IMG/VR virus record: IMGVR_UViG_3300028393_000083
Span: 1 to 56,134 of that record
From: a virus
Reading direction: 5' to 3' (one strand)
Length of the DNA stretch: 56,134 nt
The notes below the pieces were generated by a model that was not told the DNA's origin, made no database searches, and saw only the letters and a list, made by a program, of their open reading frames with translations. The translations under genes and the position numbers were made by a program. This document shows positions 1-56,134 of the stretch, piece after piece; the first letter of the stretch is position 1, and every line of letters starts with the position of its first letter.

Positions 1-1
1 A

Positions 2-757
2 AAGCAGATAAGCAAACTAGAAGAACTTAAAATAAGAAACGAACTAGTTAATGGGATATATAAAGGAGATATAAGAATTAAATCTAAATATATATTACCA
101 AATCTATCTGATATTGTAGTTAGTGGAGATTTTTATTGTCCTTATAATAAACTTACATCTTTAGAAGGAGCTCCTAAAGAAGTTGGTGGAGATTTTAATT
201 GTTCTAGTAATAAACTTACATCTTTAGAAGGAGCTCCTAAAGAAGTTGGTGGAGATTTTTATTGTGATAATAATAACCTTACATCTTTAGAAGGAGCTCC
301 TAAAGAAGTTGGTGGAGATTTTTATTGTTCTAGTAATAAACTTACATCTTTAGAAGGGGGTCCAAAAGAAGTTGGTGGATATTTTAATTGTGATAATAAT
401 AACCTTACATCTTTAGAAGGGGGTCCAAAAGAAGTTGGTGGATATTTTAATTGTTCTGATAATAAACTTACTTCTTTAGAAGGATCTCCGCAAAAAGTTG
501 GTGGATATTTTAATTGTTCTGATAATAACCTTACTTCTTTAGAAGGATCTCCGCAAAAAGTTGGTGGATATTTTAATTGTTCTGATAATAAACTTACATC
601 TTTAGAAGGAGCTCCTAAAGAAGTTGGTGGAGATTTTAATTGTTCTGATAATAAACTTACATCTTTAGAAGGAGCTCCTAAAGAAGTTGGTAGAGATTTT
701 TATTGTTCTAATAATCTAGTCAAATTAGACTATAAAGCATGGTTGACAAAACAATAA
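2..757 (+). CDS. Leucine-rich-repeat protein, 5'-truncated by the window edge
   Basis: The reading frame is open from base 2 and ends at TAA 755-757; the start lies outside the window. After about 40 charged residues there are nine near-identical 21-residue repeats (63 nt each) of the type NKLTSLEGAPKEVGGDFYCS, then a cap ending KAWLTKQ. This is the short leucine-rich repeat seen in many phage and bacterial proteins, usually of unknown binding function. Adjacent repeats alternate between a few versions (APKEVG, GPKEVG, SPQKVG), which suggests shuffling by unequal recombination. A second, inverted copy with the same flanks but eight repeats lies at the other end of the window. Confidence 0.85.
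   Translation, partial: KQISKLEELKIRNELVNGIYKGDIRIKSKYILPNLSDIVVSGDFYCPYNKLTSLEGAPKEVGGDFNCSSNKLTSLEGAPKEVGGDFYCDNNNLTSLEGAPKEVGGDFYCSSNKLTSLEGGPKEVGGYFNCDNNNLTSLEGGPKEVGGYFNCSDNKLTSLEGSPQKVGGYFNCSDNNLTSLEGSPQKVGGYFNCSDNKLTSLEGAPKEVGGDFNCSDNKLTSLEGAPKEVGRDFYCSNNLVKLDYKAWLTKQ
13..120. repeat. Left arm of the terminal inverted repeat
   Basis: Bases 13 to about 120 are the reverse complement of 56134 down to about 56027, with no difference that I can see. Identity resumes after the variable repeats, through the stop codon. Confidence 0.85.
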
Positions 758-764
758 TCTTATT

Positions 765-1214
765 ATGAATAATAATCTTCTTCCACTTACAGGGTTCAAA
801 CTATCCGTTGGCACAGACCAATTTAAACATCTCCGACACTTTGCTGTATCGGCTAATATGCCCGGTTGTAATATTGGAGAAGTATCTACGACATACCGAA
901 ATTTATCCGGGTATGTTCCATCTGATCATATATCGTATGATTCTTTGAATATTCGGTTTGCCGTCGATGAAAGTATGGTTGTATATGATGAAGTATTCCA
1001 ATGGTTATCATCATGTACATCCTCTAATGTAATACCTGTACATGATATTGTCTTAAACTTTTTAACAAGTAAATTTAATATATCCCGAAGTGTAAGCTTT
1101 AGTAATGTATTTCCATCAAGTATTTCGGGTATTAATTTTGATGTACAAAATACCGAAGTTGAGTATGCTTATATCGATGTTATATTTAGATATGACAATT
1201 TTGTGTTTGTATAA
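765..1214 (+). CDS. Possible T4-type virion (tail/neck) protein, 149 aa
   Basis: It starts 7 nt after the repeat gene and is followed by a strong terminator, so the two probably share a transcript. The pattern PGCNIGEV...GYVPSDHISYDSLNIRFAVDESM resembles small tail-tube or tail-completion proteins of T4-like phages (a proline-glycine turn, then a strand ending FxVDE). This is family resemblance only; no enzymatic motif is visible. It is one of very few genes on the plus strand, as expected for a late structural gene at the border of a replication arm. Confidence 0.5.
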   Translation: MNNNLLPLTGFKLSVGTDQFKHLRHFAVSANMPGCNIGEVSTTYRNLSGYVPSDHISYDSLNIRFAVDESMVVYDEVFQWLSSCTSSNVIPVHDIVLNFLTSKFNISRSVSFSNVFPSSISGINFDVQNTEVEYAYIDVIFRYDNFVFV

Positions 1215-1234
1215 CAAATTATCTGACATAATCG

Positions 1235-1280
1235 AAAACCCCCCTCATTACTTTTTATGGTAATGAGGGGGTTTTATTTT
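1235..1280 (+). terminator. Rho-independent terminator
   Basis: A long G+C-rich stem (AAAACCCCC...TCATTAC against GTAATGAGGGGGTTTT) has an 8-nt loop and is followed by ATTTTTATT. It closes the plus-strand unit, and the left end of the minus-strand transcript converges on it. Confidence 0.9.
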
Positions 1281-1334
1281 TATTGTAATTATATATTATT
1301 CAGATTCTAAATAGCGATAAGGATCAACAAATAT

Positions 1335-2321
1335 TTATACCTTCTTTTTTCCTTTGGGAAACACTTTATCATATACTTCCGTGATAGATATAATATTTCC
1401 ACGTCCACCTCTAGGGCTTATGTTTAATCTAGTATTTGGAATACCATAATCAGATCTATCTCCACCTTTATGAGTAGCCATTAATACAGGTTGATATTCA
1501 TATATGGCTAAATCACCATTATAATATATGTGATTCGCCTTAATTTCATATATGCCATTAGAATTAATAAGAACAATATCTCCTTGTATGATTAAAGATA
1601 CATTATTCCTTCCCATACTTTTGCCATAATCCTTACCATACATTGCCAATAATTGTAATTTTTTATTAACTATATTTTCATATACAGTTGTATTAGGAGG
1701 CAATCCATTAGGATATAATAGCTTTATGTTTTCAATAAAAGTTTTAGTTTCTAATTGTTTTGCTATTATTTCCTCTTCTCTTAAAGAAATACCACCCCAT
1801 TGATGAAAATCATTAGCTTTAGAACCTGACTTATGCGATATCCATACTATTTCTTTTCCATCAATATCAATTAAATGAAAATCAGATTTTGCATTGGGAG
1901 GATTTGATCTTGGAGTTGATTTTACGGCAGATACTTCATATATCTTACCTTTAATTTTAATTTTAATACTCGAATATCCTTCAGTCTCTTTTGCTTTATC
2001 AATTTGTTTATTCAATGATTCTATTACTTTATCTTCATTAGAAACTCTATAATATATATCTTTTCCTATGAACTCAGTATTCAATAGTATTGATTTAAAC
2101 ATATAAGATGACTTACAATCCGTGGATAATAGAATTAAATCATCTATAGATTTACTTTGATTTTCTATTGCCTCTATAATAGTAGGAAGAATTTCAAATA
2201 CAACTTTTTTTCTATCACTTAATTCAAACGGTTCTTTAGCTTTATATTTTCTAAGAAATACAGTCGAAGTCCATGTATATTGTTTTCTCGTTATGTCCGA
2301 AAAAGTTTCTAAAATAGCCAT
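1335..2321 (-). CDS. Conserved phage protein, possible PD-(D/E)XK-like nuclease fold
   Basis: This 328-aa protein is the last gene of the minus-strand run. A central stretch reads KSDFHLIDIDGKEIVWISHK: an acidic residue, a strand, then a hydrophobic strand ending in a lysine. That is the layout of a restriction-endonuclease-like core (D...[DE]xK). The following QWGGIS and the glycine-rich C-terminal RGGRGN are conserved-looking. I recognise the general phage family but not a proven activity, so the nuclease assignment is an inference. It starts 1 nt from the stop of the upstream protease-like gene. Confidence 0.45.
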   Translation of the reverse strand: MAILETFSDITRKQYTWTSTVFLRKYKAKEPFELSDRKKVVFEILPTIIEAIENQSKSIDDLILLSTDCKSSYMFKSILLNTEFIGKDIYYRVSNEDKVIESLNKQIDKAKETEGYSSIKIKIKGKIYEVSAVKSTPRSNPPNAKSDFHLIDIDGKEIVWISHKSGSKANDFHQWGGISLREEEIIAKQLETKTFIENIKLLYPNGLPPNTTVYENIVNKKLQLLAMYGKDYGKSMGRNNVSLIIQGDIVLINSNGIYEIKANHIYYNGDLAIYEYQPVLMATHKGGDRSDYGIPNTRLNISPRGGRGNIISITEVYDKVFPKGKKKV

Positions 2322-2322
2322 A

Positions 2323-2805
2323 TTATTTTAGATTGTAGATATTTCCTATATATGCATCAAACTCTATATGATGCTTTCTAAAAGAAAGCGTTAACTTCTT
2401 TTCTAAATGTTCAGCTTCATATTCCCATGGATATTCAGATGTATAAACTATATCTTTTTCAAATCTTTCTTTTTTCCATTTAGTATGTTTTGAAAAAAAT
2501 ACAAGTTCTCTTTTATCAAATTGTTTTACATGAACCATTTCATGAGCAAGAGTTCTAATAGTTTCATACGGAGACATATCAGCATTCAACTGAATTATAT
2601 ATTTAGAAGGATTGATTTTATTACTATAGTTATAACATTCACCATAAGCTTTTTCCTTCTTAACTAGATTATTCACAATCTTAACTATAATATCAATATT
2701 GTGTTTGTTTGGTAACAACTGATTCAAAAAATAAACAGATGCCCTAGATAAACACTTCTTGAGAAGTTTATCATTAGAGCATCCGTATATTTTGAGATTA
2801 ATCAT
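2323..2805 (-). CDS. SprT-like zinc metalloprotease
   Basis: The 160-aa protein carries TLAHEMVHVKQF near residue 88. This is the HExxH zinc site (HEMVH) with the glutamate base, preceded by a YIIQLNADM strand as in SprT/Spartan-type metallopeptidases. A later acidic WEYEAE segment could supply the third zinc ligand. The length fits a single catalytic domain. The gene lies between the split ATPase and the nuclease-like gene, with gaps of 1-2 nt on both sides. Substrate unknown; SprT domains in other systems cleave DNA-bound proteins. Confidence 0.7.
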   Translation of the reverse strand: MINLKIYGCSNDKLLKKCLSRASVYFLNQLLPNKHNIDIIVKIVNNLVKKEKAYGECYNYSNKINPSKYIIQLNADMSPYETIRTLAHEMVHVKQFDKRELVFFSKHTKWKKERFEKDIVYTSEYPWEYEAEHLEKKLTLSFRKHHIEFDAYIGNIYNLK

Positions 2806-2807
2806 TA

Positions 2808-3881
2808 TTATGCATACGCCATGATTAGCCGAGTAAGATCATCATCTTTAATAGAAACTCCGGCAGCGACAGCACCACCGGCAATAGCAAGACCTCGGGA
2901 TAATTTGCGAAGATTGGCGGATTGTTTAGAGTTGCCTTTACGAAGTAATTCAACTACATGTTTACGTTGAGCTAATGTTAATTGTAGACCATCTTCTAAC
3001 TCCATATCTCCTACAATCTTATCCATGAAGTCATAAATCTCTTCTACTGTTGGATCAATGTCAATGATAAATGCTCTTGTACGAAGAGCTTTATCTGGAT
3101 CTAATTTATCAAGAGACATATTAGAAATAAATATAATCTTTCCAGTAAATTCAAAATATCTAGGAATCATCCCAGCATCAAGAATTTCATCATCTGTCAT
3201 TGTATCTGGATCAACGACGTTCTTACCCATCTTATTCCATACGAGCTTGCGTTTTTTCTTAGTATCTGTTGCAGCTTTTAGAATATTACGTCCTTCTGTA
3301 TCCCCAAAGACATCATCTGAATCATCGAATAGAATAATTTTATCCTTATATCTGAATAACAGTGAATATAGACCAGCAGCCGAAGCAGAACCTGTATTTT
3401 TGAAATACCCCTTACCATCCTTAAGCCCCATGGAATGTAGGACTTTTTCAGTTGTGTGAGTTTTACCGGTATTGTGATGACAAATACCATTTGCTGTAAA
3501 ATATAGATGATCGGCTGAATCAATTTCAACATCATAATAATCCGAAACAGAATCTGAAATTATTATATTAATAATTTTCACATAAGATCCATCTTGCGTC
3601 ATCACTTCATCCCCAATTACTAAATCTCTTACTTGTAAACTTCCTTTACTTGTAGTTAATAGATGTACATCCGAACATTTAATAATTCGATCATCTTCAA
3701 ATTTAACCAATGTATCTTTACCAGGTTTAATAACAAATGATACAATCTTTGAACTTCCAGAAGGAGTATCGATTTTTATATTTAAGGAAGAAATATCATA
3801 AAATTTGAAATGTTCTAGATAATCGCCATACAATTTTTCTGTAAGGTCTTTAATATCTTGTATTGTGTTAAGTTTTTTCAT
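2808..3881 (-). CDS. Split AAA ATPase, C-terminal half fused to a C-intein
   Basis: Residues 1-137 read as the large C-terminal part of an intein: a TxxH-like block near residue 73 (DVHLLTTSKG), then DLVIGDEV, then block F (DYYDVEIDSADHLYF) and block G ending NGICHHN. The next residues, TGKTHTTEK, complete a Walker A motif whose first half (GVGG) ends the N-extein encoded at 4026-4910. The C-extein (220 aa) has Walker B KIILFDDSDDVF, a sensor-1 like IIFISNMS and an arginine pair RTR. Splicing in trans would give a 501-aa AAA ATPase with intact GVGGTGKT. The gene has its own T4-type late promoter. Neither half alone has a functional P-loop. Confidence 0.9.
   Translation of the reverse strand: MKKLNTIQDIKDLTEKLYGDYLEHFKFYDISSLNIKIDTPSGSSKIVSFVIKPGKDTLVKFEDDRIIKCSDVHLLTTSKGSLQVRDLVIGDEVMTQDGSYVKIINIIISDSVSDYYDVEIDSADHLYFTANGICHHNTGKTHTTEKVLHSMGLKDGKGYFKNTGSASAAGLYSLLFRYKDKIILFDDSDDVFGDTEGRNILKAATDTKKKRKLVWNKMGKNVVDPDTMTDDEILDAGMIPRYFEFTGKIIFISNMSLDKLDPDKALRTRAFIIDIDPTVEEIYDFMDKIVGDMELEDGLQLTLAQRKHVVELLRKGNSKQSANLRKLSRGLAIAGGAVAAGVSIKDDDLTRLIMAYA
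3471..3881 (-). other. C-intein (137 aa) of a naturally split intein
   Basis: This stretch carries almost the whole Hint fold, including block B (near residue 73), block F and the terminal HHN. The penultimate histidine and terminal asparagine are the expected residues for asparagine cyclisation, and the +1 extein nucleophile is threonine. No homing-endonuclease block is present. Confidence 0.88.
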
Positions 3882-3911
3882 TGATTAAATTTGATTTGGT
3901 CTCTATGATGT

Positions 3912-3919
3912 TATTTATA
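3912..3919 (-). promoter_or_regulatory. T4-type late promoter for the C-half gene
   Basis: A perfect TATAAATA on the minus strand ends 30 nt upstream of the ATG at 3881. It lies in the 144-nt spacer (3882-4025) separating the two halves of the split ATPase. Nothing else is recognisable in that spacer; no endonuclease gene is present. Confidence 0.7.
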
Positions 3920-4025
3920 TATTCCTAACAATCCTTCATTACATCTTCTAATAAAGAATTTTAGTACTTCAACCCATCCGAATATAACAATAAAAGAAAC
4001 AAATAATATAAAGATATTTAATACT

Positions 4026-4910
4026 TTATTCCATAGTAGCATTAATTTCCGTATCTGCTGATAAACAACCCCCAACACCAGATACAAATATTGCGTTAGA
4101 CGCCCCTGATATTGTTAATTTAAGGAGATGTTCTAAGTCTGCCAACTGTTGTTCAAACGTAAGTTTATCAATCTTAGTTTCAAGAGTATCAATATCTTGA
4201 ATATCTTCATAAGTTTCTTTTGAAGAACCTTTAGTAATCTTACCTGTAACGATACCAATAGAATCTGTAATATCATCAAGATCCTTCATAATATTTTGAA
4301 GTTGTTTTGGTGTGCCTGTCCATTCATAATCAACACCATTCTTAACGATTTCCTTTGAATATGTTGTAAGAAGATAATCAAAAATCTTAATTCCAGGTGA
4401 TGCATATTTAGCTCTTACATCCCCTTTGCTTGCGCCTGGACCAGAAATCATATCGAGTATACCAGAAAGAATATCTTTTGGTGTATCTCCTCTAGCTTCA
4501 TTCAGAGGAATTCCATCAGGCATTGTATTAATTTCTCCAGTATAACCGTTAGCTGATATAATATCTGCAATAACAGGAAGTGTCTTTATAAGCGATACTT
4601 CTTTATCAAACTCTATATGATATGGTCTGGCACTTTCTCCATTCCAGAAATCAACAGATTCTAAACCACTTAATCCGATAGAATTGGATAACGACCAATT
4701 GAATCGGATAGATTTACTATCTTTAGTACTATAAAACCGAATACCTCGACCCTTACCAGACTCGTTTTGATATACTTCGACCCCGGCAGATTTAAAGAAT
4801 AATAATCCGGTTTTCTTTTGAAGATATTTTGTAATGATCAGACCAGCCTTCTCAGCTGAACTTGAAGTCATTGCTTCGACAATACATGGTTTGAAACTTA
4901 AATTGCTCAT
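4026..4910 (-). CDS. Split AAA ATPase, N-terminal half ending in a 13-residue N-intein
   Basis: This 294-aa protein ends ...AIFVSGVGG followed by CLSADTEINATME and a stop. CLSADTEI is the canonical intein block A with the Cys1 nucleophile; GVGG is the first half of a P-loop. The 281-residue N-extein has no other motif I can name, but contains MISGPGA, an acidic helical stretch, and a helix (DLEHLLKLTI) leading into the P-loop strand. It is the upstream partner of the gene at 2808-3881. A TATAAATA late promoter sits 8 nt before the ATG, so both halves should appear late. Confidence 0.9.
   Translation of the reverse strand: MSNLSFKPCIVEAMTSSSAEKAGLIITKYLQKKTGLLFFKSAGVEVYQNESGKGRGIRFYSTKDSKSIRFNWSLSNSIGLSGLESVDFWNGESARPYHIEFDKEVSLIKTLPVIADIISANGYTGEINTMPDGIPLNEARGDTPKDILSGILDMISGPGASKGDVRAKYASPGIKIFDYLLTTYSKEIVKNGVDYEWTGTPKQLQNIMKDLDDITDSIGIVTGKITKGSSKETYEDIQDIDTLETKIDKLTFEQQLADLEHLLKLTISGASNAIFVSGVGGCLSADTEINATME
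4029..4067 (-). other. N-intein fragment, 13 residues
   Basis: The codons for CLSADTEINATME form the extreme C-terminus of the upstream ATPase half. Thirteen residues is far shorter than in the usual naturally split inteins (about 100 residues) and at or below the short atypical class (roughly 15-25 residues, from memory). Confidence 0.85.
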
Positions 4911-4918
4911 ATATGTTA

Positions 4919-4926
4919 TATTTATA
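4919..4926 (-). promoter_or_regulatory. T4-type late promoter for the ATPase N-half
   Basis: TATAAATA on the minus strand lies 8 nt before the ATG at 4910. If transcription begins the usual 6-7 nt downstream, the mRNA would be nearly leaderless. Confidence 0.7.
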
Positions 4927-4938
4927 TATTGAGAAGAA

Positions 4939-6336
4939 TTACATCTTAAAATCCTTGAAATTACCTTTAGGTTTGGAACCTAGTATAAATGGGGTTTGCT
5001 TTACATCTGGTAATGCTGGTGCAGAATCATTCATGATATTAGCTGTAGGATCGGCAATATCATAAAGCCGCATTTTGCATCGTTCTATACCAACAGTGAA
5101 TCTTCGGTTTTCAGCTAAACTATCATAACGATTCTTCAACTGCTTAAACATTATTTGATTCATTTTTTCTAATTGTTCTGTAGAAATAATAGATAAAAAC
5201 AAATCTACAGTAAAAACAAGTCCGATTGATTCACTAACATCTGTTAATTCTGTATCCGATGCTAATTGAGATCCCCGGTTTGACTGAGTTGCGCTCCAAA
5301 TTGGAACATTAAATTCTACAGCAAGACCGCGAATTTCTTCTGCAATAGATTTAATTAAACCATAAGTACCGACGCTTCCAGATACACCTCCTTTAATTCT
5401 TGAAGATGCGCAAATATTCAAATAATCAATAAATATGAGTTCCGGTATAAAGTTTTTCTTTAGTCTTAATTCTTGAAGTAATGCTCTGAAATGTCCAACA
5501 TGAGCCGCAGCTGTTGGATATTCCTTAATAATCAATTTACCATGAGTTTTAGATTTTATTCCTGCGACTTTTTTTGTAAATGAATCTTTAGATAGATTAA
5601 ATATCTGTTTAATATCAACATCGAATAAATTAGCATCTATACGTTCTGCTATTTTTTCTTCACTCATTTCCATTGTAATATATAATACATTTTTACCTGC
5701 AGCTAATGCAGCGGAAGCAAAATGACACATTACAAGACTTTTCCCAACTCCGGTTCCCGCCATGAGTACGGAAAGAGTTTTCTTAGAAATTCCTCCATTC
5801 GTGATTTTATTAAGTATTTCAATATCAAACTTGATTTTCTCTTCATGTCGATGATAGAAATCATAACGAGCTTCTCCATCCTCCAAAAAATCATGTCCAA
5901 CATTCGTATCAAATGAAACTGATAGAGCATTTGATAAAATCTCTGGTATAGATCCAGTCGCAAGAGTTTTATCAGAGCCATCAATAATTTCTACAGATTT
6001 CATGATGGCTAGATTTATGGCTCTATCTTTACACCATTTTTCCGTTTCTGTAAGAAGCCAATCCATATCAACCTGAGTCTCTTCTGATAATAATTTGATG
6101 GTATGAAGGATTTCATTTCTATCTTGCCGATTAATATGATTTGAAGATCTATAATCAATATCTAGTGTAGACGAATTCGGAAGCTTGTTATACTTCGAGA
6201 TAAAATTAAGAATCAATTCATATATTACTCGATATTGATTAGAAAAATAATCAAGTTTTAAATGAGGAATTGCCTTTCGTACAAATGGTTCATTATGGCA
6301 TAGATTATTAAGTATAATTAGTTCTAGATTTTCCAT
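4939..6336 (-). CDS. 41: DnaB-type replicative helicase, T4 gp41 homologue
   Basis: The 465-aa length matches T4 gp41 (about 475). The N-terminal domain (residues 1-110) is helical and resembles the gp41/DnaB collar. The RecA-like motor contains Walker A AGTGVGKS (residues 193-200), the H1a-like TMEMSEEKIAER, Walker B LIFIDYLNI, and sensor WSATQSNRG. It is the hexameric 5'-to-3' helicase that would run with the polymerase and a primase; no gp61-like DnaG primase is seen here. It starts 5 nt after the -10 box of a strong early promoter, suggesting a leaderless message. Its P-loop is uninterrupted, unlike those of the neighbouring ATPase and UvsW. Confidence 0.92.
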   Translation of the reverse strand: MENLELIILNNLCHNEPFVRKAIPHLKLDYFSNQYRVIYELILNFISKYNKLPNSSTLDIDYRSSNHINRQDRNEILHTIKLLSEETQVDMDWLLTETEKWCKDRAINLAIMKSVEIIDGSDKTLATGSIPEILSNALSVSFDTNVGHDFLEDGEARYDFYHRHEEKIKFDIEILNKITNGGISKKTLSVLMAGTGVGKSLVMCHFASAALAAGKNVLYITMEMSEEKIAERIDANLFDVDIKQIFNLSKDSFTKKVAGIKSKTHGKLIIKEYPTAAAHVGHFRALLQELRLKKNFIPELIFIDYLNICASSRIKGGVSGSVGTYGLIKSIAEEIRGLAVEFNVPIWSATQSNRGSQLASDTELTDVSESIGLVFTVDLFLSIISTEQLEKMNQIMFKQLKNRYDSLAENRRFTVGIERCKMRLYDIADPTANIMNDSAPALPDVKQTPFILGSKPKGNFKDFKM

Positions 6337-6341
6337 TATTG

Positions 6342-6370
6342 ATTATATATTATTTTGTGAGACCTGTAAA
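6342..6370 (-). promoter_or_regulatory. Early promoter for gene 41
   Basis: TTTACA, 17 nt, TATAAT on the minus strand, with ATG beginning 5 nt after the -10 box. It is one of more than a dozen promoters of the same form in the window. Confidence 0.8.
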
Positions 6371-6373
6371 TGC

Positions 6374-6416
6374 AAATAACCTATGTTAGATCGAGAGACC
6401 ATAACATAGGTTATTT
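6374..6416. terminator. Perfect 15-bp hairpin, probable terminator
   Basis: AAATAACCTATGTTA pairs with TAACATAGGTTATTT across a 13-nt loop. It separates the uvsX unit from the gene 41 promoter and has short T/A flanks on both sides, so it may act in both directions. Confidence 0.65.
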
Positions 6417-6430
6417 CTAATTCGAGACTA

Positions 6431-6733
6431 TTAAGAAGAAAGTTTACCAATTTTGAAATCATTACAAAGAATACTATTCAAAATATTACCCATGTGTTCT
6501 TTAAACTCTGGATTCTTTTTTAGAGATTCCTCCGAAATATCAATTGGAGTTTCGATAATTTCATAATCAAATGAAACTCTCAATTGTTTTTTCTCTTCAT
6601 GAAACTTAACAGATCCATATTTGTAGATAACATCTGTATATTTACCTTTAATAATTTGAACATGGTACTGATTTTCAGAATCAATACTTTCAATTAGTTT
6701 GTAATCAACAGTTTCACGTAAGTTCATCTTCAA
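6431..6733 (-). CDS. Conserved hypothetical protein, 100 aa
   Basis: A small strand-rich protein with no motif I recognise. It overlaps the 3' end of uvsX by 20 nt (14 nt if the second ATG is used), so it is translationally coupled to the recombinase and ends at the terminator. The position suggests a recombination or replication accessory, but this is only context. Confidence 0.7.
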   Translation of the reverse strand: MKMNLRETVDYKLIESIDSENQYHVQIIKGKYTDVIYKYGSVKFHEEKKQLRVSFDYEIIETPIDISEESLKKNPEFKEHMGNILNSILCNDFKIGKLSS

Positions 6734-7793
6734 TGACTTCAGCTGGTTCTACTTTATCAAATGCTAACAAATCTTTCAAAGATATAGTAAAGTGTTTTTT
6801 AACGGCTTGTTTAAAATCTGTCACATTAAAAATTGTATCTTCCCAAAACTCCTTAGTCATTGTTGCAGCTACTCGAAGATTTCCTGTAAGGGCTGTTTGA
6901 GTTTTTGGATCAAATGCGTAATACCATCCTTGTTTTTCAGACTTAACATATCCTAACTCTTTTGCCACATCAAGGAGTCCTGAGTATTTCTCAATACCAT
7001 TTTTCCAAGAAATAGAAATCGGAATTTTAGATTTTTCTTTAACAAACCTAGATTTTTCCACATTAATAACGAAATTATATCCAGTAATATCGGTCCCGAA
7101 TTTTTCTTGCTGACGCCCAATGAAAAAGATAGAATTTGCCCCATAATAATTTCCAGTTCCCCCGCTCATAATATCTTTCGGGTATAAGGATTGTTCTTTG
7201 TATGTATGATTTACTACAATTAGAGGAATATCATTAATTTCCAAATATGGAACGATCATTCGAAAAAGACTTTTCAACGCCTTTGCCCTCGTCATATCTC
7301 CTACTGATTTTTCTGCTAATGTATCTTCGATTTCCTTTTTACTAGCCACGTTACCTACGGAATCTATAATAATAATGACTTTATCGGCCCGATTGATATT
7401 CTCTAATTGTCCAACTAAATCGAATTTCAGTTCCTCTAAATTCTTCACAGGAATATGCAGTACTCGATTTAGATCAATTCCACAACTAGTAAAATATGAT
7501 TGAGGCGCACCAAATTCTGTATCATAGAACATCAAAATCGCATCTTTATCTTTTTTAAGATACGCGGAAGCAATAATTAAAGAGTATAGACTTTTTAGAT
7601 GCTTACTTGGTCCAGCAAATGTAGTTACGCCAGATGTTAACCCTCCATCAATATCTCCTGATAATGCCACATTTAGCATTGGAATTCCTGTTGAAGTGAA
7701 ATCTTTGATTCCAAAGAATTTGGAGTCAGCTAGTACATCTGCTTCTTTGATCTTACAATTTTTTTTTAATTTTTCTAGTAATGAATTTGACAT
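6714..7793 (-). CDS. uvsX: UvsX-type RecA recombinase
   Basis: The protein has 359 aa (T4 UvsX about 390). Walker A is FAGPSKHLKSL (residues 60-70), an atypical P-loop shared with phage UvsX proteins. Walker B is KVIIIIDSVGN (residues 139-149), followed by the catalytic-region helix AKALKSLFRMI and the nucleotide-sensing VVNHTYKE. It would form filaments on single-stranded DNA for strand exchange and recombination-dependent replication with UvsY and UvsW, both encoded at the far right. The ATG follows a TATAAACA box closely, possibly a weak late-type promoter. Confidence 0.92.
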   Translation of the reverse strand: MSNSLLEKLKKNCKIKEADVLADSKFFGIKDFTSTGIPMLNVALSGDIDGGLTSGVTTFAGPSKHLKSLYSLIIASAYLKKDKDAILMFYDTEFGAPQSYFTSCGIDLNRVLHIPVKNLEELKFDLVGQLENINRADKVIIIIDSVGNVASKKEIEDTLAEKSVGDMTRAKALKSLFRMIVPYLEINDIPLIVVNHTYKEQSLYPKDIMSGGTGNYYGANSIFFIGRQQEKFGTDITGYNFVINVEKSRFVKEKSKIPISISWKNGIEKYSGLLDVAKELGYVKSEKQGWYYAFDPKTQTALTGNLRVAATMTKEFWEDTIFNVTDFKQAVKKHFTISLKDLLAFDKVEPAEVIEDELT

Positions 7794-7825
7794 ATGTTTA
7801 TATATTGTATTCTTTTATTGTTAAA

Positions 7826-8230
7826 TCAAGCAGGGTCATTTGTTAAGAAAAAATGATTAATAATATAATCATCTCCAATTAATCCATCTTTCACAGTTCC
7901 CATTCCAGAAGGTCTTAGAAATAAAGTTTTATTGAACTGCGATTCAAATGACGGAAGATGAATCGGAAAATGTTTTGATAATAATACCGGAGAAAACTCA
8001 GCTTCTCCAATTAAGTTATCACCTTCAATTTTAATATCGGTAATCATTCCAACAGCATCTTCTAAATTCACTTCAGATCTTTCCAATGATAGATGTGATG
8101 TTACAAATAACCTTCGTTCTTCCATATCTTTCCTCGATTTTTCAATTGCTTTTTCAATGACTTCGCTTGGGTAAATTCGGTCATTATGGTTCGGAGAATT
8201 TAGTGTAAGTAAAGTAGTTGTATATTTCAT
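7826..8230 (-). CDS. Prohead-protease-like domain protein, tentative
   Basis: At 134 aa it has the opening LNSPNHNDRIYPSEVIEKAI and the later GMITDIKIEGDNLIGEAEF. These resemble the first half of phage prohead core proteases (T4 gp21/S77 type: N-x-NGRIYP, then GxVxxxxxxxxxLxGEAxF). The full catalytic domain would be longer and I do not see a clear Ser/His pair, so it may be a small relative with another role. It starts 1 nt after the stop of the upstream gene. Confidence 0.45.
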   Translation of the reverse strand: MKYTTTLLTLNSPNHNDRIYPSEVIEKAIEKSRKDMEERRLFVTSHLSLERSEVNLEDAVGMITDIKIEGDNLIGEAEFSPVLLSKHFPIHLPSFESQFNKTLFLRPSGMGTVKDGLIGDDYIINHFFLTNDPA

Positions 8231-8472
8231 TTGGTTATATTGATTTTTAGAAGAACTTTAGGATTTTTCGGAATATCAATTGATATTTTGTAGTCAGTGA
8301 TTATTCCTGATAACAAACCATTCGTTAAATCTTTTTCAAGAAGTTGCGTAACTAATTTTTCAATTTCTGATATTGAAACAGGAATATCATTATATAAAAT
8401 GGAGAAACTCTTTTGTAAATATGCAACAGCACACGCAATAAGATGACACCGTTTTTTCTCTTCTACAGTCAT
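8227..8472 (-). CDS. Hypothetical protein, 81 aa
   Basis: A compact helix-rich protein (KKRCHLIACAVAYLQKSF near the N-terminus), then a C-terminal strand. No family recognised. It overlaps the next gene's ATG region by 4 nt and sits 5 nt after the upstream stop, within a tight run of small genes. Confidence 0.6.
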   Translation of the reverse strand: MTVEEKKRCHLIACAVAYLQKSFSILYNDIPVSISEIEKLVTQLLEKDLTNGLLSGIITDYKISIDIPKNPKVLLKINITK

Positions 8473-8477
8473 AATTA

Positions 8478-8687
8478 TTAACCTTCTAGATATTTCTCTA
8501 AAGTCAATTCATGTTTGTGAAAACTCTCCTCAATGAAACATCCATATTCGCTTTTATACTGCACCCACCAACAATTAGGATTTGTCAAATATAAGGACGT
8601 AATTACTCCCCAACAATTGACGGAGCCGCCATATCCACATGCATCAATATCCTGATGCGAAATCCACACATTATCTCCGATTTTCAT
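8478..8687 (-). CDS. Hypothetical protein, 69 aa
   Basis: The sequence begins MKIGDNVWISHQDIDACGYGG and is rich in Trp and Cys (NCWGVIT, NCWWVQYK), suggesting a small beta barrel such as an SH3-like domain. The function is not recognised. Its ATG overlaps the upstream stop as ATGA, indicating translational coupling. Confidence 0.6.
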   Translation of the reverse strand: MKIGDNVWISHQDIDACGYGGSVNCWGVITSLYLTNPNCWWVQYKSEYGCFIEESFHKHELTLEKYLEG

Positions 8688-8917
8688 TTTCGAATTAGTA
8701 AAAGTTTAATGAGATTGAAAGTGACAATACACATTTCAATTATAAGTACACTAATAATTGCCACAACAACACCAAGCCAAAAATTTTCACAAAGTTTTCC
8801 ATATTGAATTAACCATGGTGGTACATTAATTACCAAAGTGGTAAATGGTATTGAAATCAGTGATGTGGCAAGGAATAGTGTAACAATCAATGCTAAGATA
8901 TTACTAATGATTTTCAT
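8684..8917 (-). CDS. Small membrane protein with two predicted helices, 77 aa
   Basis: I start it at the ATG at 8917 (MKIISNILALIV) because this lies next to the upstream stop (8919) and is preceded by TAAT, like other starts here. A longer frame beginning further upstream would overlap the neighbour. Two hydrophobic segments (residues about 5-30 and 45-70) predict an inner-membrane protein. Function unknown. Confidence 0.6.
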   Translation of the reverse strand: MKIISNILALIVTLFLATSLISIPFTTLVINVPPWLIQYGKLCENFWLGVVVAIISVLIIEMCIVTFNLIKLLLIRK

Positions 8918-8918
8918 A

Positions 8919-9137
8919 TTATTTCGTTGGTAGATTTCGAGTAGATTCATAACCTTTACGGCAAGCATCAATTACTTTTGGATGAATATAATGTTCTGGT
9001 ACAGTAGCTTCATGATCATTAATTCTACACCAATCACCATCATCAGTTCCAAAATAGTACGCAATCCTAAGATCGTGAACATTAGGTTCTTCGTCAATTG
9101 CACATGTTGAATGCATTAGATTATTAATTATTCCCAT
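8919..9137 (-). CDS. Hypothetical protein, 72 aa
   Basis: An acidic, His/Asp-rich protein (YYFGTDDGDWCRINDHEATVP) that resembles no family I can name. It overlaps the upstream gene by 14 nt in another frame. Confidence 0.55.
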   Translation of the reverse strand: MGIINNLMHSTCAIDEEPNVHDLRIAYYFGTDDGDWCRINDHEATVPEHYIHPKVIDACRKGYESTRNLPTK

Positions 9138-9477
9138 GATTGTTAAAGATGTGTTTTCTATATCGCATAATATTAGTAAGATAAAGTAAATCCATATCTT
9201 CTAAATCTTGTTCATACGTCTTCATATTTTTTGAAGTCAATTCAGCTTTAATGATAGAATCGATATGTACTCCTCGATCTCGCTCGATATACTCCTTAAA
9301 TTCTTCAAAAAACCCTTGTTCAAACGACGAAAACTTTCTCGAGGAGAATTCCCTAGATTTAATAAATTCCATTGTACAAGCAAATAGAATATTTAAAATT
9401 GGATCTTCATTAGTAGTTGCAGATGCGGAGAACATCTCAGAAAGACGTTCATATAACGATTGTGTTTTATTTTTCAT
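9124..9477 (-). CDS. Hypothetical protein, 117 aa
   Basis: Predicted to be mostly helical and acidic, with no known motif. Its ATG lies 5 nt from the end of the TnpB element, so its original upstream region may have been replaced by that insertion. Confidence 0.6.
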   Translation of the reverse strand: MKNKTQSLYERLSEMFSASATTNEDPILNILFACTMEFIKSREFSSRKFSSFEQGFFEEFKEYIERDRGVHIDSIIKAELTSKNMKTYEQDLEDMDLLYLTNIMRYRKHIFNNHGNN

Positions 9478-9482
9478 AGTTA

Positions 9483-10705
9483 CAATTTTTATTGAAAATT
9501 TTCAGTAAGATTGTTTTTAGTATCCGGGGCTATAAGCTCCGAACCATCAATCTTAAATAAACCTTCTGGTTTCCAAAAGAAACCCTTGCCTAAGTTAAGA
9601 CCTTTGCCTAAAAAGTTAAACGGAATCGGTTCAAGATCACATTCATGATTCATAGCGGCGTTAAAGTCGGCATCACCGACCCATCCGCAGTTTTTACATG
9701 AATACTCCTTCCCTTCCTATTAGCCTTCCGGACCAGACTGTATTGATGGCATCTTTGAGACCGATAAACACTTTCTTGCAAAACAACTGGAACCTCCAGT
9801 TCTTCACAACGCCATAAAACCTTATCTCTTATCTCAGGATTCGACCAATGAGTCATACTTCTGGAAGTTTTAACACCTTTATTGATGTTGACGATCTTTT
9901 CCAACCTAACTTCCGATAGGTTAGAAAAATCCAATTGGTTTATGCTCCAATTGACAAAATTTTTACGATGGGTTTGAGCTTTCTTAAAGCCTTTAGAACC
10001 CTTCTTTTTTCTTGATAACTTTTTGATTACTGATTGTAATGAATGGCCATGGCAATCGGCATCTGGTGTGGTTTGACCATCGGAAAGAGTTGCAACTGTT
10101 TTAAGACCTTGATCAATACCAATAATCTTATCACCTTGTGCTTTTGGACTCTTTTCTACCTTCCAAGCAAGCTGAAAATGATTCTTGAAAATCTTAATGG
10201 AATTACAGATAGTTCCGTTCTTACTCCACTTTTGGAAAGGTTTTGTTTTATCAATAGGAATATTAATATGACCAAATACTTTCCCTAAAGATTTTAGTCT
10301 GGCAAATCCAGCAAACTCTTTACTTTTATCAAATTCGAAGTCTAAACATAATCAACTCAGTTGAGGATATATGATATTCTTTATTTCAGGTTTTGAATAT
10401 ACTGAATTTAAATTCTTCCCATACTTTTCATTTATGAATAATCGCCGTTTTTGCTTTTCAATAGTTCCCGCAACAATTCCTCTTGCTTGATCAATGCAAC
10501 GCCTTAAAGCTCTAGCAGACATGCCAGTTTTATCGACATAAGAAGTATCTAGATATTTTGCGATTACTAAATTGTCTGGTAAATTATCCCAAATATTATT
10601 AATAGCAATTCTACATATCTTATCATACTTATGAACAAATGCTTCCAGACGAGAATCCTTTCCGAGATTCAATTTCTTGAAGGAATGCCTTGTGGAACCC
10701 ATCAT
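9483..10705 (-). pseudogene. tnpB: TnpB-like (IS200/IS605 OrfB) gene, copy 1, decayed
   Basis: One reading frame covers 10705 down to about 9710, interrupted by a single in-frame TGA (10349-10351), and then shows a 1-nt deletion near 9715. The fragments encode an N-terminal helical domain, RuvC motif I (GIDQGLKTVATLSDG), the glutamate segment (VRLEKIVNI), and the zinc-ribbon region. Past the deletion the other frame restores the CGWVGDADFNAA active-site aspartate. TnpB proteins are RNA-guided nucleases of the Cas12 ancestry; this copy should be dead. No TnpA transposase is present. The 3' end carries an A+T palindrome shared with copy 2. Confidence 0.85.
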
Positions 10706-10721
10706 GGTAAAATGGTCCCTT

Positions 10722-11801
10722 TCAAGGATATAAATAAGTTATTACTGAGCTTTTAAGTTTATTTTGAAACCATGTAGCTGCCTTTTTAGATACAGCTCCT
10801 GTAATTTCCTTTCGGGAAATATCAGATGCTAACAATGAATCAGATTCTTCATTCCAGATATCTTCAACAACCCATTTAATAAAATTGGCAATTTTCTGAG
10901 GAACTGCATCTGCGGGAGATGATACTACAATACCATAACCTTGCTCAAGTCTATCTTCATTACAATAAGTCTCTACCGCAACTTGTATTGAATCCAGCTT
11001 TACAACCTCAACTGTTATTGTCTTTTTTACATGAGATTTTGAATGAGATTCACCCTTAACTTTAAAAGCTCTTGAAAAGCTAGGATCATCAATGGGTTTA
11101 AAAACAATACCTTCTCCATGGCCTGAAATATCGAAAGTTTTTGCGAAAGGGCATTCCTTATCAATACTATCAACCCATTGATTCATGATCTCAATAGATT
11201 TATTGGCTTGATTCAAATCAACTTCAATAATATATGGTTTTGTTCGGCGAACATTAAATACTCCGATATCAGGATTCTCGTAGGATGTAGAACTCCATAC
11301 AGAAGTAACTTCTTCATTACTATTGTCAGTTGTAAACACTTGCTTAACTCCAAAGATAACAAACATTTTTTGCATAGAACTGAGAGCAACTCCCCCTTGA
11401 ATTGAGCCCCCACACCATTCGCCATAAACAATAGTTCTTACCCCATCATTATCTGACTTAAAATGAGGGACGATCTTATACCCATCCTTGGCGACCCAAT
11501 GAGCAAATCCTGCATTATCTTTAATCTGATCAATTACATTTTCTCGGGATTGACAGTAATATGTCCCATCAGAATTAATTACGATTGCTGCATTAGTGCC
11601 ATGAAGTTTTACAAAACCTTCAAATGTTATAATGGGCAATTCTTTTGTATCATCATAGATTGGATCTCCTTTCTCATCAACTCCTGAGAATTGGTAAGAC
11701 AGTTTTAAGCTTTGTAATACTTGATGATATTGTCGAATTTTTGGGAACGCGTAGTGTTTCATATTAGTAGTTATTGGTGAGTGACTCTTATTAATTTTCA
11801 T
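10722..11801 (-). CDS. RNA ligase, Rnl2-like nucleotidyltransferase
   Basis: The 359-aa protein shows the nucleotidyltransferase motifs in order: motif I GFVKLHGTNAA (catalytic lysine), motif III VYGEWCGG, motif IV GEGIVFKP, and motif V FKVKGESHS. KLHGTN is typical of the RNA-ligase (Rnl2/DRB0094) branch rather than DNA ligase. It would seal RNA nicks, for example in cleaved host tRNA. A protein resembling a cyclic-phosphate-processing receiver domain at 25023-25472 could cooperate. A start at 11762 is also possible. Confidence 0.85.
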   Translation of the reverse strand: MKINKSHSPITTNMKHYAFPKIRQYHQVLQSLKLSYQFSGVDEKGDPIYDDTKELPIITFEGFVKLHGTNAAIVINSDGTYYCQSRENVIDQIKDNAGFAHWVAKDGYKIVPHFKSDNDGVRTIVYGEWCGGSIQGGVALSSMQKMFVIFGVKQVFTTDNSNEEVTSVWSSTSYENPDIGVFNVRRTKPYIIEVDLNQANKSIEIMNQWVDSIDKECPFAKTFDISGHGEGIVFKPIDDPSFSRAFKVKGESHSKSHVKKTITVEVVKLDSIQVAVETYCNEDRLEQGYGIVVSSPADAVPQKIANFIKWVVEDIWNEESDSLLASDISRKEITGAVSKKAATWFQNKLKSSVITYLYP

Positions 11802-11813
11802 TTTGTTTGTTTT

Positions 11814-12041
11814 TTAGATTGGTTTAATATATTTTACAGCTAATGGATTTTCAAATTGAGCAATTCGTATTCGATTATGTCTTGCCCGAATTCGTTGACC
11901 ATCAATTGTAATATTGTGCCCACGACCACCGTCAGTGAAATCGGAAATCGCATAAACCATTAAAGAAGCTTTTTCAATTCTTGAATCATAATCAGAGCCA
12001 AGAATATGCTTGTAATATAATTTATAGAGATAATGGATCAT
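11814..12041 (-). CDS. Hypothetical protein, 75 aa
   Basis: A basic protein containing DFTDGGRGHNITIDGQRIRARHNRIRIAQF, which looks like a short strand-rich nucleic-acid-binding patch. The family is not recognised. It lies 12 nt upstream of the RNA ligase start. Confidence 0.55.
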   Translation of the reverse strand: MIHYLYKLYYKHILGSDYDSRIEKASLMVYAISDFTDGGRGHNITIDGQRIRARHNRIRIAQFENPLAVKYIKPI

Positions 12042-12108
12042 AATTTTGTTAGAGAGATTACTTAGAATTAGTTGCGATTTCAGTAAGTAAATTTTTAGAC
12101 GAATATCC

Positions 12109-12279
12109 CTATTCTGATGCAGATTCTTCTGAATCCTTGGAAATCTTCTTAAGAAATGCGGCTTCTAACTCTGCGCATTCTTCAGGAGACTTTCCTATAC
12201 ATTCCTCAACCAATTTTTTAGTGAGAATCTTTGCGAGCTGTTTTGTGCCCGTGTGTCTAATATATTTACTTTTGCTCAT
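12109..12279 (-). CDS. Small basic/acidic helical protein, 56 aa
   Basis: I start at MSKSKYIRHTG; a start eight codons earlier is possible but overlaps the upstream gene more deeply. The N-terminus is Lys-rich and the C-terminus Glu/Ser-rich. No family recognised. Confidence 0.5.
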   Translation of the reverse strand: MSKSKYIRHTGTKQLAKILTKKLVEECIGKSPEECAELEAAFLKKISKDSEESASE

Positions 12280-12715
12280 TCTGTTTTTTATTATTTGTTT
12301 CACTTCTTTTCACTATGATCTCCATATATTCAGGCATTGTTCGGGCTAATTTTTTCATTTCAGCTCTATTTTTACAAAATATATCAAAAACATATTTACT
12401 ATCCTTTTTTCCACCAGCTGCCGTTTTTCTTGTTACCGCCGGTCCTCTATCTTCTACGATATATTCATGTCCTAATTTTGGAATAATGATGTGAGTCCCA
12501 AATTTAAAGTTAGGGTGTGCAGCAACCGTATGATTAGGAGTAGCTTTCTTTACATTAGCTTGAGCAACATGTGAACCAAAAGGTTCCTCAGCACAATAAT
12601 AAGTGATCCTAGCTTTGATGGTTTGATCTGTAGATTCAATGTTTGTTTGTGGTGATGCAATAGAACTACAGGACGATAGTATTAAAAACATAAGTGTTGA
12701 TAATAGATATTTCAT
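12266..12715 (-). CDS. Lipoprotein with a 3D/RlpA-like beta-barrel domain
   Basis: The N-terminus MKYLLSTLMFLILSSCSS is a signal peptide with lipobox LSSC, so the mature protein should be anchored at Cys16. The rest matches the 3D (double-psi barrel) pattern: ARITYYC, VAAHPNFKFGTHIIIP, YIVEDRG, then DSKYVFDIFC. Such domains occur in lytic transglycosylases and cell-wall proteins. A phage lipoprotein of this kind could act in envelope remodelling, lysis or superinfection exclusion; which one cannot be told. A promoter lies at 12758-12786. Confidence 0.75.
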   Translation of the reverse strand: MKYLLSTLMFLILSSCSSIASPQTNIESTDQTIKARITYYCAEEPFGSHVAQANVKKATPNHTVAAHPNFKFGTHIIIPKLGHEYIVEDRGPAVTRKTAAGGKKDSKYVFDIFCKNRAEMKKLARTMPEYMEIIVKRSETNNKKQNEQK

Positions 12716-12757
12716 ATTTGTTTATGGTTGAAGGCATTTAAATTCCCATAAAAGGAA

Positions 12758-12786
12758 ATTATATCATATGCCATTGTTATTGTACA
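12758..12786 (-). promoter_or_regulatory. Early-type promoter for the lipoprotein gene
   Basis: TGTACA, 17 nt, TATAAT on the minus strand. One base differs from the common -35 in this genome. The rest of the 12716-12888 gap holds nothing I recognise. Confidence 0.55.
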
Positions 12787-12888
12787 TGAAGAAATAAATC
12801 ATCACACACTAGACTTCAATCACGATGCCGAAATGCATCTATCGAATATTCTACATTACCAACTTATAGTAAATGCAGCTATTTTTAT

Positions 12889-13614
12889 TTATAACTTAGA
12901 ATCTGATAAATACTCAGATTTCACCAAAATATATTTCATTTTCTTTGCCATTTTTGGAGATAAAGTTTTGTACCAACTATATCCTTCAGCTTTTTTGTAT
13001 AATTTTCCAGGCTCTCCTGAAATTTCACATGTTTTTGAAGATAAATTCTCAACTAATCGTACCATACCTGCAACAACCTGATCTCCGCCTGAGTAGTAGA
13101 AGCGAAGTTCTCCAAATTTTTCCTTAATTTGGTTTATAACTACTTTAGGAACTTTTTCTATATGCCACTTATAATGTGGTCGAAACCAGGAGAAAAAATA
13201 TTGGGTATTTGTAAAAATTGATAATCTCCAAGGATGTTTTTCTTTTATTAATTCTAAAATCTCAGGTTTAATAAGCCAATATTCATCGGTCTTATCTGAT
13301 TTTGTTTTATATTTTTTATATGGATCAAGCAATCTATAGAAAACTTCACCTAAGGGTCTAATAAATTTATTATAGATAAACAGTTTAATAGTAAACAACA
13401 TTTTATTTTTCTGAGTATGGCTTTCTCCAAATGTTGTATAATTATTAATGGATGCACAAAGATTTTCCACAAGAAATTTCCATCCATCTGGGACATAAAT
13501 TCCACAATCTGTGCAAATTGGTTTATTCTCACAATCTTTATTAAAAAGATTGGGATAAAGGTTCATAAGATGCTCTTCGAATGATATTTCTGGTTGTGTT
13601 ATTTTTTTACTCAT
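12889..13614 (-). CDS. Conserved phage protein of unknown function, 241 aa
   Basis: I start at MSKKITQPEISF (13614); the frame is open further upstream but that part would overlap the neighbouring gene antiparallel to its codon sense and looks non-coding. The body contains a CxxC (ICTDCGIYVPDGWKFLVENLC) and the sequence IKEKFGELRFYYSGGDQ...CEISGEPG...YSWYKTLSP. I recognise this as a recurrent phage and prophage family whose function is not established. The cysteines suggest a small zinc-binding site. Confidence 0.65.
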   Translation of the reverse strand: MSKKITQPEISFEEHLMNLYPNLFNKDCENKPICTDCGIYVPDGWKFLVENLCASINNYTTFGESHTQKNKMLFTIKLFIYNKFIRPLGEVFYRLLDPYKKYKTKSDKTDEYWLIKPEILELIKEKHPWRLSIFTNTQYFFSWFRPHYKWHIEKVPKVVINQIKEKFGELRFYYSGGDQVVAGMVRLVENLSSKTCEISGEPGKLYKKAEGYSWYKTLSPKMAKKMKYILVKSEYLSDSKL

Positions 13615-13630
13615 AATTAACATTGGGGGG

Positions 13631-13831
13631 TTAAAAAGGATGTGGGATATTCGGAACAAGTGGTAAATGAAACAGTGGAAGAACTTTACAATCTGAATAA
13701 AACAGAATCGAAGGGTTAGGAGGATTATTTCTGAATTCCTCAAATTCTTTCCGAAGATATGCAAGTTCTTTACGTAGATCCTCAATTTCTTTAAGTAATT
13801 CTGATTTTTTATGTCCATAGATATCCAACAT
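13631..13831 (-). CDS. Small coiled-coil protein, 66 aa
   Basis: Residues 8-36 (KKSELLKEIEDLRKELAYLR and beyond) form a clear heptad coiled coil, followed by a Pro-rich tail. It overlaps the upstream gene by 23 nt. A small structural or adaptor role is possible; no family assigned. Confidence 0.55.
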   Translation of the reverse strand: MLDIYGHKKSELLKEIEDLRKELAYLRKEFEEFRNNPPNPSILFYSDCKVLPLFHLPLVPNIPHPF

Positions 13832-14627
13832 TTTTTGTGATTACTCCCATAGCCCATTGATCTTTCTCTTCGATCAATGCTTCAATCCGATTAGTCTCTG
13901 CATAAATTTTTTCATACGTTGCTCCAAATCGTTCTTCACAAGACTTAAGTACTGTAAATGAAATCCCATTTACAATCTTTTTATCTTTTTGAATCCAATC
14001 ATCAGAAAAAGTACTTTCCGGATATGATGCATTAAGATCAATCTCTAATTGCGGCCGTTCGGTCTTTACATATTCATATGCTTTTTTAAGATCACCATAT
14101 AATTTATTGATATTATCGACATACTCTTGTGTTGCATATCCTTTCTCAATATCTTCACTCCAGTCCATATCGAGCTGATCCAAACAATTTTCTTCTTCAA
14201 CGAAGTTTATCAAACAAGTGAATAGAAGATTTGGAATTAAATCAACTTTATCCGTCCAAGTTTTTGGAATGGAATTTCTCAACCAATCTTGGCAATCTTC
14301 ATTATCTTCACTAGTTTCTGTTTTTGTAGAAGGTTTCTCCATCAATGCAGCCTTTAATTCCTCAACTATTTTTTTCTGATAAATGAGTTCATTCCTATAA
14401 GCTTGAATTAGATTATTAGCATTATGAGTATCTGTTAAAAGAGCTTTATCGACTTCTTTTAGCCACAATTGACATATTGGATCAGACAGTTTAAATTCAT
14501 ACTCTTCTGGTTCGGTGTAATTTGAATCACTTGTATATTTACACATAATAGCTTCTCGTACTTCTTTAGGATATGCATAATCAGTAGGTTCAAATTTATA
14601 ATCCGTCGGTTTAAATTTGGAATTCAT
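13809..14627 (-). CDS. Hypothetical protein, 272 aa
   Basis: A largely helical acidic protein with no motif I recognise. It begins MNSKFKPTDYKFEPTDYAYP, a short internal repeat. The start is well defined: the ATG sits 6 nt after a TATAAT box with a correctly spaced TTTACA, which implies a leaderless transcript. Confidence 0.65.
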   Translation of the reverse strand: MNSKFKPTDYKFEPTDYAYPKEVREAIMCKYTSDSNYTEPEEYEFKLSDPICQLWLKEVDKALLTDTHNANNLIQAYRNELIYQKKIVEELKAALMEKPSTKTETSEDNEDCQDWLRNSIPKTWTDKVDLIPNLLFTCLINFVEEENCLDQLDMDWSEDIEKGYATQEYVDNINKLYGDLKKAYEYVKTERPQLEIDLNASYPESTFSDDWIQKDKKIVNGISFTVLKSCEERFGATYEKIYAETNRIEALIEEKDQWAMGVITKNVGYLWT

Positions 14628-14633
14628 ATTATT

Positions 14634-14662
14634 ATTATAAACTAATTTTGATGCTTTGTAAA
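14634..14662 (-). promoter_or_regulatory. Early promoter overlapping the NADAR gene end
   Basis: TTTACA, 17 nt, TATAAT; the next ATG (14627) is 6 nt downstream of the -10 box. The -35 lies inside the last codons of the gene ending at 14642. Confidence 0.75.
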
Positions 14663-15217
14663 TGCGTATTTTCTAACCCACCCTATAATATCTCCAAGTA
14701 GATTTTTCCCAGACCAAAGTGTTTGATCAAAACATGCAGGATCATCAATATCAATTCCAGTTCCCCAAACGAGATCAATTGCAGTAGATTCTGCAAATTT
14801 TGTGTCATAAGGAAATTGCATTATGAAGTTTTTAAGATGTTCATTTTGTGTGAATTTTTGAAAATTTCCAATAGAAACTAATTCGAATTTCATACTATCC
14901 CAAATCTCCTGATCATAATTCTTAACTTGTCTGCCGAGCGCTTGCATTTCCCGAGGATTTCTTTCATTCATGATCTTTTCAAGAGTCTCTTTATCACCAA
15001 ACAATTTAGCCTTTGCTGCCATCATAAATTGTTCTGCGCACATATAAGTGATCGGAGGATCATCCCAGTTATCACATAATTTATGACTTGTAAAGTTTGA
15101 TGATTGATTAGAGAAACACCCCCACCATTGGGAAAAAGGGCTTGTTTTGAAAAGACATACTCTGTTCTCAATTTTGCACCCGTATTCTTCGGGACTCTTC
15201 AATGTTTCTATTTTCAT
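14642..15217 (-). CDS. NADAR (YbiA-like) N-glycosidase
   Basis: The 191-aa protein matches the NADAR fold end to end: FSQWWGCFSNQ, MCAEQFMMAAKAKLFGD, NPREMQALGRQVKNYDQEIW, GNFQKFTQNEHL, and DLVWGTGI near the C-terminus. Family members cleave N-glycosidic bonds of ADP-ribose-type and riboflavin-precursor substrates, and some remove ADP-ribose from nucleic acid. In a phage, a plausible role is countering ADP-ribosylation defence or recycling NAD-derived products; that is inference. Start chosen at MKIETLKSPEEYG, next to the upstream stop. Confidence 0.8.
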   Translation of the reverse strand: MKIETLKSPEEYGCKIENRVCLFKTSPFSQWWGCFSNQSSNFTSHKLCDNWDDPPITYMCAEQFMMAAKAKLFGDKETLEKIMNERNPREMQALGRQVKNYDQEIWDSMKFELVSIGNFQKFTQNEHLKNFIMQFPYDTKFAESTAIDLVWGTGIDIDDPACFDQTLWSGKNLLGDIIGWVRKYAFTKHQN

Positions 15218-15221
15218 ATTG

Positions 15222-15596
15222 TTAATTAAATTTCCGCGTTTGACTTTGATTGAATTGTGGAATCCCCAAAGCATCTTTACCTGAACTCTTCGATCCCTTT
15301 ATAAGATAGTATCCAGCATTACTCCATTCCTCATAAGACATTGCCGTATCATCCATTTCTAATTTTAAACTCTTTAGATTTTTAACTCCTCCTCTTGGTA
15401 ATATATAACCATCTTTATGATAATGGAATAAAAACTTATCTTCTTTAACTTTCTTCTGTTTTGCTACTGTACTCGCCGACAATAATTCATGATCAATTGG
15501 TTGGGTCTCGAAAAAGTCCATTCCAGAATCATCATGAAATAATTCTGGAAGTTTTAATGGAGAATGATCACATAGGAAATCAAGTAGATTGTTCAC
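15222..15596 (-). CDS. Hypothetical protein, 124 aa
   Basis: Contains FLFHYHKDGYILPRGGVKNLKSLKL and a C-terminal ALGIPQFNQ. No family recognised. It starts immediately beside the truncated TnpB copy 2 (15599), so upstream sequence may have been lost to that insertion. Confidence 0.5.
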   Translation of the reverse strand: MNNLLDFLCDHSPLKLPELFHDDSGMDFFETQPIDHELLSASTVAKQKKVKEDKFLFHYHKDGYILPRGGVKNLKSLKLEMDDTAMSYEEWSNAGYYLIKGSKSSGKDALGIPQFNQSQTRKFN

Positions 15597-15598
15597 AG

Positions 15599-16219
15599 AT
15601 TATAATGAGATGTTTCAAAACAGTTGCTACTTTATCCGATGGCCAAACTACACCGGATACAGATCGCCATGGGCATTCCTTGCAATCAGTAATTAAAAAG
15701 TTATCAAGAAAAAAGAAGGGATCTAAAGTATTTAAACTGGCTCAAACCCATCGTAAGAATTTTGTCAATTAGTCTATCAACCAATTGGATTTTTCAGGTC
15801 TGAAGGAAGTCAGACTAGAAAAGATTGTCAACATCAAAAAAGGTGTTAAAACTTCCAGAAGTATGGCTCATTGGTCTAATCCTGAGATTAGAGATAAGAT
15901 AAAACACAGATGTGAAGAATTGGAGGTTCCAGTTGTAGAACAATCATGTGCTTATCGGTCTCAAAGGTGTCACCAATGTTCTCAGGTCCGAAAGGTTAAT
16001 AGGAAAGGTAAAGAATATTCATGTAGTAATTGCGGATGGGTCGGCGACGCCGACTTTAACGCATCTAAGAATCATGAATGTAATCTTACACCAATTCCAT
16101 TTAGTCTTGTCGGCAAAGGTCTTAATTTAGGCTCGGGTTTCTTTTGGAAACCAGAAGGCTTATTTAAGATTGATGGTTCGGAGCTTATAGTCTCGGATAC
16201 TAAAAACAATTTTTATTGA
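15599..16219 (+). pseudogene. tnpB: TnpB-like gene, copy 2, 5'-truncated and in the opposite orientation
   Basis: Homology to copy 1 begins just after RuvC motif I (KTVATLSDGQTTPD) and runs to the natural end. Codon TGG of copy 1 (FVNWSINQ) is TAG here at about 15770, so the gene is also interrupted. Unlike copy 1, the zinc ribbon (RCHQCS...SCSNCGW) and the final aspartate (DADFNASKNH) are intact. The N-terminal half is missing, so the fragment cannot be active. It ends in a perfect 32-bp palindrome. Confidence 0.85.
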
Positions 16220-16238
16220 AAATTTTCAATAAAAATTG
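16207..16238. repeat. Perfect 32-bp palindrome at the TnpB element end
   Basis: CAATTTTTATTGAAAA is followed by its exact reverse complement. The same block with two substitutions occurs at 9483-9514, at the end of copy 1. It probably marks the right end of the mobile element, where subterminal hairpins and the guide RNA of TnpB elements normally lie. Confidence 0.75.
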
Positions 16239-16309
16239 TAACTATAACCACGATCAATTAGTTTTTCAAGTACTTCTCGCACTTCGGAATATTGTTCGGT
16301 TATTTTCAT
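16226..16309 (-). pseudogene. 27-codon remnant of a gene cut by the TnpB insertion
   Basis: A promoter (16318-16346) and a start ATG lead into MKITEQYSEVREVLEKLIDR, but the frame runs into the TnpB palindrome and stops there. The amphipathic helix pattern and the strong promoter suggest a once longer gene whose 3' part was displaced. Confidence 0.5.
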
Positions 16310-16317
16310 ATATGAAT

Positions 16318-16346
16318 ATTCTATATTATTTTTGAAGCTTTGTAAA
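16318..16346 (-). promoter_or_regulatory. Early promoter for the truncated gene at 16309
   Basis: TTTACA, 17 nt, TAGAAT; ATG begins 8 nt after the -10 box. Confidence 0.65.
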
Positions 16347-16356
16347 TAATAAATTA

Positions 16357-16617
16357 TCAATAATCACATATATAAGGAAGCAGTCGTGTATCCTCATCCG
16401 GTCGCGACTTGAGAGAAAGAGATTCACTTTCGCCAGTACATTTACCCCATCGAATAAATCCTGCAGAAATTGGTTTACGTGTTACTCGTTCCCAAGAACC
16501 CCACGATTGATCTCGCATGTGAGAAATACTTTCAGCCATAATGTTATGCGGTACCGATTCAGGAAAGATAAAGATTTCTTCCATGCCAGCATCTTGGGTA
16601 GTTACAATATATTTCAT
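16357..16617 (-). CDS. Small phage protein, paralogue of the next gene, 86 aa
   Basis: The pattern IFIFPESVPHNIMAES...ISAGFIRWGKCTGESESLSLKSRPDEDTRLL parallels the protein encoded just upstream at 16614-16868 (IFPEYVQH...GYIDF...CHGSSHSLGIES...DDETIAE). Both belong to a phage family of unknown function. The two genes overlap by 4 nt (ATGA), so they form a tandem duplicated pair. Confidence 0.65.
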   Translation of the reverse strand: MKYIVTTQDAGMEEIFIFPESVPHNIMAESISHMRDQSWGSWERVTRKPISAGFIRWGKCTGESESLSLKSRPDEDTRLLPYICDY

Positions 16618-16868
16618 TCTTGAATTTTTAAGTTAAGTTCTTCTGCAATTGTTTCATCATCAAAAGATCCTCCAGATTCAATTCCTAGAGAATGCGAAGA
16701 TCCATGGCAATGGATCTTTCCTTCATTATCAAAGTCAATATAACCGGCTCCAGTAATTGCTGAATGCGCAGATTGCTTGAGTAATGTTCCTGCATCAATG
16801 TGTTGTACATATTCAGGAAAAATCATGAATCCTCCCAGCTCGTCTATTACATATTTAAGATTTTTCAT
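16614..16868 (-). CDS. Small phage protein, paralogue of the previous entry, 84 aa
   Basis: Start set at MKNLKYVIDELGG (16868), which abuts the upstream lipoprotein stop (16871) and aligns with the start of its paralogue. Function not known. Confidence 0.65.
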   Translation of the reverse strand: MKNLKYVIDELGGFMIFPEYVQHIDAGTLLKQSAHSAITGAGYIDFDNEGKIHCHGSSHSLGIESGGSFDDETIAEELNLKIQE

Positions 16869-16870
16869 AA

Positions 16871-17143
16871 TTATTCTTTTATAGTTGACCTTGTGCATAA
16901 TGGGAATGTACAACCCAGCATGAATCCAAAGTCATATAAATGGCCTGTATTAGAAACTGCATAAATCACAACATTAGAATCAAAAAAAGATATTAGAAAT
17001 GAAATTGGAAGGATCATACCATGCCAAACCCCATGGAAGAATCCAGGAATATCAGTGGATACAACATTTGCAGAATCTGCACAACTCGATAAAAGTAGAG
17101 CAAATAATACAAGGAATATTTTTGTCATTGTTTTGTTTTTCAT
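16871..17143 (-). CDS. Small lipoprotein with C-terminal membrane segment, 90 aa
   Basis: Signal peptide with lipobox LLLSSC, then the recognisable block GFFHGVWHGMILPISFLISFF...VIYAVSNTGHLYDFGFMLG, found in short bacterial and phage lipoproteins of unknown function. It is likely an inner- or outer-membrane protein. Its transcript probably starts at the promoter at 17243-17271, giving a leader of about 90 nt with a small TTCCGCAAGGAA hairpin. Confidence 0.65.
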   Translation of the reverse strand: MKNKTMTKIFLVLFALLLSSCADSANVVSTDIPGFFHGVWHGMILPISFLISFFDSNVVIYAVSNTGHLYDFGFMLGCTFPLCTRSTIKE

Positions 17144-17240
17144 ATGTTTGTTTTTATGTAGGAAATTATTAAGTCTTGATGCGGGAACATGCTAATACAC
17201 TCATAATTTAACGTGGTTAAGTTGTGGTTTCCTTGCGGAA

Positions 17241-18005
17241 TTATTCTACACTATTTCTGACCCAGTGTAAACAAAAAAGTGTATAAAACTGAATTATTTT
17301 TTCACCGTTGATTTTCGACGGCTTACGCAATTTCTTTAGGTATTCCCACCCTTTTTCCAGAAAAATCCCGTATTTCATGAATTCTTTTGACTCGCCATAC
17401 CAGCCAATACCGAACGGGTTATGACATTCCACAATGATGATTTCTCCGGATTTCAGCTCTGCTACATCAATCGTTCCACACCAACTTTTCGGAATCTCAA
17501 GACCAACTGGTAATGGCGGAGATTCCGATTCTTCCTCCTTCGGATCATGAGAGTACCAGCCATCACAAATCATTTCTCCATGGACAATATAATAACGTCC
17601 TTCTTTTACGATTTCAACAAGGGTTTGCAATTCATATGGTCCAACGGGAAGTTCATCATATACTTTTAAAGGATCATAGATAAATCCATCAAATCTCTTA
17701 AATGCATCCGCAGGTTTCACAAACGTTTTTTCGTGAATATTATCAAGATCATTAGCGTACCAAATTTTCCGACCAGCAAATTCTTTTGTAAATTCTGGAA
17801 AATAATCTGGAACAAATGTTCGATTCAGAGCTTTTTGAACAATCTCAACAGAACCAGAAATCATTACACCTTCTTCAATATCTTCATATGGAATTTCTGA
17901 TAAATCTCTAAATAATCTTAATCTTCGATCAGTTTCCATTGCATATCTTGCTAATGCTTGAGATTCTCTAGAACCTCCATCAAACAAATGCCAAATATTT
18001 TTCAT
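17241..18005 (-). CDS. R2K-clade ATP-grasp protein
   Basis: Start chosen at MKNIWHLFDGGSRESQAL, next to the upstream stop. Features of phage ATP-grasp proteins of the R2K group are visible: FVKPADAFKRFDGFIYDP (the Lys and following strand), a central YIVHGEMICDGWYS, and IIIVECHNPFGIGWYG (metal-binding acidic and Asn residues). These enzymes are thought to form peptide-like amide bonds, often near other modification genes. The last about 15 codons coincide with a promoter module and may be a late extension of the frame. Confidence 0.65.
   Translation of the reverse strand: MKNIWHLFDGGSRESQALARYAMETDRRLRLFRDLSEIPYEDIEEGVMISGSVEIVQKALNRTFVPDYFPEFTKEFAGRKIWYANDLDNIHEKTFVKPADAFKRFDGFIYDPLKVYDELPVGPYELQTLVEIVKEGRYYIVHGEMICDGWYSHDPKEEESESPPLPVGLEIPKSWCGTIDVAELKSGEIIIVECHNPFGIGWYGESKEFMKYGIFLEKGWEYLKKLRKPSKINGEKIIQFYTLFCLHWVRNSVE
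17243..17271 (-). promoter_or_regulatory. Strong early promoter with a conserved upstream module
   Basis: TTTACA, 17 nt, TAGAAT. The DNA immediately upstream (ACTTTTTTG next to the -35) and a palindrome 33 nt further up (17305-17321) closely match those at 28764-28844; the module at 48640-48717 is a looser match. Most of the module lies inside the 3' end of the ATP-grasp gene. Confidence 0.75.
17305..17321. promoter_or_regulatory. Operator-like palindrome
   Basis: CCGTTGATTTTCGACGG, an inverted repeat with one mismatch, 33 nt upstream of the -35 at 17266-17271. The same motif class occurs at 28830, 48702 and 48812. Confidence 0.5.
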
Positions 18006-18009
18006 ATTA

Positions 18010-19065
18010 TTAAATCTCAATGAAATCTTTCCAGATATATGCAGAATTTTTTACATACTTTTTTAGACCTCTTTTATGGAGATACACATTAATCTTTGGG
18101 AATGTATATGATAAGCAAAGAGCATCAATCATACTTTTATGATCTGTCGCCTTTGCAGAAAACATTCTTGATGCCCATGGGATTTCTTTATGAGTAACAA
18201 TTATTGGAACATTACAACTAATAAAATCTGCAGATACTATATTGAACGTCTCACTTAAACTTATTTGCATACCCATATCCATTGTCGCACATAATTCAAG
18301 GAATTCTGGCCGAGGGAGCCAATCATGACATATCAATTTATGCCCAATAGAATTCAAATGCTTGAACATCTCAAATAGATTCTTCATCGCACTATCACCT
18401 TTTTGTTCAATGCGACTACTATTAATATGAAAATGTAGTTTCTTTCCAATAATATTGACAAAATCTAATGCAGCAATAGCTTGTGCCAAATGATTCTTGA
18501 GAGGACGAATAGCGCCAAAGCAAGCAATGTCAATATGGTCTTTACACTTATTAAGGTTCTTACAAGATAAATCATATACAGGATAGTAATTCGGTAAATA
18601 AACGATCTTATCCTCAATATTATGAGTATGAAGAATTGTTTTAAGTACAATCTCCAGGGAATGTTCCATCCGGGGAGAATTAACCCCAACCATAACATTT
18701 GGAATATGACAATATTCTCCAATCCATTTCAAAGCAATACCTTCACCTGCAAGAAATGGAACTTCAGAATGAATACGAACAACCCACTTGATTTTAGGAT
18801 ATAGTCTCTGGAGTTGTGCAAGTTTCTCAGGTGTTACCCATAAAGCTTCTATAATAACAAGAGTAGCCCTATGCTTTACAATTTCGTGTTCAATAGAGTT
18901 GGCATCATGCACAACAGAAATATTACTAATATATCCATTCTCGATAAGCATATCGGAAACATATTTTGCTGAGTTATAAAGACCTGAACTTAAACTCAGA
19001 TTACTAGAACTTTTCTCATTATAGATTTCACGATGTTTGAGAATGAAGAGAATAGATTGCGTCAT
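18010..19065 (-). CDS. GT-B glycosyltransferase-like protein
   Basis: The 351-aa protein has the two-lobed layout of phage GT4-like enzymes: a C-terminal lobe with IACFGAIRPLKNH (nucleotide-sugar lobe start), LICHDWLPRPEFLELCATMDMGMQIS, and SADFISCNVPIIVTHKEIPW. The classic EX7E is weak (SETFNIVSADFI carries only the first part). Substrate could be virion protein or modified DNA bases; hydroxymethylcytosine glucosylation is one possibility given gp42 in the same genome. A late promoter lies 9 nt upstream. Confidence 0.7.
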   Translation of the reverse strand: MTQSILFILKHREIYNEKSSSNLSLSSGLYNSAKYVSDMLIENGYISNISVVHDANSIEHEIVKHRATLVIIEALWVTPEKLAQLQRLYPKIKWVVRIHSEVPFLAGEGIALKWIGEYCHIPNVMVGVNSPRMEHSLEIVLKTILHTHNIEDKIVYLPNYYPVYDLSCKNLNKCKDHIDIACFGAIRPLKNHLAQAIAALDFVNIIGKKLHFHINSSRIEQKGDSAMKNLFEMFKHLNSIGHKLICHDWLPRPEFLELCATMDMGMQISLSETFNIVSADFISCNVPIIVTHKEIPWASRMFSAKATDHKSMIDALCLSYTFPKINVYLHKRGLKKYVKNSAYIWKDFIEI

Positions 19066-19074
19066 ATATGAAAC

Positions 19075-19082
19075 TATTTATA
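19075..19082 (-). promoter_or_regulatory. T4-type late promoter for the glycosyltransferase
   Basis: TATAAATA on the minus strand, 9 nt before the ATG at 19065 and just past a terminator hairpin, so this gene starts a new late unit. Confidence 0.7.
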
Positions 19083-19085
19083 CTA

Positions 19086-19123
19086 AGAAAGGATTCATTT
19101 GTTTTTCTTCATGAATCCTTTCT
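19086..19123. terminator. 13-bp hairpin terminator
   Basis: AGAAAGGATTCAT pairs with ATGAATCCTTTCT. It separates the YqeY-like unit from the downstream glycosyltransferase promoter. Confidence 0.65.
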
Positions 19124-19209
19124 CATGTTATTAATTTAGAAGTTAATCAATTACTTTAATGAAATTTGTAACTATTGTATATATTCTCGTGTCATATTGT
19201 TTATGTTTG

Positions 19210-19662
19210 TTATTTCAAAATTTCCAGGATCTTTACTGAAACTGTTTTAGGATCTGCATGCCCATCTGCAATTTCCAGAACTTTCTTAATCACTATTCAC
19301 ACGTGTTTTCGGCCAGTTGCATTTTCTTCTGTAATCACTCTATTAATAATTTCTACAATTTCACAATCTTCTAATTGTTGTGGTAGAAATGATTCTAGAA
19401 TTGCAACTTTTAACTTTTCTTTTAATGCAAGTTCGGGTCGATTACCATTTGTAAATTGGGTAATACTATCTTTTCCTGAAGCAATCTTTTTTCGAATTAC
19501 TCCAAGAACTTCGGCATCTGTTAATTCAGTATTTACATTCCCTTTTCGTAAAGATGCATGGATCAATTCGGTTTTCAATGCCCGAAGTACAGTAAGTCGA
19601 GTATTTCCTGAATCTCGATTCTTGATTGATCGAGTTATTTCTAAGTCTATATTTAAAATCAT
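19210..19662 (-). pseudogene. YqeY/GatB-like protein with an in-frame TGA
   Basis: The first 121 codons match YqeY: LRALKTELIHASLRKG, LTDAEVLGVIRKKIASGKDS, RPELALKEKLKVAILESFLP. A TGA follows GRKHV, yet the same frame continues with VIKKVLEIADGHADPKTVSV and a natural stop, which is the expected C-terminal GxADxKxV block. So the gene is either broken by one nonsense change or read through. YqeY relates to the tRNA-binding tail of GatB; its role in a phage is unknown. Confidence 0.7.
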
Positions 19663-20198
19663 AATTTGTTTTCTAGTTTATTCAAAGCTTCAAAGAGGAG
19701 TCTTGCACTTAATCGAGAATCCGCAAGAGGTTCATGCGCAGGTAATTCATTAGGAAGTCGATCATATGTTTTCATTGGATCCATTCCCGCACAGAGCATT
19801 ACAGTTGCAATTTCATGCATAGGATATGGACTATCCTGGGATCGAGATGATATCATCTCATTATCAATACACACCCTTACAAAATTAGTTTCCACAGGAA
19901 AACCACACTCGACAAACACGACAGCATCATAAATAAGATTTGCATATATCCATTCATTCCAGAATACATCCTGAATTCTACATGGGCTGTTAAATTCAAT
20001 TGAAGATTCATGAACGGTCACATTATCATTAATCCATTGTCTATCTTCAAAAGAACCACCAGATGCATTACCAGAAAAACAATGAAACGCGAATTCTTTT
20101 ATACATGAACCATCTCTTCTATAAATTCCCCCAGCAACTGCAAATCCTTCCCCATATAAACCAACCGACTCTACATCAAAAATAAAATAATTCTTCAT
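19659..20198 (-). CDS. DnaQ-like (DEDD) 3'-5' exonuclease
   Basis: The 179-aa protein begins MKNYFIFDVESVGLYGEGFA, containing the DxE of exonuclease motif I. The C-terminal AHEPLADSRLSARLLFEAL supplies the H(x4)D of motif III. The middle (YDAVVFVECGFPVETNFV) fits motif II loosely. It is likely a stand-alone RNase T/oligoribonuclease-like or DNA exonuclease. It overlaps the upstream 28-codon gene by ATGA. Confidence 0.7.
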   Translation of the reverse strand: MKNYFIFDVESVGLYGEGFAVAGGIYRRDGSCIKEFAFHCFSGNASGGSFEDRQWINDNVTVHESSIEFNSPCRIQDVFWNEWIYANLIYDAVVFVECGFPVETNFVRVCIDNEMISSRSQDSPYPMHEIATVMLCAGMDPMKTYDRLPNELPAHEPLADSRLSARLLFEALNKLENKL

Positions 20199-20281
20199 AG
20201 TTTCAAAAATTTATAAGATATATAAAAAATAATTATCCAAACAATTATTTCACAAAAGGTTATTACTAAGTTTTTTAACAT
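20195..20281 (-). CDS. Membrane micropeptide, 28 aa
   Basis: A short ORF with a single hydrophobic helix (ITFCEIIVWIIIFYI) flanked by lysines. It overlaps the upstream stop and its own TGA overlaps the next gene's ATG (ATGA). Such double coupling argues that it is translated. Function unknown; small single-helix proteins are common among phage early genes. Confidence 0.5.
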   Translation of the reverse strand: MLKNLVITFCEIIVWIIIFYISYKFLKL

Positions 20282-20586
20282 AATTTTGGAACGGTCTCCA
20301 TCAGATACACTGAATTCATTGTCTTAAATCCATTTTCTGTAATTTCTGTAATAGGTGATGTTGCAAAGACCCCAGGAATTTCGACATCATTTCGGATATA
20401 TCTAAACATCCTCAAAGATTCTCCGATGATAGGTCCATCTAAAATTTCTCCAATAACCCAATAATCAACATTGGGGGAAAGACCAATATCATCTATAAGA
20501 GATTCTCTATATTCATCATGTGATACGGCTGTGGTAACTTGAAAGTTCACAGTTGGTTTAATTTTTGTTATTTTATGTAGTTTCAT
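20275..20586 (-). CDS. Hypothetical protein, 103 aa
   Basis: A strand-rich protein with YWVIGEILDGPIIGESLRMFRYIRNDVEIPG, reminiscent of a small barrel. No named family. Overlaps its upstream neighbour by 14 nt. Confidence 0.55.
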   Translation of the reverse strand: MKLHKITKIKPTVNFQVTTAVSHDEYRESLIDDIGLSPNVDYWVIGEILDGPIIGESLRMFRYIRNDVEIPGVFATSPITEITENGFKTMNSVYLMETVPKLC

Positions 20587-20788
20587 ATTTGTTTATCATA
20601 TATTGGTGCCAAGCTTCAGCAGCTTCTTCGGCAGAATTGTAATCTTCTCTGAGATCAGTTATATATGCAGATGCATCATGAATCTGGGCTCGGTTATCAA
20701 GTTCTTTTATTAGAAGCCAAATGTTTTCTCGAACTTCATTAATGTGAGCTAGTGTAGCCTGATCATGTTGTAATAGATTATCATTCAT
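20573..20788 (-). CDS. Hypothetical protein, 71 aa
   Basis: All-helical acidic protein (LIKELDNRAQIHDASAYITD). No family recognised. Confidence 0.55.
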   Translation of the reverse strand: MNDNLLQHDQATLAHINEVRENIWLLIKELDNRAQIHDASAYITDLREDYNSAEEAAEAWHQYMINKYETT

Positions 20789-20837
20789 ATATTATTTAAT
20801 AGATTTTTGCAATCAATCAGTGATTCTCATAGTAATT

Positions 20838-20963
20838 TTAATTCAGTAAATAGTTGTATACAAAATAAACATCAAGCCCCAATAAGATTATCAAACCTGT
20901 TAGTATTTTTCTATTATCGAATTGATGATCACCTGATAAAAAAGATAGCAAATACTTCTTCAT
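20838..20963 (-). CDS. Small membrane protein, 41 aa
   Basis: MKKYLLSFLSGDHQFDNRKI followed by one transmembrane helix (LTGLIILLGLDVYFVYNYLL). It fills the gap between two small genes and starts 1 nt after the upstream stop, as its neighbours do. Confidence 0.5.
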   Translation of the reverse strand: MKKYLLSFLSGDHQFDNRKILTGLIILLGLDVYFVYNYLLN

Positions 20964-20964
20964 A

Positions 20965-21159
20965 TTAAAAATCAAATTGAAGTTGTTTATGAGTTTTCAA
21001 ACAATCTCTTTTCAATTCATGTTTAATCATTTCAGATAAGTCTTGCAATATCTCCGAAATATCATGATCTGTGTATTCAAGTTTTGTAGGAATACTAGAT
21101 CCCATGCGGAATACAGTATTGATATTAGTGTCTTTGATTATTACTTTAATTCGGTTCAT
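20965..21159 (-). CDS. Hypothetical protein, 64 aa
   Basis: Start set at MNRIKVIIKDTNIN because it abuts the upstream reading frame's stop at 21161. A strand-rich N-terminus and a helical C-terminus; no family recognised. Confidence 0.5.
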   Translation of the reverse strand: MNRIKVIIKDTNINTVFRMGSSIPTKLEYTDHDISEILQDLSEMIKHELKRDCLKTHKQLQFDF

Positions 21160-21160
21160 A

Positions 21161-21356
21161 TTAAGGATTCTTTGTGAAATAGTCAATCATACATTTTGTG
21201 GAACAGAAATCAAATTGGGATTTTGTATGAGGAACCCATAGTGTTGTGCTTTCGTTTACAATATTCACATCAACCCAATCATTGAGTGCACTACCCCCCA
21301 TATTGAGGATTATTCTCAAATTTACAATTGTCACAAATACTTCGTGTTTGTTTCAT
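21161..21356 (-). pseudogene. Small Cys-pair (zinc-finger-like) protein with a frameshift at a G6 run
   Basis: Starts MKQTRSICDNCKFENNPQYGG, then hits TAG immediately after six consecutive Gs. Skipping one G restores an open frame, GSALNDWVDVNIVNESTTLW...FDFCSTKCMIDYFTKNP, so the intended product is about 64 aa with CxxC and CxxxC pairs. Possible causes are a real indel, a sequencing or assembly error in the homopolymer, or frameshifting on the slippery G run. Confidence 0.6.
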
Positions 21357-21424
21357 AGTAGTGGTAAATGAGTTGTAATTCCTTCAAAACAGTAATCCCA
21401 AGCAGGTCCAATGGCAATACTCAT
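21353..21424 (-). CDS. Micro-ORF, 23 aa
   Basis: MSIAIGPAWDYCFEGITTHL plus three residues. Its ATG overlaps the upstream gene's TGA and its TGA overlaps the next ATG, giving ATGA at both ends. This tight packing is the only support; no family is known. Confidence 0.35.
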   Translation of the reverse strand: MSIAIGPAWDYCFEGITTHLPLL

Positions 21425-21795
21425 AGATTTGAAAAGTAATAGAATGTACCAAATAAGGTAATGTAATGAATCATTTGATCAGCACCAATGATAACAAATG
21501 CATTGTGATAATCGTTCTCTTTGAATAGTAGAGATGATGCTTGGGATGTGCAATAATCAGTGAAGAAATGTGCAACACTATTAACTACTAACCAAAATGA
21601 CACATGTAACCAATTATGAAAATATATCGAGTTTAAAACTGTCATACAACATAGACCACTAATGTAAACATTAATATGTTCCCAAAGAGCTAAATTGGAC
21701 TTGGATTTATTCTTCGCCATTTCATCTGTTTGTAGAAAAAAGTCAAAGATCCAATGAATAATTAGAAATGTAAAAATAGTGTAAAGCGAGATCAT
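21421..21795 (-). CDS. DUF3307-type membrane protein, 124 aa
   Basis: The signature H(x2)FDFFLQTDEMAKNKSKSN, ALWEHINVYI, then VNSVAHFFTDYCTSQ with several transmembrane helices matches the DUF3307 family found in phages and bacteria. The invariant His/Asp/Gln residues in the membrane suggest a conserved but unknown activity. Confidence 0.7.
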   Translation of the reverse strand: MISLYTIFTFLIIHWIFDFFLQTDEMAKNKSKSNLALWEHINVYISGLCCMTVLNSIYFHNWLHVSFWLVVNSVAHFFTDYCTSQASSLLFKENDYHNAFVIIGADQMIHYITLFGTFYYFSNL

Positions 21796-21806
21796 AATTT
21801 TTAACT

Positions 21807-22343
21807 TTATTTCTCATTATAAGCTTCTTCAAGACGACGATAATCCTTCCAAAGAGTTGCTAATTCCAGTTTGAGCATTAGATTATCTTCACAGAGTTCT
21901 TTTTGATCAAGCTTCTCAACATCCTTCCAGTCCAATGCTTTATTAGCCAAGTCTTGAGCATATTCTGTACCATCTCGAATCATTTCAAGAGTTTCTTTAT
22001 ATATACAGTAATCATTTTGAAGACATTCGATAGTTTTCTCAACTTGGTCAATGTCAATATCTAGTCCAAGTATATCACACAACCTTTCTTCGGCTTCTGC
22101 ATACTTAGAATATTTCTCAACAAAGAAACCAATTCGTTCAGAAAGATTTTCGGGCTTGTGTGTAGTTACATTACCTACAGGAATCTCTCTCATACAATCA
22201 TTGATAATCTTCGATTGTTCAATAACTAATTTAGCAAGAGTTTCCCCAGCTTTTTTGTACTCTGCTATCTTTCGGTCAGCGTTTGCGAGTTGCTGATTAA
22301 GATTTGCTATCATTTCTAACGTATTTATTTGTATTGTTTTCAT
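21807..22343 (-). CDS. Coiled-coil protein, 178 aa
   Basis: Start set at MKTIQINTLEMIANLNQQ. Long helical heptads run through residues 8-50 and 105-175 (LMLKLELATLWKDYRRLEEA). No catalytic motif. It probably acts as an adaptor or structural early protein. Confidence 0.6.
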   Translation of the reverse strand: MKTIQINTLEMIANLNQQLANADRKIAEYKKAGETLAKLVIEQSKIINDCMREIPVGNVTTHKPENLSERIGFFVEKYSKYAEAEERLCDILGLDIDIDQVEKTIECLQNDYCIYKETLEMIRDGTEYAQDLANKALDWKDVEKLDQKELCEDNLMLKLELATLWKDYRRLEEAYNEK

Positions 22344-22350
22344 ATTATTT

Positions 22351-22533
22351 TTAATTAAAGTTTTCAGAATTGTCTCGGAATAACATATCAATAGTGGCAA
22401 GCTCAGCCAGAACTTCCTCTTGGTTTAAAGCTATATTTCGATAAATATAGATTCTTCCGCAAATATCTTTGAGAATTATCAGTTGTTCTTCGGGTGTGTA
22501 ATCAAGAATATTTTTTAGTTTCTCTTTTTCCAT
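22351..22533 (-). CDS. Hypothetical helical protein, 60 aa
   Basis: MEKEKLKNILDYTPEEQLII begins an all-helical acidic protein. The ATG is 5 nt after the -10 box of a well-formed promoter, which supports both its reality and a leaderless transcript. Confidence 0.6.
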   Translation of the reverse strand: MEKEKLKNILDYTPEEQLIILKDICGRIYIYRNIALNQEEVLAELATIDMLFRDNSENFN

Positions 22534-22538
22534 GGATT

Positions 22539-22567
22539 ATTATATCACATTTTTCAAGGAGCGTAAA
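22539..22567 (-). promoter_or_regulatory. Early promoter
   Basis: TTTACG, 17 nt, TATAAT; the ATG at 22533 follows after 5 nt. Confidence 0.7.
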
Positions 22568-22575
22568 TAAAATAA

Positions 22576-23655
22576 TCAGCAATTAAAATACCACCCTCGA
22601 TCAGTAAGTGTTAGTATTTGTTCAAATGCTGTTGTATATTGTTTACCACAAGTTTCAAGACTATACCTTGATCGTGCAATTTCAGCTACTTTACTACGAT
22701 CTATATCAGAACATTTTTCAATCGCTTCCAACCATTGTTGCAACATTTTACAGCGATAACCTGTAACTCCTTCAATTGAATTTGTTTCTTGAAAACAACC
22801 GTAATCAACACTAATCATTGGAGTTCCACAAAGAGCTGCTTCGATATTACTACCGCCTAGAGGTTCTATGTACTCAGTAGGAGCAAGAATTGCTCTCGCA
22901 TTACCCAAAAACTTAGATCTGTCTTTGCCAGTAATAGGATCTCGAAATATAATTTTAGATTCCCTCCATGGAGTAGTATCACCTTGGCCACATGCAATAA
23001 CTGGAAGGTTTATACGATTAGCAATTTCAGCGACGGTATTTAATCCTTTGGCTGAACAGATTCTCCCAAAGTATGCAATATATCCTTCAGGATTTAAATT
23101 AATATCCCAATCATCAATATCAAAATAATTCGGAATTACAAAATCAAAGTTCTTTCCAGAACTATTACTTTTGCCATAACAGAAATTACGCCATGCATGT
23201 GATTCAAAAATTTTAAAAGTTGATTCCATTTGATCTGGATAACCGATTCCACTTTCCACATGATAACAGTTCGGAAACAAAGAAACTACCTTTGAATGTG
23301 CAGTACCAAATGGATGGCAAATTATATCTCCATCCTTAACATTATTAAGTAATGCAATTAATAATCTTTTTTCAAATTCTATATGATGTGGAGAACCAAT
23401 TGTTGCAACGTCTCCATGGAAAATACTTTCTTTTCCAATAAGGGATTTGAGTTCGGTTTCAGAAAGAATTTGAATAATTCTATTACACCCCGATTCACTG
23501 TTTCCATTCGAGTATTCAATACAATCCCAACCTTCTCGCTGCATCATTTTTGCCCATCTCAAGACTTTTCCTGTAAATGCACAATGAGAATATTCTTGAT
23601 TTGGAATTGTGTGAAACAATCCAATCATGTGAAGAGATGTCCTATTATTGCTCAT
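22576..23655 (-). CDS. GT4-family glycosyltransferase
   Basis: The 359-aa GT-B protein has YIAYFGRICSAKGLNTVAEI at the start of the nucleotide-sugar lobe and APTEYIEPLGGSNIEAALCGTPMISVDYG, which holds the EX7E-type motif (EPLGGSNIEAALCGTP). It is more canonical than the enzyme at 18010. Target unknown: virion glycan or modified DNA. It overlaps the HAD gene end by 11 nt. Confidence 0.8.
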   Translation of the reverse strand: MSNNRTSLHMIGLFHTIPNQEYSHCAFTGKVLRWAKMMQREGWDCIEYSNGNSESGCNRIIQILSETELKSLIGKESIFHGDVATIGSPHHIEFEKRLLIALLNNVKDGDIICHPFGTAHSKVVSLFPNCYHVESGIGYPDQMESTFKIFESHAWRNFCYGKSNSSGKNFDFVIPNYFDIDDWDINLNPEGYIAYFGRICSAKGLNTVAEIANRINLPVIACGQGDTTPWRESKIIFRDPITGKDRSKFLGNARAILAPTEYIEPLGGSNIEAALCGTPMISVDYGCFQETNSIEGVTGYRCKMLQQWLEAIEKCSDIDRSKVAEIARSRYSLETCGKQYTTAFEQILTLTDRGWYFNC

Positions 23656-24169
23656 TATGAAGTTGAATTAGAAATTCTGTAACATCCAAAAATTCACCAT
23701 TCCCATATTCTACTCCATAGAAATCATCACATTGATAATAACGATCTGTATCGATCCCGATCAAATCAATCTTATTCATATTATATTTCCATGGTAGATT
23801 ATCGATAAGAACATTATTTTTATGAGCCATAGCGCATGGACAAGTTGTTCCTCCTCCGTATACAGTTGATGCCCAATGATTGTTAATCATTTCTTTATGG
23901 AAAATATGATCTTCATCAAACCCGAATTTACCCAGCTCATTAACTTTGGTAGCATAATCCTTGGTGGCAACAGTCAAAATATATACATTATCACGTCCAA
24001 CGAGATTACGAGAAAATTCAATAAGATCCAATGCTCTGGGATGAATGATTGAAAAATATCGTAATGCTCGTTCTCCAAGCACGAATGTGATATGATCCTG
24101 TTCTGGAGCAGGATATAAAGTATGAATTAGAGTCTCATCAAGGTCTATAAAAATACAATTGATTGCCAT
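23645..24169 (-). CDS. HAD-superfamily phosphatase-like protein
   Basis: FIDLDETLIHTLY is HAD motif I (DxDxT). NVYILTVATKDYATKVNELG fits motif II and the following helix, and HKNNVLIDNLP fits motif IV. At 174 aa it is a minimal HAD domain, possibly a nucleotidase or 5'-end phosphatase. A TATAAT box lies 6 nt before the ATG but its -35 is poor. Confidence 0.75.
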   Translation of the reverse strand: MAINCIFIDLDETLIHTLYPAPEQDHITFVLGERALRYFSIIHPRALDLIEFSRNLVGRDNVYILTVATKDYATKVNELGKFGFDEDHIFHKEMINNHWASTVYGGGTTCPCAMAHKNNVLIDNLPWKYNMNKIDLIGIDTDRYYQCDDFYGVEYGNGEFLDVTEFLIQLHNEQ

Positions 24170-24209
24170 TAATTTATTATATCAGGATTGGCTTGTAAAG
24201 GATAATTTA

Positions 24210-24428
24210 TTAAGAAATGATATCCCAATTATGAAGAAATTCTTTAAAGCTTCCTTCCCATCTAAAATCTCGATCTGTATTTACTAGAACGAAATCTCCA
24301 TTTAAATCTGCAGCAATTAATGTAGCAATAACTTCAGGATCAAGACTATATGAAGAATAGTTACGACCAAGCAATATTGAATATTTTTTACACAATTCGA
24401 TTTTTTCGGAATTATTCATGAGTTTCAA
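24210..24428 (-). CDS. Hypothetical protein, 72 aa
   Basis: Helical N-terminus (EKIELCKKYSILLG) and a strand-rich C-terminus (DFVLVNTDRDFRWEGSFKEF). Overlaps the upstream gene by 17 nt. No family recognised. Confidence 0.55.
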   Translation of the reverse strand: MKLMNNSEKIELCKKYSILLGRNYSSYSLDPEVIATLIAADLNGDFVLVNTDRDFRWEGSFKEFLHNWDIIS

Positions 24429-24804
24429 ATTCTATATCATCTGAGATTCCACACTCTTTACAACTATCCCAAAGAAGACTAAATTTATCATCACTAAAAT
24501 CTCCTTGTTTTAGAAAATGACAGAAACCATTTGCTTGTTTTGGAAATTGTAATATTTTATCCCAGAAAGGGCATTGTTTATAAGTACCATCTTCGCCTCG
24601 ACTATAACAATAAAGTGTATTCTTTGGAATAAATGAATGAGCTTCTTCTTCTGTCAATGCAGCTTCGATTACACATTCTTCATTAAGACTTGGCCAGATA
24701 CCCAGTGGATGTACTCCAGCATCAAGCAATTCTTGTTTGGTCGCATAGAGCCAATATAAATTTCTATTTGTGTAGAAATCATTAGGATAGTCTTGATAGT
24801 TCAT
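24412..24804 (-). CDS. Hypothetical protein with Cys pairs, 130 aa
   Basis: Start set at MNYQDYPNDFYTNRNLYWLY, downstream of the previous stop at 24809. The C-terminal part has SCKECGISDD (CxxC) and earlier Cys residues (YCYSRGEDGTYKQCPFWDK), so zinc binding is possible. Function unknown. Confidence 0.55.
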   Translation of the reverse strand: MNYQDYPNDFYTNRNLYWLYATKQELLDAGVHPLGIWPSLNEECVIEAALTEEEAHSFIPKNTLYCYSRGEDGTYKQCPFWDKILQFPKQANGFCHFLKQGDFSDDKFSLLWDSCKECGISDDIEFETHE

Positions 24805-24808
24805 ATTA

Positions 24809-25042
24809 TTAACAGTATGGTTGTTTAAATTTAACAAAGTAATCTTCACTAACTAATTCAAAGAAATGAGTCTTAATCATATTTCGTTTTTGAGCTTCTT
24901 TGACTATAGCAGCAATAGATTCTTCACTTTCAGCTTCTTTCATGGTGTTCCAATAAAAGTTATGGAATTTCTCCCAGGTTTTATTATCTGTTGAACAAAT
25001 GACTATAGTCTTTAAAGCTTTTTTAGTTCCTTTGATTTTCAT
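24809..25042 (-). CDS. Hypothetical protein, 77 aa
   Basis: Start set at MKIKGTKKALKTIVICSTD. A short alpha/beta protein with an acidic helix (EAESEESIAAIVKEAQKR). No family recognised. Confidence 0.5.
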   Translation of the reverse strand: MKIKGTKKALKTIVICSTDNKTWEKFHNFYWNTMKEAESEESIAAIVKEAQKRNMIKTHFFELVSEDYFVKFKQPYC

Positions 25043-25472
25043 AATCTGATAAAACTTTTGCAATATTTACAGCACCAACCGAATTTGCACTATGTACATG
25101 CCATACAGGAAGTGCTACATTAGCTTCTTTACATTTCTGCACTAACAATTGAGCACAATGATATCCGGTACTTTTTGGACTTAGATTTCCATATTCAATA
25201 AGATTAGTAAGTTGTGTAACTTTAAAGTAATGTTGAATATGTTCAAATGATAAATCATGATCAAATGAAACCATGGAAGGAATTCCATATTCATTAATAG
25301 CATTTTCAAATTCAGAATATGATCTTACAATATCCCAATCATGTGATTCAGTACTCGTTAGAACAAGTAATGAAATAGTTGCAACAAGACCTAAATCTTT
25401 TCTACGTACTCCCGACACAAATGCATCGGAAGGATTTCTCAGATCATCTAGAAAGAGATTGAATGGTTTCAT
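25023..25472 (-). CDS. Cyclic-phosphate-processing receiver-like protein
   Basis: The 149-aa protein has LFLDDLRNPSDA (paired aspartates), MVSFDHDLSFEH (DHD), TGYHCAQLLVQKC, and WHVHSANSVGAVNIAKVL (HSxN). This set defines the receiver-like domain proposed to process cyclic phosphate ends in RNA repair. With the RNA ligase at 10722 it could form an RNA-repair pair: end healing plus sealing. It overlaps the upstream SLOG gene by 4 nt. Confidence 0.7.
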   Translation of the reverse strand: MKPFNLFLDDLRNPSDAFVSGVRRKDLGLVATISLLVLTSTESHDWDIVRSYSEFENAINEYGIPSMVSFDHDLSFEHIQHYFKVTQLTNLIEYGNLSPKSTGYHCAQLLVQKCKEANVALPVWHVHSANSVGAVNIAKVLSDYENQRN

Positions 25473-26020
25473 GTGAATTGTTTATCTAATTGATAATGGC
25501 AATTTTCAATAGCTTTAAAAATATCTTCATTCGAACAATTAAACATATTATATACAGGAATCCCTAAATCTTGTGCAATACGGATTGCTTGTCCGGTCCC
25601 TCCAACAATCTCTCCTCCAGGTGTCCAACAAAGCACAAATTCTGAATTAGCTTCTCCATTACGTCCAACTATCTGTCGATAGTTTCTTGCCATCAATTTC
25701 AGACTGTTTGAATTTAGACTATTCATTTTAGGATGATACTTGGCGATAGATGCAAATGCTTCCTTATCATCAGGAAAAATTACTTCATAGATATGTTTAG
25801 GATATCTATTAGAAAATCCCTTATTGAATCCATAATATGGTAACCAAATCTGAGCTTCACTTTTAACTCCTGATGAAAATGCTTGATCTGAACCAATAGC
25901 ATTTCCGGATCGTAATGTGTAACCTTTAATTTCGAGAACAATTGCTATTGCCCACATTCGATCTTGAATATCTTGTGGAGCTTTTCGGCTTCCAATACCA
26001 GCATAGAATTTTTTACTCAT
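25469..26020 (-). CDS. SLOG/DprA-like phage protein
   Basis: YAGIGSRKAPQDIQDRMWAIA, YTLRSGNAIGSDQAFSSGV and CWTPGGEIVGGTGQAIRIAQ follow the SLOG Rossmann pattern (GSR, SGxAxGxD, GGTxxAI). Such proteins bind nucleotides or nucleotide-derived ligands. Phage versions are frequent and lack a known job. Confidence 0.75.
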   Translation of the reverse strand: MSKKFYAGIGSRKAPQDIQDRMWAIAIVLEIKGYTLRSGNAIGSDQAFSSGVKSEAQIWLPYYGFNKGFSNRYPKHIYEVIFPDDKEAFASIAKYHPKMNSLNSNSLKLMARNYRQIVGRNGEANSEFVLCWTPGGEIVGGTGQAIRIAQDLGIPVYNMFNCSNEDIFKAIENCHYQLDKQFT

Positions 26021-26025
26021 ATAGA

Positions 26026-26235
26026 CTATTTCTCAAAAATATGTTCTTCAGCAAGTTCTGGGTTCCAGGTCGGATTCATCACGTAATCCCATAACCAATT
26101 CTTCTCACTTTTAGAAAGGTGATCAGGTAATGATTCTTCAAGATCAATATATTTCAAATCAATTGCTGATTGTAATACTTCAATTTCATTTTTTACAAAA
26201 TCAACCCGCTCTTTTTGTTCTTTGTTTAATTTCAT
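26026..26235 (-). CDS. Hypothetical helical protein, 69 aa
   Basis: MKLNKEQKERVDFVKNEIEV begins a charged two-helix protein with a W-rich C-terminus (NWLWDYVMNPTWNPE). No family recognised. 3 nt after the next gene's boundary, in a tight run. Confidence 0.55.
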   Translation of the reverse strand: MKLNKEQKERVDFVKNEIEVLQSAIDLKYIDLEESLPDHLSKSEKNWLWDYVMNPTWNPELAEEHIFEK

Positions 26236-26238
26236 ATT

Positions 26239-26937
26239 TTATTTCCAAATGTCGAATTGTTTTCTGTATTCGATAATGATATCCTCTATATTATTCAGTT
26301 TTGAAACCATGCCCCATTCATCATGAATACATTCAGGAGAATGGATAATATCCATGATTGAATCTATCAATTTTTGTTCAGGGGTTGGATATTTCGATCT
26401 ACTTTGTCGAAGATTATTTTCAAGTTCTGCTCTTTGAATCTTAAACTTAATTTCATTTTCTTGAATCTGTTCTTCACTATATTCAATAGGATCTTCAACT
26501 AAAAACAATTCAATTGTTTGAAGAAGTCCTTGATAAAATATAGCTTTATATTCAACCCACCCAGTTTCAAATTTATGCTGATTATTAATATCAATCTTAT
26601 AATTAAGATGATGCCAAACTTCATAGAAATTGATAGTTCCAGTAAATAATACAGGTTCCCACCAAGTCTTAGTTCTAATATAAGAACCTAAAGCTTTTAA
26701 TTTTTCATGACACGAGGCAGATTCTATATTTTCTACTGGGTCACTTTCAGACCAAACCCCTTCATATTTTTCCAATAGAAGAATACCACTCGATTCAATC
26801 TTATAGTAAGATATTGAATTGTCAATATCTTTCGTTTGCCACATTATTTCAGAAGAATTGCCGCCACGGTGTGCTAAAAATTCTAAAGGTAAGTTTGGTA
26901 ATGTAAATTCACACAAGATATAATCGAACATTGACAT
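26239..26937 (-). CDS. Conserved phage hypothetical protein, 232 aa
   Basis: MFDYILCEFTLPN, WQTKDIDNSISYYKIESSGIL and the later FTGTINFYEVW match a recurrent phage family whose N-terminus reads LP...QTKdL...YxI...G. The C-terminal third is helical and charged. Function not known. The start may be at the second Met (26931). Confidence 0.65.
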   Translation of the reverse strand: MSMFDYILCEFTLPNLPLEFLAHRGGNSSEIMWQTKDIDNSISYYKIESSGILLLEKYEGVWSESDPVENIESASCHEKLKALGSYIRTKTWWEPVLFTGTINFYEVWHHLNYKIDINNQHKFETGWVEYKAIFYQGLLQTIELFLVEDPIEYSEEQIQENEIKFKIQRAELENNLRQSRSKYPTPEQKLIDSIMDIIHSPECIHDEWGMVSKLNNIEDIIIEYRKQFDIWK

Positions 26938-26945
26938 AAAAATAT

Positions 26946-27146
26946 CTATACAATAGAAATATCCCTTGGATCACAATCCCCATAATCATCTTCATCATCA
27001 TCTTGAAATAATTTATCGGATTGTAATTGCTTCTTTCCAAGAAGTCTATGACAAAGACACAATTGAATAAGCTCAGAAATTGAAATCTTTACAAGCCTAT
27101 TACTATTTTCTTCACTAAATTGTACATGTGTATTATAAATAGTCAT
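26946..27146 (-). CDS. Hypothetical protein, 66 aa
   Basis: Has a helical core (KISISELIQLCLCHRLLG) and a strongly acidic tail (DDDEDDYGDCD). ATGA overlap with the upstream gene. No family. Confidence 0.55.
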   Translation of the reverse strand: MTIYNTHVQFSEENSNRLVKISISELIQLCLCHRLLGKKQLQSDKLFQDDDEDDYGDCDPRDISIV

Positions 27147-27430
27147 AGTTCTGTCAATGAAGTTAGAAGACGATTTAGAGCGTTTGGAAATTGTTTTTCA
27201 TATTCTTTATTTGGATCTCCTAAGGAATACATTGAACCTGATTTAGTTACAATGAAATCTTTATATCTACCCTTGATTGTAGAAGTAATAATTGGATCTC
27301 CATCCTTAAAATTTTGTCGGTCCGTAACAAACCCAGCAATTGCCATTCGACGTAGTTCGGGGGCTAGACACGGGTTTTGATCGTCAAGAGCAATAATAGA
27401 CCAATCGTTAATTTTTGGAAAATAATTCAT
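27143..27430 (-). CDS. Hypothetical protein, 95 aa
   Basis: A strand-rich protein with GFVTDRQNFKDGDPIITSTI and KGRYKDFIVTKSGSMYSLG, a pattern I have seen in phage hypotheticals of barrel type. Function unknown. Confidence 0.55.
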   Translation of the reverse strand: MNYFPKINDWSIIALDDQNPCLAPELRRMAIAGFVTDRQNFKDGDPIITSTIKGRYKDFIVTKSGSMYSLGDPNKEYEKQFPNALNRLLTSLTEL

Positions 27431-27433
27431 TTT

Positions 27434-27883
27434 TTAATGTGTTAAAATATATTGGCTCATTCGATATTTATCGAGAAGTGTTCCCGGGTTTAAATCATAT
27501 GCGTTATGTTCATTATCTGCCCATTTCACACGCCGAGCAAAGTAATTATCTTTTGCGCGAAGAACTGCATTGATATATGGTTCTTCACTATGTTTGGTCA
27601 ATGCATCAACGGCATCAGCAATGATAGAACCGAAACGACTATAAAGTTCATGACGATCCACCCAACTAACATCTTCAATAGTGTCATGTAAAAGTGCTAC
27701 TGTATACAAGATATCCCCCTCTAGAGTACTAAAGGGTTCGAACACTTTATCACATTTAGCCAAAACAATTTCTGCAGCCGCAATAGGATGAGTGATATAA
27801 GGAAGTCCAGAACCATTTCGTAATTGTCCTTGATGAGCAATTGTTGCAAATTCTAAAGCGTGTTCTTTGAGTGATTGTTTCAT
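27434..27883 (-). CDS. RelA/SpoT-type HD hydrolase (small alarmone hydrolase-like)
   Basis: The 149-aa protein is a lone HD domain of the SpoT/MESH1 type: FATIAHQGQLRNGSGLPYITHP (first His and the HP), TVALLHDTIEDVSW (HD and ED), then DAVDALTKH and ARRVKWADNEHN. No synthetase domain is present. Family members hydrolyse (p)ppGpp, and MESH1 also NADPH. A phage copy could lower host alarmone during infection; this is inference from family. Confidence 0.78.
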   Translation of the reverse strand: MKQSLKEHALEFATIAHQGQLRNGSGLPYITHPIAAAEIVLAKCDKVFEPFSTLEGDILYTVALLHDTIEDVSWVDRHELYSRFGSIIADAVDALTKHSEEPYINAVLRAKDNYFARRVKWADNEHNAYDLNPGTLLDKYRMSQYILTH

Positions 27884-27884
27884 A

Positions 27885-28343
27885 TTAAAGTCGAATACTA
27901 CTTTTCTTTAATTGTTCAAATTCTTCAAGAATATCAAATTCGTCGATATCCACTGTTTCTGTATTCTTTTTCACGTAGAGATCCTTAACTAAATTACGCT
28001 CAGTCATGTGACGTTTGACAATCTTAGCAATCAAATTTTTGCGAGCAAGCAAGGTTTCTTCTGAAATTTCAGTCTCTGTCTTGATATGCTTTAGAATCTT
28101 CGGGGCTTTTGGAGTTTTTGGACTCTTCGTCTTTTTATAAGTCTTTTCAGCGACGATTGCGCTTTCTACTGCATACTTGCCAGGACTTATTTTCTTAGAA
28201 TTTCCAAGAAATAGTTCTCGAATAATACGGCCAGGCACCTTGAAAGTTTTCGCAGTATTAAATAGAAATACTGGCGAAAACCCCAAGTCAGAATTTGGGA
28301 GCGCCTTCAAATAGGTAATCATCGAATCGAATTTATTTTGCAT
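27885..28343 (-). CDS. Basic hypothetical protein, 152 aa
   Basis: The middle is Lys/Pro-rich (KKTKSPKTPKAPKILKHIK), a likely disordered nucleic-acid-binding linker, between a helical N-terminus and a coiled C-terminus. No family recognised. Confidence 0.55.
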   Translation of the reverse strand: MQNKFDSMITYLKALPNSDLGFSPVFLFNTAKTFKVPGRIIRELFLGNSKKISPGKYAVESAIVAEKTYKKTKSPKTPKAPKILKHIKTETEISEETLLARKNLIAKIVKRHMTERNLVKDLYVKKNTETVDIDEFDILEEFEQLKKSSIRL

Positions 28344-28379
28344 AATTTAGCTTTGGTTGTAGTATTGTTTTGAGATTTT

Positions 28380-28733
28380 TCAATAATCACAAACGGTTCC
28401 ACGATTTGCAGGATTGGAATCCCATGCGAATTGCCGCGCCATATCCTCTTCTTGCCAAGCAACTGATCCATAAACCGAAAATGTTTCGGACCAAAGACCT
28501 GGAGAAATTGCACCCACATTCTTAATTCGAGTAACCAGCTTTTGAGCTTTTTTAATTTCTTCAAGATTGAATTGAATTCCCGAAAGAATATACCGACGAC
28601 CATCCGAAGTGGTTGCACTAATAAACAAGGCTTTATCATATCTGTCACCATTCGGATTACCCATATCGGAATATTCCGAATCTGAGTCGAAAATATACTC
28701 GTCTTCAAATAGAACGACATCATGAATTCTCAT
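28380..28733 (-). CDS. Hypothetical protein, 117 aa
   Basis: Acidic N-terminus (VLFEDEYIFDSDSEYSD), then strands ALFISATTSDGRRYILSGIQF. First gene behind a strong promoter with the conserved upstream palindrome; the 5' leader is about 25-30 nt and contains CCGTACGG. Function unknown. Confidence 0.6.
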   Translation of the reverse strand: MRIHDVVLFEDEYIFDSDSEYSDMGNPNGDRYDKALFISATTSDGRRYILSGIQFNLEEIKKAQKLVTRIKNVGAISPGLWSETFSVYGSVAWQEEDMARQFAWDSNPANRGTVCDY

Positions 28734-28763
28734 GGTAGTGGTGTTTGAGGTTTCCGTACGGGC

Positions 28764-28792
28764 TCACTATACCACAAAAACCAGTTCCTGTA
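28764..28792 (-). promoter_or_regulatory. Strong early promoter with conserved upstream module
   Basis: TTTACA, 17 nt, TATAGT. The adjacent ACACTTTTTTG and the palindrome at 28830-28844 match the module at 17243-17321. Apart from these, the 28734-28938 gap shows no gene. Confidence 0.8.
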
Positions 28793-28829
28793 AACAAAAA
28801 AGTGTGTAAAAAGAGAAAATAATTTTGAC

Positions 28830-28844
28830 CATTGATTTACAACG
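28830..28844. promoter_or_regulatory. Operator-like palindrome
   Basis: CATTGATTTACAACG: five-base arms (CATTG/CAACG) around ATTTA, 37 nt upstream of the -35 box. Confidence 0.5.
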
Positions 28845-28938
28845 AGTTACGTCCAAAATTCCGAGTTTTTTCTATTCCTCAAAGAAAAGAGACGCAGTGG
28901 ACGCATTTTCTGTGCTGGGAAACCAGATTCGAGGAGCG

Positions 28939-30033
28939 TTAGGAGAAGAATTGATCTAAGGAGTTACGAATTTGTGATGCAATTGGAATGCTTGAGTCTT
29001 GTCCTGTCCAATATGGGTAGAACTCACGACTAAGATGAATTGATTTAGGAGTTTCCATATATGCAAAATCGAGTTCGCCACTTGCATTAATAAGGTAATT
29101 AGTCCATTTCTTAAAGGTAATAGTAGGATGAGAATCACATAGATTTTCAAGAGTATTATTAAATTCTGTCCGAACTGCATTTCGCTCAAGCCATGTTCCC
29201 CAAAATGGCTTTCCTTTATAGAACCCGGTCTTAGGAATCTTTCGAGATGGATTTTCAATAGGTAACAATTCATACAATACAATATTAGGAATTGTTAATT
29301 CTTTTGCGGCATTAAAATAGCGTGTTGCTAATTCCTTTGCATTATGAATATGATTGCCTTCTAGACGGCATAGGTGATGGCGAACATCAATATTTCCAAA
29401 ATAACATTCTAAATATTTAACTTCATTTAGCGGACGAATTTCTTCAACAAATGAACTTAATCCGCTGGTCAATGCACCATTCAATGTTTTAGACTTAACA
29501 GAGTTAACTGTCCAGCCTGGGCGATACATACAAATTGCGTGAGAATCACCAATTACAACCTTATCAGTAATGTGAGGAAATGGAACACATTGCATAGATT
29601 CGACCATTTTACCCAGATTATCCATGTCTACATCATACCAACCTGGTTGAATAACCCAAGTACCTTTAACTTCTGCTGAATGTAGCCTTCTTTTAAGAAG
29701 CGTATGATATTCTGGGCATTGTACTCCCAAAGAGTATACTTTTCCTTTAAATTTTGATACATTGATAACATTGGATAGATATAGAAATCCGTATACTCCA
29801 TTATATAAATTTATAACTTTATTCCAATCAGATCCATGGTAAAGGAACATATCATCAAACTCATTATGATTTGTTATTGTTTTAGCTCGCCAATCAATAA
29901 CAACTTCATCATACTTACCAGATTGTTTGATCATATCAGCATAGATGACACCTAAGGCTGATCTATGAGAACCCAATATAGATGTAATTGGAACAAACGG
30001 ACATGTAACTAGTGCTCTTCTTGTAGTAGTCAT
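28939..30033 (-). CDS. SGNH-like protein next to DNA-modification genes
   Basis: Start set at MTTTRRALVTCPFVP (30033), just after the upstream stop. VVIGDSHAICMYRPGW resembles the GDS(H) block of SGNH hydrolases, and SIHLSREFYPYW could hold the C-terminal His; ELLPIE and the Asn-rich centre fit loosely. It is 3' of the aGPT-pyrophosphorylase-like gene, 5 nt away, so the pair may act together in DNA base modification. The precise chemistry is unknown. Confidence 0.5.
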   Translation of the reverse strand: MTTTRRALVTCPFVPITSILGSHRSALGVIYADMIKQSGKYDEVVIDWRAKTITNHNEFDDMFLYHGSDWNKVINLYNGVYGFLYLSNVINVSKFKGKVYSLGVQCPEYHTLLKRRLHSAEVKGTWVIQPGWYDVDMDNLGKMVESMQCVPFPHITDKVVIGDSHAICMYRPGWTVNSVKSKTLNGALTSGLSSFVEEIRPLNEVKYLECYFGNIDVRHHLCRLEGNHIHNAKELATRYFNAAKELTIPNIVLYELLPIENPSRKIPKTGFYKGKPFWGTWLERNAVRTEFNNTLENLCDSHPTITFKKWTNYLINASGELDFAYMETPKSIHLSREFYPYWTGQDSSIPIASQIRNSLDQFFS

Positions 30034-30038
30034 ATATG

Positions 30039-31244
30039 TTAGGAAAATATTAGAGTAGCATATGTCCAATCTGAATATTGAGGAAGTTCCTTTACCTTTT
30101 TTATATATTGGATAGGGGTTAATCCAGCAGATCGTATTACTTGATCTGAGAAAAATCCTCCAGAAAGATTATTAAAAGATTTTACCAATCCTAAATCCAG
30201 CATAGCCTTTTGCCTGCCGTATGGATGAATAAGTTTACTTGAATTCCATAAAGTATCACCATCAATATGATTATAATCAGAACCTGAACGGTAATAATTT
30301 GTAATGTATCGAATAAAATCACAAGCAACATCTTCTGCATTATAAGGCTCTGACCCAGTATCTTCAAAGATTTGCATCATAATAGCATCCAACAAATCAT
30401 CTGTTTTCATTTTAACCTTAGTTTTTGCAAGGTATGAAATACATTCTGTTGCATTACTACCATAATAAAATAAAGAATTTCGATTAACATACTGAGGAAA
30501 CCAATCTGCAATATCAGAGATTGTTGCTGCATACTGGAAGAAGTATTTTCTAAGACCATTCTTAACATTCCAATCTAGCATAAAAGTACCAATCTCACGC
30601 AGGTCTTTTTTATTACCCTTTACCAACCAATCTGCTAATTCTCTTGCAAGACGAGGAGCATACTCACATAAGTAATAATCACCACCCCGTTTATATTCGG
30701 ATGGTGGTTTAGGAAATGCTGGAAATTGATATCCAACTGAAGAATAAAAAGAATTCTTTTCGTTTTTAATCATATGACACATCTTTTCAATACTATCGGC
30801 TCGATAAAGTTTTGATAATATTGTATTGTAATACCCCGACGGTCTTAATGAATAATTAATACCTGAGCCACATACACGATGTAAAATGAATATGTATAGC
30901 CATTCAGGTAAACCAAACTGTGATTGTTTGCCGGTCCAATCATGTGCTATAACATTCCTCTGTTCACAATAAAGACCGGCGCTCATCTTTTTCCAATACG
31001 GATGATCTTCTGACCAACCATAAAAACAATCATGTATAATCTGTGAAAATCCTGCATATGATCTTTCAACAACATCATATAACTCAATCTGCTCCATAAG
31101 GTCATCTCCTATACCAGATTGAGCATGTGGAATCATTCCATACGGAGGATCTTGTGAAACATTACATTTCTTCTGTTGTTCCTTGGCGAAATTATAATAA
31201 CGAATAAATTCATTATAATATTCAGTTTTTTCAATTAAAGACAT
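30039..31244 (-). CDS. aGPT-pyrophosphorylase-like DNA base-modification protein
   Basis: The 401-aa protein has SYAGFSQIIHDCFYGWSEDH, RNVIAHDWTGKQSQFGLPEW, FILHRVCGSGINYS, FPAFPKPPSEYKRGGDYYLC, EYAPRLARELADWL and a C-terminal IHPYGRQKAMLDLGL. I recognise this as the helical family named alpha-glutamyl/putrescinyl thymine pyrophosphorylase, related to HhH glycosylases and linked to hypermodified pyrimidines in phages. Here it sits with dCMP hydroxymethylase rather than a dUMP enzyme, so its substrate may be hydroxymethylcytosine. That point is inference. Confidence 0.6.
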   Translation of the reverse strand: MSLIEKTEYYNEFIRYYNFAKEQQKKCNVSQDPPYGMIPHAQSGIGDDLMEQIELYDVVERSYAGFSQIIHDCFYGWSEDHPYWKKMSAGLYCEQRNVIAHDWTGKQSQFGLPEWLYIFILHRVCGSGINYSLRPSGYYNTILSKLYRADSIEKMCHMIKNEKNSFYSSVGYQFPAFPKPPSEYKRGGDYYLCEYAPRLARELADWLVKGNKKDLREIGTFMLDWNVKNGLRKYFFQYAATISDIADWFPQYVNRNSLFYYGSNATECISYLAKTKVKMKTDDLLDAIMMQIFEDTGSEPYNAEDVACDFIRYITNYYRSGSDYNHIDGDTLWNSSKLIHPYGRQKAMLDLGLVKSFNNLSGGFFSDQVIRSAGLTPIQYIKKVKELPQYSDWTYATLIFS

Positions 31245-31245
31245 A

Positions 31246-31596
31246 TTAATCTTTTTTGTAAGGGCGATTTAGAAAATCATGATCTAGATTTTGACCATTA
31301 ATCTTTCCACGAGAATATGCAATTGCGAAAGATAGGTAATTAATTGCATCCTTAAAACTGTCTTCAAAAGATTCAAAATTAGGTTCATATGTAGGATCAT
31401 TTGTCATGGCTTCAATAACAGATCGAGCTCTAAGAATCTTAGCATGTACAATATCAACAATTGTAGATACACCATTGAGATAGTAGTCGGCTTGTTTAAT
31501 CCGCGAATATGGATTTTGATAATCTCGAGATTTTAATTTTTGAGTCTCAATACATTCTTTGAGAACTGTTACAGATTCAGCTTGAATTTGATTCAT
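31246..31596 (-). CDS. Nucleotide-modification-associated domain protein (DUF1599-like)
   Basis: KSRDYQNPYSRIKQADYYLNG, VDIVHAKILRARSVIEAM and EDSFKDAINYLSFAIAYSRG follow the small all-helical family associated with nucleotide modification (…DY…K..R…D…DxxNY). It lies between gp42 and the pyrophosphorylase-like gene, which supports the assignment. Biochemical role not established. Confidence 0.55.
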   Translation of the reverse strand: MNQIQAESVTVLKECIETQKLKSRDYQNPYSRIKQADYYLNGVSTIVDIVHAKILRARSVIEAMTNDPTYEPNFESFEDSFKDAINYLSFAIAYSRGKINGQNLDHDFLNRPYKKD

Positions 31597-31644
31597 TTAG
31601 TTTTAGTTATAGAGATTTTAAGAAGCGATTTGGGACTCTTAGGT

Positions 31645-32349
31645 TCAACAATATGTGATATTATTTACTAAGTAAAGATAGTCTTCAATATATTTGAAAT
31701 GACGTTCATATAAATGTAGTGATCCTACCTGCCAAGTAATGTTCCCTTTTAAGAGAGGATTATCTCCATTAACTCCATTGTAATCACTAATAAGAGAATT
31801 AAGCATATATTCCTGCCATGCATAATCATTGGCATATCCGAAGATGAGATCATTGCTCCTCATTTGCACAACTGCATGCATTTTACTACTACGAATTAGA
31901 TATTGAACAGTATTTGTGCAAATAAAATCAGACATACCATCCTTATTATAATCAGTATGCATGGTAGGCCTTGTGTAAATCATGACAGCACGACGACTAT
32001 GGGGATTAATAAGCAGTTCGTTAAGAACGTTTATATATTGATCTCCGTTTTTATATGAATCAACAAGGTATCCATAATTCGAATTGATGAGACCTTCAGG
32101 AGATGCGACTTCTTGCCAAATCTTAGGCGTAACACCGCGAATATCATTCACGTTAAGAGATTGAGATTGATACCATTCAAGTTCTCTCGCAATATATTCT
32201 ATATTAGGTTTACCAAAAATAGCCGGTTCATCTGCAATAAAACTTGTACCAACCAATTCAATAGTTTTTACTCCGCTCTTATCAATTACAAATTCACTTG
32301 TTTGATACTTTACTAATAATTGGCGTCGTATTGATTCTACATTATCCAT
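31645..32349 (-). CDS. 42: dCMP hydroxymethylase, T4 gp42 homologue
   Basis: The 234-aa thymidylate-synthase-fold protein aligns closely in memory with T4 gp42: FVIDKSGVKTIELVGTSFIA, TPKIWQEVAS, SNYGY, SRRAVMIYTRPTM, DYNKDGMSDFICTNTVQYLI (catalytic Cys in FICTN) and MRSNDLIFGYANDYAWQ. The Asp in NDYAW replaces the Asn that selects dUMP in thymidylate synthase, as in T4 gp42. It should therefore make hydroxymethyl-dCMP using methylenetetrahydrofolate. Its presence implies that viral DNA contains modified cytosine. Confidence 0.9.
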   Translation of the reverse strand: MDNVESIRRQLLVKYQTSEFVIDKSGVKTIELVGTSFIADEPAIFGKPNIEYIARELEWYQSQSLNVNDIRGVTPKIWQEVASPEGLINSNYGYLVDSYKNGDQYINVLNELLINPHSRRAVMIYTRPTMHTDYNKDGMSDFICTNTVQYLIRSSKMHAVVQMRSNDLIFGYANDYAWQEYMLNSLISDYNGVNGDNPLLKGNITWQVGSLHLYERHFKYIEDYLYLVNNITYC

Positions 32350-32360
32350 ATGTATTTAAT

Positions 32361-32389
32361 ATTATACGTTATTTTTATCTAATAGTAAA
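32361..32389 (-). promoter_or_regulatory. Early promoter for gene 42
   Basis: TTTACT, 17 nt, TATAAT, with ATG 11 nt after the -10 box. The rest of 32390-32526 contains no convincing gene. Confidence 0.75.
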
Positions 32390-32526
32390 CAACAAAAACG
32401 AAAATAATTGACTCACTACTATAAACAAGCGGCTTAGGAAGATGGTAAAAATCCATGAGACTTTCAATTCCTTTATCTTATCGGATATTCTACTGTAGAT
32501 GGTTGTAAGTTGTCTCAAACTATGGG

Positions 32527-33468
32527 TTATAACGACTTACACACGAAAGCTAGCGCTCTAACTGCCTCAGTTTCGAGAGGCCGATTTTTGTACCATCCAC
32601 CAGTGGCTGTATCAATTTCCGAACAAAGAACAGCAATCTCGTGTGATGAAATTGGATACCCTCGGCGCATAGCCGATGATGCGATTGACACCATTATCTG
32701 ATACATCTTGCTATACCAACCTGTTTCTGATATATGTCGATATTCAGCAATGAGTGTATGATTGACGAAAGGACAATCTAAGTATGACTTCCAAGAATAT
32801 GATGTATTAGTCAGTTTCTCTTTTCGATATGCAATAATTCGTTCACGTATTTCTGGTGATAGACTATCCACTAATGAGTTTGAACTCATAGAAATGAATG
32901 GATGGGTTTCCATTAGCTCATTAGGATTAATCATAGAAGCATCCTTATGAGAGAATATGAATTGGTATGAATCTGGATATTGTGCCGGGATGTAGTACAT
33001 TCTAGATAAATCCTTTGTTTGTGGATCACTCAATGATTTAAATTCCTTATTCAATGCATATACGAAATGACGAATTTTATTTGCAGGAACAGATGATAGT
33101 AAAGGAAGTACTACTCGAAATTTTGGTTTTTTGTATGTACTAGAAGATGTTGAATAACATACAAACCTATTTGTTTTAAATACAGCAACAGCATCTTCAA
33201 AAGGTGTATCATAATTATCAACATCCATACATGCCCATGACGCCCATTCTAAAACATTTTCATTTTTTCGGGTAGTACCTTCTTTAAAGATAGCCGGAGT
33301 AATTAAAGGAGATGCATTTTTAATGCGCTCTCCCTTTTTAGGTTTATATCCTGGTTCTTTAGATAGGTTATACAACAAAGTCTCAAACATATCCCAGGAA
33401 TTAAAATCCATACGTCGATGGGTTTTATTATCAAAGATTGACGTAAAGATTGTTAATGAATACTTCAT
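32527..33468 (-). CDS. PrimPol/VirE-like primase
   Basis: The 313-aa protein has WASWACMDVDNYDTPFED (the paired aspartates of archaeo-eukaryotic primases), then RFVCYSTSSSTYKKPKFRVVLPL, matching the usual (s)x(H/S)…K.R..lpl strand, and a C-terminal helical domain. No DnaG-like gp61 is found, so this may be the primase partner of gp41. It lies 1 nt from the MazG-like gene and close to polymerase. Confidence 0.65.
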   Translation of the reverse strand: MKYSLTIFTSIFDNKTHRRMDFNSWDMFETLLYNLSKEPGYKPKKGERIKNASPLITPAIFKEGTTRKNENVLEWASWACMDVDNYDTPFEDAVAVFKTNRFVCYSTSSSTYKKPKFRVVLPLLSSVPANKIRHFVYALNKEFKSLSDPQTKDLSRMYYIPAQYPDSYQFIFSHKDASMINPNELMETHPFISMSSNSLVDSLSPEIRERIIAYRKEKLTNTSYSWKSYLDCPFVNHTLIAEYRHISETGWYSKMYQIMVSIASSAMRRGYPISSHEIAVLCSEIDTATGGWYKNRPLETEAVRALAFVCKSL

Positions 33469-33469
33469 A

Positions 33470-33976
33470 TTAGGTTGTATGATTTAGAGCAGTTTGAATT
33501 ACTCCCAAGTTATCTTTATGACAAGGAGCCTGCCACCCAAACTCCTTGATAAGATCCGGTAATGAAAGTGGATTTGGTCTACTTGCTTTAATACCTACTT
33601 TTTTATTCATATTAGCAATCAATACTTTATTCCAGGCTGTTCTAAAGTCAACTCCAAGAAGATCTAACGTGCCTACGGCAACAACAACGAGGTCAATAAT
33701 GCTATCAACAACTCCGTCTCCATCTTTGTCATCAATCGCTTTAAACCCTTCTGTAACTTCCTCTTGAAGGAATCGGAAGCGGAATGAAATAAATTCCTTA
33801 AGTTGTTCTGGACTAAGTTTTTCCATCGCTTGATGAATACCATAATAAGAGTGCATAAGATTCATATCATCTTGTACTACTCCTGGATTAATAATACTAT
33901 TCTCATATTCATCATTTCTGATAAATGCTTCTTTTTTGTAACCCCATTTTATTTGTGCTTGTTCAATTGTCATCAT
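33470..33976 (-). CDS. MazG-like NTP pyrophosphatase, possible dCTPase
   Basis: FRFLQEEVTEGFKAIDDKDG and DSIIDLVVVAVGTLDLLG supply the EExxE and DxxxD metal sites of all-alpha NTP pyrophosphatases. Placed beside gp42 and gp43, a dCTP/dUTP-cleaving role like T4 gp56 is attractive but unproven. The start is ATGATG at 33976, exactly where transcription should begin (6 nt after the -10), so the message is probably leaderless; an upstream ATG at 34039 would precede the promoter. Confidence 0.65.
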   Translation of the reverse strand: MMTIEQAQIKWGYKKEAFIRNDEYENSIINPGVVQDDMNLMHSYYGIHQAMEKLSPEQLKEFISFRFRFLQEEVTEGFKAIDDKDGDGVVDSIIDLVVVAVGTLDLLGVDFRTAWNKVLIANMNKKVGIKASRPNPLSLPDLIKEFGWQAPCHKDNLGVIQTALNHTT

Positions 33977-33982
33977 ATAGAT

Positions 33983-34011
33983 ATTATATATTTTATTATA
34001 GTGTTTGTAAA
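33983..34011 (-). promoter_or_regulatory. Early promoter for the MazG-like gene
   Basis: TTTACA, 17 nt, TATAAT; ATG follows after 6 nt. Confidence 0.8.
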
Positions 34012-34022
34012 TATAAAAGATA

Positions 34023-35350
34023 TTAACAAAAGAAATCACTAAGATCAGATAATGGTATAGCCTTCCAGTTAATTGCGTCCAAAATTAATTGTAATGGGGA
34101 GATAAATGTCTTTTCGAATAATAAATCTCTATCTACATATTTGTCAAGATCAAATTCTGTTGGAAGTTTATCAAGGAACGCAATTACGTTTTCTCCTGTA
34201 GGATTGCCTTTACGAAGGAAGATATATTTAATACGATCACCTCCTTTAATATATTGGTGCTTGTTTGTCAATCCCATAGTTTTTATTAAGTGATTATACA
34301 TGATAGATGCCCTACTATTCATAGGGGTTCCTTTGATATATGGAACTTTAATTCCATTTGCTCCTACCTTTTGAATATATTTTTTAATATTAGTAAGACC
34401 ACGAGGAAATGCAATCTTTTCAATTGGTTCTTGTTCAAACTCTTCTCGAAATCGTTCCACCTCTGTCTGAATTTCCAATTCAGATGCTGCCATAAGAAGT
34501 TTAAATAACTTTTTAAATTCAGTTCGACAAATCTTAGGTGTTGAAGATTTAATAGCCTCAATACCTTTCATAACAAGTTTAGGTTCTTTATAGACTACCC
34601 CTTCACTTGAAATTACATTGAATATGTATCTTTTTTTCGCTTGGATAATTCCAACAGAACAAATTTTTTCTGTTTTCATAACCATAGTGTTCTTATATGT
34701 ATTAACTTTCAAAGCTAATTCAGAATATGCTTTTTCAATAACAGGTTCTAAAGCACTTCTTCCAAAATCTAAAAGAAATTGATGAGGATCTCTTGGCTTG
34801 CATTTATCAACGACATCTCCGAGATGAGTGGCAATTGAATCAGTGTCGGACATAAGGATTCGATCATTAAAAGTAGAATCTTTTAATGAGGTTGATAAGA
34901 AATTATTTACGGCATGTTCAGCTGTTTGTACTGCTAATTGACCAGATAACGTAATAGCTTCTGCAATGTCAATATTATAATATCGGAAAAACCTATTTGA
35001 AAATGCTCCATAGCAGGAATTTAATCATTTATGTTAAGTATGATTCGTTAATTTCATACTCAGTATTACTACTGCTTATAGTTTCCTATAAGATCAGACT
35101 ATATCTTCAACTCAGAGAGTTGTCATGCGCTTCCACTCACTTGAGTGTACTCCTTACGGATAGTCGTTGCACCTTCTATTTCTAGCTTGGCTCAGGATTA
35201 GCATATTAAAGCCTTCCCTGAATTCACATGAAGTTTACCTCTATATTGCTATAGAGGGTCCCATTAGTTTAGGATTTTAAGACCCATTTGTTCATTATTA
35301 AGTCGATCAATTTCAATTTCCAATTCTCTTTTTCTTTTTTCTATATTCAT
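34023..35350 (-). CDS. 43B: DNA polymerase C-terminal part (gp43B), interrupted by a group I intron
   Basis: Exon 1 is 35271-35350 (MNIEKRKRELEIE...MGLKIL) and exon 2 is 34023-35025 (LNSCYGAFSNRFF onward). The spliced length is 1083 nt, 360 codons plus stop, in one frame. It restores polymerase motif B (KILLNSCYG) and contains motif C (MSDTDSI), the thumb, and a C-terminal SDLSDFFC like the clamp-binding tail of T4 gp43. Upstream, the frame is open through an endonuclease-like remnant, so initiation could lie as far as 35431. The N-terminal part, with exonuclease domain and motif A, is encoded separately at 35553-37046; together they total 857 aa (T4 gp43: 898). Confidence 0.85.
35026..35270 (-). 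ncRNA. Group I self-splicing intron (245 nt) in polymerase motif B
   Basis: On the minus strand the exon ends ATCCT and the intron ends in G. The internal guide GGGA pairs with UCCU, leaving the required U.G pair at the 5' splice site. Diagnostic core segments are AATCCTGAGCCAAGC (Q), GTGCAACGACTATCC (R) and AAGATATAGTC (S), with P7 formed by GACTAT/ATAGTC. Hairpins include P2 (CCTCTATA-GCAA-TATAGAGG), P8 (CAACTC/GAGTTG) and P9 (CTTATAG-GAAA-CTATAAG). No endonuclease ORF is inside. Confidence 0.9.
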
Positions 35351-35503
35351 ATTATTTTGTTTACGTTTTTCAAAATGATACCTGGTCATATTGCTAACTT
35401 TACTATGACAGTCGCAATGGGGACTTATCATTAACTTTAAATTTCTAGGATTATGCAGATACGGTGTGGTTTTTTAATATGATTTAGAGACATATCTGGG
35501 CAT
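35351..35503 (-). pseudogene. Remnant of a homing-endonuclease C-terminus
   Basis: Translation gives HNPRNLKLMISPHCDCHS then KVSNMTRYHFEKRKQN, resembling the zinc-finger tail (CPHCxK...MxRWHFxxC) of phage HNH/GIY-YIG endonucleases. Upstream the frame has a stop, so most of the gene is lost. It lies between gp43A and gp43B, and its frame runs into gp43B, so an endonuclease invasion is the likely cause of the split. Confidence 0.5.
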
Positions 35504-35552
35504 AATATGATGCTTTTATAAAAACACATCATACTAAATTCTCTATATGGGA

Positions 35553-37046
35553 TTATTTTAACAATTCTAATTCTTTCTGAGCTTCAATCATTCGTCTCTT
35601 TACAAGAACTCTATTCATATAGATATCTTCCATAAGAGCTCCAAGAAACCCCTGTTTATCTCGTTTAAAGCAACAACCATTTGCTGCTATTGCTAAGTTT
35701 TCCTCAGGAGACCATTGTTTTCTATCAATATTTTCTAATATCTTTTCTGGTGTAATTCCCGGAACTTTCATATGAGGTACAATAGTTTCTGGGCTCATAT
35801 TATATTGAATGATAGTATTTGGATATAGACTATTTAAATCATATGTCATTACCCAATCAAACCGGCCTTTGTGAGCTTCTTTAACATAACCTCCTTCATA
35901 TTCAGTTTTAAAAGAAACTTCATTTTGAGGAATTGCAATACGTTTATTAGCAAGATATCTAAAGATAATAGCATCCCAAATTGCAACAGTTCCTAATGTA
36001 TCATTATAATTAGTACCTGCATAATATGATAAAGTAAATACTAGATTGATTGTTCCTAGCTTTTCTTCAAGCTTTGTAATAAGTTCAATATCGACGAGAT
36101 TGTATGAACAGTAGAAATCATAATCCTTTTCATATAGTTCAGTAAGATTTGAATAGCCAGATTCTCCATAATTAATCTTACCTTCTCCAAGGACGAGATC
36201 GGCAATAAAATCTAGCTTGTGTGACTCTTGTTTACCGTAAGTATTTAAACTGAATTTAATAAATAAATCAAGATAATCTAATTGTTGAACTCCACTGATA
36301 TCAAAGAATGTACAGTCCTTGCCAGTTTTATCTATCTTAGTTCTTTGAGAAATATTATTCCATGGAGATAATCTTTTAGCTTCATCTGATCCTAAAACTC
36401 TTGATAATCGATTGATTAAATATGGAACATCATATAATTTTGTATTCCATCCAGTAATTACATCAGGTGTATTCATGGGGTCAGACCACCATGTAATAAA
36501 ATCTGATAACATTTCGTGTTCAGAATCAAATTCTCTACGCTCAAGATTAATATGAGGAACTAGAGACTTGTCTTGATCGAAATGTTTTGTCCCCCACTGA
36601 ATATAATGAGAATGAGTAGATGCTTTCAAACCGATGAGAGTAATTTCTTGATCGGCAACTGTAGACTCCGTAAATTCTCCCGTAGAAGAAACCATATTTT
36701 CTATATCTAGGAAGCAAATCTCAATTCTGCTTGACTTAAATTGAATCTTATCTGGAAACTTTTCTTGAATATATGATATGATATGCCGATCATTTCCATA
36801 AATCTTAAAAGACTTGATATCTTCATAAGTCTTTTGAAAGTTTCTACAATCACTCATTGACTCAAATTTCATTTCTTCAACTGGTGTACCTTCAAGTGTA
36901 TGCCAAAGAGTATCTGAACTTTTTGCTTCGAGATACATTGTAGGCTTATACTTGATTTTATTGTAAATCTTTCGTCCATCTGCATCATATCCTCTATAGA
37001 GAATATTATTCATATGGCGGTCAACACAAGTGTAAAATTCAATCAT
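35553..37046 (-). CDS. 43A: DNA polymerase N-terminal part (gp43A)
   Basis: A 497-aa family B polymerase fragment. The 3'-5' exonuclease motifs are ICFLDIENM (DxE), ITGWNTKLYDVPYLI (Nx2-3 D) and YNLVDIELITKLE (YxxxD). Polymerase motif A is MTYDLNSLYPNTIIQYN. The frame ends after QKELELLK, well before motif B. The fragment should assemble with gp43B, as in split-polymerase Aeromonas T4-like phages. ATG is 5 nt after the -10 of its promoter. Confidence 0.9.
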   Translation of the reverse strand: MIEFYTCVDRHMNNILYRGYDADGRKIYNKIKYKPTMYLEAKSSDTLWHTLEGTPVEEMKFESMSDCRNFQKTYEDIKSFKIYGNDRHIISYIQEKFPDKIQFKSSRIEICFLDIENMVSSTGEFTESTVADQEITLIGLKASTHSHYIQWGTKHFDQDKSLVPHINLERREFDSEHEMLSDFITWWSDPMNTPDVITGWNTKLYDVPYLINRLSRVLGSDEAKRLSPWNNISQRTKIDKTGKDCTFFDISGVQQLDYLDLFIKFSLNTYGKQESHKLDFIADLVLGEGKINYGESGYSNLTELYEKDYDFYCSYNLVDIELITKLEEKLGTINLVFTLSYYAGTNYNDTLGTVAIWDAIIFRYLANKRIAIPQNEVSFKTEYEGGYVKEAHKGRFDWVMTYDLNSLYPNTIIQYNMSPETIVPHMKVPGITPEKILENIDRKQWSPEENLAIAANGCCFKRDKQGFLGALMEDIYMNRVLVKRRMIEAQKELELLK

Positions 37047-37051
37047 GTGTT

Positions 37052-37080
37052 ATTATAACATAAAGGGCTCACTCTGTAAA
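37052..37080 (-). promoter_or_regulatory. Early promoter for gp43A, overlapping a terminator
   Basis: TTTACA, 17 nt, TATAAT. The -35 lies in the loop of the hairpin at 37062-37098 and the -10 just beyond it; ATG follows after 5 nt. Confidence 0.8.
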
Positions 37081-37098
37081 TATCAAAGTGAGCCCTTT
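37062..37098. terminator. Terminator hairpin with the promoter -35 in its loop
   Basis: AAAGGGCTCACT pairs perfectly with AGTGAGCCCTTT. T-tracts are better on the plus side, so minus-strand termination after hsp20 may be partial. Confidence 0.7.
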
Positions 37099-37115
37099 TT
37101 TAAGTTAGATTATAA

Positions 37116-37541
37116 TTAGTATTCAATTGCAATATTGCGCGGTTTCTTTTCTTCAGGAATTTCCAATTTTAAAGAAACTCCAAGAATACCATTCGCTAAT
37201 GTCGCATTTTCGACAATAACTTGCTCAGCCAATTTAAAAGATCGTTCAAATGCACGCGTACCAATCCCTTTATGAGAATAATTACGTTCATCTTTATCCG
37301 TCTTCTTGCCTGTTATAGTTAATGTGTTGTTTTTCACCTCAATGTTTAACTCATTCCCAGAGAAGCCTGCTACCGCAAGTTCTACGAGGAATTCATTGCC
37401 TTCATTTCCTATTCGCACAATATTATGTGGTGGATAGGATAAAGCAGGACCAACTGCGAGGGCTTGTTCAAATTCAGTAAAGAATCGTTCAAATCCGATA
37501 CCGAAATTACTATTGTTTATGTATTTCATTTTTAACTTCAA
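37116..37541 (-). CDS. hsp20: Small heat-shock protein, Hsp20/IbpA type
   Basis: The alpha-crystallin domain is clear: PPHNIVRIGNEGNEFLVELA, VAGFSGNELNIEV, TLTITGKKTD, GIGTRAFERSFKLAEQVIVE, then NGILGVSLKLEIPEE. The 141-aa length is typical. T4-like phages of several hosts carry such a chaperone, thought to stabilise virion or photosystem/host proteins. The start may be at the fifth codon (37529). It is followed by the hairpin at 37062. Confidence 0.9.
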   Translation of the reverse strand: MKLKMKYINNSNFGIGFERFFTEFEQALAVGPALSYPPHNIVRIGNEGNEFLVELAVAGFSGNELNIEVKNNTLTITGKKTDKDERNYSHKGIGTRAFERSFKLAEQVIVENATLANGILGVSLKLEIPEEKKPRNIAIEY

Positions 37542-37624
37542 TTTATGCTAGTTATTTTGTTGGTTATTCTACACATGACCCAAAGGCATCATATGTTTTA
37601 TGACCGCAACAACACGATCAGAAA

Positions 37625-38530
37625 TTATTTCTTTACAAAATCCTTGAAACTCAAAAGCTTACGATTAGAAATGATCTCAAAGAAAGTCTTATTTTTTTCA
37701 TTAGAAAGTTTGTGATAGCAAAATTCGACAGACGAATATATTGGAGTATAATGTAAAGTACTTTCTGCAGGAACTACCAATAAAGTTCCAGTTGTAACCA
37801 TATCTCCTTTTTTAGGATCCCCGGTACGAATTGGATTCATGAAGGGATCCTTACTCGGGCTTTGGTTTAAAGCATCTAATAATCCCTTTGGGTTTGTTAT
37901 ATCATTATCTCTCAAATAGTTATTTACTATTTTCCATCTTGATTCAGAACTTTCTCGGCATTTTTTGATATAAGGATCCTTAGAATCTTTTACATATCCT
38001 AACATGGGCATATCAATTCCATGATTAGTACGTACTGCATAATTAGCTTCCTTGGTAATTTCTTTTAGATTGTAAATATAATCCCTAGGATAATCTTTAG
38101 TTGCCTTCTTTTTTCTGATAGTAAAACCTCCTTCAAGAAGATAACATATGTCTCTATTAAAAATGAAGGTGGCTCCAGCTAATTGTTTATTAATCAAATA
38201 TTCTGCAGCTTTCTTAGGATCTTTTAATAATAAAGCATTACGAATTGCAAGACCGTCTGGAGATATAATAGGTTTTTTGGTTTTCTTTTTCAATAATATT
38301 TTTTTACCTTCCTTCTCATCATCAGCTACAGAAAAGGATGCAGATATAATTGATAAGCCTGTTTCATTTAAACCTTCAGTCCAACGAGTTGTCTGATCAT
38401 CAATATAAAGTCTTTGAATTGAATCTCTATTCGAATTAATGATTTTAATGAAACACGGATAATTTCTATCTCTGCATTTGGCTCCAACAAAACCAATATC
38501 TTTTAAAAATTTCACAGCAATGCAGCACAT
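37625..38530 (-). CDS. N-terminal-nucleophile (Ntn) hydrolase-like amidase
   Basis: It begins MCCIAVKF, placing a cysteine at position 2 as nucleophile after Met removal. KCRDRNYP, TRWTEGLNETGLSII (the NExG-type turn), AGATFIFNR and AVRTNHGI follow the C45/choloylglycine-like pattern (GRNxD...GxNExGL...xxTNH). This suggests hydrolysis of linear amides or acyl transfer. A TATAAATA box is 6 nt before the ATG, so it is a late gene amid early ones. The gap 37542-37624 shows nothing. Confidence 0.6.
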   Translation of the reverse strand: MCCIAVKFLKDIGFVGAKCRDRNYPCFIKIINSNRDSIQRLYIDDQTTRWTEGLNETGLSIISASFSVADDEKEGKKILLKKKTKKPIISPDGLAIRNALLLKDPKKAAEYLINKQLAGATFIFNRDICYLLEGGFTIRKKKATKDYPRDYIYNLKEITKEANYAVRTNHGIDMPMLGYVKDSKDPYIKKCRESSESRWKIVNNYLRDNDITNPKGLLDALNQSPSKDPFMNPIRTGDPKKGDMVTTGTLLVVPAESTLHYTPIYSSVEFCYHKLSNEKNKTFFEIISNRKLLSFKDFVKK

Positions 38531-38536
38531 ATCTAT

Positions 38537-38544
38537 TATTTATA
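38537..38544 (-). promoter_or_regulatory. T4-type late promoter for the Ntn hydrolase
   Basis: TATAAATA on the minus strand, 6 nt upstream of the ATG at 38530; the message would be essentially leaderless. Confidence 0.7.
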
Positions 38545-38553
38545 AAAATAAGA

Positions 38554-38928
38554 TCATTTCTTACCTATTGAATATTTTACGCGAAATTCCCAATTACATT
38601 TATCTTTATGTGGTACAATCTTAATTTTTTTTAAATCTGATACTGGAACAGCTTTCGATATATCTGCAATTTTCAATAAATTCCAATCTTGTAAAAGAAC
38701 TGCAATGGTATTTCTGCGTGAAATATCTTCCTTAGTGATTGTAGTAATTTTACCATCTAGGGCAAACATCTCTTTAAAGGATACAATATAATAATGACCT
38801 CTCTTATGAAGTATATGGCAACTTTGAAATAATACATTAGGTTCTCGTTTAGACTCAATACCTATCCTAGAAAGAGTTTCCTTAACTTTTAGAAAGTTAT
38901 CGGGAGTTTCCAAAATAATTTCAAGCAT
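38554..38928 (-). CDS. regA: RegA translational repressor
   Basis: MLEIILETPDNFLKVKETLS, LFQSCHILHKRGHYYIVSFKEM, ITKEDISRRNTIAVLLQDWN and a C-terminal NWEFRVKYSIGKK align throughout with T4 RegA (122 aa). RegA binds initiation regions of early mRNAs. I chose the start at 38928 because it coincides with the start of T4 RegA; a frame start at 38976 adds 16 residues and lies 12 nt from a late promoter. Position next to gene 62 matches T4 order. Confidence 0.9.
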   Translation of the reverse strand: MLEIILETPDNFLKVKETLSRIGIESKREPNVLFQSCHILHKRGHYYIVSFKEMFALDGKITTITKEDISRRNTIAVLLQDWNLLKIADISKAVPVSDLKKIKIVPHKDKCNWEFRVKYSIGKK

Positions 38929-38988
38929 TATAGAGGAAGACCAGTTTATAACACTATCTTGTGGAGAATGATTCATAATAAGTAAATT

Positions 38989-38996
38989 TATTTATA
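38989..38996 (-). promoter_or_regulatory. T4-type late promoter upstream of regA
   Basis: TATAAATA on the minus strand between the 39015-39239 gene and regA. Confidence 0.6.
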
Positions 38997-39014
38997 TGCA
39001 AAATTTGCATAGTT

Positions 39015-39239
39015 TTACTTACGATGTTGCTGCCGTCGATGCCTCGATTTTCTTGAAACTTTCGATGCTGCCCGTCTCTTAGAAAATCTCTTGGGAGATA
39101 AATTCTTTTTTGACTTGCATATCGGCTGAGCTTTGCTAAGTTTAATCTCAGGTTTGGAATTAAGATATTCCGAATTCATATGACTCCGACTATCTGTCGA
39201 GTTTGGATCATATGTTTCTATCATAGTACTATTATTCAT
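39015..39239 (-). CDS. Small Arg/Lys-rich protein, 74 aa
   Basis: Start at MNNSTMIETYDPNSTDSRSH, 1 nt after the gene 62 stop. The second half is strongly basic (KKNLSPKRFSKRRAASKVSR, then RHRRQQHRK), suggesting nucleic-acid binding. A GGAGG, rare as a start signal in this genome, lies upstream inside gene 62. No family recognised. Confidence 0.55.
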   Translation of the reverse strand: MNNSTMIETYDPNSTDSRSHMNSEYLNSKPEIKLSKAQPICKSKKNLSPKRFSKRRAASKVSRKSRHRRQQHRK

Positions 39240-39240
39240 G

Positions 39241-39714
39241 CTATTGCTTTCCTCCTTTATCAACTCTTTTCCGCAACACAATCATCTGATCTTCCGTTAA
39301 ACATGGCAACGCAGCACGAGCTTTTTCTGCACTATAATTATACAATTCCATTAGAACTGCAACATCTCCAGAATTATCACTTGCTTTACCCCATTTTGCA
39401 AATCTTTTTTTAGGTCGAATAGTATTCCTTAAAAATTCATATTGCATTTTATGAGGAAGACCTGGATATGAATTTAATACATTTGCAAGGAGAATAGTGT
39501 CTGAAAAATTTGAGAAATTTCGATTGATTAGAAATGAATTGTATAATTTCTCAATTTCAGTTTTTGCATTTTCAGATTGATCTGCTGAGCAATCCTTCAT
39601 TAAGTTTTCACCCCGAATCCCTTCATTGATATTAAATACAATATCAAAAACTCCAAAAGATTTAATCTTCGGAGGAAGTTGAGACTTTTCCTCTACTTTC
39701 TTTTTTGCAGCCAT
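39241..39714 (-). CDS. 62: Clamp-loader small subunit, gp62
   Basis: A 157-aa protein starting MAAKKKVEEK. It sits directly after gene 44, as in T4. NTIRPKKRFAKWGKASDNSG matches the RGKRYGKWAK region of gp62, and the flanking helices fit. gp62 forms the 4:1 clamp loader with gp44 and opens the gp45 ring. Confidence 0.8.
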   Translation of the reverse strand: MAAKKKVEEKSQLPPKIKSFGVFDIVFNINEGIRGENLMKDCSADQSENAKTEIEKLYNSFLINRNFSNFSDTILLANVLNSYPGLPHKMQYEFLRNTIRPKKRFAKWGKASDNSGDVAVLMELYNYSAEKARAALPCLTEDQMIVLRKRVDKGGKQ

Positions 39715-39721
39715 GATATAA

Positions 39722-40675
39722 TTAGTGCTTCCAATTAATGCTTCCCATAATTTCTGTACAAGCCGCAACTAATTGTAACTCCTTATCAACTGTATTTTGT
39801 GACTTGAAACTATACTCTGCAAGAATTAGAACAGCACTAGGAATACTTGAAGCTTCAACATGTTCAGATAGAGCGTCATAGATTTTATGATATACAACTG
39901 TAGAATCTAAACTTGAATTAGTTGCGACCCATGAACGCATTTTTCCAAAGTCTTTTGTTTTCAGATACGTAATAAGTTCACCTAAATTCTCATCAGAACT
40001 TCCAACAAGAATATCAGATGTAATTTCCCCAGATACTGAATAACGTTGACATTCTCCCAAGACTCGACGCCAATCCGGAGCAAATTTAAGAATAAGTTCG
40101 ACAAGGATTTTATCATCAGCACATTTAATATTTTCAGTTTTGAGAATAAACTTCATGCGCTTCATAAACTGCTGAGCAAGAGATACGATATCTTTTTTTG
40201 AAGGATTAAAATCAATTATAGTACAACGGCTTTGAATAGCATCTAAAATTTTACCTTGAAAGTTTGCGGTAAAAATGAAACGAGTGTTTAAAGCGAATGT
40301 TTCAATACTAGATTTGAGCGCCATCTGGAAGGCTGACGTAAGTCCGCAAGCTTCATCAATTATTACAACCTTAACGCCACCTCCAAATGAAACAGTTGAT
40401 GAAAATTGAGTTATCTTATTTCTAAGGATGTCAACTCCATTTTCCGAGGATCCATTTATGAAGATATAATCCAATCCCATTGCTTTACACATAGAAATTG
40501 CGCTTGCCGATTTTCCGCAACCGCTTTTTCCAACTAAAAGCATATTTGGAATATCCCTAGACTTTACTATTTCACTTAGAGTATTTTTAATGCTTTGTGG
40601 TAAAATACAATCCTCAATTATTTGCGGACGATATTTTTCTACCCACAATGATTCATTTAAGTTAATTTTTTTCAT
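39722..40675 (-). CDS. 44: Clamp-loader ATPase subunit, gp44
   Basis: A 317-aa AAA+ protein (T4 gp44 is 319 aa). It opens SLWVEKYRPQIIEDCILP as clamp loaders do. Walker A is LLVGKSGCGKSASAIS, Walker B VVIIDEACGL, sensor 1 RFIFTANF, and arginine-finger motif IQSRCTII. It has its own early promoter. The P-loop carries no intein. Confidence 0.93.
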   Translation of the reverse strand: MKKINLNESLWVEKYRPQIIEDCILPQSIKNTLSEIVKSRDIPNMLLVGKSGCGKSASAISMCKAMGLDYIFINGSSENGVDILRNKITQFSSTVSFGGGVKVVIIDEACGLTSAFQMALKSSIETFALNTRFIFTANFQGKILDAIQSRCTIIDFNPSKKDIVSLAQQFMKRMKFILKTENIKCADDKILVELILKFAPDWRRVLGECQRYSVSGEITSDILVGSSDENLGELITYLKTKDFGKMRSWVATNSSLDSTVVYHKIYDALSEHVEASSIPSAVLILAEYSFKSQNTVDKELQLVAACTEIMGSINWKH

Positions 40676-40681
40676 GTTTTG

Positions 40682-40737
40682 TATAAATAGATTATATATT
40701 AAGTTATGTGATTTGTAAATAACCTTTCATATAAATA
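40682..40737 (+). promoter_or_regulatory. Two plus-strand TATAAATA boxes
   Basis: Late-type boxes at 40682-40689 and 40730-40737 face the degenerate endonuclease gene on the plus strand. They interleave with the minus-strand gene 44 promoter, a divergent arrangement. Confidence 0.5.
40691..40719 (-). promoter_or_regulatory. Early promoter for gene 44
   Basis: TTTACA, 17 nt, TATAAT, 15 nt before the ATG at 40675. Confidence 0.8.
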
Positions 40738-40743
40738 ATATAT

Positions 40744-41691
40744 ACCCGAAGGTTTAACATGTAAAGATCCTTATGTTTATGGGATACGACACAGACCGTC
40801 CATGGAATTATATATAGAATCTAAATATTCAAAATTTACATGTGATTCTTCAATATTGATGATGAAATTTGGATATTTAACATCATCAGAATATATCAAA
40901 AAATACATTGAAAGGGACGGATTAGATTCATTTGAAATCTTATTCATTAAGCATTTTGCAACAGGTCCTGAAGCTATTGCATATGAAACATGGTCTTTTA
41001 CAACAGTTAATGCCGCAAGACATCCTAGATATACAAATAAATCCAATGGTGGTATTTCATTTTATTGTATAACTCGTACCGAAGAGGCGAACCGCAAAAT
41101 TACAGAATTTCAAAATAACAGTCCCTATTGGACTAATGGAACTGTAAACAAGCGAGCGAGAACATCTCCCGGACCTGATTTTTATAAAGGGTTTACTACA
41201 TCAGAAGATTTTCATACAAGATTGCATGATATTAATATAGATATGATCTTATGGACTAATGGTACTATATCAACATATTCAAAAGAGTGTCCAGGTCCTG
41301 ATTATATTAAGGGTCACCATGATCGTGAAAATATAAATCAAAAACAGAGTAAAGCTAAACAGGGTATGTTAGTTGGACCAATGGAACTATTAATAAATTT
41401 TGTATAGAATGCCCCGATTCTAATTATATATTAGGAATTACAGTGTCAGAGGCTTCTCTAGAAATAAGAAGAAATAAAAAACTTAATATAAGATGCTGGA
41501 ATAATGGGATAATTAATATAAGCTCACTTGATTGTCCAGGAGAGGATTTCTCTTTAGGTAAGATAGTTTCAATTGAAGAAAATCAAAATAGAGCCAAAGC
41601 TAGAAAAGGTAAAAAACTCTATGATAAAGAAGGTGAGGGTCAACAATATTTCTTTGAACAACCAGAAGATACGGCATGGGTTCTTAGATAA
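40744..41691 (+). pseudogene. Degenerate GIY-YIG (Seg-like) homing endonuclease
   Basis: The frame from 40744 reads KDPYVYGIRHRPSMELYIES, a GIY-YIG-like opening with YIE in place of YIG and without a normal start codon. WETWSFTTVNAARHP-like and YTNKSNGGISF follow. Then come four imperfect repeats of the form WTNGTxxxxxxxCPGPDYxxG, typical of DNA-binding tails of phage endonucleases. A 1-nt deletion near 41375 shifts the frame. It lies on the opposite strand between gene 44 and the 41751 gene, as expected for a mobile intruder. Confidence 0.65.
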
Positions 41692-41705
41692 TCAAAATAA
41701 AAAAA

Positions 41706-41735
41706 CTCTTGAAAGACATAATGATCTTTCAAGAG
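41706..41735 (-). terminator. Rho-independent terminator, minus strand
   Basis: An 11-bp stem (CTCTTGAAAGA/TCTTTCAAGAG) is followed on the minus strand by TTTTTTTATTTTG. It ends the transcript of the 41751-44027 genes before the endonuclease remnant. Confidence 0.8.
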
Positions 41736-41750
41736 GCTATTTCGTATCTT

Positions 41751-42011
41751 TTAAGGCTGCGGCTTCGTAATCGCAGAATATAACTCCTTAACTTCTCCAA
41801 CTTCAGCTTCAAACAATGCCACAGTTCTACTGTGAAACAACTTTGCTACCTTTCGCAGTGTTTTCTTTTCTAGCTCGAACGCCGCCGAACTTGTGTCAAT
41901 GATCTCCTTAATTTGCTCTCTCGCATCGTCAATCTTCGACATCTCTAGAGAGATTTCACGAATAGAATCAAGAATTTCTTGGTTCTTTTTAGGGTCTGTT
42001 AGATCAATCAT
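41751..42011 (-). CDS. Small coiled-coil protein, possibly DsbA-like
   Basis: The 86-aa protein is helical throughout: ILDSIREISLEMSKIDDARE then ELEKKTLRKVAKLFHSRTVA. Size and the KKTLRKVAKL segment recall the T4 double-stranded-DNA-binding protein DsbA, but I cannot confirm this. It precedes a strong terminator. Confidence 0.5.
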   Translation of the reverse strand: MIDLTDPKKNQEILDSIREISLEMSKIDDAREQIKEIIDTSSAAFELEKKTLRKVAKLFHSRTVALFEAEVGEVKELYSAITKPQP

Positions 42012-42017
42012 ATATGT

Positions 42018-42521
42018 TTATTCTTGATGTTGTTTGAGAAATTCTAAGGCTTGGGAAGTAATATCTTTCATATCATTTGTTGTAACGTTCATAATTTCTT
42101 TATAGAACACTTCAAAGGCTTCTTCTTTACTACGTGTAACCTCTAAATCTTGTACACGTTTTAGACTATATGTAACAATAGTGTTATCCTCTTGGCCGAT
42201 AACACTAATCATAGGCATGAATGTATTGCAATCTATAAAGCGAAGAATTCTAAATGGTGGTCTAGTTTCTGTTAGGAGTTTACGGCAATGATCTTGGAGA
42301 TGATCAATTGCTTCAAGGACAAGTTCCTTTTCTTCTTCTGTTGATGCAGCAATTTCAACTTTTCGCAACAATTCAAAAACAAAATTCTGATTAAATAATC
42401 CCGGATGAATTGGATCCATATCAACTTTAACAAGTAATTGATTATCCTTTTCACGTAATGTCATTACTCCGAGACGCCGCTGATGATTATCGACTGAAAT
42501 GATCTTATACGAGTTTTTCAT
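42018..42521 (-). CDS. Hypothetical protein, 167 aa
   Basis: Strand-rich N-terminus (YKIISVDNHQRRLGVMTLRE), helical centre, and a helical C-terminus (EEAFEVFYKEIMN). No family recognised. Located in the replisome block and spaced 6 nt from its neighbour. Confidence 0.6.
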   Translation of the reverse strand: MKNSYKIISVDNHQRRLGVMTLREKDNQLLVKVDMDPIHPGLFNQNFVFELLRKVEIAASTEEEKELVLEAIDHLQDHCRKLLTETRPPFRILRFIDCNTFMPMISVIGQEDNTIVTYSLKRVQDLEVTRSKEEAFEVFYKEIMNVTTNDMKDITSQALEFLKQHQE

Positions 42522-42522
42522 A

Positions 42523-42699
42523 TTAATTGGTTAGTTTATAATCAGTATCTTCAACAAGCCCATTAGCTTTCAAAGTCATCATCGCTTGAGTAATAGCACC
42601 TGTCGTGAAAAACTTCAAAACAGTTTCAGAATCAAATGAATCAAAGCAGACATTTCCAATAAGACAAGCTTTTGCAATGTTCAATGATTGTGTATTCAT
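42523..42699 (-). CDS. Small hypothetical protein, 58 aa
   Basis: Start set at MNTQSLNIAKACLIGNVCFD. A winged-helix-like pattern is possible (TGAITQAMMTLKANGLVEDT). It follows a hairpin at 42731-42767. Confidence 0.5.
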   Translation of the reverse strand: MNTQSLNIAKACLIGNVCFDSFDSETVLKFFTTGAITQAMMTLKANGLVEDTDYKLTN

Positions 42700-42730
42700 A
42701 AATTTAAGAAATAACATAATAATTATAGAT

Positions 42731-42767
42731 AGAAGGGCATATCAATATAAAATCAATATGCCCTTCT
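42731..42767. terminator. 12-bp hairpin, possible terminator or processing site
   Basis: AGAAGGGCATAT pairs with ATATGCCCTTCT across 13 nt. The T-tracts are weak, so attenuation or RNA processing is as likely. Confidence 0.5.
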
Positions 42768-42778
42768 GGGTTAGCCTC

Positions 42779-43054
42779 TTAGGCTTTAACTCCCGTGAAA
42801 TCGATGGAAATTACATTTGATTCTTTTTCTGAATTCACGGTATCTAATGTAGTAGGTACTTGTTCAGTATCAGAAGAATCGTCTTCATTCTCTTGAACTG
42901 GTAGAAATGCACGAAGTCGTTCAAAGAACGCTCCAACCACACTAAATTCCTCAGGAGCAATTGCTCCACGTCGACTAACTGTAGAAATAATGGAAACCAT
43001 TAATGAGATATCTTCTAGACTAAGTGCTACTGTATTTTGTGTTTCTTGTGTCAT
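42779..43054 (-). CDS. Acidic hypothetical protein, 91 aa
   Basis: Helical first half (LEDISLMVSIISTVSRRGAI) and an acidic linker (VQENEDDSSDTEQVP) ending SIDFTGVKA, possibly a partner-binding peptide. It is conserved-looking and sits just downstream of gene 45. Confidence 0.6.
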   Translation of the reverse strand: MTQETQNTVALSLEDISLMVSIISTVSRRGAIAPEEFSVVGAFFERLRAFLPVQENEDDSSDTEQVPTTLDTVNSEKESNVISIDFTGVKA

Positions 43055-43088
43055 ATTATGTTTTGTTTTTGTTTATTGTGAGATTTTA

Positions 43089-43347
43089 TCAGAATCGAGA
43101 AGGATTAATACGTTGTTTTGGAGCAATACTTGGTCCGCCAGTTGGTGTTGCATTAATGTTCACATCAACTTCTTCAGAAAAAACCAGCTGTTCAATATCA
43201 AGGGTAATACAATCTGTAGGCATACCATCTTTCAATACTTTCGGCTGAAAACTTACCCTTCGACCAATGCGATACACAAACCACAACTCCAGATGCTCCT
43301 GTAATTTTATCAGTTGCAAGATGGCCTAATTTCAATTCGTTTTTCAT
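43089..43347 (-). pseudogene. Small phage barrel protein broken by a frameshift
   Basis: From 43347 the frame reads MKNELKLGHLATDKITGASG then VVVCVS, and from about 43280 a second frame continues GRRVSFQPKVLKDGMPTDC and onward. Together they match the common phage family ...DKVTGFTGVV...xGVQPxxLKDGxPxDA. So one indel separates the halves. The second frame could start only at TTG (43319). Either the gene is inactive, or the data contain an error, or frameshifting occurs. Confidence 0.6.
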
Positions 43348-43352
43348 AATTA

Positions 43353-44027
43353 TTAGATAGTAAATGTTGAGCTTTTTTCAAGAGCAAGATAATATTGTAC
43401 TGGAACTGTTGCATGAGTCCAATGAGAAATCAATTTGGATGAAATATTAACAGTATAATCTCCAGAAATTACTTTCAAGTTTGAGATTAGAAATTCAAGA
43501 GAGAAAACACTTTTGCAATCATTATTTTCATCAATAAGAATATCAAAACTATTAGCTGAACTATTCTTGGGATCCATCACTGATAATGAAATTACGCCAT
43601 TATCTCCCTTGATTGAAACCACACTGTGCGATAATGCACTTGCAGCTTTTCTGACTTGCGCAATATCTTCTGCAGTGATCGTAAGTGTCAGATCAGATGC
43701 AGGCATTTTTACCGCTGACTTTGGAGTTGTAAGAATACTAATATCTGCAAATCGGAAATTAGCCTTACTACGACCACACGAAAATTGAACCGAGCTTTCG
43801 TTAAATTCAAGTTCCGGGGAATCTCCAGTAAGATTATAAATTGCTAGGAATTCATTCAAAGAATAAATACCAAATTCTTGTGGAAAAGAATCTGTAAGTT
43901 CTGCAATTGAAATCACATTCTTCGCTTCAGAAATTGAAGAAATAGTAGAGCCTTGCTTTACTACAAGATTTTCATTGATTGTACTAAAATTCTTGAGAAT
44001 ATCTAGAGTTTGTTGAGATAACTTCAT
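43353..44027 (-). CDS. 45: Sliding clamp, gp45
   Basis: MKLSQQTLDILKNFSTINEN, GIYSLNEFLAIYNLTGDSPE, DLTLTITAEDIAQVRKAASA and a final YYLALEKSSTFTI align along the length of T4 gp45 (228 aa; here 224). The trimeric ring tethers gp43 and also serves late transcription with gp55. Confidence 0.92.
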   Translation of the reverse strand: MKLSQQTLDILKNFSTINENLVVKQGSTISSISEAKNVISIAELTDSFPQEFGIYSLNEFLAIYNLTGDSPELEFNESSVQFSCGRSKANFRFADISILTTPKSAVKMPASDLTLTITAEDIAQVRKAASALSHSVVSIKGDNGVISLSVMDPKNSSANSFDILIDENNDCKSVFSLEFLISNLKVISGDYTVNISSKLISHWTHATVPVQYYLALEKSSTFTI

Positions 44028-44059
44028 ATTTTATATTATTGAGTGTTTATGTTAAAATT

Positions 44060-44088
44060 ATTATATACTATTTTGAGAGAATTGTAAA
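44060..44088 (-). promoter_or_regulatory. Early promoter for gene 45
   Basis: TTTACA, 17 nt, TATAAT, 32 nt upstream of the ATG; here there is a normal leader. Confidence 0.8.
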
Positions 44089-44415
44089 TTACTTTGTTAT
44101 ATTTCCGGGATGAGATAGTTCATACAGAAACATCAGATTACACAATGCATGAGCTAAATGAGAAAACCCTGATTCTGGATCATTTGTTTCTCCGCGTTTC
44201 CATGCCCAAAGGTGTCTATTGATTGCAGCAAAATATCTCGTTTCTCCATTATCGACATGCCGCCAATTATCTGGAGAATATTTTGCGGCACCATGTGTAA
44301 GTACGGCTACCATAGAATCCAGCGCAAAAGGAGGAATCAAATCATACCGATGTTTTTCGGTATCATATTTAATTCCAACTTCTTTTATCGGTACTGCAGT
44401 ATCTTTGCTTTTCAT
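44089..44415 (-). CDS. dATP/dGTP diphosphohydrolase-like protein (DUF5664 type)
   Basis: IKYDTEKHRYDLIPPFALDS, VLTHGAAKYSPDNWRHVDNG, RYFAAINRHLWAWKRGETND and SGFSHLAHALCNLMFLYELS match a 100-aa phage family annotated as dNTP diphosphohydrolase-like. It may tune the nucleotide pool during synthesis of modified DNA. Confidence 0.75.
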   Translation of the reverse strand: MKSKDTAVPIKEVGIKYDTEKHRYDLIPPFALDSMVAVLTHGAAKYSPDNWRHVDNGETRYFAAINRHLWAWKRGETNDPESGFSHLAHALCNLMFLYELSHPGNITK

Positions 44416-44518
44416 TCGGGAAAATTTGTAACTATATTATTGATCAAGTTGAATTATAAAGGATATAATTGCTGATTTCTATTTCATAATATAGAGACTC
44501 TGTGATGTTTATCTAAGA

Positions 44519-44557
44519 AGGAGACGGTATTGCACACCACACACAATACCGTCTCCT
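44519..44557. terminator. 14-bp hairpin terminator
   Basis: AGGAGACGGTATTG pairs with CAATACCGTCTCCT, followed by ATTTTA on the plus side. It separates the 44573 gene from the 44089 gene. Confidence 0.7.
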
Positions 44558-44572
44558 ATTTTACCCTACCAA

Positions 44573-44821
44573 TTAGTAATTTTCGCCAAGGGAATAAACT
44601 GTGGTAGTTGTACCATCGCGAAGAGTACGGCGGCTAGAATTGATTTTGATGCCATGCTCTGTGCGCAGTTTATTCACTACACGCTTCGGATCCTTGACTG
44701 CTACCGACTTTGCATCGGTTGCAGCCAGCTCATTTCCCGCAGCAAGGAATGCATACACAGATTCCTTTTGGGTGTACTTCGAGAGTAGAGCGGTCAACTT
44801 CTTAGTTTGTGGCTTTGTCAT
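44573..44821 (-). CDS. Small helix-turn-helix-like protein, 82 aa
   Basis: KKLTALLSKYTQKESVYAFL, DPKRVVNKLRTEHGIKINSS, then RRTLRDGTTTTVYSLGENY, a helix-helix-wing outline typical of small winged-helix DNA-binding proteins. It has its own early promoter and terminator, so it is a single-gene unit and may be a regulator. Confidence 0.6.
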   Translation of the reverse strand: MTKPQTKKLTALLSKYTQKESVYAFLAAGNELAATDAKSVAVKDPKRVVNKLRTEHGIKINSSRRTLRDGTTTTVYSLGENY

Positions 44822-44863
44822 ATCGTTTTTTATTTTTGTTGTTTTTGTTTTATGTGAGATAGT

Positions 44864-44892
44864 ATTATAAACTATTCTTTATGATTTGCAAA
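44864..44892 (-). promoter_or_regulatory. Early promoter for the 44573-44821 gene
   Basis: TTTGCA, 17 nt, TATAAT. The leader of about 35 nt is A-rich (CAAAAACAACAAAAAT), a pattern before several genes that lack Shine-Dalgarno sites. Confidence 0.7.
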
Positions 44893-44903
44893 TAAAATTT
44901 TGA

Positions 44904-46148
44904 TTAAACCAGAACTTCATCCAAAGTATCAGTTTCTGCAACTAGTTCCATACTTTCTGAATTATCAGCTTTGATTAGATTTGCATCAATTTTCTGATAA
45001 AGATCCAAAAAGGCTTCACGGACTTCGACTTCAAATCGAGCAATACACATTGAGATTGCGATAAGACGATCTTGGAAAACCGAATATGTTTTTGCAATAT
45101 GGCAAAGCCGACGAGTGCTAATCAGTTCGTCAACACCTTCATCTGCATAAGTTTTGCGAATAACTGAAGACCATGAGACCAGCTTATCAGTAAATTCTTC
45201 ATCATTACAACCATAAGCTTTCATGTGTTTTGCGAGAATATTACGCTCGATCTTAAACCCAGGATATGGTTGATCGATTGTGGCGACAAAGCGTTCAAGG
45301 AAAGCTTCATCAATAATAGTCGCTGCGGTATAATGATTATCATCACCATACCCACGACCCTTTGTATTTGCCGTTGCAATAACATTGAATCCTTGGGCTG
45401 GATGAATAATTTCTCCAGTTTGAGGAATCATAATAGGTTTGCCTTCAAGTGCCCCATTTAGTGCGAAGTATGCCTTATTATTTCCACGGTCAATTTCGTC
45501 GATTAGAAGAATTGCTCCAGCTTCCATAGCTTTTACCAAAGGTCCTTTATGGAAAAATGTCTCTCCATTAATAAGTCGAAATCCTCCTAAAATTTGGTCA
45601 TTATCAGTTTCAGGTGTAATTTGAAGTCGAATATATTCACGACCAAGCTTTGCACAACATTGTTCCACAGAAATAGTTTTGCCTCCCCCGCTTAAACCAA
45701 AAATATACACAGGAAAGAACATACGAGATTCAATGATTTTCTTGATATTCTTATATTCTCCCCATGCAACAAATGTTGGATCGATTGCAGGTACAAAAAC
45801 GCCATTATTTGAAATAGACACTATTTTTTGAGCTTGATCTGAAACCAATCCAGCACTTAATTCAAGAACTTTGGAGGTTTGTACTAGTTTGGTCACCGTT
45901 TGAAGTTTTGAAACTCGCTCCTTACGTTTACGATTTCCAATATTTGGAATATTGGAATCATCCAGAAGAGGCGTGATATCAAATCGGCCACGCCCAACCT
46001 TGAATTTATCAGGCATGAAAATTTCCTTGATTTGGGCAAATGTCAAATCATGTTGACGAGCAACTCGATTAATATCGTTATAAGAGATAAAACGAGTGAC
46101 CCCATTAGAGAATAATTCATTCAGTACATTTTTAACTTTATCGGTCAT
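44904..46148 (-). CDS. cobS: MoxR/CobS-like AAA+ ATPase
   Basis: A 414-aa protein. The N-terminal third is basic and helical; then Walker A FGLSGGGKTISVEQCCAKLG, Walker B AILLIDEIDRGN, sensor NVIATANTKGRG, and arginine finger DEAFLERF. It closely follows the CobS layout, including the GGFRLINGETFFHKGPL insertion. CobS pairs with the VWA protein CobT, and a CobT-like gene is directly upstream. In phages the pair may act as a remodelling chaperone rather than in cobalt insertion. Confidence 0.85.
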   Translation of the reverse strand: MTDKVKNVLNELFSNGVTRFISYNDINRVARQHDLTFAQIKEIFMPDKFKVGRGRFDITPLLDDSNIPNIGNRKRKERVSKLQTVTKLVQTSKVLELSAGLVSDQAQKIVSISNNGVFVPAIDPTFVAWGEYKNIKKIIESRMFFPVYIFGLSGGGKTISVEQCCAKLGREYIRLQITPETDNDQILGGFRLINGETFFHKGPLVKAMEAGAILLIDEIDRGNNKAYFALNGALEGKPIMIPQTGEIIHPAQGFNVIATANTKGRGYGDDNHYTAATIIDEAFLERFVATIDQPYPGFKIERNILAKHMKAYGCNDEEFTDKLVSWSSVIRKTYADEGVDELISTRRLCHIAKTYSVFQDRLIAISMCIARFEVEVREAFLDLYQKIDANLIKADNSESMELVAETDTLDEVLV

Positions 46149-46179
46149 GGTGTGGTGTGTCTTTTATTGGTGACGACTT

Positions 46180-46208
46180 ATTGTAGCACAATTTTCAGGG
46201 ATTGTAAA
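46180..46208 (-). promoter_or_regulatory. Early promoter for cobS
   Basis: TTTACA, 17 nt, TACAAT, preceded by ACTTTTTTG as at 17.2 and 28.8 kb, but without a clear palindrome further upstream. Confidence 0.75.
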
Positions 46209-46234
46209 CAAAAAAGTTCATATTTTCTCAATTT

Positions 46235-48631
46235 TCAAGCAATAATTTCAATGAATTTGTCAAGAAAGACTCGAGAAATTCGTCTTTCCTTGTTGAATTT
46301 GGAGAATTCCTTTGCCAATTTATTTTGAGAAGAAGTATCTCCGAAGTTTCCGTCATCGGAAGAAAGCTCTGATGTAAACTCTTCTTTATCTGAAATATTC
46401 AAAGAATTTCCTTTATCAAAAACGAAGTATGCATCATACCGATAACCATTTTCAATAATCATACATCGCTCTTTTTTAGCGGATACATTATTCTTTTTAA
46501 AAATTTCCACACATTCATAATAAGGAGTAATAACTCCTTTTGAGGAAGAATTTCGAATAGCGTTAATTGCAGTTTCTTTGTAAGATCTATCATTATTGGC
46601 AATGAAGAACCCAGTCACAGTGGTGTTACAAGTAACTTTAAGATTTTCAATCAATTGAGCATAAAGATTATAAAGTACATTTTCACAGGCATATTCTGGA
46701 TAAATCCTAATTTCTTTGCCGCCATTGATTTTCAATTTGGTGGGAGCAGCCCGAGATTCTTTTTTCAAAGGTATAATATGCTCATTATTATCCTTGGTGA
46801 TAAGCATTGAATGAGCAGCCCCATCAGAAAGAATCAAAGTATTCATCTTTTGAATATTATGTTTTGCTCTAAATCTTTTTACTAATTCATGAGCAATAAT
46901 AATAGTTTCATAGAGAGGTGTCATTCCGAGAATTTCGTATTTACCGCCAAGTGGCATTGTAATAAGATTAACTTCTTTCTTATGCAACCCTGAACCAAAA
47001 GCACACGATTGAGCTTTGAGTTCTTTTAAAGCCAAATCATAATCAGCTTTTTTCATGGAAGAATTGAGCAGCTCGAATAATTTAACATGATTGAATGAAA
47101 TATTATATCCCGGGATTGTTTCCTCTTTATTATAGTCTGTGGCGTAAATATTTCCTCCAGTAAATCCATAAATTTCGAACGGAATTCCAACGGCTTTACA
47201 AAAGAGAACTAGTTGTAATGTCTGATCAATAACACTGGTTATTGTACATCTCATTGATGCGGAGTAATCAATAAAGAACATCATGCCGTGATTCTTAGCA
47301 TCAGCCAAATTCGTGATACTCTTAAAAAGCCGATCCGTAAATTTATAGGAGTAAAGTCGCTTTGCATCAAGTACACCACAATTTGATTGTTGTGCTCGGC
47401 TATATTGAAAAACCGCCTTCTTACGTTCAAATTCCTTGACCAGAACTTCCAGATGTTTTTTAGATGATTCCTTGAATTTCTTCCAATCTTTCTTCACCAT
47501 ATCGGAATTCATAATTCTTTCATAATTATACATATCAGCTCTCCGACTAGCCATAATTTCTTTGATAGGAACAATTGTTGACATCATATCTTTCAAGTTG
47601 GGTTGATTTCCGACATGATAATCTGTAATAATCTCCTTGAGAGAATCTAGATTTTGAGAAAGCGCATCGAGTGTATCCGCTTGAAATTGATCTTGCCCAG
47701 AATAATCTGGTTCCCAATCAGAGCCTGTCACATTTCCAGCAGCAAGTGAAGAATCTGGTTCCCAATCAGAGCCTGTCACATTTCCAGCAGCAAGTGAAGA
47801 ATCATTAGACTTCTCAGAATCTTCATCTTCTTCAAGATTCTCTATACCGTTATTTGTAGGATCTTGTTCATCTTCCGATTTAGGGTTTTTTTCGACTTTA
47901 TTTTTCGCGGACTTCTCAGAATCTTCATCTTCTTCAAGATTCTCTATACCGTTATTTGTAGGATCTTGTTCATCTTCCGATTTAGGGTTTTTTTCGACTT
48001 TATTTTTCGGCTGCTTTTCTTTCGCGGGCTTCTCAAGTTCAGTCTTGATCATTTCGTAAATATCTTTACAAATCTCAATGACTTCATCGAAGGTTTCAGC
48101 AGCGTAACACCGATCATAAATTTTCTTTTCTTTTATAGAAAGAGGAACCTCAATTTGGTTACCAATCTTCCCGTGAATATTAAGCCGATCAGCGAAATTA
48201 AGTTTTCTTAGATCAGCGCCTTTAATTTTAAAGAAATCTTTTTCAATAAATTGCCGATAACCATCTTTGAAAGAATGCACAAGACCAGGATAATTCCGTT
48301 GAATCATGCGCTCAATCCGAATATCTTCTACAATATTCATAATTCCGAATGGAATTTTCGAACAGGTAGTTTTAAACTTTTCAATATCTTCAAACGAAGT
48401 ATAAAGAGCATGCCCAACCTCGTGACCAACTAACAAATCCGATACCGACTTAGAGTCAGTATTCCAAGTGGGAAGTCCTAAAAGACGCTTCTTAGGATCA
48501 AAGAATGCTGTGGAATAATTACCAACAGAAACAGTAATATTCTCCTTAGCCAGAAGTTTGGCCAGAAGTTTTTGGGATTCAGGATTAATCCTTGCTCTGG
48601 TAGTTTTGGTTTGTGGTGGTGTAATTTGCAT
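46235..48631 (-). CDS. cobT: CobT-like protein: HExxH domain plus VWA domain
   Basis: Start at MQITPPQTKTTRARINPES, because an earlier ATG (48649) precedes the -10 box. Residues about 68-78 contain VGHEVGHALYT, an HExxH metallopeptidase-like motif, with NIVEDIRIER downstream as a possible third ligand. A Lys/Glu/Asp-rich linker with tandem repeats follows. The C-terminal half is a von Willebrand A domain with MIDAS MMFFIDYSASM. This matches phage CobT-like proteins partnered with CobS. The HExxH region may be structural or catalytic. Confidence 0.8.
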   Translation of the reverse strand: MQITPPQTKTTRARINPESQKLLAKLLAKENITVSVGNYSTAFFDPKKRLLGLPTWNTDSKSVSDLLVGHEVGHALYTSFEDIEKFKTTCSKIPFGIMNIVEDIRIERMIQRNYPGLVHSFKDGYRQFIEKDFFKIKGADLRKLNFADRLNIHGKIGNQIEVPLSIKEKKIYDRCYAAETFDEVIEICKDIYEMIKTELEKPAKEKQPKNKVEKNPKSEDEQDPTNNGIENLEEDEDSEKSAKNKVEKNPKSEDEQDPTNNGIENLEEDEDSEKSNDSSLAAGNVTGSDWEPDSSLAAGNVTGSDWEPDYSGQDQFQADTLDALSQNLDSLKEIITDYHVGNQPNLKDMMSTIVPIKEIMASRRADMYNYERIMNSDMVKKDWKKFKESSKKHLEVLVKEFERKKAVFQYSRAQQSNCGVLDAKRLYSYKFTDRLFKSITNLADAKNHGMMFFIDYSASMRCTITSVIDQTLQLVLFCKAVGIPFEIYGFTGGNIYATDYNKEETIPGYNISFNHVKLFELLNSSMKKADYDLALKELKAQSCAFGSGLHKKEVNLITMPLGGKYEILGMTPLYETIIIAHELVKRFRAKHNIQKMNTLILSDGAAHSMLITKDNNEHIIPLKKESRAAPTKLKINGGKEIRIYPEYACENVLYNLYAQLIENLKVTCNTTVTGFFIANNDRSYKETAINAIRNSSSKGVITPYYECVEIFKKNNVSAKKERCMIIENGYRYDAYFVFDKGNSLNISDKEEFTSELSSDDGNFGDTSSQNKLAKEFSKFNKERRISRVFLDKFIEIIA
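47706..48012 (-). repeat. In-frame tandem duplications in cobT
   Basis: A 48-nt unit (encoding SSLAAGNVTGSDWEPD) is duplicated at 47706-47801 and a 102-nt unit (34 codons of acidic linker) is duplicated at 47809-48012. The copies are identical or nearly so, so both events look recent. Both keep the frame. Confidence 0.9.
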
Positions 48632-48639
48632 GCAAGGGC

Positions 48640-48668
48640 AATTTATCACAAAATCTAGAGCTTGTAAA
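48640..48668 (-). promoter_or_regulatory. Early promoter for cobT
   Basis: TTTACA, 17 nt, TAAATT, with the ATG (48631) 8 nt after the -10. Confidence 0.7.
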
Positions 48669-48701
48669 CATAAAAATGATTAAATTTTGAAGTTTTTTAA
48701 G

Positions 48702-48826
48702 CCGTTCATTTGCAACGACTTATGGAGACGAAAAATAAGCAGCTTTAAACGACGTTTTTAATAGGGAAACCCACACGAATCCGAAAAAACTACAAATTCT
48801 CATTCATAACTCATTGATTTGCAATG
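48702..48826. promoter_or_regulatory. Two operator-like palindromes upstream of cobT
   Basis: CCGTTCATTTGCAACG (48702-48717, 33 nt above the -35) and the perfect CATTGATTTGCAATG (48812-48826). They belong to the same motif class as 17305 and 28830. The rest of 48650-48882 has no gene. Confidence 0.5.
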
Positions 48827-48882
48827 GATTATGACGCAGAAACCTTGACCTTTTAAGAAGATCTGATCTTTTTCAAACTGCG

Positions 48883-50613
48883 TCAATTTCCTTCAAGAGT
48901 TTCATACACTGAGAAATTTCCAGGCTTGGTCACATTGATTCTCCGATTAAACCTAGAATCAGAAACTTCTGTTTTATGACTAATAATGAATACTCTTACG
49001 GCAGGATCTAAAGAATTTAGAATAGACATAAGATTTTCAATTCCAGTTTCATCTAAAGATCCATCAAAAACTTCATCGAGTATTAACAAATTTGTATCGC
49101 TACTATTTTTCATCTTCGCAATAGCTCGCCATGAAAATAATAAGGCTAGATTAATTCTACTGCGTTCGCCTTCTGAAAAGCTTCCATAACTAAATTCATC
49201 TCGATGCCTTGAACGAATAGTTTCTGAAAAGTTTTCATCTAATTCAAAGCTGATAAAGAAATCAAGAATTTGCAGATATTGATTAATCAACTTATTCATG
49301 ACAGGAAGATATTGACGAATAACCTTTGTTTTAATACCTGTATCCTTTAATAATTCTGCTATAACTTCATTATAGGTTTTGGTTTCTTGTTGTACTAATT
49401 TAAGATCTACGAGAGTATCACGTGCATCTCTAAAGTTTGATAAATCAGTTATCACAGCACTAATATCAATCTGATCTATCGTAGAATCCTTGATTTTATT
49501 CAGATCTACAATTCTCTTTTCAAAATTAGATATGAGACTTTGATTAGATCTAATTATATTCTGAGATTTTAAAAGTTCACTTAATTGATTTTCAGCATCG
49601 GTTAAAGATTGTATAGATTCTTTTAAAGATATCGAAAGTTGTTCATAACCTTCTTCCAACTCTTTCTTCTTATTTGTACATTCTCCAATCTTTAAATTGC
49701 GTAGATTATCATTAATCACTTGCGAACAAGTTGGGCATTTTTTATTCAATTCATAAAAATGATAATCATCATCTATTCGTTTGATATTATCGTTAATCTG
49801 TAATTCATATGATTGCAATTTTATCTTATTCTTATTTGTCTTATCAAACTTAGATTTGATCTTGCCGTAATTCTTATCATAATTATCAAGAAGAGAATCA
49901 TTGTTTGCTATTAAAGCTTCAATTTGTTTTTTTAAATCTAGAATCTCCACATCATATTTGATAGATGCTGAACTTGCAATACTTTTCAGATTGTCAATAT
50001 GAGTATTTTGTAAAGTAATCTTATCCTTTATACTACTCAATTGATATTCTGTATCTTTAATATTATCTTTGAGTTTTGAATGTTGCTCCTTGAGAATAAC
50101 ATTCATCTTTGAAAAAATACCGATATCCAATAAATCTTCAATAACTTCTCTTCTATTACCAGCACTCAATTGCATGAATGGTATAAAGTTACCAGATCCT
50201 AAAACAACTATCTGATGAAATGTTTTGTGATTAAGTTTGAGAATATTAGTTTCAAGCAGCTTTTGATAATCTCGAACATGGGATTCCTGATTGATCATTA
50301 CTCCGTTACACCATATCTCAAAAATATTTGGTTTGATTCCTCGTACAATTTTATAATCAGAAACTCCATTGGAAAACTCAAGAGTTACTAATAGATTTTT
50401 ACAATTAACACTATTGACTAATTGAGATTTATTAATACTTCTATGAGGTTTTCCGAAGGCTGCAAATGATAAACCGTCAATCAATGGACCACTTTTTCCA
50501 TTACCATTTTTTCCAACTATCAAAGTAGTTCTTACTTCATCTAAATGAAATACAGTAGGAGTATTTCCAATACTTAGAAAATTCTGTACAGTTAATGTCT
50601 TAAAAATAATCAT
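48883..50613 (-). CDS. 46: Recombination nuclease ATPase subunit, gp46 (Rad50/SbcC-like)
   Basis: A 576-aa protein. Walker A is VGKNGNGKSGPLID at residues 33-46, followed by LSFAAFGKP. A long coiled coil carries the zinc hook KKCPTCSQVI in the middle. The C-terminal lobe has the signature SEGERSRINLALLF, Walker B NLLILDEVFDGS and the His switch FIISHKTE. It forms the MR complex with gp47. ATGA overlap with gene 47. Confidence 0.93.
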   Translation of the reverse strand: MIIFKTLTVQNFLSIGNTPTVFHLDEVRTTLIVGKNGNGKSGPLIDGLSFAAFGKPHRSINKSQLVNSVNCKNLLVTLEFSNGVSDYKIVRGIKPNIFEIWCNGVMINQESHVRDYQKLLETNILKLNHKTFHQIVVLGSGNFIPFMQLSAGNRREVIEDLLDIGIFSKMNVILKEQHSKLKDNIKDTEYQLSSIKDKITLQNTHIDNLKSIASSASIKYDVEILDLKKQIEALIANNDSLLDNYDKNYGKIKSKFDKTNKNKIKLQSYELQINDNIKRIDDDYHFYELNKKCPTCSQVINDNLRNLKIGECTNKKKELEEGYEQLSISLKESIQSLTDAENQLSELLKSQNIIRSNQSLISNFEKRIVDLNKIKDSTIDQIDISAVITDLSNFRDARDTLVDLKLVQQETKTYNEVIAELLKDTGIKTKVIRQYLPVMNKLINQYLQILDFFISFELDENFSETIRSRHRDEFSYGSFSEGERSRINLALLFSWRAIAKMKNSSDTNLLILDEVFDGSLDETGIENLMSILNSLDPAVRVFIISHKTEVSDSRFNRRINVTKPGNFSVYETLEGN

Positions 50614-51683
50614 AAGGTGTCTAAATTCTGAGCTTCTGTATATAACTCCTGCAATCGGATTTTAATTCGATCTTTATCCAAATCAGTTTCAACTGATTCA
50701 ACATAGGAATTTAATAATGATGGTGTATCCGACAAAGCAATAATATCATCTTCTACATTTTCCGAATTATACTCTTGCAGATTTTCTACTATTTTATATT
50801 CAAAAGGATTGGTCGCGATAACCTTATCAAGAAATTTCTCAAATATGATTGGATCTTTCTTGGCAGCCACTATTATCTTAACAAATCCATTTTTAATGTG
50901 AGAAAGATTTACTCGTAAAATATCTTCTTCGGATAAAATACTATCATCGTATATTAATCTATGATAGATACAATTCTTATTACGAATCGATTTTAACTTG
51001 CGTGTTTCAGTATCAAGAATATGAAAAAACTTTGGATCATTACAATCCGACCAGGTTTGTTCAAAAGCCACACCAAGATAATGAATATTTCCTTTCGAGG
51101 ACTTTGTGTGATAATGGCCAGATAAAACCATTTCAAATCGTGAAAATATACTCGCATCCATGCCATGAGATGCGGCACCACAACCTTTCATCATTTCAAA
51201 TCCTGATAATTCAAGATGAGCTCCAATAATAGGAGCTGCGCATGTTTGAATGAAATTTAAAGTATCGTTATAATTCTCTTCATTGATCCATGGAATTAAT
51301 CCAAGTTTTAATCCGTCATAATCAAGTACAGTTGGTTCCATGTAAATATTAACATTGTTTGGACAATACTTGAGAATCTCTGTGAGAGAACAGAGTGAAT
51401 TTGTTGTTCTATAAAAACAGTCATGATTACCTGGAATGATATCCATGATCATTCCATATTCAACCAACTTCTCCAGAAACATTGTTCTGTTGCGATTCAG
51501 AGCTTTATAGTTTACGTATCGTCTATGATCAAAGTAATCACCAAGATGAAGAATCCTTTTAATTCCCTCCTTTAACAAATAAGGAAAGAATACCTCGGAA
51601 TAGAATTGTTCTGCATAATTAAGAAAAATATCAGATCCATTCTTAATTCCCAGATGTGTATCTGTGCAAATTGCTAATTTCAT
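50610..51683 (-). CDS. 47: Recombination nuclease subunit, gp47 (Mre11/SbcD-like)
   Basis: A 357-aa metallophosphoesterase: CTDTHLG, LHLGDYFDHRR, IPGNHDCF, GAHLELSG and LSGHYHTKS are the phosphoesterase motifs in order. It resects DNA ends with gp46 and is coupled to genes 55 and 46 by 4-nt overlaps (ATGA). Confidence 0.93.
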   Translation of the reverse strand: MKLAICTDTHLGIKNGSDIFLNYAEQFYSEVFFPYLLKEGIKRILHLGDYFDHRRYVNYKALNRNRTMFLEKLVEYGMIMDIIPGNHDCFYRTTNSLCSLTEILKYCPNNVNIYMEPTVLDYDGLKLGLIPWINEENYNDTLNFIQTCAAPIIGAHLELSGFEMMKGCGAASHGMDASIFSRFEMVLSGHYHTKSSKGNIHYLGVAFEQTWSDCNDPKFFHILDTETRKLKSIRNKNCIYHRLIYDDSILSEEDILRVNLSHIKNGFVKIIVAAKKDPIIFEKFLDKVIATNPFEYKIVENLQEYNSENVEDDIIALSDTPSLLNSYVESVETDLDKDRIKIRLQELYTEAQNLDTL

Positions 51684-52351
51684 ACACCTTCTTCAATATC
51701 TACCATATCATAATCAAATAATGCAGCAAGAGGATGAACTTCCTTCTTTGCTGATCGTCTTGTTGACATTCGTTTTGGTTTGGAAATCTCAAAAATAGGA
51801 GCTAGTTCATTTTCTATTTTATAAAAAGTATCGTTTTTTTGTCTAATTCTTTCTACCATACTTTCTCCCACCATGGAATGCATATCAGAATTTTCATCAA
51901 AATCTGCAAATGAATCAATACCTCCATGTTCAGTAAATTCTTGCTTAATTTTTGTCTGCTTCTTTTCTTTTTCAATTCGACGCAAGAATGCAAAAAATGT
52001 CATTTGTGTAAAATATGAAAATGGATTAGGCTTTCCGGTTCTTGTAGGTGTTGACTTGTCATAATTGAGAATAGCTTTTAAACAATTCTCAACTCCATCC
52101 ATAACCATATCTTCCCTATAGGTATAGGAAGTAAATGAAGGGGAACGGGATAAACCATTACAAATTTTAAGAAAACATTCCGCAATATAATTTGGTACCA
52201 TGGGAGGTTCTAAACCTTCTGCAATAGCATTCTTAGCTATTGAAACATAATCACTTACGGCTATTGAAAATTGTTCATTATCCACGTAATCGGCATCGTT
52301 TTTCTTTCTAGTCTTCCTGGTCTTTTGTTTAGATTCTATTGATATTTCCAT
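51680..52351 (-). CDS. 55: Late sigma factor, gp55
   Basis: Residues about 45-150 match T4 gp55: PPMVPNYIAECFLKICNGLS, DMVMDGVENCLKAILNYDKS, and NPFSYFTQMTFFAFLRRIEK. The N-terminus is Lys-rich. It directs host RNA polymerase to TATAAATA late promoters, several of which occur in this window. ATG is 6 nt after the -10 of its early promoter. Confidence 0.88.
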   Translation of the reverse strand: MEISIESKQKTRKTRKKNDADYVDNEQFSIAVSDYVSIAKNAIAEGLEPPMVPNYIAECFLKICNGLSRSPSFTSYTYREDMVMDGVENCLKAILNYDKSTPTRTGKPNPFSYFTQMTFFAFLRRIEKEKKQTKIKQEFTEHGGIDSFADFDENSDMHSMVGESMVERIRQKNDTFYKIENELAPIFEISKPKRMSTRRSAKKEVHPLAALFDYDMVDIEEGV

Positions 52352-52357
52352 AATTTC

Positions 52358-52386
52358 ATTATACTATAAGATATGAAGAAAGTAAA
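52358..52386 (-). promoter_or_regulatory. Early promoter for genes 55-47-46
   Basis: TTTACT, 17 nt, TATAAT; ATG follows after 6 nt. Confidence 0.8.
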
Positions 52387-52402
52387 TCATTTTTTGTTAT
52401 AT

Positions 52403-52606
52403 CTAATCAAATTTATTTTTAGATTTGATCATTTTTTGCTTTACATCAATTTGAAAAACCGTTATAATTATTATAGAAAATATTAAAAATTCAATAAAAA
52501 TTCTATGTGAATCATGTTGAAACCAATAAAACAAAATCAATAAAAACTTAATAAAATAACCTGAAAATATCCCGAAGGGATAGCAGCAGGCTAATTTAAG
52601 TAACAT
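52403..52606 (-). CDS. Possible small membrane protein, 67 aa
   Basis: Two hydrophobic stretches (IKFLLILFYWF and IFIEFLIFSIIIITVF) and a basic tail. Support is limited to an open frame of suitable length in an otherwise empty gap. Its 5' end overlaps one of the CCCGAAGGG hairpins. Confidence 0.35.
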   Translation of the reverse strand: MLLKLACCYPFGIFSGYFIKFLLILFYWFQHDSHRIFIEFLIFSIIIITVFQIDVKQKMIKSKNKFD

Positions 52607-52654
52607 GATATCTTATAAAACATTAATTATCCCTTCGGGATCATCCTACGGATG
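52569..52654. repeat. Three short hairpins with related sequence
   Basis: ATCCCGAAGGGAT (52569-52581), ATCCCTTCGGGAT (52629-52641) and CATCCTACGGATG (52642-52654) are each self-complementary with 3-nt loops. The first two are also reverse complements of each other. Confidence 0.6.
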
Positions 52655-52674
52655 AAGTTCAAGTAATAATTACA

Positions 52675-53082
52675 TTACTTCTTCCAATTATCTATAACTG
52701 ATTTAAAATAGTCATCAGATTCCTCCAAAGAATCATTGGATTGTTTATTATCTAGTTCTAATCCTTCAATCATTAATTCCAATTGATTATAAATTAGTTG
52801 ATCACAATAGACCTTCTTGAGTCTTATATCAGCTATAGTTTCAGATTCAATCGCAGTTGAACTTAATTTAATACATGAACTATTTTCTATTACTGGAGGA
52901 ACCAAGGTAATTATACTTTTCTTACTCTCTTGATCATAAGATTTAATAAATTGTAAAGGTGAATGTAAAATAATCCTTTTATTTTCGTCAAACTCTACTT
53001 CTCCTATTAATTGTCTGCCAGATATAGTTGTAAACACTCTAACATCAAGTTTATTAACATATTCTAAAAGTTCTTTACTCAT
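52675..53082 (-). CDS. Hypothetical protein, possible Sm-like barrel, 135 aa
   Basis: KLDVRVFTTISGRQLIGEVE followed by RIILHSPLQF resembles the first strands of an Sm-like fold (function-of-sequence tTxxGxxxxGxv). The C-terminus is acidic and helical. Its ATG overlaps the uvsW stop (TAATG). The pattern recurs in T4-like phages as a protein of unknown function. Confidence 0.55.
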   Translation of the reverse strand: MSKELLEYVNKLDVRVFTTISGRQLIGEVEFDENKRIILHSPLQFIKSYDQESKKSIITLVPPVIENSSCIKLSSTAIESETIADIRLKKVYCDQLIYNQLELMIEGLELDNKQSNDSLEESDDYFKSVIDNWKK

Positions 53083-54980
53083 TATGGTAGATCTATTTCA
53101 AAAATTTTATAATCAAATTGTTCTCTATTGTATATATCAATTCTTTCTTTGGCATGTTTCATAGTGAAGTTTTTCTTTGATTTCCATGAGAAGTTATCGG
53201 ATATATCATAAAGAGTTGTTGATTTACCGTTATCGGATTTTCTAAGACCTCTTCCAATTGATTGAAGAACCCTTACTTGAGATTTAGTAGGAGCTGCAAA
53301 AATAATAGTATGAATATTTTTTAAATTCGTTCCCGTTGCAAAAACCACAGATGCCAATATGATACAATTACTTTCTTTATCAGCAATAGCTCTAATTTCT
53401 TCTCTTGTCTTTGCATTGACTTCTCCGGATACATAAAAGATTTTTCTATCGGGATAATTTATTGAAGCTATATCACATACCTTTTTATATAGAGGTTTCC
53501 CGTGATCTTCAATCCGATTGAATAAAACTAATGTATTACCCTTTTGATCTATGGCTAACTTAGTGATAAAATCATTTCTTCCAACATGACTTATAATAGC
53601 ATTGATTTCATCTTGATATTCCATTTTTGATACAATCTTTTTAAGTTCATTATTATGATTGAGAACAAGACATCTAATTTTCAATTGAGCAATTGTATCA
53701 GAATCCATTAACTCTTTTGTTGTAATAACTCTATTGACTGGACCAAAGTTACCAACAAGAACTAGTTCATTACATTTAGCTCCATCAAGAGTACCTGTTG
53801 TGCCAATTCTATATTGAGCGTTGGTTAGATTATTCATGATAGTATTAAGACTTTTTGCGACTGCGAGATGTACCTCATCACAAATTGCCATACCAAATTT
53901 CAAGAATTGATTTCGGGGTTGTGTATGGATGGATTGCCACGTTGAAATTAAAATTCTTTGTGAAACATCTAATTTCTCTTGACCTGAATAAATCAAATGA
54001 ATTTCAGATTCAACATCAAAATTGTCATCACTTGAACTATAATCTTCAAAGTCTAACTTCATTTGATGACAAAGTGAAACTGATGGCACAATAATTAGTA
54101 TTTTTTCATTACAATTATCTAGATACCATCGAATCAAAGTATAGATAATTAGACTTTTACCAGAATTATGATGAAGTATTCCATTTTGATAATAGCATTC
54201 TTTATCATAATCTAAACTAAAATCATACCAATCTTGAGGAGGTACTGGAATAATTTTAGATATTCTTGAATTTTTATGATCTAAAATATCGTGTACTTTT
54301 AAAGATTCTAGTGTAACAAATTTACCTTCTTTTTGAACCTGATGATAATCTGATCCTATAGTTTCAGTACCATCGCTAAACTCAATCTTTCTTCCCGGAC
54401 CATATTTTTTGTATGCTCCTATAACAGATTTCCATCCATCTGGAGTCGGAAATTTTATAATAATTCCATTGTTATATTCATTATACAATTCCTTAAACTT
54501 ATAATAATAAGGAGATTTATTGATTTCTGCAATGATTTCTGTATTACCATCAAGACAAGCCGTAGGACTTAAAGTTAAACTTCGACCTTCTTGAATCGCA
54601 TGAATGAATGCATCTAATTGGTAATCACGCATTTCCACAGGTTCTCCTCGGACTGTAAGTTTTAAAGACTTAATGTAATCTATAAGAGATTGTCTAGTTA
54701 TGACAGGTTTATTACTAACTTCTTTATCAATATCAAATGTATAATTTCTAACTTCACAAAACTTAATAAGTTCGAAAAGTAGTCCATACGGAAGTAATCT
54801 TGTTTGAGCTGAAAAGATAGAAATTTTTCCTGACCATAATTTAGCTTTAAACTTTGGATGAAATCTAGCTCCCGGTACTTCAAATGTAAAGTATTCATTA
54901 ATTTCCTGAATAATGCTAGAATCATCTGAGTTAATTCTCAAATGAACTTCATTAACTTTTGTAATTTGAATATCTTTCAT
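53082..54980 (-). CDS. uvsW: UvsW-type helicase containing an in-frame mini-intein
   Basis: The 632-aa precursor has a 131-residue intein at residues 142-272; removing it gives 501 aa (T4 UvsW 503). The exteins join as SPTA + SGKS, restoring Walker A. Other superfamily 2 motifs: ILISTWQSIHT (Ia/b), AICDEVHLA (DEVH box), TGTLDG (motif III-like), TGTNLKNIHTIIFA (V) and QSIGRGLRKSD (VI). UvsW unwinds branched recombination intermediates and R-loops. It follows uvsY, as expected for T4-type recombination genes. Confidence 0.92.
   Translation of the reverse strand: MKDIQITKVNEVHLRINSDDSSIIQEINEYFTFEVPGARFHPKFKAKLWSGKISIFSAQTRLLPYGLLFELIKFCEVRNYTFDIDKEVSNKPVITRQSLIDYIKSLKLTVRGEPVEMRDYQLDAFIHAIQEGRSLTLSPTACLDGNTEIIAEINKSPYYYKFKELYNEYNNGIIIKFPTPDGWKSVIGAYKKYGPGRKIEFSDGTETIGSDYHQVQKEGKFVTLESLKVHDILDHKNSRISKIIPVPPQDWYDFSLDYDKECYYQNGILHHNSGKSLIIYTLIRWYLDNCNEKILIIVPSVSLCHQMKLDFEDYSSSDDNFDVESEIHLIYSGQEKLDVSQRILISTWQSIHTQPRNQFLKFGMAICDEVHLAVAKSLNTIMNNLTNAQYRIGTTGTLDGAKCNELVLVGNFGPVNRVITTKELMDSDTIAQLKIRCLVLNHNNELKKIVSKMEYQDEINAIISHVGRNDFITKLAIDQKGNTLVLFNRIEDHGKPLYKKVCDIASINYPDRKIFYVSGEVNAKTREEIRAIADKESNCIILASVVFATGTNLKNIHTIIFAAPTKSQVRVLQSIGRGLRKSDNGKSTTLYDISDNFSWKSKKNFTMKHAKERIDIYNREQFDYKIFEIDLP
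54165..54557 (-). other. Mini-intein in the UvsW P-loop, 131 aa
   Basis: It begins CLDGNTEIIAEI (block A), has GSDYHQVQKEGKFVTLESL (block B) and ends WYDFSLDYDKECYYQNGILH then HN (blocks F and G). The +1 residue is Ser. No LAGLIDADG or HNH endonuclease domain is present, so it is a minimal splicing element. Confidence 0.9.
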
Positions 54981-54983
54981 ATA

Positions 54984-55430
54984 TTAACATCCAGCCATAA
55001 ATTTCTGTGCATCAAGAATAGTTTTAATTGTGGAATGTCTCCATTTAATAGTATCCATAATTTCTTTAAGAGCTTCCACAACAGTAGTTTGATAATCCAT
55101 TTGAATTTTCAATTTTGAAATATCTGGATCAGTAGAATAAAACATATCCATATCAGATTTCAAGGGTTTTACAAGTCCGTTAAATGGATCATATGGCCAA
55201 CCAAACTTATCCATTTCCTCTTTAGATAGTTTACCATTATAATATAACCATTTATCTTTTTTAAGAACTGCCATAGTCCAATCTAACTTTTTTAATTGAA
55301 GCTTTGCTACTGAATATAGTTCAAGATACTTTGCATGAAGCAAAGCCGATTTAATTGCAGTAGTATCAAGATTCTTAGGATCTATCTTGGAGTCATCTGC
55401 CCAAATTGTGATAATTTCATTCAATGTCAT
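54984..55430 (-). CDS. uvsY: Recombination mediator UvsY
   Basis: A 148-aa protein close in length to T4 UvsY (137). It has LLHAKYLELYSVAKLQLKKL, YYNGKLSKEEMDKFGW, MDMFYSTDPDISKLKIQMDY and ending TIKWRHSTIKTILDAQKFMA, in line with UvsY. It loads UvsX on SSB-coated DNA and lies 3 nt upstream of uvsW. Confidence 0.85.
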   Translation of the reverse strand: MTLNEIITIWADDSKIDPKNLDTTAIKSALLHAKYLELYSVAKLQLKKLDWTMAVLKKDKWLYYNGKLSKEEMDKFGWPYDPFNGLVKPLKSDMDMFYSTDPDISKLKIQMDYQTTVVEALKEIMDTIKWRHSTIKTILDAQKFMAGC

Positions 55431-55452
55431 ATATTATATATGGATCATAAGA

Positions 55453-56134
55453 TTATTGTTTTGTCAACCATGCTTTATAGTCTAATTTGACTAGATTATT
55501 AAAACAATAAAAATATCCACCAACTTTTTGCGGAGCTCCTTCTAAAGATGTAAGGTTATTATCATCACAATAAAAATCTCTACCAACTTTTTGCGGAGAT
55601 CCTTCTAAAGATGTAAGGTTATTATTATCACAATTAAAATTTCCACCAACTTCTTTAGGAGCTCCTTCTAAAGATGTAAGTTTATTACTAGAACAATAAA
55701 AATTTCCACCAACTTTTTGCGGAGCTCCTTCTAAAGATGTAAGGTTATTATCATCACAATAAAAATATCCACCAACTTCTTTAGGAGCTCCTTCTAAAGA
55801 TGTAAGGTTATTATCATCACAATTAAAATTTCCACCAACTTCTTTAGGAGCTCCTTCTAAAGATGTAAGGTTATTATCATCACAATTAAAATTTCCACCA
55901 ACTTTTTGCGGAGCTCCTTCTAAAGATGTAAGTTTATTACTAGAACAATTAAAATTTCCACCAACTTCTTTAGGAGCTCCTTCTAAAGATGTAAGTTTAT
56001 TACTAGAACAATTAAAATATCCACTAACTACAATATCAGATAGATTTGGTAATATATATTTAGATTTAATTCTTATATCTCCTTTATATATCCCATTAAC
56101 TAGTTCGTTTCTTATTTTAAGTTCTTCTAGTTTG
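55453..56134 (-). CDS. Leucine-rich-repeat protein, second inverted copy, 5'-truncated
   Basis: The mirror of the gene at 2-757: the same N-terminal segment (KLEELKIRNELVNGIYKGD) and the same C-terminus (NNLVKLDYKAWLTKQ), but eight 21-residue repeats in a different order. The frame is open to the window edge. Confidence 0.85.
   Translation of the reverse strand, partial: KLEELKIRNELVNGIYKGDIRIKSKYILPNLSDIVVSGYFNCSSNKLTSLEGAPKEVGGNFNCSSNKLTSLEGAPQKVGGNFNCDDNNLTSLEGAPKEVGGNFNCDDNNLTSLEGAPKEVGGYFYCDDNNLTSLEGAPQKVGGNFYCSSNKLTSLEGAPKEVGGNFNCDNNNLTSLEGSPQKVGRDFYCDDNNLTSLEGAPQKVGGYFYCFNNLVKLDYKAWLTKQ

What the first reader, a model, noticed from the sequence alone, without database searches (positions are those of the whole stretch)
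2808..4910. Split intein with a 13-residue N-fragment breaking an AAA ATPase P-loop into two genes
The upstream protein ends GVGG + CLSADTEINATME; the downstream one carries a 137-aa C-intein ending HHN followed by TGKT. Trans-splicing would rebuild GVGGTGKT. Naturally split inteins normally break after about 100 residues; an atypical class with short N-fragments of about 15-25 residues is known. Thirteen would be at or below the short end. The two halves are separated by only 144 nt with no endonuclease, and each has a TATAAATA late promoter.
Basis: partly seen in the sequence, partly recalled or inferred. Interest (0 to 1): 0.92.

Follow-up and report, generated by a model that had tools for sequence, protein, structure and literature searches.

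The report
Phage split intein with 13-residue N-half
A phage gene for an ATPase is broken in two inside its ATP-binding loop, and the pieces carry the two parts of a self-splicing protein element (an intein) that should weld the enzyme back together; the front part is only 13 amino acids, two shorter than the shortest natural one described in the papers I could read.

Summary
The finding is real. On the minus strand, a 294-aa ORF ends GVGG|CLSADTEINATME* and a 357-aa ORF starts with a 137-aa Hint domain ending HHN|TGKT. That domain is predicted confidently as an intein fold (pLDDT 88; Foldseek hits gp41-1 and VidaL) and its family profile hits VidaL at 2.9e-16. A relative (L004) has the same break with another 13-residue N-fragment. 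Thirty-six distinct relatives have one uninterrupted gene; all have Val where both split genes have Thr, a residue splicing can use. The intein is under purifying selection (dN/dS about 0.12). It is a class-1, S1-split ("atypical") intein like VidaL (16 aa) and PolB16 (15 aa, published record). In L004 a putative endonuclease ORF sits between the halves ("fractured gene"); the window's 144-nt spacer is the frameshifted relic of its 3' end, so "no endonuclease" means lost. The extein is the T4 NrdC.10 family (function unknown). The N-half's TATAAATA is supported: all 31 distinct upstream regions of uninterrupted relatives carry one. The C-half's lies inside former endonuclease codons. Splicing itself was not tested. 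The window also holds an unsplit intein in UvsW. Verdict: a new member of a known kind with a record-short N-fragment.

The parts
4068..4910 (-). N-extein: first 281 aa of the NrdC.10-family ATPase, ending ...FVSGVGG in the middle of the Walker A motif
   Evidence: ORF and translation; about 46-51% identical to the N-part of continuous homologues
4029..4067 (-). N-intein, 13 residues, CLSADTEINATME (Cys1 codon 4065-4067); stop codon 4026-4028
   Evidence: Direct reading; L004 has CLSADTAIVATQD* at the same place; aligns with block A of unsplit relatives
3882..4025 (-). 144-nt spacer; 3883-3985 is the frameshifted relic of the 3' end of an endonuclease ORF that is intact in L004 (3761-5011)
   Evidence: tblastn of the L004 ORF against the spacer, E=3e-8 and 0.003, collinear in two frames with an in-frame stop; DNA alignment
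3471..3881 (-). C-intein, 137 residues, Hint domain ending HHN (Asn137 codon 3471-3473; block B His73 codon 3663-3665)
   Evidence: AF2 pLDDT 88.3; Foldseek to gp41-1 and VidaL; profile to VidaL 2.9e-16; alignment A5
2811..3470 (-). C-extein, 220 aa of the ATPase, starting TGKTHTTE (Thr+1 codon 3468-3470); stop codon 2808-2810
   Evidence: phrog_1250 E=5.5e-23; 65-77% identical to continuous homologues over the matched stretch; +1 is Val in 36 of 36 distinct uninterrupted homologues
4919..4926 (-). TATAAATA, probable late promoter of the N-half
   Evidence: Count in window is at chance, but the motif lies upstream of the start codon in 31 of 31 distinct uninterrupted homologues and in L004
3912..3919 (-). 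TATAAATA upstream of the C-half; promoter role uncertain because it lies in sequence that encodes E-Y-I-N of the endonuclease in L004

Best explanation
This is a naturally split, class-1 intein of the 'atypical' (S1-split, VidaL-like) type, inserted in the Walker A motif of a T4 NrdC.10-family ATPase. The two genes make two precursors, neither with a complete P-loop. The 13-residue N-intein at the end of the first precursor docks into the 137-residue Hint domain at the start of the second. Cys1 forms the thioester, Thr+1 accepts the N-extein, Asn137 cyclises, and the product is a continuous 501-aa ATPase with the P-loop GVGGTGKT. The arrangement most likely came from a 'fractured gene' with a free-standing endonuclease between the halves (still intact in L004). 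In the window's lineage the endonuclease has decayed to a 144-nt relic while the splicing parts are intact. Shown here: gene structure, Hint fold, conserved residues, empty sites, relic and selection. Inferred: that splicing happens, its chemistry, and that it is needed for ATPase function.
For: The C-intein is predicted as a Hint domain, and its top Foldseek hits are inteins (gp41-1 3.7e-7, VidaL 6.3e-6). The profile hits VidaL at 2.9e-16 and gp41-1 at 3.5e-11. His73, His136 and Asn137 are invariant across 13 relatives. The joined 150-aa sequence aligns end to end with unsplit relatives, including the UvsW intein in the same window (Z 14.5-17). Thirty-six distinct uninterrupted homologues all have Val where both split genes have Thr. 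L004 has a 13-aa N-fragment too, with an endonuclease-like ORF between the halves. The spacer is that ORF's relic. Between window and L004, dN/dS is 0.119/0.96 for the C-intein and 0.146/1.26 for the C-extein. Related P-loop split inteins in DnaB have N-fragments of 15-18 aa.
Against: No splicing was tested. Single-sequence Pfam and NCBIfam hits are all below curated cut-offs. The block B Thr of the usual TxxH is replaced (CSDVH). Only two distinct sequence types (window and L004) carry this intein.
Confidence: 0.88

Rival explanations
1. Decaying element: the intein and its ATPase are being lost after the endonuclease died, and the halves no longer splice.
For: The endonuclease is already a relic; the N-extein diverges faster than the rest (57% identity, dN/dS about 0.28).
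Against: The splicing residues and both open reading frames are intact in the window, in three near-identical contigs and in L004; the C-intein is as strongly constrained as its extein; the +1 Thr is kept.
Confidence: 0.08
2. The halves do not ligate. The Hint domain only cleaves (as in bacterial intein-like or Hedgehog-type domains), or the two proteins work as separate subunits that assemble without splicing.
For: No ligation data. Some Hint families cleave without ligating (general knowledge).
Against: The break lies inside the Walker A motif, so neither part alone has a P-loop; the C-terminal HN and the +1 Thr, needed for ligation, are present; all uninterrupted relatives are one polypeptide.
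Confidence: 0.03
3. Assembly or sequencing artefact that split a normal gene.
For: Metagenomic contig.
Against: Same sequence in three other contigs, one from another sample; a divergent relative has the same split with a whole ORF in the gap.
Confidence: 0.01

Closest known systems
VidaL intein (PDB 6VGV; atypically split, IntN 16 aa)
   Same: Best PDB match of the family profile (2.9e-16) and a strong fold match; S1 split after beta-2 (PMC13014065); the C-extein of the solved chain reads SGK, which fits the same Walker A register
   Different: IntN 16 aa against 13; +1 Ser against Thr; different sequence (about 23% identity in the fold match)
PolB16 OarG intein (atypically split, IntN 15 aa, published record; PMC10189870)
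   Same: S1 split with a very short N-fragment
   Different: Cysteine-less, in a PolB-type DNA polymerase; 15 aa against 13. The window intein uses Cys1
AceL-TerL / GOS-TerL / Cat inteins (atypical, S2 split; IntN 25-30 aa where stated in PMC13014065)
   Same: Short N-fragment class; engineered CatC is the best single-sequence PDB hit (E=4e-5)
   Different: Split after the first helix (S2), so the N-fragment is about twice as long
Fractured genes with a free-standing endonuclease between split-intein halves (Dassa 2009, cited in PMC6892783)
   Same: L004 has the full arrangement; the window has its relic; cultured Vibrio phage vB_VmeM-32 shows it in gp41 and uvsX
   Different: In the window the endonuclease gene has decayed

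Membership tests
class 1 intein | Cys or Ser at intein position 1 with a block A motif | tested here: met
   CLSADTEI; L004 CLSADTAI
class 1 intein | Block B His (usually TxxH) | tested here: inconclusive
   His73 invariant in 13 relatives, but the Thr position reads Cys (CSDVH)
class 1 intein | C-terminal His-Asn and a +1 Cys, Ser or Thr | tested here: met
   HHN|T in both split types; HN invariant in A5
class 1 intein | Hint fold | tested here: met
   pLDDT 88.3; top Foldseek PDB matches are inteins
class 1 intein | Extein homologues without the insertion | tested here: met
   36 distinct uninterrupted homologues at the exact site
class 1 intein | Splicing activity | not testable with these tools
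   Needs expression and mass spectrometry
atypically split (S1) intein | Natural break after strand beta-2 giving a very short IntN | tested here: met
   Break falls after TEINAT-ME in the alignment to unsplit relatives; IntC begins before the first helix (residues 7-18)
atypically split (S1) intein | IntN within the published 15-37 aa range (descriptive, not defining) | tested here: not met
   13 aa in both split types; range from PMC13014065
fractured gene arrangement | Endonuclease ORF between the split halves | tested here: inconclusive
   Present in L004 (417-aa ORF; T5orf172 similarity only E=0.071); in the window only a relic
NrdC.10 family ATPase (phrog_1250) | Sequence similarity and Walker A motif | tested here: met
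   E=5.5e-23 for the C-half and 4e-26 for a continuous homologue; annotated nrdC.10 in Aeromonas phage 44RR2.8t

The most novel reading that the evidence does not exclude
A working natural split intein with a 13-residue N-fragment, the shortest known in nature, in a new host protein (NrdC.10-family ATPase), kept under selection after its endonuclease decayed. This would suggest that the split state can be maintained without homing.
Probability: 0.7. Interest if true: 0.55.

Novelty: new member of a known kind. Interest (0 to 1): 0.47.

Why it matters
Very short natural N-inteins are wanted for protein semisynthesis, because a 13-mer is easy to make chemically. The locus also gives a readable evolutionary series at one site: empty gene, split intein with endonuclease ORF (L004), and split intein with dead endonuclease (window), alongside unsplit relatives in neighbouring P-loop proteins. 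That makes it a good case for asking how inteins become split and why they stay split once homing is lost.

Tried and rejected
Pfam, NCBIfam and PHROGs on single sequences gave only sub-threshold Hint hits. A whole C-half alignment with DnaB inteins was misaligned (A3) and was replaced by the intein-only alignment A5. The AF2 model of the continuous ATPase was poor (pLDDT 59.8) and its PDB fold search was uninformative, so the ATPase's function stays open. The phage records gave no match to the N-half, the genome collection gave no relative, and N-half scans of IMG/VR found only the split types themselves. Assembly error was rejected. The TATAAATA count was tested and is at chance; the claim was kept for the N-half only because of positional conservation. 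The endonuclease ORF was not formally assigned: Pfam T5orf172 at E=0.071 is only a lead. Dassa 2009 and Burton 2020 (VidaL) are not held in the library, so the 15-aa record rests on PMC10189870 and PMC13014065; two more literature searches listed no title or abstract reporting a shorter natural one.

Full report
Observation. Both ORFs are on the minus strand. The N-half (4910..4026) encodes 294 aa ending FVSGVGG CLSADTEINATME; the C-half (3881..2808) encodes 357 aa whose first 137 residues end FTANGICHHN, followed by TGKTHTTE. In its frame the C-half has a stop codon two codons before the ATG, so there is no longer form. The region is identical in two other IMG/VR contigs and differs by one base in a third from another sample.

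Is it an intein? The single-sequence HMM evidence is weak: Hint_2 E=0.0046 and intein_Cterm E=0.14, both below cut-off. The family evidence is strong. A profile of 13 related C-inteins hits VidaL at 2.9e-16, gp41-1 at 3.5e-11 and the Spl DnaX mini-intein at 1.7e-7. AlphaFold2 on that alignment gives pLDDT 88.3, and the best Foldseek matches in the PDB are inteins, most with TM-scores of 0.6-0.75. Block B His73 and the terminal His136-Asn137 are invariant. The reconstructed 150-aa sequence aligns end to end with unsplit relatives.

Is the site right? Relatives in IMG/VR encode one continuous protein, mostly 512-535 aa, reading for example SGKGG-VGKTHTTE where the window has SGVGG-[intein]-TGKTHTTE. 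All 36 distinct uninterrupted sequences have Val at +1; the two interrupted types have Thr, a residue class-1 splicing can use. T4-like NrdC.10 relatives from cultured phages have Ile or Val there (GAPGIGKT, GAAGVGKT).

How short is the N-fragment? It is thirteen residues in the window and thirteen in L004 (CLSADTAIVATQD*), although the two N-exteins are only 57% identical. In the related DnaB/gp41 P-loop family the N-fragments found here are 15, 16, 17 or 18 residues, and unsplit versions also exist. The literature held gives 15-37 aa for natural atypical splits and names PolB16 OarG (15 aa) as the shortest characterised (PMC10189870; PMC13014065). Artificial 11-residue N-fragments work (M86, PMC13014065), so 13 is mechanistically plausible. 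The break falls after strand beta-2, the S1 site used by VidaL and PolB16.

Where did the endonuclease go? In L004 a 417-aa ORF fills the gap between the halves. Its C-terminus resembles the T5orf172 domain only weakly (E=0.071). Its middle part is shared with an ORF lying between the split gp41 halves of cultured Vibrio phage vB_VmeM-32 and with one between the DnaB halves of L174. The window's 144-nt spacer aligns with the 3' end of this ORF (tblastn E=3e-8 and 0.003, collinear, in two frames, with an in-frame stop; DNA alignment). The window therefore carries a fractured gene whose endonuclease has decayed.

Is it maintained? Between window and L004 the C-intein shows dN 0.119 and dS 0.96, the C-extein 0.146 and 1.26, and the N-extein 0.361 and 1.31. 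The intein is as constrained as its C-extein. This covers the whole time since the two lineages split, so it does not by itself date selection to after the endonuclease was lost.

Promoters. TATAAATA occurs at the chance rate in the window (11 against 11.65), so the count means nothing. Its position does for the N-half: all 31 distinct upstream regions of uninterrupted homologues carry it within the 60 bases before the start codon, as does L004. These relatives are not independent, but the motif is kept while the surrounding bases vary. The C-half copy lies in sequence that encodes E-Y-I-N of the endonuclease ORF in L004, so its promoter role is open.

What the ATPase does is unknown. It belongs to phrog_1250/NrdC.10. 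A fold model was too poor to help.

Wider context. The same window has a second, unsplit intein of 131 aa in the Walker A motif of a UvsW helicase (54165-54557, minus; LSPTA|CLDGNTE...HHN|SGKS). UvsW, NrdC.10, vB_VmeM-32 gp41 and apparently VidaL (C-extein SGK in the solved chain) share the same insertion register, Gxxx^xGK; the DnaB group inserts two residues earlier. That inteins favour P-loop ATPases is established (PMC5050341).

Verdict. The finding and its interpretation are supported. It is a new member of a known kind (VidaL-like, S1-split, class-1 phage inteins), with the shortest natural N-fragment I could find described, a host protein I found no intein report for, and a clear record of endonuclease loss. 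Splicing itself remains to be shown.

Noticed in passing
window 54165-54557 (-), inside UvsW ORF 53085-54983: Unsplit 131-aa intein in the Walker A motif of a UvsW helicase (LSPTA|CLDGNTE...HHN|SGKS). It scores as close to the split intein as any relative tested except L004, and matches in cultured phages (H81-H88) are shorter by about its length.
   Followed up: partly
L007 (1-256 and 1058 on), L045, L021, L050, L172, L174, L182 and others: A large family of P-loop split inteins in the neighbouring DnaB/gp41 helicase, with IntN 15-18 aa. Where checked, an endonuclease-like ORF lies in the gap: HNH-like by eye and on the opposite strand in most, sense-strand and of the L004 family in L174. Unsplit versions occur in L015, L070 and L175.
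   Followed up: partly
L168 (Vibrio phage vB_VmeM-32, KU160494.1 63140-71565): A cultured phage with two adjacent fractured genes: uvsX (SegG-like ORF between the halves) and gp41 (ORF related to the L004 endonuclease between the halves). The two gp41 halves have no annotated gene in the record.
   Followed up: partly
L011-L013 (2520-3596), L045-L047 (2543-3619): Relatives of the L004 endonuclease ORF lie as free-standing ORFs just upstream of an intact, intein-free NrdC.10 gene.
   Followed up: no
31 distinct upstream regions of uninterrupted NrdC.10 homologues: TATAAATA precedes every NrdC.10 start codon, often twice, suggesting that this unknown ATPase is a late gene.
   Followed up: partly
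window 2323-2805 (-): 160-aa metallopeptidase-like protein (Peptidase_M78 E=5e-5); related ORFs follow the ATPase in L004 and L007 as well.
   Followed up: no
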